A stretch of 64,000 nt of DNA, from contig JADFUC010000501.1 in the NCBI GenBank assembly GCA_019722365.1, positions 248,001 through 312,000 on the forward strand. The letters are read 5' to 3'. A program made the position numbers and the translations under genes. Below the pieces are notes generated by a model. It saw only the letters and a program-made list of their open reading frames with translations. It did not search any database and had not been told where the DNA came from. How positions within the stretch are numbered: the first letter of the stretch is position 1; every line of letters starts with the position of its first letter. Origin of the DNA: Lithospermum erythrorhizon (taxonomy: Eukaryota > Streptophyta > Magnoliopsida > Boraginales > Boraginaceae). This document shows, piece after piece, positions 1 through 64,000 of this stretch.

Positions 1-185
1 GTAACGTAATTGATACATGTAACTTTGATTTGAACCTAAATTATTCGTAACTTAGTGTGAAGTATGTTTTCATTGATAATTTGCGAGTTAGTAGAGCTTA
101 TAGTGCCAGAGAAGGAGACGGTGGTGTTTGTGAGGATGATTAAGCTGATTTATTTTTATTTTTAGTTGAAAATACTGAATATATT

Positions 186-379
186 TCAAAAAGATTGTCC
201 ATTTTATATTGTAATGATGAAATGAACCAACTTTGTAACGTTAATTGATACATGTAACTTTGATTTTGAACAAAATTATCGTGTTAATTGTAAAATAGGT
301 TGAAGAGAGGTTGGTATTTGTGTTGATGATTAAGCTGATTTCTGTCTATTTTTTCAAAACTGGACAATCTTTTTGGGAT
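186..379. mobile_element. Stowaway-like MITE remnant 1
   Basis: The left end reads AAAAAGATTGTCCATTTTA (188-206) and the right end reads ACTGGACAATCTTTTTGGGA (359-378), its near inverse complement. This resembles the ends of plant Stowaway (Tc1/mariner-type) miniature elements, whose termini read roughly CTCCCTCCGTCCC followed by family-specific sequence. The extreme CTCCCTCCGT part is eroded here. It lies in a GCN5 intron. Confidence 0.5.
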
Positions 380-547
380 ATAGTAATTGTTTTTAGTGTT
401 ATATGATTGTTGATGTGATAATCTTTGAATGATTTTACTGATAATTTGCAAGCTAGTGGAGATAATAGTGCTGGAGAAGAGAGTTTATAGAGAGGCTGGG
501 ATTTCGGCTGATTTTAAGTCAGATTTCGTCTGTTTTCACTTGAATAT

Positions 548-783
548 ACTGCCTCTATATTAAAAAGATTGTCCATTTTGTCTTTCAATCATCAAAATGA
601 ACTAACTTTGTAACATTGGTTGACACATGTAATATCGATGTGAACCAAAATTATCATGTACATTGTAAAGTAGGTTGAAGAGAGAGGTTGGTATATGTGC
701 TGATTTTAGCTGATTTATATCTATTTTCAGCTGAATGTACTGCCTTTATTTAAAAAATGGACAATCTTTTTGGGATGGAGTAG
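548..783. mobile_element. Stowaway-like MITE remnant 2
   Basis: Left end AAAAAGATTGTCCATTTTG (562-580); right end AATGGACAATCTTTTTGGGA followed by TGGAGTAG (757-784). Read on the other strand, the right end is CTACTCCATCCCAAAAAGAT, close to the Stowaway consensus end. It shares its flank with the remnant at 186-379, so the two are more likely a tandem duplication than two independent insertions. Confidence 0.6.
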
Positions 784-1476
784 TTGGTTTTAGTGTTATT
801 TAACTGTTGATGTTTTCACCTTTGATGTACTAGATGATGTTTAGTGTGTTGATTGATTTATGTAAAACAGACCATTGTCAATAACTTGTTGTATAGTGAT
901 TCATAACTGATTTTAGTTTAGAGGACCACTAAAATAGTTTATTTTAGGTTCTAAATGAAGTGTTGTTAGGGATGTAAATGGTCATCTTTCTTTAATGCAC
1001 ATGTAATAGCAGTTTCTCGTTTAATCGAAGTGCGGATGATCCTTATCTGAGGTAGGGAAAGTTGTCAGGTAGCATGGTTATACACTTATAATACCAGTAT
1101 CACTATCTGGTGTATTCTTGATTTTGTATTTCTCCAAGTAGCTGGGACATTTGGAACTCTAAACTTGTCTTGAATAGACCGATCAGAGAGGAAAATTAAA
1201 CCTTTTTGTTTGAGCTTCAGTGATAATTGGCCATAGGATATTTGATTCGCACCAATAATTCTGTTTGCCAACCATTCTGTTTTCTAATGTAGTTCCTTTC
1301 TTGTTATGTTTCCCATTTACAAGCTGTCAGGTTGTCCCATGTCTGAATCTAATCTTTTTGTTCATGTCCGACATTGATACTAATATTTGTAGGTTTATGG
1401 TCCATTCTCTTTGATACCCTTTACTGTGTGTCTCTCGAAACATATCATTATATTTTGTTTTCTTTTATATTCACAG

Positions 1477-5337
<3,861 letters not shown>

Positions 5338-6091
5338 AAGTTTATGCTATCCTAGCAAGTATCGACAGGGGAAATCTCATGGGAGCAGCAAAAATAACGT
5401 CGTTCAAATATGTGAGTTTCGAATTAGTATTGATTATTTGTCTATGAAATAATGTTAAAGGCATTATTCTCAGTTCCATGGCGATTAGCAAATGGAATGG
5501 CATGGTTAGAGGAAGTATAGGCGGAAAATTGGTAGGTTAGGAAGGCATGAACTGCTTCTTGTTGTAACTTGTAACCTTATTAATGCTTTATATTAAAAAG
5601 GCTTACGCGTTGGTTGCACGCGTTTCGTCGTCTGATCGAGTGTGCGTGGCTTCACCAAGTATCTTGATTCCGTTCTGATCTAGCAAGAAAACGTATGTTG
5701 AAGCAAAAATATAATGTTTTCAAGATTTGGTACCATTGCATCATTGGCAATTTTTCGGATTCATACACACACTTGAAATTAACATTCATCTTATAAGTCA
5801 TGATGTTTAATCCCATTAAAATAGGTTACACATTCTGAAATTGTTCAATAGTTTGATGCAAACTACAAGTCTACTACTACTAGAAGAGAAACAATTATAT
5901 GCATTTATGTTAGCATATCAACCATTTACATGAGCTACAATCTCTTATTATCCTATCCACACCAACCATCATGAAACACTATACATAATTACACCAAAAA
6001 TGACAAAAAGTTTCATACTTATTTATTTCTATGCCATCTCTATTATGTTCATGGCTCACCAAAGCTTCCTGGTCCATCAAATATAGACGTC

Positions 6092-6199
6092 CCAAACACA
6101 AATATTAAACACCTCTATGGATCTATCTATTGCGATTAATAATGGCCAAACACAAATATTAAACACCTCTATGGATCTATCTATTGCGTTTAATAATGG
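6092..6199. repeat. Tandem duplication, 54-bp period
   Basis: CCAAACACAAATATTAAACA followed by the same continuation starts at 6092 and again at 6146, almost base for base through TTTAATAATGGCCAA. Two copies, nearly identical, so the duplication is recent. Non-coding. Confidence 0.9.
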
Positions 6200-6232
6200 C
6201 CAAGTACATAAATTTGTGTTTTATATATTAGC

Positions 6233-6345
6233 AAACAAATAGCAAAAACGTATTTGGAATCATGTATTGCTTTTAAGTTTGAGAAAACAAATAGCAAAAA
6301 CGTGTTTGGGAATCACGTATTGCTTTTAAGTTTGAGAAAACAAAA
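6233..6345. repeat. Tandem duplication, about 52-bp period
   Basis: AAACAAATAGCAAAAACGT starts at 6233 and again at 6285, and the shared part continues through TTGCTTTTAAGTTTGAGAAAA. It sits about 35 bases downstream of the separate 54-bp duplication, so two unrelated short duplications arose next to each other. Confidence 0.9.
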
Positions 6346-6794
6346 ACTTAACTAAAAGATGACTAGGTTCGACAATCGACAGTGAGCCGAATAGTACCGA
6401 ACCTAGATAACTTTGAGTTCGATGATTCGATTTAGTTTGATTCAATTCAAACCTGAAAAATAATAAAGGTTCCATTAAAAATGAAACTTCCAGGTTGGAG
6501 TTCTATTCGATAATTTATCATCGAACGATTGAGTTCTATTCGATAAACTTGATCGTGCCATATGAAATTATTGATGAGCCTCTTCCTTCCCCTCCTCAAC
6601 ATGTCAAGGTCTCCCTATTCAGAGGTCAGATCATGGTCTCATTATCATCTCAACTAAAGAATAAAGTACATCTATTTCAAGACATTTCAAACTCTAATCT
6701 TTCTTAACACTCCTACCAGATTTTCCATAATTAATTGTTAATTCATGGCCCATCTCCGCTCAATCGCACCCTACTTCTTCAACCACCCACTTAC

Positions 6795-8275
6795 TTATAC
6801 ATAAACTAAAACATATCAAAAGAACCATCAAAGCTTGGAACATTGACAAGATTGACAATATCTTCACCCAAATTAAGCAACTCCAAAATAAATTGAGCCT
6901 TGTACAAAATCAACCTTTCAATGCCAAATGTCCATCGACATCGCCCCTTAAGGAACCAACTCGATTCTCCTCCCCAAGTCCGGCTAGAAGAATATTGGCG
7001 CCAACGATCTAAACTCACTGCAATTATTGAGGGTGATAATAATATAAAATTCTTCCACTCACATGTCGACATGTGCTACTACACTCAACAATATCCTTGA
7101 ACTTCGAGATATCTCTGGCACTCTTATTACTAAAGACGGCGAAATTCGTGATCACTGTAAAAGCTATTTTGCCAATCTTTTCAATCCCACCAATCGCACC
7201 ACTTCTCAAATTCAATTTGAATCCCTCACCCACATTACCAACACCGTGACCCCTTCCCAAATTGCCAATCTGAATAGCCCTTTCTCTAGTGATGAAGTAA
7301 AAACCATCCTCTTTCAAATGCCTCACTACAAATTCCTCGGGTCCGACGGCTTTTCCCCGCCGAGTTTATCACAAAATCGATATCAGAAAGTACGATGTTA
7401 CTAACGCAACCCTTGAGTTTCTTTAACAAAGGGACACATCCCGAAGGAGATCAATAACAAGTTTATTACTCCTTTATTCCTAAAATTGATTCTCCCTTAT
7501 CAATTGGAGATTGATGCACTCCATTAGCCTTTGTAATGCGTCATTTACAAAATCGCCTCAAAAGTCCTTTAACCGCCTCAAACCATTACGAACTCCATCG
7601 CTTCCTTTTCGTAATGTGTTGACCATGGTAGAGGATCTCAGGATAACATCATAATGGCCCAAGAACTCACCCATACCATCATAATATCCAAAATGTAAAA
7701 AGAATGGAATGGCGGCTATTAAAATTGACATGAGTAAGGTTTTTGACAGAATTAGATGGAATTTTCTCCTCAAACTTCTTGAACTACTTAAATTTCCCCC
7801 ACTTTATTCATTTAATTAAGGAATGTGTCACCACGGTCCAATACTCTGTTATTGTTAATTGCCAAACTACGGAACCCTTTAAACCCTTATCATGATCTGT
7901 ACATTGCGACTTCTTTCTCCCATTCTTTTCGCCCTCTGCACAGAAGCCCTATCCTCTTCATTACTACACTCTCAAAGCACCAACAACCTTAAAGGAGTAT
8001 CTATAGCAAGAAATGGGCCACAAGTCTCACACTTACTCTTCGTTGATGATTGTTATTTCTACATTCATCTTGACAAAAAAAGTATCAATACCTTTCATTC
8101 AACCTTTAACACTTTATGCAAATCTTACTCCGCCAAATCATTAATTTTCAAAAAAGTCCGGCCATTACCTTTAGCCCTAATACTCGTTGGAAATCAACGA
8201 GAATCGATTCCCTTCTATTATGCCCGCCGCGAGCATCATGGTATCAATTCATTTACCCAAGTTGGTTAAACGTGA
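6795..8275 (+). mobile_element. LINE (L1-type) remnant, central part with RT
   Basis: Decayed non-LTR retrotransposon ORF2. In successive frames I read the linker region (LKHIKRTIKAWN, IFTQIKQLQNKLS, about 6803-6905), then IIEGDNNIKFFHS (about 7020-7060), SSDEVKTILFQMPHYKF with GSDGFSPP (about 7285-7360), and the reverse-transcriptase active-site block HLLFVDDCYFYIHL (about 8029-8070), in which FVDD replaces the usual F/YADD. Many stops and frameshifts; no intact ORF. The same element continues at 9310 after an inserted LTR-like segment and again at 12747. The endonuclease domain is not visible. Confidence 0.85.
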
Positions 8276-8319
8276 TTATCGAACTTAGTGTTCACCTTTA
8301 GTAATTGTATATTACTAGT

Positions 8320-9070
8320 TGGGTTCTCATGATAATTTAAGGGGTTACTTTTGAAATGATTGCTAGATCTTTACTCATTAATCGCTATAATACTAGTAAT
8401 CGTCAATTATTATTATTATACAATCCTACTATTATCTCTGGGAGCCTGTATGCCCAAGCACACATATAATGATATTCGAATTATATTTCATGCATGAAAT
8501 TAAACGACTTGTATATCGAGAAACGTATCTCAATATTTATATATTTGATAAATATATATCGATGAACATCAATTGGTTAAACTTCAAGTTTAATCAATTA
8601 AGCAATCAAATTGATGAATAACTTGATAAGTTATTCGACAAATACTGTTAGTATTTTAATTAACTCGTTAAGTTAATTAAAACGAAACAACTCACTAGTA
8701 ACTCATTATTTGATTGGAAGCCATAACGTCTAATTGGGCTAACGAAGTTAAACCGATTTCTTAACGAGTTGCTTAACGGGTGGAAATTGGCAAATGGTAT
8801 TTAAAGGAAGCAGATGGCGGTTTTTCTATTTCATGAAATGAAAACCTCTTTCTGGCCTCCACTCGAGAAAGCCGCTTCTAAGAAATGGAAGAGATTTTCT
8901 CTTCTTCCATTTTGTTCTCACACCTTAAGAAGTCTGCCCACGGATCTGACCCTCCGTGCATGCAGGACAATCAAGCTGTGTCGACAAGCAATCGAGGTTT
9001 CATGGCTTCTACGTGAGGCATCTTCTTGAGGAGTTGGTTTCATTTCGTCTTCCGCTGCGAATGTAAGAAC
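8320..9070 (+). mobile_element. LTR-like fragment inserted in the LINE
   Basis: This block separates the RT part of the LINE (to about 8275) from the post-RT part (from about 9310). It contains a TATA-like GGTATTTAAAGGAAG near 8798, a typical U3/R arrangement, and a related copy lies at about 13340-13540 in the same orientation. I read it as a solo or truncated LTR, perhaps copia type. Exact ends and target duplication are not clear. A Stowaway-type end (TACTCCATCCGTT, 9187) lies just downstream. Confidence 0.5.
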
Positions 9071-9309
9071 TCTTTTTATTCATAATTGTAATTATGTGTT
9101 TTAGATTAATTTATATCATTTTGAGGATCTGGGATATATGAATTTGGTATTTATCACAAATGAAATTCATACTAGATTCTAACAAATACTCCATCCGTTA
9201 CCAAGAATGACATTAATTTTGACTTTGAAATCTCAAAATCTCCCCAAATTTGGAAGGTCTGAATTCTCTTGATATCACAACCAACAGATAAGAAATTTTT
9301 GCCAACATA

Positions 9310-10271
9310 ATTGAAAAAATTAAAAAAAAGAATTCTCTCTTGGATATTCAAGTTACTTAATTTTGTTGGGCGTGTCACGTTAATCAAGCCGGCTCTACAA
9401 AGCCATCCCGGTTCACCCTATGGGCGCCAGATAGTTCTACTCACAACCCTTCAAGTGACATTGATCTTATTTTTGCAAACTTTCTATAGGGTGGAACACA
9501 ATCAACTTCAATTCACTGGATTAATTAGGAGTTCCTCCATCTTGACTCTAAGGATGGGAGGATTGGGCTCAAACACCTTTCACCATTTTACATCTACTCT
9601 TGCCCGTAATGGATAGTGGTTCTTAACTCCACCAACTTACACCTTATGTGCGCAACATTAAAATCAAAATATTTTCCTACGTCTACCCCACTTTATGCCC
9701 CACTCAAATCAAATGCTACATGATACTAAAAGCCTTTCATTCCGTATTAATTGTGGCCCGAGAGGCTGGTATGGACTATTGGTAATGGTTTCTATATTAA
9801 TATTTGGAAAGACAACTGGATTCTGAACTTTTACTTGCCAAACCTAGAATCTTTCCACAACACCTATGCACGGCCAAGTTATCCCTACTCTTATATCTAA
9901 GCTTCTCATTAATTCCTTACTGAACGTAATTCACCGCTTCTCAAACCTTTCCCCACACATTGTCTCAACCATCCTCAAAATTGTTCCATCAGGAAATAAG
10001 GATTGTCATGTTTGGCCGAGGAATTCCTTCCACACTAGAGATGATTATACCAACCTCAACAAAAATTTCATTAACAACATATTATCCCCCTCCTCCTTCC
10101 CTCTAATTTCCAAACAAGCCTAGACGAAACTTTGGAAGCTACCCTTTCCCAGAAAATTAAAAAAATTCTCTAGAAACTTCTACTTAATAGGCTTCCCACT
10201 TCTAACCTTTTAGCAAAGAAAACCAAAATTACCATTGACCCTCTCTGTAAGCTTTGTATCAATCGTGATAA
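9310..10271 (+). mobile_element. LINE remnant, post-RT region to zinc-knuckle
   Basis: Continuation of the same LINE. ILSWIFKLLNFVGRVTLIKP (about 9330-9390) corresponds to the conserved post-RT block usually read as W..K.LS.AGR..LIK. Near 10238-10262 the sequence reads CKLCINRD, the first cysteine pair of the C-terminal zf-RVT knuckle. The knuckle is then interrupted at 10271 and resumes at 12747 with ETRQHLFFD. Frameshifted throughout. Confidence 0.8.
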
Positions 10272-11499
10272 CCCGTCTGCATTAATATTATGAAAATAGT
10301 ATACTATTAGTTGCTCCGGTGGAGCATTTCGAGGAGAAATCGTAAATTTTCAAGTTGAATCGTTGGAGATACGACGAATCGGACGTTGGTAGTGCTTCGG
10401 GGTATTTAAGATTTTAAAGTTGTAATCGAGTGGTATAATATTTGGGGGATTGGGGAAGTTAAATTTATAAATCGAGACGAGAATTAAGCCGAAAACCGAA
10501 CGAGAAAGTGAGGAATTCTTGAGATATTTTGGCGCGGACCCCACGGGACCTTTTTTATCCTTATCTTCTCATCATTATCCACCACCACCAACTTCATTTT
10601 CTTCTCTTCCTCTTAGGGCCGAAATGGTCTTCCTTCCCCCTCAAATTTTTCTTCCATTTCTCTCGCCGATTGTCGCCTAAAATCAAGAACAAACTTGTGA
10701 ATCATCTTCTCCTCGTCATCCTCATCACATCTAGGTAAGAAAGATCGAATCTCTTGGGATATTTCTTGAGTTTTTAAAGAGTTGACTTTCCTTGGATTTG
10801 GTTGACTTTTTAGATCTTCAATTTATTATGGTATAGAAATGTTATCTCGTATCGTAGGGATTAGCAATGATTTTGAGAGTTATCAAGTTGAAAAGAATGT
10901 AAGTGTTATGTTGACTTTTATCGACTTTTCTTAAATTGACATTAAATGGTACATGAAAGCTGAAAAGGATCTTTAATATAGTTGTTTCTAAAGTTAGAAT
11001 TATTGGTTGATATGGATAGGTAGAATTTTTAGTCAGAAAGTTTGGGAAAGTTCGTATAGCTTTTGTGATTGAATCGAGGTTGTATTTAATGGATTAATTA
11101 GTTGTCAATCGATTGTTGATCGATTAGAAGGCCATGTTGCTGCTGGGGTAATAATAATGACCGAATATTGAAAAATGTAGTTATGTTGGAATGTTAGAAG
11201 CGGTATATCAATCTTCGGGGATGGGATGATCACAGAGTCAGAATCAATCGCGAGACGCCGGTATACCCGGATATATATAGATGTTAAGCAGAGGTTATTC
11301 TACGAGATGCATTATAATGTATACCCTGAATAGGAGTCGAGCCCCGGATCTAGCAATGGTGATCAATAGAGTCATGATTACTACTTTTGGGTTCTATGAG
11401 TACAAATCTCAATGACTTTTAATCTTCATACGTATTATGTCAGATATTGTACGTGTTATCTTCGGACTATTCTAATACGCCAGACTGCGCGACTATGAT

Positions 11500-11690
11500 T
11501 GATATTATGTGGAAATGGTGATTTATGAGTCGTGTTATGAAATAATTGAGTTTTGATTGATATTATGAGATAATTATGATTATGAGTTATATTATGAGAT
11601 TATGATTCATATGATGAAATAATTGAGATTCTGAGTTATATCATGAGATAATTGACCATGATTCATACTACGAGATATTAGTGTTTAAGT
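11500..11690. repeat. Degenerate short tandem array inside LTR
   Basis: Repeated units of about 30 bases built from ATTATGAGATAATTGA and GATTCATA variants, roughly five to six imperfect copies. It lies inside the LTR-like block. Confidence 0.65.
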
Positions 11691-11965
11691 GATTTATATC
11701 ATTGATAGCTTGTGAATACGATTCAGCGTTATGGAATCGTATGTGGCCGCTAAGTGGTCGCGTGGCTAAGCAATAATGCGTGTTGATTGATTTTATGTGT
11801 TACTTACGGAGTCAAGGCGACTCGAATCGGGAGGCTCAAAGTGCCAAAGGCATATCATGGGTCAGCTCTGTGATTCCTGGAGGTTCAAAAGCGACATGCA
11901 CATCAAGGGGCGTAGCTGGCTCCGGGAGGGACGGAAAGTGAGGCTCTATCCGATTACGCGCGAGG

Positions 11966-12062
11966 GATTCTCATGTGTGTATTATTTGGAGGCTGATTCC
12001 CTATGTGTGTATTATTTGAGGTGGATTCCCTGCGTGTGTATTGTTTGGAGGTGGATTCCTCA
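11966..12062. repeat. Three-copy 29-30 bp tandem repeat
   Basis: GTGTGTATTATTTGGAGG-type units preceded by GATTCC occur three times in a row (starts near 11966, 11994 and 12023) with few mismatches. Non-coding, inside the LTR-like block. Confidence 0.8.
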
Positions 12063-12746
12063 TTTGATGCCTTCCTTTGTGTACGAGACCGCTTCTCAGA
12101 TGAATATGCATTATTTATGATTAAAAACTCATATGTATATTATTATGTAACATCGTATAAGAGGATTTTATGTGAGTCGTGGTTTGTTATTCATTGTGTG
12201 GCCTGGTTGAGGAATATGTGTATGTCATATGTATATAAGTATGAATATATGATGGGATCAAGTCTGTGGTATTTGTATTCACTACCATTAGCCGACTCTA
12301 TTCTCTATGGGCGGCGCTTTTATGCCCAGGTTCCCAAAGAGGTTGATCACGAGGTTGTCAGAAGTCGCATTGATAGTAATGGGCAGACAAGATCGCATTT
12401 AGGCGCTGTGGCATAGGAATTCCCTTATCGTACCATTTTTCATTGCCGATTAGATATCATAGATTGGGTATTGTATTTCATTGAGGTCCGGGTTTTCATA
12501 CTTCCCTCTACGTTATACTTTTTGGATTCTTGTGTATCTTGAGCGTATAATTAAGGTGAATTTGTATTATGTCGCTCGTTGTTTTATTGTATGTTGTTAG
12601 TTCACTACCGATGGACAAAAGTTATTTTATTATTATTAATGTCAAATGTTTTTTATGTCAAGTATTCATCGATCGGTGACTCGTGTACAAAGCTGGGTTG
12701 GATTTACTCTTAACTCGGCGGCCGACTGCTGGTCGCTACAAATTCT

Positions 12747-13195
12747 ATAATGAAACACGCCAACATCTTTTCTTTGATCAGAAAGCAAACACGTGCTTGA
12801 ACCGCAAAACCTCGCCGAAACGAAGCCATCTTTAAGTCATCTTTAAGCAAGTCACCCACCTACAACAAATAGTATTTAACGCATTCTCAAATTTAGCAAA
12901 GGATCGGATCCACCACCTATCGCATTCCATCTCAGCCTCTCAACAAATTTCTAGCAGGTTGCATGACGGCCAAGAAAGTCATCTTTTCTGTTCAATCATT
13001 GCTCAACTCTTATTTCTAGACATTGTGCTTGAAACTACAAGAAAAGAGATACCAAGATATATCTTGGTATTTCTAACGATAGCCGTACCGAGATGGCAAC
13101 TCGAATCGCTCATTAAAGGATCTTCAAACACACTAAAGGATCTTGCCTCATTAACTCCAATACTAGTAGTTGTGGACAATAAAGCTTGATAAGGA
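12747..13195 (+). mobile_element. LINE remnant, 3' end
   Basis: Resumes the zf-RVT knuckle with NETRQHLFFD (about 12747-12777), followed by decayed sequence. The typical second cysteine of the knuckle is lost (Q in its place). A perfect 22-bp palindrome lies at 13049-13070. No poly(A) tail is obvious, so the 3' limit is approximate. Confidence 0.65.
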
Positions 13196-13339
13196 CTAGT
13201 AGTTGTGATACAATGGATAAGGATTACCCTATTCTCTCTTATATCTGTTGGAGAATCAATTTACACAATACTTCTCCTCACCAAAGAACTTAATTTTCAT
13301 ACCTGGCTTACATCACGGTCACTTTAATTTCTCTCACAA

Positions 13340-13545
13340 GTATAGAAATTGGTAAATGGTATTTAAAGAAAGAGACAACGGTTTTTTCATTTCATGAAAA
13401 AATCCCTTACCTCCATCTCTTGAAAGTCTCTTCCTGCAAAGAATTGTAGCAGTTTTCTTCCAATTTTATTCATCTTCAAACTCTGGGGCAAGCTCAATTA
13501 CTCGCTTGCTTTCCCTTGCCAGGCGCACTGTATGACATCATCATT
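13340..13545 (+). mobile_element. LTR fragment related to 8.3-9.1 kb
   Basis: GAAATTGGTAAATGGTATTT followed by AAAGAAAG, then CATTTCATGAAA, parallels 8784-8845 with roughly 80 percent identity by eye. It covers the U3/R TATA region only. It lies about 200-400 bases upstream of the SRP9 start codon, so it could influence that promoter. Confidence 0.55.
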
Positions 13546-13755
13546 TCAAACGCCAAATATTAGCGATTAAATTATTTTATTATTTTGACTATAAGGCTAA
13601 ACGAAGCCGACAACATAAGCGATCGAAATAACTTTTTCTTTAAACGTATTCATTAACCCAAATTATTATTCACACACCCAAAAAAAAACAAAAACCTTAA
13701 AAAACCCCGGAGATCGACACACAAAACGACCTCTGGGACATCTCAATTCAACATC

Positions 13756-15825
13756 ATGGTTTATATTACAACTTGGGATGATTTTGTCGAAAAATCAGTT
13801 CACCTATTTAAATCTGATCCTCAAAAGGTCATTTTTTCACTCTACATAATACACACTATTTTACTTTATTTTTTTGCATTTAATTAATTACTGATTTATT
13901 TATTTTAATTGATTTGTGACAGACGAGGTATAGTATGAAATATAGAAATTGCGATGGAAAATTGGTGTTGAAGGTTACAGATGATAAAGAGGTAGGAAAT
14001 TTTAATTGCGATGTATATTGTATTTTCAATCCCGAGCAATTAAATAATTGTTCGGTTCGTTAACAGCTCTAAGTCGAACTAAGTGACCGAAGAATTAATG
14101 AATTGTTCGGCTCGATAACAGCTCTAACTATGGTATTACTCGTTGTGTATGCATTTTAGTGGATGGGGATAGTGGTATGCTGTTTTATGTGGAGATATTG
14201 TATGCAATTGTTAATTATCGAGTTTTGATGTGTGGTTGAGTTCTAGATTCGGGATCAAATGGGACGATTTTACTCCAATCTGTTGGAGTCGGAGAGTATG
14301 TTGAACGAGATAACTTTGAAACTTGCATGCTTATATAAATAGATCACAGTCCGAATACCCGAGTATTGAATATACTCTCCCTGTTAGATGAATTAGGAAT
14401 TGATCTGGACTAGTATTTATATCTTGATGCTATGCAATTGGCATGGTTAGGTATTGGTAGTTTAACTGTATTCGGCTTGGGTTTAGTATTTCGCTATATA
14501 TCAGCAACCTCCCATTGTAGTGACCACCAGAAAAGATTATATTTGTACATAACGTTTCTGGTTAATTTTAAATTTTACCCTCACCTAGATTCACCTCGAT
14601 CCAAACGAACCATTAAAGTTACACAAGCCAGTTTGGCATTGCACGAGGGCTAGCAAATAGCTTTTCCCATCTTATCATAACATACTCTCTTGAGAGGAAA
14701 AAAAGAATTGTTGCCTTTTTCTTGATCCTCTACTTTCTAAATGCAACTTTGATTTAAACGTCTCTCAACTGGTCAATTGTATTGCTTTATCTTCTACTAG
14801 TTTCCCTTTAATTAATTGAGAAATTGATCTCTCTTTGATATCGAATGATTGATAGAGTAATTCCAGATTTTTTCTGTTACTTTTCTACCTTAATTTTTTG
14901 TGCATTTTGGTAGAACATTAACTATTTTGAAATAGAGGAGTATGCTTCATGTGATTGGAACGCCTTGATAATATAAGGATATTCGTTATTTGAGACATGC
15001 GTGCAACTTTATACTGCTTCCATTTCAATATAATTAGTACGACTTTTCCTAGAATTCAATAAACGAAATGGATGTAGGAAATTAGTAAGTATTAATTAGC
15101 ATGCATACAATGTTATTTTAACCGAGGAATACACCCAATTAAAAGAGGGTGGATGAAGTATTGGATGTTTTAATTGAATTTGAAGTTTTGAACAAATGAG
15201 TAAAATCAGAAATGCGAGTCATAAATGAAGTAAGAGCATTTTGCAATGGCTGTTCAAATTGGATGATGTAGGGTAACAATTCCATTGAGATCTTATATAT
15301 TTTGCTCTTCAATATCAGTGTTTAAAGTTTAAGACAGACCAAGCTCAGGATGCCAGAAAGATGGAGAAACTGAACAACATATTCTTTACATTGATGGCTC
15401 GAGGACCTGAAGGTACTCTTTGATTCTACACTCTTCTGCATAATTGTTTAAACTACTCTTTTTACAGACTTCTGCCATCGTCTGGCTGTGTGACCATATA
15501 TAATGCTTTAAAACCTATGTACGGCTTTTATGTTCTCAAGATTATCCCCTGAAACTATACATTGAGTTCAGAAGATTAAGGAATTGAAAATTGTCACATG
15601 TTGGCTAATTTCATCATGTTACGGTGATGCATACTACAATAAGTTATTTAGTCTATGTACAACTGATTTGTATACGTCAGATGTTGATCTGTATCACTCA
15701 AGTGGGTTCGTATTGATTATTGCGATGCGTTTATGTTTCATTTTGCAGCTGATATAACAGAAGCAAGTGGAAAGGAACAAATGGAGGTTCAGGCACCCAA
15801 GAAAGGAAGGGGGCGGAAGCAATGA
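13756..15825 (+). CDS. SRP9: Signal recognition particle 9 kDa protein
   Basis: Cytosolic SRP Alu-domain subunit. With SRP14 it binds SRP RNA and slows translation elongation until the ribosome docks at the ER. Four exons (13756-13827, 13923-13991, 15319-15412, 15749-15825) give 103 residues, the usual plant length, with matching phases. The protein starts MVYITTWDDFVEKSVHLF. It contains TRYSMKYRNCDGKLVLKVTD and CLKFKTDQAQDARKMEKLNN, and ends in a basic tail KKGRGRKQ, as in Arabidopsis SRP9. The start is the first ATG in this frame and matches the family. Intron 2 is long (about 1.3 kb) and carries a small tandem repeat and an eroded MITE. Complete and intact. Confidence 0.95.
14040..14130. 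repeat. Two-copy 55-bp repeat in SRP9 intron 2
   Basis: ATTGTTCGGTTCGTTAACAG at 14047 and ATTGTTCGGCTCGATAACAG at 14102, each followed by CTCTAA. Imperfect tandem pair, non-coding. Confidence 0.75.
15014..15079. mobile_element. Short MITE-like relic in SRP9 intron 2
   Basis: ACTGCTTCCATTTC at 15016 pairs as an inverted repeat with GAAATGGATGTAG at 15066. About 65 bases long; probably an internally deleted Stowaway-type element. Confidence 0.4.
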
Positions 15826-17330
15826 TGAAGTCGTTCTGAAAATACAACACAAATGTCGTGTACTCTTTATGCAGATCTTTGAATTTAAAAATGAGGGGCA
15901 CTTTGGCTGACTTAGATGTTTCGATTACCTTAATCAAGTAAAAGATCATTCTAGTGAGTATGTGATTTCTTCTCATTACTTGGCCTGCTGTAGTTTTATT
16001 TGTTTTATTGTCACAATCCCTAGGTTCATTGATAATTGGAGAAGTCAATGAGTCTATAGTTCAATGGGTTCTTTCTAGACCAGGAAAGATTTTTGTATCG
16101 GGTCACACACTTCTTACTGGAAACTTTTTGTTTCAATATACATCATGCCTCTTTGTTAAAGAACAAAGAGGATTTGAAAATATTAAATTAGTCCAATGGT
16201 AAAGCACCTCTTACTTGCTATTGAATATAATGAAATACATCAAAATGGCTCATTGTACTATTTATGCTTTTTGTGTGAAGTAGTAGATTATTTTGGCAAT
16301 TTGGGCCGAGCATAAACAGCCTCTTATTATCACAAAGCAAGTAGCGCTTACATACTATCCACCCGCTATCCGTCTTAGGAGGGAGTCTCTAGAGATATTT
16401 GGACATGTTGATGTTGGTAAAGGCGTAAAGCACCTAGTTCAATTATTGTCGGGTCCTCCTCCTTAGTGGAGGAACTGGGCAATGGCCTCTAGATTTAAAA
16501 AATTATAATAATATATATTTTTTCAAAAATTATATCATTCGCCTCCCCCCTCTCCTAATTTTTATATTTAAATTTTAATTATTGTGTTAATATTAATTTG
16601 TGATTACTTATATTATTGGATAGTATAATTAATAGGCCCAAAATTTATATCTCAAGGAAATATATTATTCAAAGCTAATTTAAATATAATAAACTACTAC
16701 TTTAACTCATCACATTTTGTATAATTCACAAAACAATCGGCTTGTGAATTCACCTAAATATAATAAATAATTGGCTGTAATTTTACAACTTTAGGATTTG
16801 GGAAATCGACTTCTTCAACTTTGATACTATACTTCTTCCTTTACTTAATAATAATAATAATATATGGAGACATGGAGTATTATATTACTTTTAATGTATT
16901 TTTGTACGCCGTATTGTTTTATAATATGCCTATTTGCTTTACAATTTTTCTTTTACTAAGTTTAAACGATTTGTTAATATACATATTGTATGATTTAATT
17001 TTTAATTAAGTTAATTTAAATTTAATCAATAAAGTATTATTTTATGTAATTTATGTTAGGATTATTAAATTTGTTCGATATTTTACAATTTCTGTGATTA
17101 CAAATTTCATAATGGGGAAGAACACAATTAAATTCTTATTTTAAAAGAAAAAAGTCTCCAAACATCAAAGTGTCGTTGGTGATCCCGCACCAATCTCAAT
17201 TTAATATTGAACAACCACATATAGATTCATCAATGTGCATAAAAATCGCTGTGAAATAATCAATTGAAAGGCGATGAATTATCATGTTGACCAGAGAGAG
17301 AAACTTAATGCTAAAGTGTCTCGAATCAAC
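15826..17330. other. Intergenic AT-rich DNA after SRP9
   Basis: No gene is recognised. From about 16,500 the sequence becomes very A+T-rich. A slightly more GC-rich island at about 16,290-16,490 has short open stretches but no family I can identify. Confidence 0.5.
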
Positions 17331-17384
17331 ATGAAAAATAAGGTCGGTGGTTTATATTAATACAGGCATGTATCAGTTGTCCTT

Positions 17385-19500
17385 GCAAAACTCCAATTGA
17401 TAAGAATGGTCCTCATTTTCATCGAGAATTTGGATTGATTTATTCAAGGACGTATTGGAATATTCTTCTAAAAAGTTAAATCTTGGTTATTGTTTTCCAT
17501 GCTATCTTTAGCAAATCAAATACAAAAAGGACACGCCTTTACGGTGAAAGGATTTAATAATTGGAGTAAAGTCACAGGGAAAAGTGTGCTCTCTTGAAAC
17601 ATGCGGGAGGTTCAAACTCAGCATATAACTCTGCAGTGGAACAATTAAACATTTTCAAGAATTCATCTCAACATATTGAAATTCAATTGCAAAATCAATC
17701 GTCAGAGCAAATTGCTCGAAATCGCTTCAGGTTGCAAGTATCAATTGATTCTATGAAGTTTCTTGCACTCCAGGCTTGTCCATACAGAGGCGTCCTGGAT
17801 TCAGAAAATAAAGGTAACTTTCTAGAGTTGTTGAGTTTTCTTGGACTTTATAATGAAAATGTGGAAGCTCTTGTAAGATCTCCTCATGGGAATGCCTCTT
17901 ACACATCACCTTTAATTCAAAAGGAGATTCTTTCAATCATAGCAGAGAAAGTCCGAAATTATATTCGTGAAGAAATTGGTGATAGTAAATATTGTATTAT
18001 TGTTGATGAGTCTAGAGATGAATCAAAAAAAGAGCAAATGATAATTGTTTTGAGGTTTGTTGATGCAGAATGATTTGCTAAAGAAAGATTTTTGGATTTA
18101 GTTCATGTTCAAGATACAAAATCATTAAGTTTGAAGTCATACATATGTGAACTTTTATCACTTCACAAACTTGATATTAAAAAATATGAAAGGCCGAAGG
18201 ATATTTATGGGGCTAGAAATATTTAGGGGATAATGGAATGGTTTACAAGCTTTTGATTCTTAAAGAATGCCCATTTGCATATTACGCCCATTGTTTTGGT
18301 ACATCTTCAATTGGCATTAATGGGTGCCGCCATATGTCATATTTGTTCATCACTCCTTTAATAATGTAACATCTATTAACGTGGGTAACTAATTCTAGTG
18401 AGACATGATCGCTTATTGTCTATCAAGCTGATCGTGATTTTGGAGCAAATTTCATTAAAAAAGTTGGAAACTAGTAAAGGAAAAAACCAAATTGACACTT
18501 TAAAAAGACATGGGGACACTTGATGGTGTTCTCATTTGCAATCTCTCATTAGTTTGCTTAATATGTATGATGCAACTTGCTTGGTCTTAAAAGATATAAT
18601 GAATGATAGAAGTTGCACTTCTGGCCAAAGAAGTGAAACCGATGAAGTTTATGATAAGATTACTTCCTTTGAGTTCATATTTCTTTTGCATCATTCATAT
18701 TTCTTTTGCATGTGATGGTTGAAATATTGGAGATAACAAATGATTTATACAAAGCATTGCAACGAAAGTCTCAAGATATCAAAACGATATTTATTTAGCT
18801 TCATCGAAGAATTCAGCCCAACAATTAAGAGAAGAATGATGGCTTACTTTGTTTGATAAAGTGAAGCTATTTTGTTGCAATCATAAGATCAGATTCCTGG
18901 ATATGCAAATGATTTATAAAAGGTGAAGAGGAGAAGTCGTGATAAATGATATTTTTGTTAAACATCATCTCAGAGTTAATCTTTTTAATGCTTGTATTGA
19001 TTTTCAGCTTCAAGAGTTACAATCCAGATTTTGTGAAAATGTGACGGAATTGCTCATACTCACCTCATCATTGAATCCGAGGGATGGATTTGTTTTATTT
19101 AATGTTGATGATATATGCAAGTTAGCGTCTAAATTTTATCCTGCAGATTTTACAGATCAAGAGTTGTCACATTTAAAGTACGAGTTGAATCATTTCAAGA
19201 TTAATTTGGCGCATTTGTGCGATGACTTGTAAAATGTCTCAACAATTTTAGAGTTGTGTTGGGTATTGAAAGATACAAAGAAGTGTGAATATATCCGCTT
19301 TTGGATAGATTGATCTCGATCGTCCTCACCTTTCCTCGCTTTCTACAACTACAACAAAAGCGTGACTTTTCACCAATGAAAAAGTGAAACAAGATTGAGA
19401 AACAAGATGAATGATGACTTCCTTGGCGATAGTTTAAGGTTACATCAGAGGCGGATTGCTCATGGGCCACGTTGATTCCATTATAGATGTTTTTTATCTT
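17385..19500 (+). pseudogene. Decayed TTF/hAT-type transposase-like gene
   Basis: Relic of the plant zinc-finger MYM-type protein 1-like family, derived from hAT transposases. Fragments occur in the family order. First is a TTF zinc-finger part (FKDVLEYSSKKL, then YCFPCYL, about 17,437-17,512, and HAFTVKGFNNWSKV near 17,535). Then comes KHAGGSNSAYNSAVEQLN and a DUF4371 segment (GNFLELLSFLGLYNENVEAL, IIVDESRDESKKEQM), where the Asp of VDES/RD corresponds to a hAT catalytic position. An in-frame stop at 18,071 is followed by ERFLDLVHVQDTKSLSLKSY. A decayed C-terminal dimerisation region reaches about 19,500 (LASKFYPADF; NKMNDDFLGDSL). Several stops and frameshifts; it cannot encode a full protein. 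Terminal inverted repeats were not found. Confidence 0.85.
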
Positions 19501-20627
19501 AAAAAAATTGTCAGTGGTACTATAGACGCCAAACAAAGATAAAAATAGCTTAGATTTTGGCTTTCTATTTCCACCTCCTTAACGCTTATTATTTATGGTA
19601 CATTTTTTTATGATGAATGGTATTTTTTTCTTTTTACATTTAATCCTCCTGCCTCCCTACACAAATAAAATTTCTGCCCGCCATAGCTTCTTTTCCTCTT
19701 CAAAGGATATACAAAAGCCATATGTTCTCTTCAAGTTTTCAATTTGTTTCAAGGGAGCAAAGTAAAGGGGGTAATATTTTCAAAATTTGGTCAAGGACTC
19801 AGGGTACAGAAGTGGATTTGTGCTTAGATTCTTCATATGGTCCTTTTCTTTGTTTTTTTTGTCAGATTTGGTGTATGATTCATTTCACATTCTTTTTCCC
19901 CTTGGACCAAACAGGGTGATGGGTGTCATATACTGAGTATTTATGTTTGTAATATCAATTGATAGATAAGTTTCAGGATGTTTTTGATATTTGAAGTTTA
20001 AAAAAAAAATCAATCACATCTAAAATAATAGTTCAGGAAAATAAGTTGCATTTATCAACTTCTTTTTCGGATGCTACTATGCAGGGATGGTTCGAGCCGT
20101 CAATATTTGTTATTACCAATTGTAGGCATTGGATGTGGAGGATCTTAGAATAACTACTTTTCATGATATTGTCTTAGCTAACAAATCTTGTTTGGTCAGA
20201 AACCACTAACCCCTCAATTTGATTCCATAATCTTGTCACTTCTATCCACCTTATTTCTCTTTCTAACATCGATATTACGAAGGAGTTTAGAAGACATCAA
20301 ATAAATAACGATTGTATTTCAACTTTAAAAACATTAAATTTTATGTTATAATTACAAGTTATTTTATACTTCAATATAAAATATAATAACTAGTCTCTCC
20401 TTAATAATATAAAAATATTTATTTAAATAGTTGTAATATTTTTATCTTAATTTTAATTCAAGATTGATCACTGCTTTATGTTTAATGGTGTACCATACTA
20501 GATTGAATTGGTGCAAATCATATTCACAATCACACATTCACACCCAATCATTATTATTCTGGATGACACTCCTTCGATTTTAAAATAAATAATTGTTTAG
20601 ATAAAAATTATTTTATTAAGGGATAGT

Positions 20628-20700
20628 GAAAAGCTACATTAGGATTGTAAAAGCTACATTACAAATGTAAAAAGCTATATTGAAATTATAAAAATATATT
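20628..20700. repeat. Short tandem repeat, about 21-bp unit
   Basis: AAAAGCTACATTAGGATTGT, AAAAGCTACATTACAAATGT and AAAAGCTATATTGAAATTAT follow each other. Three imperfect copies, non-coding. Confidence 0.75.
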
Positions 20701-23020
20701 AAAATGCAAAATAATTAACTATTATGAAAATAAATTTTTTTCTTTCAGAATGCATGAGTTTTGAGACCGAGGCAAAGAACTATTAGCAGCTCACTTTGTG
20801 ATTAATTACCTATACAATAAAGAATGAACTGAGATAATCTATAATAGTCTAGCGATCGAGCTAACACAATCTTGATCTGCTTATAAGTTATGTCTGAATC
20901 TGCTGCAGTGAAAGTGTCGATTTTTTTAAAATAAAATAAAATAATGAACTCGATGTATGCTAAAGTGCACATTTCGTCAACAGACAGAGCTTCAACAACT
21001 TGTACCTTTTCTCTCATTTGTTTGTACCTCCATCTCAAACGGGTCTATTTTAAAGATTCATGGGTAAAATACATCTCTCATCTCTGCATGGCTTCTCGAT
21101 TTTGTCAATTCTATGGGTTTCCTTACATGGTAGTCATATATCAATTTGGCTTTCTAATTTGACAAACATCACAATGAGCAAAGCCTAAGTGTACGGGGGC
21201 GTGGATGAATCTTGATATAGGTTGTATGGTTTTGTAATTGCTTAGAAAGTACATAGACTATTCACTATGCTTCACAAATTGGCAACTCCTAGATGTATAG
21301 TCAATGAAACTCTAACTAATACACTATTCAATCCTAGCAATCTCACACTTTAGTTTCTTTACTTATTTCTAAATAGCTAAAAGAGTGTTTATGGACAAAG
21401 TCATGCGAAATATTTGTTTATATATATTGATCTCTAGCATTTTTCTCAAATGTTACTTTTCTCCCACTTTTGAACTACAGAGAATTCTCAGAGAAGGTAC
21501 GAGTTCATATATTGTGACACATTGCAATCATTAAGGATGTTTTTATTTTGATTTTTATACGTAAGCTCATGCTAGAACGAACCAAATAAATTGTCTTATT
21601 TGCCTAAGCTCTTCCGTAGTTTATTGACTTTGTCCAAACCGCATCGAACTACTTTTATAATATGATTTGAGATTGTAGTCATTGGTTGTGCTTGACAAAA
21701 TGATTGCTCTACATATATACATCTATTATATAATGTTGGTGTTATTTATTTTTAGCTTCAAATAATTGAAGAGCGAGGAACTACAACTTTACTTTTGGGA
21801 AGAAAATGAATGAGATAAACAATCATCTTAGTCGTGCCAACATAGTAGCATTACAACACAATCTCGATTCTAGCACTTTGCTACCTTTAAACTCCTCCAT
21901 CACATCCTTCCCTTGAGCTTCCCATATTTGTGTGTTGTTCATCTTCATTTTTTGTGAATTTTTAATGAGTAACTCTATCATGTGAAGTATTTTAGTTGAG
22001 TATTCTTTGCAACGTATTAAGGTTTGAAGGGGACAAATCCAAGAAAGGCTTGTTAGCTCTAAGTTAATTAAGATTGTTTGCACTTTTACTAATTAACAAA
22101 GACAGGCTTCATTTAACTCGCTACAAAATTAGTATATGGATGAATATTAATGATTTTAATTCATATAATGGATGAAATATGCCCACTGGGATGCTGGGTG
22201 CCGGGTTAGACATCATGTTTGCACTACTCATTTTACACTTCTCAATGAAGGTTATATCACCTAGTACTGGATTAAGGCTAGTAAGTCTTTTCGCTTGGTG
22301 CTTGAATAAATTATGTAATCAAAAGCAATTGAGGATCAAGAAGATTGAAGGATCGAAGAAGAAGTTAATATTCAACACTAAATCTAAGAAACAAGCTTAT
22401 TACTAGAGTCGTAGTAGAGCTTGTAAAAGCGATTAGTAGCCGATTTCAAGCTTGGAAGACAAGAATCGCATGAATTTAATTCTATTTCTCTAATCGATTG
22501 CATAAAGATATATCTGTCTTGTTTTGATGTAGTACTTCTTTCTGTTAATTTGTTTCATAGAACGTGATGATTTAGAATCATTTATGTATATTTCACTTTC
22601 AGTTTTCAGTGACAAAATACAAGAATATATAGAATAACACTTATGATAATTCATCTTTATGAGTTTGTTTTCAATTCAAACAATTTGAAAGACAAGCTTA
22701 AGAATTTTTTGAAATACTTGGTGATATTATTTAATTTTTAATTGTATCAAGAACAAGATGACTCATATTTGTATCCAAAATGTTAAACTTTATTATGAAT
22801 TATACTTAATAAGTCTAGTAAAGTCTGTGGCATCAATATAGAATTTAGACCCCGTCATTTTCCCTAGTGAGAAAGAGCCTGATGCTGTGTCAGGTAGTAG
22901 GCCAAAAACATCACCCAAAATTTATTGGAAGTGGTAAAAGTAGTTTCAAATTTCAATAAATAAACTACTCAAGGTCCAACTGTGGGTCCCACTGTCAACA
23001 CTGAGATGAATATTTTATTA

Positions 23021-23272
23021 CTCCCTGCGTAATTAAAAAGATTTTCACATTTTAAATTTTTGATTTTTTAATACACTTCGACTGCTAATATTTTTATTTC
23101 CAAGGCTTTTATAATATTTTACGAAATATATCAATAAAAATACATTTTAAATTTTTTTCATCGGGATATATTTTTCATCAAATATTATACAATATAAACA
23201 AAATATTTATATCAAAAATTTAACTATTAAAAGTCAAACGTCACAATAATATTTTAAAACTGGCGTAGTGAT
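23021..23272. mobile_element. Stowaway-like MITE, degenerate
   Basis: Left end TACTCCCTGCGTAATTAAAA (about 23,018) fits the Stowaway type. The right side reads AAAAGTCAAACGTCACAATA and ends near ACTGGCGTAGTGATTA, a decayed inverted partner. Very A+T-rich interior. It lies about 0.75 kb upstream of the WRKY start codon. Confidence 0.5.
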
Positions 23273-24006
23273 TAAAAATAGAGTGATTACATGAAATTTA
23301 TTTTAATTGGCATGTTTTATATTTATAGTATAGTTTGATAGTAATGGCTTAACAATGTATTTAAAAAAATTTACATGAAGTATAGAAGCTTGCAGTGGTA
23401 GTGTAAAGTTTGTTAAAATGGAAGTATATTAAAATTAAATTAGCTAAATCATTAATTTAATGGAGTTTGTTTAGAAAAATAGAGAATAATTGATATAGTG
23501 AAGTACCAACCAAATCCTCTGTTTATCTCTCATTTGTTTTTAGTAGAAGAGAATCAGAAAAAATAATGATGCACTGCTATACCTGTTGCCACTAATTTGT
23601 AGTCAAATGATCAGAGTATTTAATTCAAATAATTAAAAAGATTGCATGTTTGAAGTTTCTTTGGTGGTCTATTTGAGTTTTCCCTTTAATTTCTTAAACC
23701 AAAGCCAAGTCTTCTCTTAAAGCTATAATTTTTATCTTCTTAAGGAATTTTAAACACTTAAAAAATGTTATTTTCCAGGTAAATTCAGTTTGGGTATGTT
23801 AGTTTTTTATCTGAAGTTGTGTAGAAGTTAATCTTCTTTTGTGAAAGTGTGTTTAGTTGAATGTTCTTGCAAATATATTGGAGAATTTGAAGGAACTGCC
23901 TCAAAAAATGTGGGATGTATTAAAAAGATCTGTTGAACTGATATTTTAAGGAAAGTTTGTTTATTTGGTGATTTGGGTGATAGTGTTTTTCTTCTTCTTT
24001 TTGGTT

Positions 24007-25458
24007 ATGGAGGAAGTTGAAAAGGTCAACAAAATTGCAGTGGAGAGTTGTCATAAGGTGCTTGTTTTATTAAGTCAACCCAAAGATCAAAATCAGTATA
24101 GAAATGTAGCATTAGAAACTGTAGAAGTTGTGAGTAAGTTCAAAAAAGTTGTTTTTCTTCTGAGTTCTTCAGTGGGACATGCTAGAGTCAGGAAGTCTAG
24201 AAATATTCATATCATTGTACCTCAAAACATACTCTTGGAGAATCCAATTTGTAGTGTTGATGAGAAACCCAAACCACTTCAGCTTTTCTCAGAGAATTCT
24301 TGTGGAAATTGGATTCAAGGGTCAGGATCAAATGTGAAAAATGCCCTTTTTTCGAGTAAGCCTTCGTTGGAGTTGAGTTTGCAGCACAGCAAGAATCCTA
24401 TTGTGGTTGCTCAACAAATATCCCCTATGAATTTAAATTTCCTCCAACGGCAGCAGCTGTTGAAACAACAAGCTGGAACTCTCTATCGTCGTATTAATAG
24501 TGGTGTTAACCTGAACTTTGATAGCTCTACCTGCACGCCAACCATGTCGTCAACAAGGTCTTTCATCTCTTCATTGAGTGTCGATGGAAGTGTTGCCAAC
24601 CGAAACTCGTTCCATTTAATTGGTCCTAGTCGCTCTGCTGACCAGAACTCGTGCCTACATAAACGGAGGTGCTCTGTCAGGGGAGAGGATGGAAGTGTGA
24701 AATGTGGAAGTAGTGGTAAATGCCACTGTTCAAAGAAAAGGTGGTTATCTTTTGTTTTAGTTTCCATGAAGATAATCTTTAATTATACCTGCTGATTTAT
24801 CATATTGTGTCATATTCTTTCAGAAAACACAGGGTGAAAATAACAATCAAAGTACCGGCAGTTAGTAACAAGTTGGCTGATATTCCAGCGGATGAATACT
24901 CGTGGAGGAAGTATGGTCAGAAGCCAATCAAAGGTTCCCCTCATCCCAGGTATTACTCTGCTCTTCCTATCACGAATACGAGGAAGTAATTTGAATGTAT
25001 TCTATTGTAGAACATGCAGACCGAAGTTTATTGCTTTATCTGCTTAGCAATCAGACACTTGTTCCATGCTTTACCCTTATTCATAGGTCTATTAACCAAG
25101 CAAGCAGTTAGGAACACTGGAATTCCTTGATTTTAAGCTCACTTGCTAGGCTTCATAACAAGTTATGAATTAAGCACGAGCCCAAGTTTTGCTTGAGATT
25201 TTTTGGCTATGAACACTAAATATCTGCTTGTATATGAACTATATGACACTTAGCAGAATTCCACGATTTCAATGAAATCCATAGATATGTCAAATCGAAA
25301 ATTATTGTTGTAGGGGATACTACAAATGTAGCAGTTTAAGAGGTTGCCCTGCAAGAAAACATGTCGAAAGATGTCTTGAGGACCCCTCAATGTTGATTGT
25401 TGCTTATGAAGGGGAACATAACCATCCAAGGCTGCCATCACATTTAGCAAACTCATAA
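24007..25458 (+). CDS. WRKY21: WRKY transcription factor, group IId (WRKY21-like)
   Basis: Nuclear DNA-binding regulator of W-box (TTGAC) promoters; group IId members bind calmodulin. Three exons (24007-24740, 24824-24949, 25314-25458) give 334 residues. An in-frame TTG lies upstream at 23965, but the ATG giving [19 protein letters not shown] matches the family N-terminus. Visible in order: calmodulin-binding C-motif region ([18 protein letters not shown]), the family signature [19 protein letters not shown], the plant zinc cluster ending [21 protein letters not shown], and the WRKY domain [11 protein letters not shown] with a C-x5-C...H-x-H finger (CSSLRGC; EGEHNH). The intron in the WRKY domain falls at the conserved PR position. 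Best remembered match is Arabidopsis WRKY21; WRKY39 and WRKY74 are close relatives. The HARF motif reads HARV. Confidence 0.93.
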
Positions 25459-25959
25459 AAATTACATTGACAACTTGGTAAGGTGCTGTTTGTAACTGAC
25501 ATTTTGTAATAGGGTTTTAAACTGCTGCTCCTTACAAGGCTTGGGCAGACGTCGGTTAGAATCTGTATGTGGAGCTGTTTAGGTGTTGTGAAGATAGCAA
25601 GAAGTTTGTAGGGTTAGATAGATCTCGTGTATTCTGTGCCTCTGTGGCTGGGACATTTCTGTTGAAAGTTGGATTTTAATTTAATAGGACTTGTTTCAGA
25701 TTGGAGGATTAACTTGAGTATGGTCATGTTGTGAGTCTGATGGACTAACATTTCATTTTAGGATGCTTTATTGTTTGAAGTATATTGAAGGATGTTTATG
25801 ACTTTTTTCATCAAAATGTAAGGATATTGCATAGGTATATTGTATGTATATAGCTGCATGAAGCATTGAAGCTTGAGCTATATTCACAAGATCATGAATG
25901 AACTGTGTTTATATAAAGGGAAAAAGCCTCAATCATCATACATGTCATAGCTTCGGTTT

Positions 25960-26270
25960 CTGGGGCTTCATCACCGACGCTTCAAATGTCATTGTTCATC
26001 AATTATGTTTCAATAATGGGCAAAATGGTATTCCGTGTCGAATTTAATGATTGGCCACGCTACCACGTGACCATTTTGTGTATTTTCAATTTTTAAAAAA
26101 TTTGGACAAGACACTATTCATCACAAACCTTGTACCGTGGTTTCAGCTTCATCACACTTTTCAAAACGCCCTCGTTCATCACTCAAAGCTTTAAATAACG
26201 CCAAAGTTGGTCCAATCACATATAATCCGTTGTCATATCACGTGACTATCATATATGTATTTAATCTTCA
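25960..26270. repeat. Imperfect tandem repeat, about 175 bp, with CACGTG
   Basis: Two diverged copies share GCTTCATCAC (about 25,967 and 26,147), TTCATCA, and a CACGTGAC core followed by TGTATTT (about 26,066 and 26,239). CACGTG is a G-box sequence, but no gene start is nearby. Possibly the end of an unidentified DNA transposon. Confidence 0.4.
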
Positions 26271-27224
26271 AAGCTTTTTCTTAACAACAAATATCCAACT
26301 GTAAGCACAAAGAAATATGCACACGACGCTTCAATTGCATTATCCAAAATGTATCAATGCTAATTTCACATATAACAACGCTTTCATTTGATCTTTTATA
26401 TTTTACATTATCAATGTATAACTCAAGAACCAAAAATGTTGTCATCTTCCTAATTAAAAACACTATTGAATTTGGAACTATTAAATAAAAATGAGTAATT
26501 AATAAACTCTCGATTGAGTATCTCTTCAATATTGACATGTTTAATCCAATTGGATAATGTTTGTAAGAAGGTGTTTGCTAAAAGTTTGAGTGTGAATTGG
26601 GGTACAATGGCTACTCACAAATTGCCACCTAAGAAAGATATTGGTGAAAATGTATAAGGATAATGGTATAAAAAAAATGAAGCTTTTTGATACAGATGAA
26701 GCAACTATGAGTGCTTTGGCTTGGTCTGATATAGAAGTCATGGTTGCTATCCCCAACCTGCTTTGATGAAGTCATGTTCGCGTGTCAAAATCGGCCATTG
26801 GGTTTCCATTCAAATGCCGAATGCTTAGCCATTTAAAACGCTTTCCATAGCTTCAGGTGTCGATGAAATTTAGTCAAATTAAAAATGAAAACATATGCCG
26901 ATCTCAACTAACGTAATACAAATGTCATTCAAAGCCAGAACAGCATTCATACTCCGAATTTAAATGTACTCCTATAAGATTGGATGGATTAAGTTTAATT
27001 AAGAGGGATTCACATCCTTTATTATTTCTATATTGGACCCCACATCATTATTGGATGTGGAATTTCGAATCTCTCTAGAAGGTAAATTGAAGTGCCGGGG
27101 ACATTGATGGTACAATTTGAAACGTCAAAAAATAAAAGGGAAAAATTTGAAACAATGATAATAGTATCGAGAGCAAATTAAAACAAAGCCAACAAACTTG
27201 GGCTAAATGTATAATTTTAGAAGA

Positions 27225-27460
27225 GTTAATTATACATTCGATCATACATGTTTTAAAACATTCACCATTCTATCACACATGTTTCAACATGACCCATTCG
27301 ATCACACATGTTTCAAAAAGTGTCTCACTTAATAATTTCGTCAAAATTGATGTTAAGTTTAATTTTTTGGTACAATTTGACATGAATAAAATTGTCCAAC
27401 ATCCATTTTTTAGATGATTTTTCAATTTATTAAAATTTTGAGTGAAATTTTCGAATCCAA
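27225..27460 (-). mobile_element. Dispersed repeat fragment, copy A
   Basis: Contains three sub-repeats of the form ATTCGATCACACATGTTTCA within 27,230-27,320, then GTGTCTCACTT and TCAAAATTGATGTTAAGTTT. The same order occurs in inverse orientation at 59,470-59,701, about 85 percent identical over the first 100 bases by eye. An interspersed element of unknown class; the strand sign only marks relative orientation. Confidence 0.6.
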
Positions 27461-27808
27461 ATCTTTTTATTTGAAGAAATATGAATTATCGAGTGGGTTA
27501 ATAATCCAATCCCGGCTGGTGCACATCACTATTTATTTTAAGTTGCCAATAGCCTCCATCCTTATCTTTGATATTTCTCCCGCTCGCTCCGTAACACTTA
27601 TTCTGTCAGTATATTTTCACCACTCAATAATACCTTAATTCGTCAAATTAATTTCAATATTTTCCATTTTTTGGTTTAAATATTGAAATAATATGTTTAT
27701 TATTTATCCCGTTTTGTTTCATTTTTTTGTTTTTGTTTTTTGAGTTAGGGTTTAAAAAATTATAGAATTTGTATAATCGAAAGGTAAAGAGTTATTAGGT
27801 TCATAAAG

Positions 27809-27830
27809 TATATATATATATATATATATA
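27809..27830. repeat. TA microsatellite
   Basis: Eleven uninterrupted TA dinucleotides. Confidence 0.95.
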
Positions 27831-28945
27831 TTGAGATGTTGTGTAATTTATGTTTGAGATTGATTTTTTATTTATTCATTTATTTGATTGATTTAAGGTG
27901 TTTTATGTCGGTTAATTATGCGAACTTTTGTTTATTAAGGTTATAGAATGGAGTGTTTATGCTTGTTTGTGATATATGAAGAAGTCCTTATAGACTTATA
28001 CATTGAGTCGTGTTTACGTAGAAAATAATGCTTGTTGCTTGTGGTATGTTTGGATTGGGGTGAAACGAGGTGATGTGTGAAACTTAAGAAGTAAGCTAGG
28101 TGAGATGAATCGAAGTGAATGTTTTTAAAATAATCTTTGAATCGAGATGCTCCAAGTGAAACATATTAGAAATTGAATTAACCTCCATTAACCAAGGGTT
28201 GGAGGATTAACGAGGGTGAATGTATTTCCGATAGTTTATAACCTTGAAAAAGATATTCGATAGAACTCGAAACGGGGTGAATGAAGTTCACCATAAAACA
28301 AATAGACCGTTAGGAAATCAGGTTTGGAGGGATTTATTGGAGTCAAAAAACGTGAGAGAGCTTGGCTATGTTTGGCTGTTGGCTATGGAACTCTGCATCT
28401 AGTCGTGCAAGATTTTGTTATATAGCGTTAGTTTAACTTATCAGGGCTTGTAGGACGTTTGGGCCATTTTGTGTAATGCTCTTGTTTGAGCGTAGAAGAA
28501 ACTGCTATGCTGTTACTGAGATTGGACTTTGGATAGAGCACACCTAGGAGATGCTATCACTGTAGAAACTTATATATTTCAGTAATTGATTCTCGTAATT
28601 CCTCTATTATTACACCAAAGTATTTCTTTCCAATATGGGTATCATCATTCATTTCATTATTCATAGCATTGTCATCATTTTTGTATGATGCATCCTTATA
28701 GAAGGAAATAAACTTGATGTTTTTGTTGATGTGTAGTTTTGTTACATTGTATTTAAAATCCGTTTGTATAAGCCTTTTACCTTATGTATTTTGTTGAGTG
28801 AGTAAACTTGAGTTTGTGTTAATTAATAGTACTATTTAATTCTCAGTAATAAATATGTTCTTCGGTAGAGACCATTATCTTTGTAATCTAGATGTTAAAT
28901 TTAGATTCAGTCCACTGATTCTTTTTAGTGATTCTAGTGCAGGAA

Positions 28946-31900
28946 ATGGCTGAAGATAATTTTGTGGAAAATGACCCATCTGTTGTGAATGATATGGATA
29001 ACCTGGAAGATGCTGAGGATAATTTTATGGGAAATGACCCATCTGTTGTGAATGATATGGAGAATCTGGAAGATGCAGAGTATATTTTTGTGGAAAATGA
29101 CCCATCTGTTTTGAATGATATGGAGAATCTTGAAGATGCTTATGATTTGGAGATCACGGATACAGTAAATGTGGAGTCACTAGAGAATTTGGGGAATTCA
29201 GAGAATGAAGAATGTGTGAAGATCTCAGAGAACGTAGGAAATTTAGAGAATGTTGAGAACGTAGAGACTGCAGAAATTATGGAGAATGTGGAGAATTTGG
29301 AAAATGTAACTAATGTAATCAAGGATTCACATCCAGAAAACAATTCAGAAATGAAGGAGGAAAAAAAGTGGCCTGGTTGGCCTGGAGAAAATGTTTTTAG
29401 AATGCTGGTCCCTGTTAAAAGTGTGGGTGGTATAATTGGTCGCAAAGGAGAGTTTATCAAGAAGATTTGTGAGGAAACTAAGTCGCGCATTAAAATTCTA
29501 GATGGCCATCCTGGCACCAATGAAAGGACTGTGAGTATCTCCAATATACATTGTTATATATGTTTGAAACTTGTCAACAAATTAACGTGCCATGCATATT
29601 TCTTATTTATCTTCAAATAATGATAATATTCCCGTTTGTAGAGTTTCGATATTGTCTTCCATTTATTAACAATAGTTATGTACACATGGATGGTTTTACT
29701 TGTGAGTTCTACTTATCTACTATAGATTGGGAGTAAATGCCTTGCTCGTCAATGTTCTGGCAATATATTTTGATCTTTCACATGAATCTTTCTTCACTTG
29801 ATTCAACTTCCTTATTTATGTAATGTTGGATTCTTTAATACAAAACTAGGGTTTGATGTATCACTTCTCACGTCCTTAAATTATAGATAAAATGGGTGGA
29901 TTTTAACACATAAATATATTGGATAAGACAAAGTCTATTAAGAACTAACAAACACATATTCTTGCAGCTGTAAATCAATCTGTTACCAATCACAAACAAT
30001 ATTCACAAAGAAGGCTCAAATACTGAATAATAAGTTATGAACAATCTTAATTCAATTAAAAAATTGAAGATTAATAAATTGAAAAAAGAAGAAGGAAAAG
30101 AGTCAAACTAAAAGAAGTGTACTATTTTAGTAACCAAAATGAGTATGTGCAGGTATTTGTCGTAAGACAACTTTTCTATCTCAAAGTGGCTTCAAAATAG
30201 AAGAGCCAAAGATCCAGGCTGCAGCAATCAGCATTGAGCTTGCAAGTTCTGAAACGATATTCTTACTTTGTTAGAAGTACCTTGTGCGGGACACCTGTAC
30301 CAGAGGCATTTCTCTGCATCTGGTAACTTCGGAATTGGTCAGTTGGTGTCTTAAGAACCCTTGTGGAACAAAAATATTAGCAAACAAGCTGATATTACAT
30401 GGGAAACTAATATAAGGAAAATTAATGAAATTCATAAGGCTACTGATATAGATGTATAGTTATCCATATTACATGTTACAGTAATATAGAAAAAAAAAAA
30501 AAAAAAAAACAAAAAAACTCTCAAGCCTACTGATATTGATGTATAGCTATCTATCTGTTAAACTCAATTCGTACTATTGAAATTAAAATTCAGAACTCAA
30601 TCAATTAATATGAAATTCTCATAAAATTTATAAGATTCTGATTGAAAATTGATGTTAGAAGATAGTTTTTTTTTTCTGCAATATAAGTAATATGGTCCTA
30701 ATTAAAGTATTTTCAATTTAGTAGGTAACTAGAAATCCCACCAATGCTTAAATAATTCGACTATCAAATATTTTAAGCTGAAACCTATATTTTGGAAGGA
30801 CATTGTAGAACTACATGAGATTATGTCACATCTAATGTGTATTGAGTGAAAAACACCAGAACACCACAATAATCCCCTCGCCCCCAGTTTTTTTTATAGT
30901 AAATGATGATGTTGGTTTGTACCTTTTCACATTTCAAATTTATCCCAAGTAAATTAAATTTGTGTAACCCCACTGAAAAAGAGTTAAGCATGCTTTTAAA
31001 GTAAATATTGTATAATTTTAGAAAATTGACCATTGTGTATTATCTATTATGGTTTCATACATTTTTCCCTCCATCGCCCATTCATAAGGGCTGTCAAACA
31101 TTTACAATGGTAGAAACTATGCAATTATAACCTTAAAACTTTAATATTATTAAAAAGCCAGTCTTTTATATGTATGCAAGCTGCTGGAATCCTGCGTCTG
31201 GGTAAAAGATTACGTGTAATTCAACTGGACTATCTTTCGATTGTTTCCAATCTTTTGAGGGTGTCAAGTTATGTAAGTTCTGTGACACGATAAACTTGAT
31301 GGTAGTTTATTTTGATTTTCCGCATGATCTATGCTTAAATCTGGTCTTTGCAAATGTGGATCCATACCTTTTTTCCGGAGTAACACCTGCTTTGATTTTT
31401 TGTCACTCTCTGAATTATTACCATTATCAGGTTTTGGTATCTGCCAAAGAAGAGCCAGACCTCCCCATTTCGCCTGCCATGGAAGGTCTTCTTACTATCC
31501 ACAAACGTATGATAAACGGTGACACAGATCCTGCTAATTTGTCGTCTGGTGGTACAGTTTGCACGAGGTTACTTGTGGCTGCTGCACAGGCAGGAAGCTT
31601 GATTGGAAAACAGGGTTCTACTGTCAAGTCCATTCAAGATGCTTCCAACTGTATTGTTCGAGTTCTTGGCGGAGGTAGCATTAGCACATATATGGGCTCT
31701 TCACTCATGCTTCATGATTTTCCTGGAATACTTTGTTCTAATCTGTGATCATGCATTTTTCTGTTTATCTGTTTAAGTGATTGAATCTGTATTTGGAAGT
31801 GCATCTTACTGATTGTTCTCTGTACTATTTCATATGCTTAGTTGGTGGTTATCTAGTCTTTCATAATTTTAACAAGGATACCCCAAAGTTTTAGCGAGAT

Positions 31901-34373
31901 GTTCTTTATTATTTAAATCTGGTTGCTATGAATTTTTCTTCATTTTCCTTATTAGACTATATGTTCTCTATTTTTTCGTTTTCAATGCATGCTGCATCAG
32001 ATTTTTGTGTTGATTCAGGCAAACCTTAGCATCCACAAGATTACTAACTCTTTACCTTAAATTTTCTCTGACAAAGATCTTAGCTGTTAAATATCCTTTT
32101 GTTTTTCTTTTGAAGTAATGGTTTTTGGCTAAAAACAAAACAAACCAAACATTTTCCCACTAAGTGGGGACGCCTATAGGAATGTGATGTCTTCGTTCAG
32201 CTCTCTGTTGGGCCATTCCTTATGTTAATCCCATAAACTCTAGATCCTTGGCCGACCCAGTTAGTGTGGCTAATTAACTGATATTATTGCGGGAATGAAT
32301 TGTACAGAGCACCTGCCAGTTTTTGCCTTACCAGACGATAGTGTCGTTGAAGTGCAAGGGGAGTCTTCGGGTGTGCACAAAGCAGTTGAACTAATTTTAT
32401 CTCATCTCAGGAAGTTTTTAGTTGACCGTAGTATTGTTGGAGTGTTTGAAATGGAGGTATCTCTTTGTTCCACTTTACGTATGCTTGCATGAATCTCTAG
32501 ATCTTCTTTAGTTTACAGTTCATTCCATCTTCTGTTTTGAACAGATGCAAAAGCCAAATGTTCGTGCTCAAAACATACCTCCTCAGCATTGGGGTACCCC
32601 TCATGGGTTTCCGGCATCGGGTGGAGGACCTGGTTACGTTCCTAGCCCTCAATACATGCATCCTCCACATCCGTTTGATACTTATTATCCACCAGGAGAC
32701 ATTGATCCAATGGACAAGCCCCCTCGTCAACGCCCTTTCTCCCATGGAAGAGATCCCTCCATGGGAGGCCATGTAGCAAATGGGCAGCCACAACAGTCAA
32801 TGGTCACAAAGGTTTACTTTTTTCCTTGTTTCGATCTTTACCTTCAATTCTTTCATTTTTTGTCCTGAACTGTACTTACCTTTAGACTTCATTCTTCCTA
32901 TATTTTCCATTGAAGGAATGCTAGTGAACATGAAGTTGGACCATCTGTTTGATGTTTATTTTCTCTAGTGGTTGCACCATAAGAGGCTTTAGTGATGCCA
33001 CACGGCACACATCGATATTTCTTAAAAAAACAAAGAGTAATTATTAAGACCCAATCAGGGATTGCTAGATTTGGTCAATTAAGCATACTAGATTTGAGCA
33101 AAAAACTCTGTTCTTTATGCAAAGTAGATGATAACTGCTCTATCGTTTTGTTTATGGCCTATAGTTTGTATCATTCTGATTGTGTACCTATGTTTGCAGG
33201 TCACTCAGAACATGCAAATTCCACTTTTATATGCTGAAGCTGTCATTGGCACTGCTGGTTCAAATATCAGTTTCATTCGTCGTTCCAGTGGAGCAACTAT
33301 TGCAGTACAGGAAACAAGGGGTGTTCCTGGGGAGATGACTGTTGAAATCACTGGGTCTGCCTCACAAGTCCAAGCAGCCCAACAGTCGATACAGGTTTCC
33401 TCCCTTTGTTACTTGAACTTTAAAATTGTACCTCCTCCAGTTTTAATTTTTTTTTTAACTTAGCAAGATAAAACTTTGGATTCGAATAATTCTGTCATGA
33501 AAAATCATACCTCGTCTGTATTTATTTGAATAGCCTAATTTTTTTTAAAATGTGCAAGAACAGTGACCTAATTTGTTACTTTGAACAATATTTCCCTTTT
33601 TTACTATTTTATATTAGTGCAGTATTACAAAATTGCCACCTTCTAATTGTTTATCTATATATTTTTCATACTTACTCTTATTTGACTTTAAACAAAGGAT
33701 ATAATGAATACAAGTTTATGTAAGTTCTATGTTTGGCACAAGGTCTACCAAGAAATTAAACGTCAAGTTAAATCTTGAAAAAGTCGAACGACTTATATTT
33801 CGTAACTCAAATAATTCGTGGCACAGTATCTTAGAAGTAAAATCTGTATGAGAGGTTGAGGCTAAATGCATCTGCAACGCACTTGGGATGTTAGCACAGC
33901 TATATACATCATTGTGGAACCATATTAGAGTGGTGATTACTTCAAATATTTTTATCCGTGTTCCCTATTTGATTGGAGACATCGTATTCATAGAGCCGAC
34001 CCTACTTAGTGAGATAAGGCTTGGTTTGGTTAGGTTTCCTTATCTGATTATATGGTATATGAAATATTTATGAATCGATGATAGGATGCCAATTAGTTTG
34101 CTGCCTTCGTAGATTATATAGTCTGTAGTTTAATTCAATTCTAATGGTGGGAATGTGGGATACATTTCATTTTAAATCCTGTTTCCTCTGATGCAGACCT
34201 GTATCACCGAAGCTGCAAATAATGCGCAGAATGCTGTTGGTGGACCACCTGGTCAAGGTTATAATCCTTACCCTTCTCAAGGCCCTCTATATGGTTCCAC
34301 GGCTCCTGACTCAACGGCTCAGCCACCCTCTGGAGACTATGGTTCCGTTTATGGATCAAACTATGGCTATTAG
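28946..34373 (+). CDS. PEP: Triple-KH RNA-binding protein, PEPPER-like
   Basis: Nuclear RNA-binding protein of the PEPPER/FLK/HEN4 group, which acts on pre-mRNA processing of flowering and floral regulators. Six coding exons (28946-29530, 31431-31674, 32308-32456, 32545-32811, 33200-33394, 34197-34373) give 538 residues. Three KH domains carry GxxG loops: [24 protein letters not shown] and [28 protein letters not shown] precedes KH1. A Pro/Gly/Tyr-rich linker follows KH2 ([16 protein letters not shown]), and the tail ends in SVYGSNYGY, as in Arabidopsis PEPPER. The N-terminus is odd: three tandem 21-residue acidic repeats (28949-29137) followed by ENV/ENL-rich low-complexity sequence. An acceptor four bases before the ATG implies a 5' UTR intron. 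FLK is a less good match in the tail. Confidence 0.92.
28949..29137 (+). repeat. Three in-frame 63-bp repeats in the KH-protein N-terminus
   Basis: Each unit encodes 21 residues built on [14 protein letters not shown] with an AED.F..E lead-in. Unit borders are 28949-29011, 29012-29074 and 29075-29137. Differences are few (V/M, E/G, V/L), so the expansion is fairly recent. Confidence 0.95.
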
Positions 34374-36170
34374 AGTTCTTAGCCAGTTGAAGAGCCTATA
34401 TGGAGTTGTAAGATGTTTAGGTGCAAGATTTTACTTCTAGGTTTTCATTGGAGATCAGGGATGACAATTAAACATTTAGTTGGTGTTATCGTAGTTTTCG
34501 CCTACCAATTTCTTGTTTTTTTTCCGGTTGTGTTCAATCCACTTGAAGTTGAGTCTTTGTTCACTTCTCATTAAGTGTCCACTTTCCATAAAACTCAGGC
34601 ATTTGAGAGACCTTTGGAGCATTTTGTTGATCAACTCCCCCTAAAAACTATCCTAAAAACTATAATAGGAGATGAAAAAATATAAAATAAATAAAATGAT
34701 GTTTTTTAGCTTTTCTAAAATAATTTGAGTCCTAAAAAAATTTGCGTACATTTTAAATTTGTATCGCTCTTTATAATATTTTTTTTCATACTTGATCTTT
34801 TCTTATATTAATGAAAATTTTGAATATATTATTATTATATTTTGAGTAATAATGAGGAAGTATTAAAGTTTATACATAAAATTAATTTAAAATAAAAATT
34901 TTGATAATTTTGAATGTATTTTTAAAAAAATTTAGGGGATTTAATGCACATGCTATTAGCCCCTTAGTTTGGTACCTCCTTCAAATCTTGAGCATTGTGT
35001 TAGAACATCAATAATGGGAATAACATGGCCCACTAACTCCATAAAAGTTGGATGTAATTGAATGTGAATTAGAACTGAGCATGAGTTGGAAGTTAGACTT
35101 GAGTGAGTTAAAATTTGATGTTCGGTTTCATCTAACTTACACCATTCATAGTAATGCAAGTGTCAAATCTGGCTAATTTTCTCCCCTATCACTTTAACTT
35201 ACATCATCAACATTACCCACTTTTATAAGAATAATCCTGAAGAAGTGTTATCTTCGCGTGTCAAATTACTTTCTCTCCCTTTCTTCATATTACTCCATCA
35301 TATACCCTACTATATTTTCATTTCTCTTTATTTATTTCATATATATAATTGTTGTAATGAGTAGTTACTACAACAATTCGACATGAAAAATTGCTAACTA
35401 AATTTGACCTTAAAATTTGAATTTTCAAAAATCCACTCATATATTAATAACAATAATATAATTTTTTTTAAACCACATATCATATTATTCATCACTCGAT
35501 AAAGCAAACATACTTAAAGAAAGAGCACAAACGGTATGTAATAAAACTAAAAAATTTGACGTCCAAATGACACAAACTTAGACTCTATTTATAGATCTAA
35601 AAATAAAATAATGGATGTATTTTTTTTTTTTTATTTACTTAATTATTGAACAAAAAACTATTTAAAATCATGGAGAAACCAATAACAAAGTTCCCACGCC
35701 AAATTTGCCAAATTTCAAAGACGCCACTGGTGGGTTGTTCCCCATAATCAAAAAAAATTTTTTGGCAAGATCTGGATCTTTTATTTTACCTTTGAAACGA
35801 TTCCTCGATTAACACCCTAATCGATCCATGCATGATCTTATAAATCATCAACTCTGATCTCTTCATGCTCAATAGCCTAACGAGTCAGCTTAGTTGTTTT
35901 AGTTTATCTTAGCAAATACTAATCTTAAAAAGGGATCGATCTAGTGGAGTCTGAAAAATAAGACTCCGACAATTCAAAGGTTAAAATTAATTTATAAATT
36001 GAAATTAAGATTGATTGTTCCCGATCGATGATGTTCAACCGATCAATTCCAACCAACTTTAATAATGATGATAAAAAATCATAGCACATGATCAAAAGTA
36101 AAACCCACAAAGCAAAACTAAGAGACTTGAGACCAATTCATCTTCTTCAGACAATTCCTTCTCCTTCTGA
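34374..36170. other. PEPPER 3' flank and intergenic AT-rich DNA
   Basis: 3' untranslated sequence, then strongly A+T-rich DNA with no recognisable gene. The last part would be the promoter and leader of the pfkB fragment. Confidence 0.5.
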
Positions 36171-36545
36171 ATGCCTCAACAGCATTCAATACCCTTTATC
36201 CACCCCCCCTCAACCCCCCTCCCAAACATACCCAATGTCACCTTTTTACCCCCCAAGCCAACCATGTCCCAAAACCCTTGTCCACTTTCCAACACTTTAT
36301 ATCCAACAAGGAATTTATTATGCACAAGGATTTATTCAGTGCTGAATTCAAAAGGGGCAACAAATGGTTCAAGTGATTGTAATAGATATGATGGAAGTAG
36401 TGTTGCAATAAAGAAATCTGTCGACGTGGCAACTCTTGGGAATTTGTGTGTTGATATTGTGCTTAATGTTCCGAAATTGCCCCCAACATCACTCATTCAA
36501 CGTAAAGCTTATATGGATCAATTGGCTAAATCACCTCCGGATAAG
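36171..36545 (+). pseudogene. pfkB-family sugar kinase, orphan first exon
   Basis: An open first exon (125 codons) starts MPQQHSIPFIHPP and has a plausible plastid-type Ser/Pro-rich leader. It reaches the conserved start of a pfkB-type carbohydrate kinase: VDVATLGNLCVDIVLNVPKL, then KAYMDQLAKSPPDK. The donor is AAG|GTTTTT. In relatives the next exon starts with a KYWEAGGNCNVA-type sequence, which holds the sugar-binding GG. I find no such exon anywhere before the myosin gene starts about 2.5 kb downstream on the same strand. The catalytic domain is therefore missing and the locus is a truncated gene. The exon itself has no stop or frameshift. Confidence 0.8.
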
Positions 36546-36637
36546 GTTTTTTTTTGTAGCTCAATTACTGTTAAAACAAGTGTTTATATAGCACTGACTT
36601 ATGATTTATCGGGTTGTTGTTTTTTGATGTTGTTGTA

Positions 36638-36886
36638 CTCCCTCGTTTTTTTGGGCTTGTCCTGCTTTTGAAATATATTTCTCGCATACAAAACGGTAAA
36701 AATAGTTAAAATTACATCAAAATATAACGACAATTAATCAAACAATATCGTTTCGTCATAATTTTAAAGTTATAGTTAAGAAAGACATCGAAATGCGAAA
36801 TGCTATTTATTATGTTAAACTACAACTATTTTCAAACATTTTTTTTTGGCTAAAATGACAAAAGAAGAAGAGAAGAACGGAGGGAG
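36638..36886. mobile_element. Stowaway-type MITE with intact ends
   Basis: Left end CTCCCTCGTTTTTTTGGGCT and right end AGAAGAACGGAGGGAG are inverted partners, flanked by TA on both sides (36636-36637 and 36887-36888), the Stowaway target duplication. It lies in what would be intron 1 of the pfkB gene. The host sequence nearby is itself duplicated (TTTTTTTGTAGCTCA at about 36,550 and 36,957; TTGTATGATTCATTATGTTG at 36,914 and 37,003). Confidence 0.85.
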
Positions 36887-37579
36887 TATTAGGATAAGTG
36901 TTTAATGCCCTGATTGTATGATTCATTATGTTGGGTTTTTATATTTTTGGTTTTTGTTTTTTTGTAGCTCATTTAATATTAGGAGTAGTGTTTATATCCC
37001 TTATTGTATGATTCATTATGTTGGGTTTTATAAAAATTGGTTCTTTTTAGAACTGAAATGGGCAAAGCGAGAAAAAGATTGCATTTTTATGGTCCAAGTT
37101 TTCTATTTATGTAACCTCGTAGGCTAGTAGTTTAGATTATCTGCTTAAAGATGATAGCTTTATGATAAGTCTCATTGGAAAATTATACGGGCTGGCTCAC
37201 TAAAAGTGCCGATTGAAACATGTATGTCACCATGGGTGTGGTCGTGTGGACAAGTGCATAGAGGAGTTAGGATTGACGGATTCTAAATGTCGTTGTTTTG
37301 CCTTAGACTTGAAATTGTTTAGTACCTATGAATTGTCTCTTGCCCTCAACCTGCACTTGCATGACGAATGAGAGCTTTACACGCATAAGGGCTTAATCTG
37401 TCTTTATGAACTTGTATTACTAACCATACACTTCTGACAAAAACATACATAATACGATACATTCAGACAAAAACGTAATCTACTTGAATTGAGAGAGAGA
37501 ATTACAGCTTAGAAATGGGGTTAATATAATGAGTGGTTGATTTTGTCATATATATTGATATGATTTTGAATGAGTGGCC

Positions 37580-39040
37580 TCAAAATTACTTGCTTATTCT
37601 ATGGGGCGAGCTATTGAATGAGGCTCAATGTATCTTTGTATGTCAGCAAGCAATCCCTCCCAAAGCTCCTCATTCAAGTACGCCTGTTTATTCTGACTCT
37701 CCCTGATTTGGAATGTGAGCTCAGATCCCAGTCCTGATTCCTGAACCTGCCAAGAACAGGCTGACTAAAAAGTTGCCGCTTCAAAAATAGACTTATTTTG
37801 ATTTGAACACCTCAAATTATTACCTGACCTGCAGTGACATACCTGAGACCTTTCACACTGCAACAGAGCCTGTTTCTTATTATCAAGAATATGACGCCAG
37901 AGTGGCCTATTTTGCAAGAGCATCTGCTTAACTCCATTGTGTTTCCTCTGGCTTATCCGAAATTCTGTTGTGGATCATTGCCTTGAAGTCTCTCAATACA
38001 CAGCAGCCAAAACTATCAGCTCTTTTTGCAGCCAAGCCAAGCAAAGGGAAATAATATAAACGAGTCTTTATCCCGGTTTAACTGATTGCCTGCCAAGATC
38101 CACTTTAAACCAATCAAAACCACCTGGGAAATGCTGAAACTCCCAATTTTCCATCATTGTCTTGGAATATTGTCAATTAAACACTGTCTCAAGACAGTTA
38201 TCTCATTCCCAACTGAAAACCTCCAGAATGGCTGAGTCAAACCCCTGATCTTCAAGCATATGGTTTCAGAATCACAAGATATTCCTCCTATTACCAACCA
38301 GAATCTCCTAGCCTGAGAACGAACCAGAACTCCAGCCTTACTTTATGCCAAGACTCAAGCATACTTTTACGTCACCAACTTAGTCTTAGAAAGTCTCAGA
38401 GTGCAAGAAAGTCCGCCACCCTGTTTTCAACCTTAAAGGCGCCCAGCCAAAAATGAGATCCCACCGGAACTGTATAGACTTGCAGGACCCCATATGCCGA
38501 ACTTTCTCCTGATGAATCATGTTTCAAAAAGGGTCCTTCGAGCTGCACATATTCAAATTACCATTTGAATCACCATATCCCCATAGCCAGATGCCATTAT
38601 CAAAAATCTCACCAAAGTCGAAACTTGAGCCTCTTGGCTTCCTTCCACAAACGGTCAAACCACTGTGAACTGCAAACCCAAAACCCCCTATCAGCCTGAT
38701 ATTTGCAAGAAACCTCAAACTAAAGGAGAACCAGCCGAAAAGAAGGGAAAAACAAAAACATGCGCGACTTGCTCTTGGGGAAGCCTTTTTACGATTGGAC
38801 TTATTCCCTGAACTAGTTTTATTTCAGTTTGTTTAAATAGCCTGAACACAGCTTCAAGGGGAGCATTGGTCTTATGGGAACTGCAATTAGTCTGTGCTAC
38901 AAAGCTCCTTGACCAGAATGGTTTTGCAGTCCTGAGTGTCCAGCCTCCTGTGATATTTACATTATGCCGGAGAGGTAAATTTAGGGGATAGGTATATCCC
39001 ACCCCTTTATAAACATTGTGTCCCCTAAGATCCCAAGAAA
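37580..39040 (-). pseudogene. Unrecognised decayed coding-like block
   Basis: By eye this block is clearly less A+T-rich than its flanks. Read on the minus strand it gives several coding-like pieces: FDNGIWLWGYGDSNGNLNM (about 38,560), YVQLEGPFLKHDSS then GSHFWLGAFKVENRV (about 38,400-38,550), RFWLVIGGISCDSETI (about 38,280), RADSFGCCVLRDFKAMIHNR (about 37,980), MLLQNRPLWRHILDNKKQ (about 37,900), and a final SELTFQIRESQNKQAYLNEE ending in a stop near 37,599. Stops and frame changes lie between them, so it is a pseudogene or a captured fragment. I do not recognise the family. It sits precisely between the truncated kinase and the truncated myosin. Confidence 0.4.
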
Positions 39041-39068
39041 GTACTTGAAAGTGAGTCAGTGTACTGAG

Positions 39069-42000
39069 CACCCCAATAACAAGACATCTTCGCTGGAGTT
39101 TCTGAATCGATTTGGTCGTCTTGCACCAGAGGTCTTGGAAGGGAGGTCAGTTATATGATATGTTCTGAAGTTTGGGGAAACCTCTCAAAATCAATTAGCC
39201 ATTACTATTCATTGCCAGTTTTGTATTGGTTTTTAGTTTTAACCTTGTAGTTTCATTCTTGTTTTCAGTTATAATGAAAAAGAATCTTGTAAAATGATTT
39301 TGGACAAGATGGGATTTACAGGCTACCAGGTAATCTAAAGTTCTTAACCCTTGTCACCTTAAAACTTGGGATTTTTCTCATGAACTCATAGTGGAACAAA
39401 GTTACATATAAAACATAGATTCCACCAATATGCACATTTGTCTCAAACTTGAAGCTTCATTGAAAATATGTGGCGTACCTTATAGATCTTGCTATTACTA
39501 TTTTTCTAAAATTGCTTAGAAATTAATTACCTAACATGGAAGAATTTCAATATTAAAACTGAAGTGAATACCAACATGAAATGTAAACCGTTATACTCTT
39601 ATTTTCTCGAGCTTGTATATATGTCCTTAAATTACCCATCTCCTCCCTTGAAGTTTCTAACTTACTGAGGAAGGAGAGAACCAGAGAGTATTGGCTTTAT
39701 TTAATTCTTTCAATCTTTTTCTTGCTTAGTATTATTTTTTCACGAAGCAAAGATTTTTACATACAATTGTCATAATGTATTTTTGGTTGTGCTTCTAGAT
39801 AGGCAAAACGAAAGTTTTTCTGAGATCTGGCCAAATGGCTGCTCTGGATGCACGCAGAGCATATATTGTTAATAGTTCAGCCAGGAAAATTCAGACGAGG
39901 AGTAAACGTCATATTGCCAGAAAACGTTATGTTGCTGTACAGAAGGCTGCAGTTGATATTCAGTCATTCTGTCGAGGTTCGTCTATGAAAAATACTCAAA
40001 AGACTTAAACGCCTCTATAGAACGGGTAAACAAAGTACTGTTTTAAGATTTTCATGTTACAAGATAAAGAGCCAGATACTGATACTTGACCTTTGAAGTT
40101 TGCCTTTGACCTGAACATATGTGGATCTTAGACTGTGAATGGATGTACATGTAATGTAAAATCCTGCCTTGAGTCATAAGTTCTTATATTATGCCTCTTG
40201 GAACTAATTCAGAAGTCAACGATGTTTTCTGACTTAAGGCAAGAACTTCAAAGGAGTATATCTCTTGACTTTTGCAATGAACCACGCAACACCACATGCC
40301 CCCCAATAGACTCCCGTGTAAGTTAGGTAAGAGGATGTCCGATTGTATACAACTTACCCCTGTGATTACGGAGAGTCTATTTCCGAATTGACCAGAGATG
40401 AAGTGCAAGGTCTATCTACTACTTCACAAGAGATTAGAAGTGTAGGTAGCATAGCGTCGGAGGGTAAGGTTGCCTACAACCCGACCCTCTTCACCCTGCT
40501 TAGGCAAGAGCCTCTTTAAAAGGCATTGAGACATGTTATTTTTTGAAAATATGGATAAGAAAGTGTTGACTGTTGACTATGGCTGCTACTTTGTTCTTGT
40601 GTGACTGATAACTAGAGTCTTGAAACTCATCAAGGAAGTAACAACAATGATTTGGTAAAGTAACTGTCACATTTGAGGACAAATTGGTACAATTAAGTAT
40701 ATTTGTCAATTCTTCTGTGTCAATTCGATTACATTGCTGACTGAACGCTTGAAGGTTGTTTCTATCTTATCATTGAGATGGTGGATTGCTTTGATATCTA
40801 TATATTTTGTTTTCAGATTTAACCTTTTCATTCGACTATTTCCAGGATTGCTAGCCCGCAGATTGTATAAAAATATGAAATTGGATGCTGCTTGTCTGAA
40901 AGTTCAGTCAAAGTTGCGAGGACATTTGGTCAAAAGGACCTATACAAATATGAAGTTAGTAGCTATAATATTGCAGACAGGATTTCGAGCATTGTCTGCC
41001 CGAAAGGAATTCCATGTTAGGAGGCAAAACAAGGCTGCCACTAAGATACAGGTCATTAACTTGTGATTCCTTCACTTAGAACAATACAGCCGTTGTCTGA
41101 TTTTGAGTTATAATGTTGCAGACAGGATTCCGTGCATTGTCTGCCCGAAGGGAATTTCAACTTAGGAGGCAAGATGCCCGAAAGGAACTCCAATTTAAGA
41201 AGCAAAGCAAGGCTGCAACTAAGATACAGGTCATTGACTTGGGATTCCTTCACTTAGGATCAATACAGCCGTTATCTAACTTTGAGTTATAATGGTGCAG
41301 GCAGTATTGCGGGCAATGTCTGCCCGCCAGAAATTTCAACTTACGAGGCAAAATGCCCGAAATGAATTCCAATTTAGGAGGCAAACCAAAGCTGCAACTA
41401 AGATACAGGTCATTGACTTGGGATTCCTTCACTTAAGGATTAAGACAGCCGTTGTCTGATTTTGAGTTATAATGTTGCAGGCAGAATTCCGAGCAATGTC
41501 TGCCCGAAAGGAATTCCAATTTAGGAGGCAAAACGCCCGAAATGAATACCATTTTAGGAGTCAAATCAAGGCTGCAACTAAGATACAGGTCATAGACTTG
41601 GGGATTCCTTCACTTGAGGATCAATACAGCCGTTGTCTGATTTTTAGTTATAATTTTGCAGGCAGAATTCCGGGCAATGTCTGCCCGAAAGGAATTCCAG
41701 TTGAGGAGGCAAAATGCCCAAAAGGAAGTCCAATTTAGGAGGCAAAACAAGGCTGCAACTAAGATACAGGTCAGAAACTTGTGATTCCTTCAATTAAACA
41801 ATCAATATAACAGTCGCCTGATTTTGATTGAGGATATTTGCAGGCTCATTGGCGTGGTTACAGTTCTGCTTCATACTATAAAAAGCTCAAATATGCAAAA
41901 GTTATAACACAAGCCAGATGGAAAGGAAGGGTTGCAAGGCAAGAAGTTCGTGAATTAAAAATGGTAGGTCATTGAATTAATTTATTCTACTATTTTTTAA

Positions 42001-44088
42001 TACCTTTGCATGCTATGTGTCTCATTTATATAAGCACACATCCGACTTCTCCTATTTCCCAGTCTTCTTTATTTGAGCTTCTCATAACCAATGGAAGATC
42101 CAAAATTGGTGATGATGGGGAAAGAAACAATTTTGTTAGACATTTATTAAGAATGTAACAACGAAGATATGAAGCAAGACAAGTAACACAGTTAATAAAT
42201 AGTGACTGAGTTAACTACTTGATCGAATATATGAAGCACCACCATTAATTAGGAACCGAGATCGAAATATATTTCAATTTAATTACTTAATATATAAGAA
42301 ATATTTTCTTTGTTTCTGATACTGAAGGATTATAAGAAATACTTTATAAATAACTTCCTATCCCATGAATAGTGTTTGCCTATTACATCTAAATTTACAA
42401 CTTTACAATGCTGCCAATACTATAAACTATGAAGTTAATTTTAGATTAATATTGACCTTTTGAGTTATGCTGAACTTATGCATAGTAACAGGAAAAGCAA
42501 AATTATTGGGGATGTTTATATCCTTTGGAGGCATAAATAGACAAGTCTCTAAGGCATGGCGGTGAATATATTTTCACATGTCAGCATAACATTTCTTTCA
42601 AGATATCCAAACCCTCTTCATTTTTTACTGAGGTGAAATCTCTGTGTTACTTACAGGCTTCAATAGGAACTGGTCCAATCAAAGAAATAAATGACAAACT
42701 TGAAAAACAGGTGGAAGATCTCACAGTTGTGGAACAACGCCTGAGGGTAATGATACTCTTTTACCAAACATACTCTATGAGAATTTAGATTCCAGAACTT
42801 AAAAAAAATAGATTCAACTCTTGTTATTATCGTCTGCAGACTGGCCTGGAAGATGCTAAACATCAGGAGATAACAATATTACAGAAATCCTTGAAAGCTA
42901 TGCAAATAAAACTAGATGAAACGAATGCTTTGCTTGCCAAGAAATGTAAGGCTCCTCAGAAAGCAATTGGAGAGGTCTCCTCTATCAGTATTGTCAAAGA
43001 AACTCAAGTGTCCGTTGAAAACTCTGTAAATACTGAAGCTCTTAGCTCTGAAATTGAGACCTTAAAGGTACCTAGGATCACATGTTTCTTTCTTTCGGAA
43101 GCCACTGTGTTGAGACTTCCAAAACCTGTTCAATTCATGCAGTCTCTAAGGTGATATTGTTCATCAGGTCTCACTAAATTTAGAGAAACATCGAGCTGAT
43201 AATTTAGAAAAAAGTTACTCGGAAGCACTGGAATCAAATCGAGAAAAGCGTCGCCAGCTAGAAGAAACTGAAACAAGAGTTCATCAACTTCAGGAATCTT
43301 TGAATAGGTAAAGAAACTTTTATCCAGAGTTCTTTCCTTGACTACTCATGTTCTTATGAGTATGATGTCATAGTTGTCAATGAATGTATAAGTTTTAAGT
43401 ACTTTCTGGCCAGCAGTTACCGAATGCCGTTTGATCTGTTCACTCAATTTCTCGAAGAATAAATTTGAGAATATGAACTTCCTTTTAGAATATTCTGCTT
43501 AAATATTCATTTTTTGTCTAGTACTAAATACAATCTGGTATGCTCCAGGATGATATACAACATGTCAGACCGATTTCTGGAGCTGAAAATGATTTTGAGT
43601 GGGTCATTTGACTCTAGTTCACGGATCATTGTTGGGGAAACTATCAGTGATGATACTTCCTCTTCCTCTTCCTCCTCCGACAGTTCGTCCACTGACTCTG
43701 ATTTCACATTTCCAGCTCCCTCTTCAAATGCAGCAAACTTTTCTTCCTCTGATCCTGGTGGTTTCCAGCTCATAGTTCAGGATTTTTCAGCTACTGAAAT
43801 TTCAGGTCAATATACTACTCTCAGTCCTGAACATTGGTCTTTACAGTAGCAACACGCATCTGCTAGTCACCGCCTTGTAGATGGATACAATTTAATCATC
43901 TTAGGACACTGAAAATCTTCGGCTACTTATTTTGCAGTAGATACATACCCTAGCTGCATTCAGTTTTGTTCGAATAAGACACCATAAGAAGTTCCATTAT
44001 ATATCTCCTTTTCTGTTCATGGTTGCATTCTGCAGGATCTGAAAATGGCGAAAGCGACAGGGGAGGATCCTTTGATGACTTCTTCTGA
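39069..44088 (+). CDS. Motorless class XI myosin with expanded IQ neck
   Basis: Fourteen exons: about 39069-39145, 39269-39329, 39799-39976, 40846-41051, 41122-41229, 41301-41408, 41481-41588, 41662-41769, 41844-41963, 42657-42746, 42840-43067, 43168-43307, 43549-43805, 44036-44088. Phases are consistent, about 613 residues. It opens at the very end of a motor (EFLNRFGRLAPEVLEGS, then GYQIGKTKVFLRSGQMAALD, the class XI converter-to-neck junction). Ten IQ-like motifs follow, then a coiled coil (NDKLEKQVEDLTVVEQRLR) and a Ser/Asp-rich tail ending GGSFDDFF. There is no DIL globular tail, so it resembles a short-tailed XI-J-type member. The roughly 700-residue ATPase part is absent: PEPPER and the kinase fragment occupy the upstream DNA on the same strand. 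Homology fades near 39,040-39,060 and the true 5' end is unknown. Confidence 0.85.
40290..40385 (-). mobile_element. SINE-like fragment, minus copy
   Basis: Read on the minus strand: GGGGTAAGTTGTATACAATC, GGACATCCTCTTACC, ACGGGAGTCTATTGGGGGGC. This order resembles the 3' part of plant SINEs of the type GGGTAAGG.TGCGTACA..CCGACC...GGGAGCCTC. It lies in myosin intron 3, head to head with a plus copy. Confidence 0.5.
40400..40535 (+). mobile_element. SINE-like fragment, plus copy
   Basis: GGGTAAGGTTGCCTACAACC, CGACCCTCTTCACCCTGC, then AGAGCCTCTTTAAAAGGCA in the same order as the neighbouring minus copy. No A/B-box promoter was identified with confidence. Confidence 0.5.
40977..41843 (+). repeat. 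Tandem array of IQ-encoding exons
   Basis: The last 75 nt of exon 40846-41051 (TGFRALSARKEFHVRRQ, NKAATKIQ) are followed by four homologous 108-nt exons starting at 41122, 41301, 41481 and 41662 (steps of 179, 180 and 181). Each encodes a variant of AEFRAMSARKEFQFRRQN, then ARNEFQFRRQTKAATKIQ. All start after TG(T/G)TGCAG-type acceptors and end AAGATACAG|GTCA. All are phase 0-0 and free of stops. Intron lengths are 70, 71, 72, 73 and 74. Each exon junction KIQ|xxFRA..AR..F rebuilds one IQ motif. Confidence 0.95.
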
Positions 44089-46317
44089 CGGAACTTGACA
44101 TTCCAGTTTTGTTATATGTATAGTATAACTGCTAGAGTGCTAGACGTTTGATTATTTAGGAATCTTGATTTATTATGCATGCATTTATTATTGCCTTTGT
44201 ATCATAACATCATGTAAAGTATTTCATTTCTAGCACTTAGCTCATCTATCATGGGCCTCGTCTACGTTTTGGAGAATCAATGTGGTGTAGTGTGGCACAC
44301 TAGTGCTTTAGTTAGTGGCCTATCTAATTGCAGCTTTAATTGTCCAGTATGGCTCATGTAATTGGAACTCTAGATTCTTAGGAGTCCAAAAGTAGTTATG
44401 TACTCTTTAGACGTCCTCACATACCGATTTTATAGTTTGTTAGAGGGTTAAATTACGGTGATCTAGAGTTCAGACATCAAGATACCAACATCTTAAATTA
44501 TTCGAGTTCGATCTATTAATATTTTTATCACTAGACTATACCCCGTAGGGACACAATTCTTATTGTGGGTTGTACAAATGTTGTTAGTTGTTACTAACAA
44601 TTTAAATGCACTCATTATTGTCATTAAACATGAACGTGCTTAAATTGGCAGTGGAAACGCTATTAAAATTGTTAAAATGGAGTGTTTATGAACTTCATGC
44701 AAGTTGTGATAAAGATTTATATGAAATTGAATTTGACTATATTAACTCATACGGAGTATTTCGTGAGTTTGATTTTTCCTACGCAGTGTAAATACTACAT
44801 ATGAGGTTATGAGTACAAAATTGTCGATGTTATGAAACTTCAGGCAGACAATACTGTTTGATGGACAAAAGCCATCAGCATCACCTTTTGTTTTAGTGAA
44901 TACAATGAAGATGCCCAATATAACACTTTTGTATACTCCTTTTATCGTTATTTTACGATAACTTTCTAGGGTCTGTTGTTTTAGTTGGTTGCATCTTAAC
45001 CATACATTGTGATTTATTGCATGACTTTACCACATGAGCCACTGTTGCTTGATGTTCTCATGTTTTTGATGTATAGTAACTATTTTGTACTTTATAATCA
45101 TAGATTGGAACCTTGGGTTGATTCCGATAATTTATAGTTTTTCTTTAAAATCTTTGTTTTTATTAAAAAATTAATATTGTGTAAAACGTCGTCGTTTTTA
45201 GCACCGCGTTTCGTCTCTTGTCAGTCAACAAGTTTAAAATTGAGATTTTTTTACCGGCTTTGTGTTGGCTCACTGAGGCGATCCAGAATGCTTGACTTTC
45301 ATGAGAGAACTGATTTATTTACATTACTAAGCTATAACAATTGATGGTAAAATCGAACATTTTATTTAAACCCAATATATAATCGCAATAGAAAGAAAGT
45401 AACGTGGTTCGCGAGAATAGTAGAAGCGAGAACAATCCAAAAAGAAATTTAAAGAGAATAGAACAAGACCTACTTAAGTCCATAATCAAATTCGGCTGAA
45501 AACATAAAGCCCAAAAACTAGTAAAGTGGAAATTACTTGAGGCAACCCAGCCTTGACCCGACAAAACGCTAGCGGAAGAAAAAATATTGATGGTAAGTTC
45601 GAATTCAAACAAGCAAGCTCATACTTCATACCAGTTGCGCTAGGCTACTCATTTGCACCACCTTGTCTTGCCGAGGTCCGACTATGTTTATAACCCCTAT
45701 ATAAAATACTTATGAACCAAAATATCAATTAGACTTAAATATAAGTTACTTTTGAACCTCTCACCCTAAAGGTATTATACTACTGCATTACCTTTGAAAT
45801 TTGTCTGTCAAGAGGTAAATCGAGATCTTGGCCATCGGCCCGGCCAGTATGTTGATAGTTACCCACAAATCAAGATTCTATAGTAATGAACCCATGCGCA
45901 GAGGAAGGCAGGAGATCTTGCTGTGGCCTCTTCTTTCTGGGTTGACTACACACACAGACATAGGATTACATAATATATAGATTACTAAAGATGTGATATA
46001 ATTATTTTTTTAGATTTATTGCCCTAAATCACCAAAATCAATTCCAAATCCTACTAAAACACTATACATTCTCTGAAGGCTTTGTTTAAGTTAGAGATTT
46101 AGGGAAGTGGATTTAAATCCACAAGTTCAAATACATCACGTTATTTGTTTAGGATATACCAAAAATCAAGATATTTTAAATCATTTTAATTATGAGATGG
46201 ATTTCCTTAACTCAGCAGGTGGATTGAAATCCTTTCAATACATAACAGTTTAAATCCATCATTCTATGATATAATATTTTAGAATTTCGACCCAGTAATA
46301 CTCTCGAGACGTTTGAC
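44089..46317. other. Intergenic AT-rich DNA after the myosin
   Basis: Myosin 3' untranslated region and intergenic sequence. Open stretches at 44,606-44,791 (plus) and 45,319-45,612 (minus) have no recognised family. From 46,060 the sequence has several TGGATTTAAATCCA-type palindromic words. Confidence 0.5.
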
Positions 46318-47240
46318 TTGAAAACGTATTTTCCATTAGTTGTCAGGGCCAGCGTTTACGCCCTACATTCACCTCGGAAACTATTTTCACTCACGTTCGG
46401 CCGGCCAATATTTTCCTTTGTTTCTATCGGGGCATTACTTTATGCTTGTTTACCTCGGGGACATATTTTATGCATGTTTGACCATATTTTACCATTTAGG
46501 CTAGATACCATTTTGCTTTCTTTTTAGAGCCGAGGCATATTTTCACCCGTTTGATCGAGCATATTTTGACCCAATTTGATCGTGACCATATTTTCGGCTC
46601 GTTTAAACTGAAGCATATTTTCGCTTTGTTTTCGGCCGTGTATATTTTGTTAGTTTGGCGAGGGACCATATTTCACCCCATGTTGACCCGGATCATATTT
46701 TCGATCCTTTGACTCGGAAACATATTTTTTTGGGCCCATTTTATTACGAGAACATATTTTCGACTGGTTCATAAATAATATTTTAGCGCATTTTGACACG
46801 GAACCATATTGTCGCCCCATTTGACCGAAACATATTTTTCGGCCCATTCACGACCGAGAATATATTGTCGGCTCATTCTGATGAAAGCTTGTATTTCGAC
46901 CGGACAATATTTTTGACATGTTGGCAGAGAACATATTTTCACTTGTTTGACCCCATTATTATTTTTACCCAAATTCTGACCGAGACCATATTTTTCAGCG
47001 TTTGAATCTCATATTTTGACCCGTTTGACCGGAACTATATATTCTTACGATTCGACCGGAGTACCATATTTTAAATCCGATTTTGACCGGAACCCGTTTT
47101 AAGCCCCGTTTAAGCCACAAAGCCATATTTTTACCCGACCCACAGTATCTATCTTTCTGCGTTTGAGCCGGATCATATTTCGTTTGTTTGATCGGGACCA
47201 CCCTATTTAGGCAGGTGGCCATATTATTAAAACTGCTTTT
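46318..47240 (+). repeat. Degenerate minisatellite, about 30-bp unit, arm 1
   Basis: About thirty imperfect units of the form GACCATATTTTCGGCCCGTT followed by TGACC, in varying spelling (ACCGAAACATATTTTTCGGC, GATCATATTTTCGATCC and so on). No coding meaning: open stretches in it are by-products of the repeat. Confidence 0.85.
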
Positions 47241-47520
47241 GACCAGATCACACCGTCGGTTTGAAATTTGACAAAAATAACATTTCGGGTCGAAATTTGT
47301 CGAAAATCAAATTTTGGATCGAAAATGAAGATTTGGGTAGGAATTTGTTGAAAATGACGTTCTAGGTCAAAATTCCAATAAGAAAATCAATTCGCAGGAA
47401 TGAATTTGTCAAAAAATAACATTTAGAATTAGAAATATGTGAAAATGATGTGATGGATCGGAAACTTTGTCGAAAATGTAGTTCCGAGTCGAAATTTATC
47501 GAAAATGAAGTTCGACTAAA
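47241..47520 (-). repeat. Degenerate minisatellite, arm 2, opposite orientation
   Basis: About eight units of the form GGTCGAAATTTGTCGAAAAT followed by GAAGTTC. Its reverse complement (GAACTTCATTTTCGAC, then AATTTCGACC) is similar to the unit of arm 1, so the two arms look like one family arranged head to head, with the switch near 47,240. Confidence 0.65.
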
Positions 47521-47759
47521 TTTAATAAATAGTGGTATAATTGTCAAATTGGTTGGGCAGTATAAATAGAATTTAGTTGAAATTGTAAAAATAACCATCA
47601 CAAATTAATTTCAATCTAATCCACCAAATCCCTCCTCAAATCCATGGTTAAAATACATTAACTTTCGAATCCGCACTCAAATCCAATCTACTTAGATACA
47701 AACATTAAAGCTTAAAATGTTTTATAAAAAAAAAAAAAAAATTGGAAAAGTCATTAGAC

Positions 47760-49198
47760 TCAATTCCCCATGGCCACGCCTCCTCTTCCTTAAAACATAT
47801 ATTTTCGAATAATAAATTTGACCATCTCATATTCTCATTTTACTATTATAACTAAAAACCCGAAGAACAACAACAATATACTCAAAAACCCAAAACGTCA
47901 CAACTTCATCTTCTTCAATTCAACCACTCCAAATATATTTTATTTTTTCATTTTTCCCTCAATCAATACTGCTTTATACCAATATTATTATTCCTTTCTT
48001 GTTCCAGAAAAAAGTAAAAAATAAAATAAAATATTTCAGACTTTATTTATTTATTTTGGTGCTGAATTTGTTTCTGATTTAAGTATTGACTTGGGGTTTA
48101 TTAAAAAAGTGAAAAAAATTGTGGATACTTAATTTTATAAAATATTTGTTGGGTTTATTCTGTAAGGGTGTATATTGGTTTGTGTTTATCTGCAGCGTAA
48201 GTTCTTGGTGGAGGCCGATTATTTGGGTATTTATTTTAGTTATTGTTGCTTTTGTTGATTATTGTTTTAAGTTTGTATGTTTGTAATTTGTGTTGAATAT
48301 GGTTTCAGTAGTTTTGTTTATTGCAATGATCAGTGATTAGTGTTTTTAATGGTATATTGAATTGTGTATATTAAGTTAGCTTATATGAATTGATTTGATG
48401 ATGTGATGTTTAGAGCCATATGGCATTTTAGTCACTAAATAATATATGATTTAGTGTTGAGTCAACAGAGATAAGGCGATCAATGTGTTTTCTTGTTATG
48501 GATAAAAATGCAGTCTTTATTGGTTTTTTTCGTATTTGTGGCATAATGCATTCCATCATGAACCTGTGGTTAAGTTTGTTTTGTGTCCTTTCAGTTTGAT
48601 GTACTTTGGACTGAACTCACAATTACAATTGATGAGGCTGATTATAGTTGTTATTTGTCTCGTTTGGCATTGTTGTTGTGGTTTTAGTTCCGAATGGTAG
48701 TTGATACGATTTCCTGAATGACTTTACGTAGAATTGAGACAACCATAATGAGTTTTCAGTATTCTGCTAGACTTTTCAAAATTGTATCTTATTTCCCGAT
48801 TGGTAAGTTTCCAAATGATGTCTTATTTAGTTCAATGAAAACCAAGGAGGAACTGAAGAAGTAGACATTTGAGATGAATTCAAAATTTTCTTATACTTTG
48901 TGACAAGTCGATTAACCTAGTCAAATTGTGATGGAGGGAGTAAATAAGTGTTCTTGTTGACGATTGATGATGTTTTGATAGATAGGTTATGCATATTTTG
49001 AACTATTTAGGAAACAGCACATTGAATGGCATTGGTGCTTTCACTTTTTCTTTATGTAAAACTATGGTTAATATACCATTTTCCACTTTGACCTATTTGA
49101 CTGAGCTAGTTTAATTAGATCAATCCTTCTGCTTTTTACAGTTTCCTGAAGCCTCCAGAAATGGACTTGCTGTATTCACTCGTTTCATACACGAGAAA
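47760..49198 (+). promoter_or_regulatory. ATG9 promoter, leader and 5' UTR intron (inferred)
   Basis: A CT/AAC-rich stretch at 47,820-47,990 looks like a plant 5' leader. A good acceptor (TTTTTACAG|TTTCCTGAAG, 49,140/49,141) lies 58 bases before the start codon, so a roughly 1 kb intron in the 5' UTR is likely. The donor cannot be fixed from sequence alone. An eroded MITE end (GATGGAGGGAGTAAA) lies at about 48,932. Confidence 0.5.
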
Positions 49199-52100
49199 AT
49201 GATGTTTGGGGGCCAAACAGACACTAATGGGTTCAGCATATTCAAATGGAAAGAACGTACATCCTCTTTGACATCAAGGCTACTTTATGAAGTACCTCCT
49301 GAAATTGAATTGTCAGATTACAGAAGAGTACCAAGTCCTGGCAGTGAGAGCCCTTCTGGGCTTCTTGATGGTGAAAGTTTTAATGTGGAACCAATATCTG
49401 ATTTGGACCTGTTCTTTGAAAGGCTTTACAGCTACTATTGTGAGAAAGGGCTCTGGTGCATTATCATAAAGTGGATAGTGGAACTTTTGAGTATTGGATT
49501 CGTCATATGTTTCTCAGGGTTTTTCTTGTTATATGTTGATTGGAATGGCCTTCGCAGTGCAAAGTGTGGGATGGATGCTGTTGAATCTGGAATAAAGCCA
49601 TGTGATCTGGCTCAGGAAGCTCTTCATCAGCACCCATTGACTCCATTTACAATTTCAAAAGCAATAATTGTAGGTTATTTGGGAATATTTTCAATCTACT
49701 GGTTCTTTTGTTTCTTGCGGTTTTTTGCCCAACTTAAGGACACTCTTGGTATTCGTCAGTTTTACTCCAATAGGTATTTGATTCAACCCTCTCATTTTTC
49801 CGCTGCTCCTGGTTCATATGGTTTCGCATTTTGAGTTATGTTGCATGTGTTACTTGATACGTTTCAATATTATTATTGCTAAAGATAACTTACGAAAAAT
49901 CTTCTTGCAGTCTTCATGTCACGGATAAAGAAATTCAGACGATACCTTGGCCTTTGATTCTTGAAAAGGTTATCCAGTTACAAAATTCACAACAGCTTTG
50001 CGTTGTCAAGGATCTTTCCATTCATGACGTGGTGATGCGGTTGATGCGAAAAGAGAATTACTTGATTGGAATGCTTAACAAAGGAGTTCTTGCTTTTCCT
50101 ATATCTGGGTGGGTTCCTGGTGCTGGCCCAACAATTAAATGTGGTCTAAATGGCTCCAATCAAAGATTTTTCCTTCCTAAGACGCTAGAGTGGACTTTGA
50201 ATTGGTGCATACTGCAGAGCATGTTTGATAGGTGAGGTTCCTATTTTCTCAGTTAGTTACATGTGAAACAAAGAAGTATTCTTTTTATATAGATACCATT
50301 TGACGAGATAGTTGTTATTAAGATACTGAAAGTAGTGTTGCCTTGGTAGACTTGTTGATTGACTCACTCATTCGTTCTTTACAGATGCATTTTTTCTTGT
50401 TTTAGTCCTTTAAAATGACACGCATGGTATGCTAATCAGATACAAACCTTCATCCTGCTCTGATAGTGCTGTTCTTCTTGCAGAAACTTCTGTGTGAGGA
50501 GAGAGTTTATCTCTGATCCAAACACCTTACGTAAAAGGCTCATGTTAGTTGGCTTTCTGGTGCTGTTCCTTTCTCCATTTCTTATTATATTTATGTTAGT
50601 TTATCTCTTCTTGCGGCATGCTGAGCAGTTCTACAACCATCCAAGTACTGCATCGTCTCGTAGATGGTCAAATCTTGCCAAATGGATGTTCAGGGAATTC
50701 AATGAGGTATGTTTGATATATGAAATGCAATGTGGCTAGGTTGAATACTTGTTTGATACATGTTTTGGTATGTCTCTCCTGCCATGAGCATCCTGTTTTT
50801 GACAATATTTGCTTATGAGAACGATAACTTTATTGCTCAAGGGTCGTAGTTCAATTTTGGGGTTTCTCATTTGTTGAAAAAGTTAATATGCAACGGGTGG
50901 TTTGCAAGTCCTTGTTTTCCACAATTTCAACTATTCAAACTAAACTAAATGAAGCCTTTTTCCCACCAAGTGCGACTATAACAGTTTCCAACCACCTGAA
51001 AGAATAAAGCAAAAAAATTAATCATTTATCTGCATGTCATCTTTTTCCATATATAGCTCATGTTTCCAACCACCTATAAGTGGCTATAACATTAGTGATA
51101 AGCGAAAAAATTAATCATTTCTTTTTTCATATATAGCTCATGTTTCTTGTATTCCTTATGGCTGTCATCTTCTGATGCAGGTTGACCATTTGTTTAAGCA
51201 TCGGATAAATAGTAGTTTGGTGCATGCTTCGAATTACTTGAAGCAGTTTCCCTCACCTATTATATCTGTTGTTGCAAAGTTTATTTCTTTTGTATCTGGT
51301 GGCCTTGCTGCTGTTCTGATCATCATAGCATTTCTTGATGAGTCCCTGCTGGAAGGCCATGTAAGTTTTTCTTTCCTCCTTTGCTTTAATATTTACGCTG
51401 TTTCTTACTGTTTGGCTAATTTCGGGCGTGGTCATATTTTCATATATATGGCCGCAATTTATTTTGGTATGCTGCTGTTTTTGGAACTATAACAGCTATA
51501 AGCCGAGCTGCGATTACAGATGAACTCCTTGTTCTCGATCCTCAAGGCTCAATGTCGCTTGTGGTCCGGCACACACACTATATGCCGAAAAGATGGCGTG
51601 GAAAAGAGAGTACCGATGCTGTTAGGCTGGAGTTTGAGACTCTATTCCAGGTTCGAATTTTGAATTTTTTACCACTATAAGATTTGAAGTCTTAAATCCT
51701 AAATGGCAGTCCTACTGGTTCTCATAACTTCATCTTAAAAGCGAGTTGATAAGAGATGAGGTATTCCTTTTCCCCTATTTGGACGTCTATTTGATGTTCT
51801 CAACCCTTTTTTCCTGTTTTCAAAATTCAATGTTGTTTTGTGGTATAGCATGCATGTGATTTACAGGAACTGGGCTTGATTGATATGTTGTGCTTGGCCC
51901 CTTGTGGGAATGGACCTCTTCAATGTTGTGATCATATAGACAGTTAACCCCTTGGAAATATTGTTGCATCTAATTCTTAAATATTTTGCTCTTGCAGTAT
52001 ACTGGAATGATGTTGCTTGAGGAGATGGCCTCGATCTTTCTCACTCCATACTTGCTTCTGTTTGTTGTCCCAAAGGTTACAATTTTGACACTCCTAGTGT

Positions 52101-53797
52101 TTAATGTCCCTGCAACATTACTAAAGCCAGGTTCTTTACTAAATAAAACTGTTTCGATTTTCAGCGGGTTGATGACATATTACAATTTATTGCTGATTTC
52201 ACCCTAGATGTTGAAGGCGTGGGCCATGTTTGCAGGCTAGTATTACCGTGTCCTTTATCTGATCCTCCTCTCTTGTAATTAAGCTGTACATGTTCTTCCC
52301 GTTTTGAGTATTGGTGATAAACTGTTTCTGTTTCTTTTGCAGCTTTAGTTTCTTTGATTTTCAGAATCATGGCAATGGTAGATATGGTTCCCTATTCAAT
52401 ACTTCTCGTCCCCTGAGGAGCTCTCAGGGGAAAATGGAGAAATCATTCTTGAGGTAAAATACATCTCTGTAGAAGAACATGAAATCTAATGTACAATAGT
52501 ACGATCAACAATCTGATATTCGGAGGTTTCACAACACTCCATATTTCTTTTCTGGTTTTGCAGCTTTCAGAGCAGCTATCAGTCATGGGAACCTAATGCC
52601 CAGGGGAAGCAGTTTTTAGCTACACTCGAGGCATTTGGAGAGCAGAAGCTACAGGGGCAATTTGCAGAACCTCCAAACTTGCATCCTAAAATGCAGCGTT
52701 GGGGTCAGGATTCAAGAGGACTAGGTGCCAGACGCCCGTTAGCCGGTAGGAGGATGCCTTCTAATAATATAATAACTGGCTGCGAATCAGGTCCGCTAGG
52801 GATAATAAATGGAGACCTCAACCATTATCCATATATTATTGATTGGTTTTATACATCACAAGCCAATCATTGTCCTAGGGATGATCCGCCAAGATTTTCT
52901 GACTCTGGGAAAGATCACCCTGACCATCGCTGGATTCCTTCTCATGTTCCAGAAGATGAAGAAATGGATGGTGACAACTGGGGGTGCCCATTCGAGGAAC
53001 CAAATAAGGGCCATCCTGAAGCTTCGACGTCAGTTCCTCTCTTTGAAGAAAGCCTTTTACAACATCATGATTCGAGCAATGCTGTAAATTCTACTAGAAG
53101 CCATTGGTGGGCTAGAAATCAGACGCGACACACAGATCCAATGACAAGTTTTCTTGAACCTCCAGGTTTCACTGGTGGTGGTCATTCTATTGACCATCAC
53201 AATAGTTCCTCGAGGAATGAAGATATTGGATCATCGTCAACGTCAAGTCACAATTTTATGCAAAGCATGCGACATCATAATGATTCTAAAAATGTCCTGC
53301 ACCCCACCGGGAGCCGTTGGTGGGGTAGAAATCAAACACGAGAAGAAGATACCAGGACAAGTTTTCTCGAGCCCCCTGATTTTGCAGGTGCTGTTCATTC
53401 TCTTGATGACGATGACCATCACAATAGTTCCTCAAGGAACGATCATCTTGGATCATCAATAACAAGTCGCAACTTGGAGCAAAGCACGCCACAACGCCAT
53501 GATTCTTGGTGGGAGAGAAACGTTGAACACAGTGTAGCTCCAGATACAAGTTTTCTTCAACCTCCAAATTATAGCAGACAAAATGCTTCTGTTGATTATC
53601 ATGATAGTCACTCCGACAGGAGTATTGAAGAACCAGAGGACCACTTGGACTTTAGAGATTCCAACAGGTTATCAAAAACGTTCTACATGGATGATGACTT
53701 AGGTGAAAGGGGACTAAATCTAGCATTTGATGATATTTACAAGGAAAGTACAGATAACCCTCCTTGGACTGTAGATGATCCTTCTGATCTAGTATGA
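49199..53797 (+). CDS. ATG9: Autophagy-related protein 9
   Basis: Integral membrane lipid scramblase of Golgi/post-Golgi vesicles that supply membrane to the growing phagophore. Nine coding exons: 49199-49773, 49911-50231, 50484-50706, 51181-51360, 51444-51650, 51998-52075, 52165-52235, 52343-52453, 52564-53797; 999 residues. The start is the first of two adjacent ATGs and fits the family. Landmarks: PSPGSESPSGLL, DLDLFFERLYSYYCEKGLWC, membrane segments near IGFVICFSGFFLLYVDWNGL and KRLMLVGFLVLFLSPFLII, FYNHPSTASSRRWSNLAKW, YTGMMLLEEMASIFLTPYLL. Arabidopsis ATG9 is 866 residues; the surplus is a repeated C-terminal tail. Two oddities: exon 51444 has no AG acceptor (TTTTCAT|ATATAT), and the intron after 52235 uses a GC donor (CAG|GCTAGT). 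If the acceptor is truly dead the main product is truncated. Confidence 0.92.
53061..53600 (+). repeat. Repeated segment in the ATG9 C-terminal tail
   Basis: Two full units of about 70 residues and one partial: starts near 53,061, 53,270 and 53,492. The shared order is HHD/HND, S.WW.RNQTR, TSFLEPP.F, then HHNSSSRN, LGSS/IGSS. Arabidopsis ATG9 has this WW...SF.EPPDF motif once. The reading frame is intact. Confidence 0.9.
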
Positions 53798-54860
53798 TGC
53801 ATTCTTTAGTTTTTGGTACAATATGATACCTTTGCTTCTGTTTCTATGTCTGCTGACACAATGGCTACATTCTTTATTGTTGTACATAATTGGTTAATAG
53901 TAAATGAAGTTTCTGAACCTTCAAGTTTCGACCCTCTTCTAGAAGATGTGCCTCTAGCTCCAGCCACCAAACATATGCAGTTCATGGTGGACTGTTTTCT
54001 CTAATCACTTCTTCTCATGTATCAAATGCAACTATCTAAAACCAAACCTATTAAACCCCTTATATGAATGCAATTGTATATTGGATAAATGTTCCTTTTA
54101 TTTTTTATTTATTTCCTTTACCTTAAAAAACATAAAGTTCCTGCATCATAAACATAAACCATATTAGAACTATTACAATTTTGATGAAGTGTGTAAAAAT
54201 ATGTAATAGAACTTGCAATACTAAGCTCCATACGATAGAAGACTTATTCATCCGATCCACCTTAAAAAAGTTTGTCCATACTTGTGACTTCGTGATATCG
54301 AGGCTAGCAATAATAAAATATAAAAGTTAAGTGATTTAATTAAAATAAAATAAATAAATTGAAATACGTCTATTAAATCGTGATATAACTTAAGACGGTC
54401 GTCAGGCAGTTTACACTAAACATTAGTAGCAGTTGTTTAATAGCGTGCAGCGATAATAGATATGGCTCCCCAAAGCGATTTCTTAGCATTATGCATAATA
54501 ACATTGATTACTAACAAATACTTTCAAAATAATATCCTAGTAGAACATGTATAGAAAAAAACACGTCGAAAACAGAAAAATATGGGATGGTTGTCTTGAT
54601 TCGATAAGAATAAATCCAGTGAAGATAATTTCTGCCAGAATGAATGGTATGTGTTGGAAATATGAGATGTTATATCTCATAAGTATGTGTCCGATGAGCC
54701 GATTAGAATTATACGACCGATTATTTAAATAATAGTAAGTTCGGACGTATGTTGGTGTTGAATGATTAATATATTAGGTAAGCTCGATTGAGCTTTAGGG
54801 GTTATATTGAAACTTTAAGTCCTTCATGGCAAAATCTATATATTAATAAGATGTTCGGTT
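53798..54860. other. ATG9 3' flank and AT-rich DNA
   Basis: 3' untranslated region, then A+T-rich sequence. A TGTTGGAAATATGAGATG word at 54,652 resembles a copia LTR start; it could belong to the dead copia element that begins 2.5 kb further on. Confidence 0.4.
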
Positions 54861-56860
54861 AGGCGCAAATTAATATAACTGCTATTGTCGAGCAGGCACA
54901 AGAGGTCATACCTGACAACAAAATCGAACTATAATTTAATTATAACTTTTCGAGGTTTGAAATGAGGAACTCCATTGAGGTATTGGGGGTGAAATTCCAA
55001 TTGGTAAGAATTCACCCCATAGTGAGCTAAAATAACATACAAAGGAAGGTTCTAGAATATTCTCGTTTCCGGATAAGATGCCTCGATTTTAGGGATAGAA
55101 GTGGAAGGTTAAGGAAACATGCTGCTCGGCCTTCAATGGAGGAAGAAGGAGGAGAAATTTTACAACCTTGAAACTCTAATATTTTTAGAATGTTAAGGAT
55201 ATGGAAGATTTTCATGATATCTCTTTTAAAGTCTTCTGAGTTGGGATTTTGGTACTATATAAAGGCCGATTTTGAGATGAAAAACTTGCACAGTGCAACT
55301 TTTGAAGTTGAGAATTCTTTTTTTTCTCTATAACAGATACAGTAGTAGGTGGGAAAATTCCATTGAATTTTTACGATCTAAATCTCTGAGTTAATATTTT
55401 AAAAGGCATACAGTAAAGGCTGTGGAGGGGTTCGTTAAATGCGTTAGTGGGCTGATAACATAGACAATCTACGTTTTATTGTTGGGAGTGCTCCTGATTT
55501 ATTCCGCTACAAATCCTTAGAAAGGTCTGGCTCGTATGTTATTGTTTTTATTATTATATTAAGTAGAATCACTGATTTCTACGGCTTTTGTAATTGTTAT
55601 TTTAATCAGTAAAACCAACTGATTGGCGTCATGGAAGCTGAAGCTCACAATTGTAATTCATTATTAAATGCATGAAAATATGTATTATTGAATCTGAATT
55701 TATGTTAAATTGCAATTAGATATTTTAATTGATTGTAGAAGTATATGTTGAATTAAATAATTAAATCGGTGTCGTTAATTATTTTGAAAATAATCATTGT
55801 AGTTAAATCGAGAAATTTTTTATGGATTTTATGAATTTTAAAGAAATTTTTTTTTTTGAGCAAAATTTATATCGATTTAGATTCGAATCGATTAAGCGAT
55901 CTTTTCATAATAAAACTATTACGGAAGCTGTGTAGGCCTTGTGGGGGATAGCGTCGACATGACATCGATCCCCATTTAGATCATATGTATGATTTTAAAA
56001 TATTGTTAGCACAATAAAATTATAATAACATGCTTTAAATTACTATTATTGGATAATGAGAAATGCATGATATATATATATATTTGATAATGGATTAGAA
56101 AGAGATAAGTGATATGACTTAGATGTATTTTTTGGGAAATCTGACTGATTAATCTACGGCAGATGAATGGTAGAGATTTTGAGTATTATTATTTAATGTA
56201 AATATAATTAATTGAGAATTAGAGATACCAGCCCAGCAGGCAGACGGATGATAAAGATCACATTAGTAGACTAAGCTGGGTTTAGGAGCTAGTCCCCAGA
56301 TTTTATAGGTCATATCCACGAGGTCTTTGTTAGTGTTATATTTCATGCTCGTAATTTATGTTATATATGCTTAACATGTTTGTGTGTATATATGCTTAAC
56401 TTAATTATAACGGTTGGGAATATAAGCCCAATCTGCAATAGAATTAGAAGTAGCGTTGTCATACCAACTCTAAAGTTGGTTGAGTTTCATTTATGTGGAC
56501 CTACCGGTTGGTAGGCGTATCATACTTAAGGTTCTTTCGATGGGGTGTTTATAAACTTCCCCAAAGTGCGTGACTTGGGCTATGAACATCGACCCGACCT
56601 ATGTCGGTACACTTAGTTACTTGAGCGGTGATTTCGAGTCACCGGGGACTTGTGCCCATTGACAAAGAGGTCACTATACGGTCTAAGATGAACTTAGTGG
56701 TGCCAAGAATCATGATAGTCATGATTGGTGATGGTGCACCTACCTATGATTGAGATTTGAAATATTACATCTTTGCCGTTAGATTCTCGGTCATATAGGA
56801 TCTTGAGTATACTTAATTGCGTTTCTCGGTGGATTGTAAGCACAAGTATTAATTCTATTA
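54860..56860 (+). mobile_element. Degenerate Ty3/gypsy-like LTR
   Basis: Shares an ordered set of blocks with the LTR at 60.5-61.6 kb: TTTAATTATAACTTTCGGGG-like (54,936 and 60,746), a conserved AAAATTCCAA block, a TATAAA box (55,257; 61,179), and TAGGTGGG.AAAATTCCATT (55,345; 61,323). No polyprotein lies inside. It may have inserted in the 5' part of the neighbouring copia. Ends are approximate. Confidence 0.55.
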
Positions 56861-57139
56861 TATGATTTAAAATTACTTATTATGACATGAATAATTAAAG
56901 CTATATTATTTTTACATATGTACATTTACATAATCCTAATAGCCTTCTGAATAGTAACTCTAATATACTCCACATTTCCACTTTGGAAATACAATATACA
57001 TGTGCTTGCTTAAATCCGTTGGTGATCTTGAACAAATCATGGAATGACAATAAATACATAAACTTGAATGAGGTGGAAGTAATGCGACTACCACTTTCAG
57101 AGTCACATATATTTATGTTGGATCACTAGCTCCTTCACT

Positions 57140-59040
57140 TTCGCACGTGGGTACTTGACACGGATGTGGCTCTTACATTTAATAAAAATAGGGGATGTAC
57201 ATAATAAAAAGAAAGCTAGTACAAGATGAGGTAAGACGTCACGGGTGTAATGAAGCAAAGTTGCGATTTATTCTTTGCATGATCAATTTGTTTAAGTTTG
57301 CTAACAGAAATGGTAATTAAACTAAACAATGTCTACAATGTACCTCGCTTTGGCGAAACATCATTTGGTTTTACAAGCTGGAAAATGATGGATATTACTT
57401 TCAGTGTGTAGAAAGTGGTTGTTTCCATTACTTGAAATAGTATAGTTTATTATACGACATCTCGCTTGAGAATAGACTCTATGTATTAGATACAAACATT
57501 GAGACCTACAACATAAATAATAAGAGGAATAAGCCAAATGGTGAATCCTTCATATACGTAGCATTGCGGACACTTGATGCACATAAATTGAAACGCATTT
57601 AGAAATTTTATCTTGATGGAATTTTGAAATCATACGGTTTTGAACCGTATGATCGTCACGAATCATCTTTGCCCAGCAAGATGACCAAATTACCTTTCAC
57701 TTTCGAGCAGTGAGACAGCAATTTATTGGGTATCATACACGTTCGTGTGTGGACGATGAATATTCTTGCTAGAGAAGGTTACTGCATGCCATCGAGCACC
57801 GCGATGACTACATTAGATATGGTTATATATCTCTTGAAGCATAGAATGAAGCTTTTTGAAAAATTCAAAGAGTTTGAGAATGAAGTTAAGAACCAACTCA
57901 ATAAAGCGGTAAGGTTCTCGATTACGATAGAAGCGGAGAACCACCAAAGCTATATTTAGCTTGCGCATCTTAAAGAGTGGTATTATCGCGACTCACTCCC
58001 GGTGGGACACCTCAACATAATGAATTGTATCGAAAGGAGAAATAGAACACTATTGGATATGGTTCGATCCATAATGAAGCATCGAAACTACAGTCGAGTT
58101 TTGGGGATATGCATTACAAACTACCGTCACCTTGGCCCAAGCAAATGTCCAAACTAAATCGGCCGCTAAGACCCAGCATGAGATGTGGTTTGGGAACAAG
58201 ATAGGTCACATGAATTTGGGATAGTGAAGCCTATGTCAAGAAATTGAATAAGGACAAACTTGGACCCAAATATGAGAAATGTTATTTCATTGGTTATCCG
58301 AAAGAAACCATAAGGTATTATTTCTACCTCAAGCATGGGAACAAGATTTTCATTGCAAGAGATGACGTTTTCCTTTAGAAGAAATACTTAGCCAAAGAAT
58401 CTGAGAAGAAGTGAGAGTCTTGAAGTTGTTCAAGATGGTAGGGAAGTCAATGTTGAGAAAGCATGTGATTCACTAGGGGAGGTGAACCTCTCTTATATAG
58501 AGGAAGTTCAACTTGATCCACGGAAAACCGTGATCGAGCCAACTGAGACTCACACTACCCTTAGGAGGTCGGATAGAACTCGTCAGAAACCCGGTATATG
58601 GTATGGGAAGCTTTCTTAATTGAAAATGACGAGCCTTCTTCATATGAAGAAGCCATGAAAGAACCAGAAGCTGATGAATGACTTATAGCCATGAAATCGA
58701 GATAGATTCGATGTATCAAAATAATATTTGGACATTGATGGATCCACCCGAAGGTGCTAGACCTATCGAGTGCAAATGAGTTTTTTAAATACAAAGCTGA
58801 TAAAGATGGAAATATCCGTATTTTATAAAGACTAAACTAGTAGCCAAGGTTTCAAACAAATTCAAGGAATTGGTGCTTAGTGAAACCTTCTCACCAGATG
58901 TAAAGTTTAAATCAGATTCGGATTATCTTAGCCATATTTGCCTATTATGAGATTTGGCGGTGGATGTAAAAGCTACGTTCATACTTGGGGAATCTAAAGA
59001 GGACTTGTACATGAAAAACACAACCTCCAGGCTTTAAGTT
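57140..59040 (+). mobile_element. Dead Ty1/copia element, protease to RT
   Basis: Read across frames: aspartic protease core WVLDTDVA (about 57,145), integrase-side pieces (NRLYVLDTNIETY; ERRNRTLLDMVRSIMKHR, about 58,040-58,085), then YVKKLNKDKL-like and EKCYFIGYPKETIRYYFYLK (about 58,230-58,335), a linker RRSDRTRQKP (about 58,566), and RT N-terminal pieces (MKSR.IR; LAIFAYYEIW, about 58,690-58,960). The element stops abruptly at the early RT near 59,035 (KTQPPGFKFN). Many stops. The RT active site, RNase H and 3' LTR are missing. Confidence 0.85.
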
Positions 59041-59169
59041 CAACTAATTTGAACTCAACTAATTTAGTTTACTGTAAGAATACAAAATTTGAACTCAACT
59101 AATTTGACTTCAAATAAAATTGGACCCAATCAAAATTGAACCAAATCAAAATCAACATCACGAAATTAC

Positions 59170-59701
59170 AAACTTAATAATGACCCAATTAATCAGATTT
59201 ATTGGATATTCGGTTGCCGCTTATTTAATCGGATTACGTAGTGGTGGTGGCGGATTCAAAGATGATTATACCTTAATGTTCTTGTGACATTAAAGGTTAA
59301 ATGATGAAGATGATAAGAGGCGGCGATGATGGTTTCAGAGGGTGGGTCTGTTGGGTGGTGGTGGCTATGGTAAATGTGATGGTGGATGGAAAAGAACGAA
59401 GGGGATGGCGGGGGGCAGAATTAATTGTGATTTAATTTTCTATTTTTATAATATTTGTATATTTATTCAAAATAGACCCAAACCCGAAAATTTATTAAAA
59501 TTGAAAAACTATCTCAAATGTGTTTTGAACAATTTTATCCAAAAAGTTAAACTTGACGGTCATTTTGACGGAATGACCAAGTGAGGGAATGACCAAGTGA
59601 GACACTTTTTTGAAACATGTATGATCGAATGAGACATTTTGAAATATGTGTGATTGAATGGTGAACATTTTGAAACATGGATGATCGATCGTGCCATTAA
59701 C
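59170..59701 (+). mobile_element. Dispersed repeat fragment, copy B
   Basis: 59,470-59,701 is the inverse complement of 27,225-27,460 in ordered blocks (GAAACATGTATGATCGAATG, TGTGTGATTGAATGGTGAAC). Unlike copy A it has a doubled GGAATGACCAAGTGAG unit at 59,569 and 59,585. The left limit is uncertain. Confidence 0.55.
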
Positions 59702-59740
59702 CCTTGTTAGATTAATCCGTAAAACCCAACAGTATGGAGC

Positions 59741-60505
59741 TCAAAAAATTTTGTGAGGAAGCATTTTGTATGGTGAGTTGTGATTTGGTTTTATATAATA
59801 AGGTATTGGTAGAATAATGTATAAGTAGTATCCATTGTGATCTAATGCCCGGATGTATTCCAAAAGAAAGAGTAAGAACATTTTGTGACATTTTAGACTA
59901 AGGTAAGGATATAGGTGTTTGAGTGTGTTTTTTGTTATTATATTGCAATTTTGTAAATTTTGGGCATGGATAGATTTGTGAGATAGTTTATGGGGCTTTT
60001 TAACATTTTGAGCTTTTTTCCAAAGGTTCAGAGTATGGTTTCTAATGATGAATAATTGCTCCAAATTGAATGAAGAGCCATTGAATGTAATCTGATTCGT
60101 GAAAAGCCAAATGCTCCACCAAGTACTAATATTATCTTGTGTCCACCATGATTTATTTATAATTTGTGAAATGAAGGTGTGAAGGTTAGTAAGATTAGTA
60201 TCATTCTGGGTAAAATATTAAGAAGGTAAAATGGATTGTAATTTAGAACATGAACAAAAGAGGTGAAAAAAGTTCTCTTGGTCATGCTGACAGAATCAAC
60301 AAAGAGTTTCAATAGTTATTTTAGTACGTTTAAGCGATAATTGGAGTAAGAGGGAGTTTACCGACCCAAAGCTCGTTACATGGGGAGGAGAAAATTAAAG
60401 GGGGATGAGGATTGACCTCTGTACTTTATAGTTGTATGAGAGTTTGAGTTATTTTCTTAATTTAAAGTATGAGATATTTGAAATAGTGGCCAGATTTGAG
60501 CAATT
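59741..60505 (-). mobile_element. LINE remnant on minus strand, 3' part
   Basis: Minus-strand LINE ORF2 tail. It lies directly beyond an LTR insertion, on the other side of which (62.1-62.56 kb) the upstream post-RT block of the same type of element is found. The open stretch 59,741-60,064 (LWKKAQNVKKPHK region) corresponds to the variable C-terminus. Identification rests mainly on the linked 62 kb piece. Confidence 0.5.
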
Positions 60506-60509
60506 CGAT

Positions 60510-62040
60510 TGTCACAGCCCAGATTAAGCTCATTTAAGTTTAGGATTCGTATATACGTTGATTATGTAGTAATATTCGTATCGGGATACTCGAGATGACA
60601 TTAGAGGTTACCTTAGTGAAACTTCACGAGGGTCTACCGCCAATCAACCTTACTAATATATAATGCTCGATTAACATTATTTATCACATTGGCTTTTGTC
60701 GATCGGCGGGGAGATCCACATGGCGAAACTTCTGTGGCGAGTAAAATTTAATTATAAACTTTCGGGGTTTTAAAAATGGAACTATGTAAGAACATTGGGG
60801 CAAAATTCCAAGTGTGGGAATTATGCTTACATGTTAAACTATTAATGGGAAGAAAGGAGCCCCAAAGTAATTTTTCTTTTTGTAGAATCGTTATTTGAAT
60901 ATTCCTACTTAGCTTTTTTTTATGTGCGCTTTATTTGGGAATAAGAAGTGAAGAAAATTACAGAGCACTTCACAGATTTGATTTAGTCGACCGCTTGAGT
61001 AAGAGATGGAATTTCATAATCTTCCTCAAAAGAATAATACTAGAATATTACCCATTGTTTAAAAGTGTCTTTATTTTAAGGGATAAAAATTGAAGAATTT
61101 TAGAACCTTCCCATCCCTTTTGGTAGACAACTAAAACATGTAGGAAAGGAGGTGGAAGAGTTTTCTTTAATGACTTATAAAAGCGCAAAAAGTAGAGTTT
61201 GAACACTATGAACATACCCTTTTTTAAATGAAGAAAATGTTAGATTCGACTTTGATAATTGACTTTTTGGCGAAAATCAAAGGCTTTCCTCTCTCCCTCT
61301 TTTTCTACGTTACGGTCGACTGGTAGGTGGGGAAAATTCCATTAAAATTTTTACCTTGACCTGATCATAGTTTAATCTTTAAGGGGTTCCTAGTAAAACC
61401 TCAGAGGACTTGTTATTTCATTGGTGTGAACAATCTTAGAGGCGTGCTTTTGGATGCTCGTGGGGTATTTATCGCAATATTCGGGATACTACTCTGCTAT
61501 TTTTATTAAGAAGAGCGATGCAGCGTATTTTATTTAACTTTTAATTATTGTTTATCTATTAGTAGTGATCGTGAGATTCGTATCCACAGGCCATTGTTAG
61601 AATATTAGTTATAGATTGAAACACCAACATACAAGGGTTCGCCGTATCGGTAGGCTTAAGTGGACTCACATATTCTCGGGTGATTAAGTCTTAGGGTACT
61701 TATTTGGTACCTAAGGCACCCCAAGTAATTCTGGGATCTATCGGCCTGGCCGTTCGTGGGGAGGAGGAGAAATTAAGGGGAGGCGGCATTATGCTTATGG
61801 GGCGAGCATTGATAGCATTTAGTTAGGTTAAATGCAGGGGTGTTGCTGCATTACGGTTATGGGATATTTACGGTAGGATTGATTAGTTTGGACTACCGCT
61901 TAGCGTCATGCTTCGGTGAGCCTAGGAGTTGATATTACTTGGAGGATGAACCATAGCATTTGTTTTATGTTTTCATTTGTGGGTTGTGGTTTAATCACAG
62001 TTCTCTACGATATGACGCTTGTGATTATTGACCTGTGAAG
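60510..62040 (+). mobile_element. Ty3/gypsy-like LTR inserted in LINE
   Basis: The left end reads TGTCACAGCCCAG (60,510), a common start of plant gypsy LTRs. It shares blocks with 54.9-55.5 kb (see that entry). A TATA-like TATAAAAGCG lies at 61,179. The right end is not clear: no matching ...CA end with a target duplication was found, so 62,040 is only where LINE-like sequence seems to resume. Confidence 0.55.
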
Positions 62041-62059
62041 AAGAAGGAAAGAGCGCATG

Positions 62060-62560
62060 CTATAATAAAAATGGGAAAACTTTGTAATCTGCATTCTTAG
62101 AATTTGCTCTATGTATCGGCGCTAGAGGCGTCGGCAATCTCAATCATTCCTTCCCCCACTCTTTATTGGCTCGTTTAAGTAGAATGGAGTAGTCAAGTAA
62201 TTGCGTCATATTTGAGAACTTTTATGAGTTATATATATATGCCAAACCCAAAGGGCGATAAAGGTGTTTTTGGGGAGAACGGGGGCAGTATTAGAATAGT
62301 ATTTAGATTGTAGCATTTTTGCAATTGGTCTATGAGGATTCAGAATAAGGTTGCATCCATTTTTGGCAAGCAAAGCAAGGTTAAAATTAAGAAGATTTTT
62401 TATCCCTAGACCTTCCAAATCTTTATGAAGATGTAAAAAAATTTAATTTATCCAATAAATTTCGTGATTTTTATCCGTACCCCAAAAAAAGTTGGCAAAT
62501 ATGAAGTGAAGGCTGTGAAGAAATTTATTCGAGGTAATCATTCCTTAAGTTAAGCTTGAA
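62060..62560 (-). mobile_element. LINE remnant on minus strand, post-RT block
   Basis: The minus strand reads GLGIKNLLNFNLALLAKNGC and then KMLQSKYYSN, the widely conserved post-RT block of plant L1-type LINEs (GGLG..DL..FN.ALLAK). Upstream, FFGV..K..K.IGWI-like debris also fits. Frameshifted. Confidence 0.8.
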
Positions 62561-63039
62561 ATTTTAGATACTTTGATATAGTTTGTATTCCAATATATTT
62601 TTGTTCCTATCATGTCAACTAAATTGAGGCATAACGTCTGAATACTACATTATCGCGTGAAGACAACTTGACATGATTTTGATGAAGCAGCTTAACATAG
62701 AATAAACTTCCGATGTCCCAATGTGGACCTCCTTGTCGTAGACTTGATTTCACGTTACCTCCAAATTTCTCATTTTCTCACTATTTTTTCAAACTATTTT
62801 AAACCAATTAATTAAAATCGCAAAAAAACAATGTAGTATTAATTACAGATTAAAATCAAATGTGGGTGTAAATTACAATAAACCACCTCATATTTCCCCC
62901 TTACCTAAGATCCAGACCATTATTATTTTGGGTTTTTCAGATTATTACTATTCTCATATACATGCATTATTCCTAACTAATCCGATAATTTATTTGCAAT
63001 AAAAAGGTTTAGACTTTGTAGTTATTACAATATACAAAG
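62561..63039 (+). promoter_or_regulatory. NPSN promoter and leader
   Basis: About 480 bases of AT-rich DNA before the SNARE start codon. No specific element stands out. Confidence 0.35.
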
Positions 63040-63877
63040 ATGTCTTCAGAGCTTGCGGAGATGGAGGGGCAGATTTCTGATATTTTCAGAGCTTTATCGT
63101 AAGCTGTTTATTTATTTATTATTTTTATATATGAATGTGTGAATGTGTTTGTTATGATAATGTAGGAATGGATTTCAGAAGATGGATAAGATTAAGGACT
63201 TGAACAGACGAAGCAGGCAGCTCGAAGATCTCACGGACAAAATGCGCGAATCTAAGAGGTACTTTGATTTTCGATGGTCAAAATTAACGAAGTTCGCGTA
63301 AATTTGATTTCAATCAGAATGATCGTGTTAATAGTAAACTGTACAGTACTACTTTTTCATGTTTTTTTCAATTAGATCTTATACTGACACATACAGTGCG
63401 CGAATGTAAGAGGTACCTGCTCTGTCCCGAAAAGACTGTGAAGTAATTAACGAAATCTGATGCCTTAGTTAATACACGTAACTTTGATTTGATTCAGAAT
63501 GATCGTGTTGATTGTAAAGTATGATGGAAAATAATGTCTTTTTTCATTAGATATTATACGACATGTACAAAAATATTTGATTCAATAGATTCTTATTATT
63601 ATGACCTCTAAAGCTTCTGGCTGTTTAATGGTGCAACATTCATATGATATCTTGCAGGCTTATTAAAGAGTTTGACAGAGAGATAAAAGAGTCACAGTAC
63701 AAATTTGATTCCGAGACAACAAAGCTACTGAATGAAAAGAAGCAATCAATGGTGTAGTACTCTTTTACTGTGATATATTATTTGAATCGTGAAATCAATT
63801 GCTTACGTTGCATTTAGTGAGGTTTTTGTTTGTATGCAGATCAAAGAGCTTAATTCATATGTTGCTCTGAAGAAGCG
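63040..63877 (+). CDS. Novel plant SNARE (NPSN11/12/13-type), 5' part
   Basis: Qb-SNARE of plasma membrane and cell plate; partners with KNOLLE-type syntaxins in membrane fusion during cytokinesis. Four exons lie inside the window: 63040-63098, 63166-63258, 63658-63751, 63840-63877; phases are consistent. The protein starts MSSELAEMEGQISDIFRALS, then NGFQKMDKIKDLNRRSRQLE, LTDKMRESKR, LIKEFDREIKESQYKF, and IKELNSYVALKKR. This is the N-terminal coiled region of NPSN proteins; the SNARE motif and membrane anchor are beyond the right edge. The exon ending at 63258 is partly duplicated in the following intron (63397-63412). Confidence 0.9.
63243..63570 (+). repeat. Tandem duplication spanning an NPSN exon end
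   Basis: TGCGCGAATCTAAGAG|GTAC (63243, exon end plus donor) recurs as TGCGCGAATGTAAGAG|GTAC at 63397, preceded by ATACAG. The downstream intron blocks also recur (CAGAATGATCGTGTTAATAG at 63318, CAGAATGATCGTGTTGATTG at 63497). The period is about 154 rising to about 180, so the copies have diverged. Confidence 0.8.
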
Positions 63878-64000
63878 GTAAGTTTTTAGTTTCCTATGTT
63901 CTCATATACTATGATAGTTTCATTTTTGCTTAGGTTAACCATAGAACATAATATTCTTATAGTTCTCTAAATACTTATCACTAATGTAGTCTTGATTTTT

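Follow-up and report, generated by a model that had tools for sequence, protein, structure and literature searches.

The locus and its neighbours

The 64-kb stretch of Lithospermum erythrorhizon DNA analysed here (the window) contains, on its plus strand, the neck, coiled-coil region and tail of a class XI myosin in which the exon that codes for the fourth IQ motif is followed by an array of related exons (Table 1). The preserved part encodes 617 aa and terminates at a stop codon at 44088, and all of its exons are open up to that point and are joined at GT/AG junctions. It is the counterpart of residues 696 onward of P0121, a separately deposited L. erythrorhizon model of 1312 aa that is annotated as an 'actin binding motor protein' and encoded on a contig of 53,632 bp, and of the Pfam motor domain it retains approximately 57 residues at the C-terminal end. 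A Pfam search of the window model found IQ but not Myosin_head. P0121 has a complete motor domain, with a match over the full Myosin_head profile (E 2.6e-254), and no Pfam match to DIL. The initial annotation described a lengthened myosin neck; this holds for the array, but the window does not contain a whole myosin gene, since the motor upstream of 39060 is missing from it.

Table 1. Features of the myosin locus, in window coordinates.
Feature	Position	Strand	Basis
End of motor domain; homology to complete myosins starts here (from residue 696 of P0121)	39060..39145	+	tblastn
Converter exon, with first in-frame ATG of the preserved model	39269..39329	+	gene model, splice sites, tblastn
Exon with IQ1 and start of IQ2	39799..39976	+	gene model, tblastn, weight matrix
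Parent exon: rest of IQ2, IQ3, IQ4; duplicated coding part is 40977-41051	40846..41051	+	repeats, gene model, alignment
Exon-internal AGCTATAATATTGCAG, ending TTG-CAG (L-Q, first two residues of IQ4); source of the i0-i3 3′ splice sites	40961..40976	+	16-nt match
Extra exon copy 1 (TGFRALSARREF...KAATKIQ)	41122..41229	+	repeats, gene model, alignment, weight matrix
Extra exon copy 2	41301..41408	+	repeats, gene model, alignment, weight matrix
Extra exon copy 3	41481..41588	+	repeats, gene model, alignment, weight matrix
Extra exon copy 4	41662..41769	+	repeats, gene model, alignment, weight matrix
Original next exon, with motifs 9 and 10 (ancestral IQ5 and IQ6)	41844..41963	+	gene model, tblastn, weight matrix
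Three post-neck exons (42657-42746, 42840-43067, 43168-43307); coiled-coil region by homology	42657..43307	+	gene model, tblastn
Two short-tail exons (43549-43805, 44036-44088); about 100 residues, ending SFDDFF and stop	43549..44088	+	tblastn, gene model

The window and P0121 share the same short tail and are identical at 600 of 618 aligned positions. When 615 aligned residues are compared, 15 differ, 6 of them within the first 13 model residues and 9 beyond; the remainder of the exon that contains these first 13 residues is identical. A difference of a few percent is unremarkable for the Leryth assembly, from which the window comes and which we take to be that of PMC7261806, because its LePGT1 protein is 97.06% identical to LePGT1 (PMC7261806, in the sections available).

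Upstream of the myosin, a KH-domain gene at 31.5-34.4 kb matches Leryth_000498 (P0233) at every exon except for residues at exon edges. An additional upstream exon of this FLK-like gene (28958-29146) encodes three near-repeats of 21 residues; the Leryth_000498 model starts downstream of it, at 31479, and omits it. An open stretch at 36171-36560 includes the peptide VDVATLGNLCVDIVLNVPKLPP, which we take to be typical of plant pfkB-type kinases. This ORF has no Pfam hit and, by eye, no continuation downstream, as if this gene too had been cut short near the point at which the myosin breaks off. On the minus strand, a weak match to scramblase (37765-37971; E 1.2e-4, below the Pfam curated cut-off) lies amid frames with stops, and the segment 46531-47336 holds several degenerate tandem repeats whose periods range from 19 to 110 nt. 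RNA families and tRNAs were not reported in the window.

Four additional exons follow the IQ4 exon

Between the parent exon and the original next exon lie four extra exons, which the initial annotation had described as 108 nt long, open, in phase 0-0 and equipped with intact splice sites. Repeat finding and the gene model confirm each of these properties, with AG before and GT after every copy. Tandem Repeats Finder identified a period of 181 nt with 4.5 copies, 87% matches and a score of 1188, and direct-repeat families were concordant. The introns across the array, i0 to i4, measure 70, 71, 72, 73 and 74 nt. Each unit comprises the last 75 nt of the parent exon together with an internal duplication of 33 nt. 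The parent exon ends in the I-Q that normally starts IQ5 (KIQ|).

The quality of this assembly has been disputed (PMC8435551, in the part available), and an array of this kind might be produced when an assembler multiplies one true exon. We consider such an artefact very improbable. The exon copies are only 84-90% identical to one another, and differences of 10-16% make the multiplication of a single unit unlikely. The P0121 model, encoded on another contig, also argues against an artefact, since it has the same four 36-residue units, identical to the window at 144 of 144 residues.

The reading frame is open with the array in place, which gives ten IQ motifs, and also with all four exons omitted, which gives six. 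This property, and the uniform length and phase of the exons, would suit a set of alternative cassettes, so that the protein would not always contain them and its isoforms would vary between six and ten IQs. We regard this as doubtful: all four units are present in the deposited protein model P0121, and in the grass 11E genes a cluster of similar exons seems to be spliced constitutively, as judged from cDNA clones that cover the first of them (PMC3850447, in the passages at hand). The array is predicted to be included in the mRNA.

The joined frame encodes ten IQ motifs

To classify the motifs we used position-specific weight matrices built from 101 distinct necks, which in control scans gave 0.024 hits per shuffled neck and 0.24 per 700 residues of motor domain. 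The scan detected ten IQ motifs in the joined window frame, and the proposal that this neck has ten motifs where class XI myosins usually have six is thus borne out. All four copies were classed as IQ4, with scores of 24.9-30.3 vs 11.7-18.2 for the next best matrix, and they sit between IQ4 and IQ5. Five of the six ancestral motifs were assigned to their own positions; the exception, IQ1, scores slightly better as IQ3. The new motifs are rebuilt across exon junctions, as had also been proposed: the exons end in KIQ| and the motif continues at the start of the following exon. Five key IQ residues are invariant across the copies (uncorrected p 0.041).

Spacings between successive motifs along the neck are 23, 25, 23, 25, 36, 36, 36, 36 and 23 residues. 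The array motifs are 36 rather than 25 aa apart because of the 33-nt internal duplication in each copy. Between the GQMA anchor and the coiled coil, the fully translated neck spans 298 aa, as in P0121, vs the usual 154. These observations support the earlier claim that the neck of a class XI myosin was lengthened through tandem exon duplication.

An exon-derived splice acceptor at the origin of the array

Exon-derived sequence forms the ends of four of the five introns, and in it the codons that open IQ4 (...ATATTGCAG) constitute a new in-frame 3′ splice site. The ends of i0 to i3 match the exon-internal AGCTATAATATTGCAG at 14, 13, 14 and 14 of 16 positions, compared with 7/16 for i4, the intron before 41844, which looks like it has retained the original intron end. 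A search of both strands of the 64-kb window for further sites with at least 13/16 matches to AGCTATAATATTGCAG found none. These matches indicate that the duplicated segment started within the exon. Alignment of the units agrees with an exon-derived acceptor, and the 33-nt insertion is common to all four copies.

We propose that the duplication took in a stretch that begins within the IQ4 exon and extends into the intron behind it, and that the ...TTGCAG of the exon itself, which codes for the L-Q at the start of IQ4, would act in every new unit as a phase-0 3′ splice site. This acceptor corresponds in position to the junction that follows the Q in IQ5, and with a phase-0 acceptor at the L-Q of IQ4 each unit would splice in frame and add one whole IQ4-like motif. 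The 33-nt internal duplication would then have stretched the spacing to 36 aa, in a unit that is now present four times. For the order of events we infer a first duplication, then the 33-nt internal duplication and then amplification. When the 33-nt half-units are compared by distance, first and second halves are not cleanly separated, and the order is therefore unsure and conversion between copies possible.

A more general property of IQ-coding sequence may be relevant. The Q of the IQ is coded by CAG in 5/6 ancestral motifs of the window gene. A codon pair that ends in a CAG-coded Q would provide a latent 3′ splice site of phase 0, matching the register of the natural intron that follows the Q of IQ5, so a duplication that runs from exon into intron could yield an extra IQ in frame.

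Divergence among the copies

The initial annotation reasoned that copies which all stay open and spliceable imply either recent origin or selection. The argument proved weak, since the 25 non-synonymous changes from consensus (with 9 synonymous) are close to the mean of 26.1 non-synonymous changes in a neutral simulation, and the simulated chance of encountering no stop in the copies under neutrality is 0.19. A Ka/Ks-type comparison of the repeated exons by the Nei-Gojobori method gave dN 0.10-0.19 and dS 0.15-0.26. Overall, the sequence tests gave little evidence that the extra exons are under selection at the protein level. Other measures were mixed. Length changes are confined to introns (uncorrected p 0.03, from a rough count of four events), and exon copies diverge more than introns do (15% vs 9% in three unit pairs). 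Between the window and P0121, 0/144 changes fall in the array vs 9/451 elsewhere, a difference that is not significant (p 0.12). With mixed, weak results from several uncorrected tests on one small data set, we do not claim selection; the pattern suggests to us that the copies diverged in a nearly neutral way, and that any constraint on frame and motif is mild at most.

The myosin groups with short-tailed class XI proteins

Myosin classes are defined through phylogeny of the motor, and within class XI the subtype 11D has a short tail coded by two exons (PMC3850447, in the passages seen). By its motor P0121 belongs to class XI: it has a full Myosin_head, and its nearest relatives among the matches listed are plant myosins, many of them named XI or myosin-9/11/17. 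In the six-IQ neck, which is customary rather than class-defining, it departs from them with ten motifs. Its C-terminal stretch, coded in the window by the two short-tail exons, has the tail form of subtype 11D, with no DIL in P0121.

In a motor tree of 31 rows, which had no class V or VIII outgroup and in which proteins were labelled short or long by us from tails and Pfam lists, P0121 falls within a clade of 25 rows with the sampled short-tailed proteins (support 95/84); no row is a sequence that PMC3850447, in the part available, labels 11D. The branch that leads to P0121 is long (0.26), and its partner in the tree is Impatiens (83/81), not another lamiid. Taken together, tail form and motor tree place the window myosin with short-tailed subtype 11D of PMC3850447. 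Members of this subtype, many of them deposited as 'myosin-9' or 'myosin-9-like', share with the window and P0121 the motor grouping, six ancestral IQs in order, a coiled-coil region and a two-exon tail ending in (A/S)FDDFF (PMC3850447, in part). They differ from the window locus with its four extra IQ4-type exons, and their neck is 154 rather than 298 aa long.

In the same tree, short- and long-tailed proteins of Rhododendron (P0129/P0222) and Actinidia (P0127/P0201) have the same motor, with zero-length branches, as if they were splice forms of one gene.

Neck growth in related myosins

Relatives were collected from the best 120 of 196 and the best 120 of 719 proteins, and 232 distinct proteins were scanned for IQs. 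The searches needed shared words and admitted candidates of 333-1058 and 661-2103 aa; arrays in other proteins could therefore have been missed. Six motifs were found in 177 of the proteins listed, ten in 1 (P0121), eight in 6, seven in 12 and two to five in 36, some of which are partial. Neck length was measurable in 153/233 rows, the window among them. It was 154 aa in 125 rows and 152 aa in 6, fell within 94-150 aa in 12, reached 298 aa only in the window and P0121, and ranged over 175-371 aa in 8, which include rows with an odd end pattern or model, such as Prunus, Morus and Sesamum. The short-tail pattern was passed by 62 listed proteins, of which 32 have six motifs, 12 seven, 6 eight, 1 ten and 11 fewer.

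Besides P0121, 18 listed proteins had at least seven IQ hits. Sixteen are named Populus or Salix, and these rows are not independent, several being models of one gene; the others are P0152 and P0182. Seven of the 18 were inspected. In P0182 (Phlomoides) the seventh hit comes from the coiled coil, and in all six Populus/Salix proteins inspected a second IQ5-like motif lies 41 aa past the first. Short-tailed myosins of Populus and Salix (P0147, P0158, P0205) thus resemble the Lithospermum protein in repeating a neck unit, but the part of the neck that is repeated is another one, with a second IQ5-like motif followed in some by a second IQ6-like motif; the first IQ6-like motif scores weakly (about 11). 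In Prunus (P0042, P0045, P0100) an IQ4-type motif is repeated, as in Lithospermum, and there occurs three times, but the repeats are 23 aa apart, IQ5-IQ6 is not seen in the deposited models and the total stays six. Long Asteraceae 'myosin-9' proteins were considered as cases of neck growth and rejected, as the neck, read by eye, looks normal and it is the coiled coil that is longer.

Grass 11E1 and 11E2 provide a further parallel, with tandem, similar exons of equal phase inserted in frame into a class XI gene, although there the exons number ten and fourteen and encode coiled coil rather than neck (PMC3850447, in the available passages). The initial annotation knew of no comparable IQ-exon array in a plant myosin, and we likewise found no report of one among the titles and abstract openings of the one library searched. 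Any suggestion that neck growth by IQ repetition is unique does not stand, given Populus and Salix proteins that score seven to eight IQs.

The missing motor half

A tblastn search of the 64-kb window with P0121 and seven relatives, six of them with motor sequence, found no motor before 39060 beyond two chance-level hits (E 9.6). A motor that is present upstream in noisy sequence was also considered and rejected: frameshift-tolerant alignment of 36.6-39.1 kb scored 46 on the plus and 37 on the minus strand, against 36, 38, 36 and 45 for four simple shuffles. An AG precedes 39060.

A misassembly that removed the motor half from the window contig, and left the array itself correct, is in our judgement the probable cause. 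For this assembly, DBG2OLC was used to combine long and short reads that came from two different plant sources (PMC7261806, in the sections available), and the accessible portion of a later paper calls it misestimated and misassembled, at 367 Mb vs about 709 Mb (PMC8435551). P0121, from another L. erythrorhizon contig, is complete. Its nine differences from the window beyond the first stretch count against this explanation, and the KH proteins of the two deposits, P0257 and P0233, are only 83% identical, so P0121 could be another myosin copy.

Less plausibly, the window holds a real truncated, headless or dying copy that lost its motor through rearrangement, with the array a by-product of relaxed constraint. 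The failure of Pfam, tblastn and frameshift-tolerant alignment to find a motor is consistent with such a copy, as are the divergence from P0121 of the first stretch after 39060 and the neutral-like changes among the array exons, and headless class XI genes are known in plants (PMC3850447, in part). Preserved exons that are all open to the stop, with GT/AG junctions, argue against this reading. Moreover, the array of P0121 accompanies a full motor, and the array is therefore not tied to loss of the head. Neighbouring genes also bear on this point. Judged by locus tags alone, the KH gene lies close to a myosin in six other plants. That myosin is short-tailed in Paulownia (Pfo_017602/017606), Erythranthe (ABFX02_14G207000/207300) and Anisodus (K7X08_003389/003393), but carries a DIL domain in Penstemon smallii (ACJIZ3_011821/011829), Buddleja (Bualt02G0209400/0208000) and Rhododendron molle (Rhmol13G0040800/0041100). 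With neighbours that are short- or DIL-tailed, the 11D group has probably long occupied this location, though the same is less firm for the short-tailed gene; it fits an original locus, even if the neighbour is long-tailed in some species. Misassembly is a more likely reason for the absence of the motor in the window assembly than a real truncated allele.

Discussion

We conclude, with a probability of about 0.78, that the array genuinely extends the neck in a class XI myosin of the short-tailed, subtype 11D type, and that it arose via tandem exon duplication. If all motifs bind light chains, the lever arm should be about twice as long as usual. Binding of calmodulin-like light chains to the added motifs, as the IQ sequences predict, would stiffen a neck of approximately twice the normal length, and a dimer would reach further along actin, with a longer stride. 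The 36-aa spacing also leaves about 11 more residues than normal between light chains, so the arm could be more flexible.

In the parts of the literature available, stride and speed in myosins V and XI are set by neck length, and the longer-than-normal necks that are discussed are engineered (PMC3437519, PMC8872768, PMC7054003). A myosin V with eight IQs takes longer, multi-peaked steps (PMC7054003). In that construct, as in Lithospermum, the lever is extended with extra IQs, but it is a laboratory product in another class. In some plant XI myosins the IQ sequences differ widely from the calmodulin-binding motif that is usual (PMC8872768, in the excerpt available).

More tentatively, IQ-coding sequence may be able to seed exon arrays, and short-tailed class XI myosins may alter lever length in this way, reaching ten motifs in Lithospermum and seven to eight in Salicaceae, there via a unit of approximately the size of the next exon; the added motifs, at a spacing of 36 aa or ten helical turns, would carry their light chains on one face. 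The conversion of exon sequence into a splice site would offer a clear example of how exon arrays begin. If the reading is correct, a natural neck of ten motifs, together with relatives that have seven to eight, would open questions of lever length to evolved motors.
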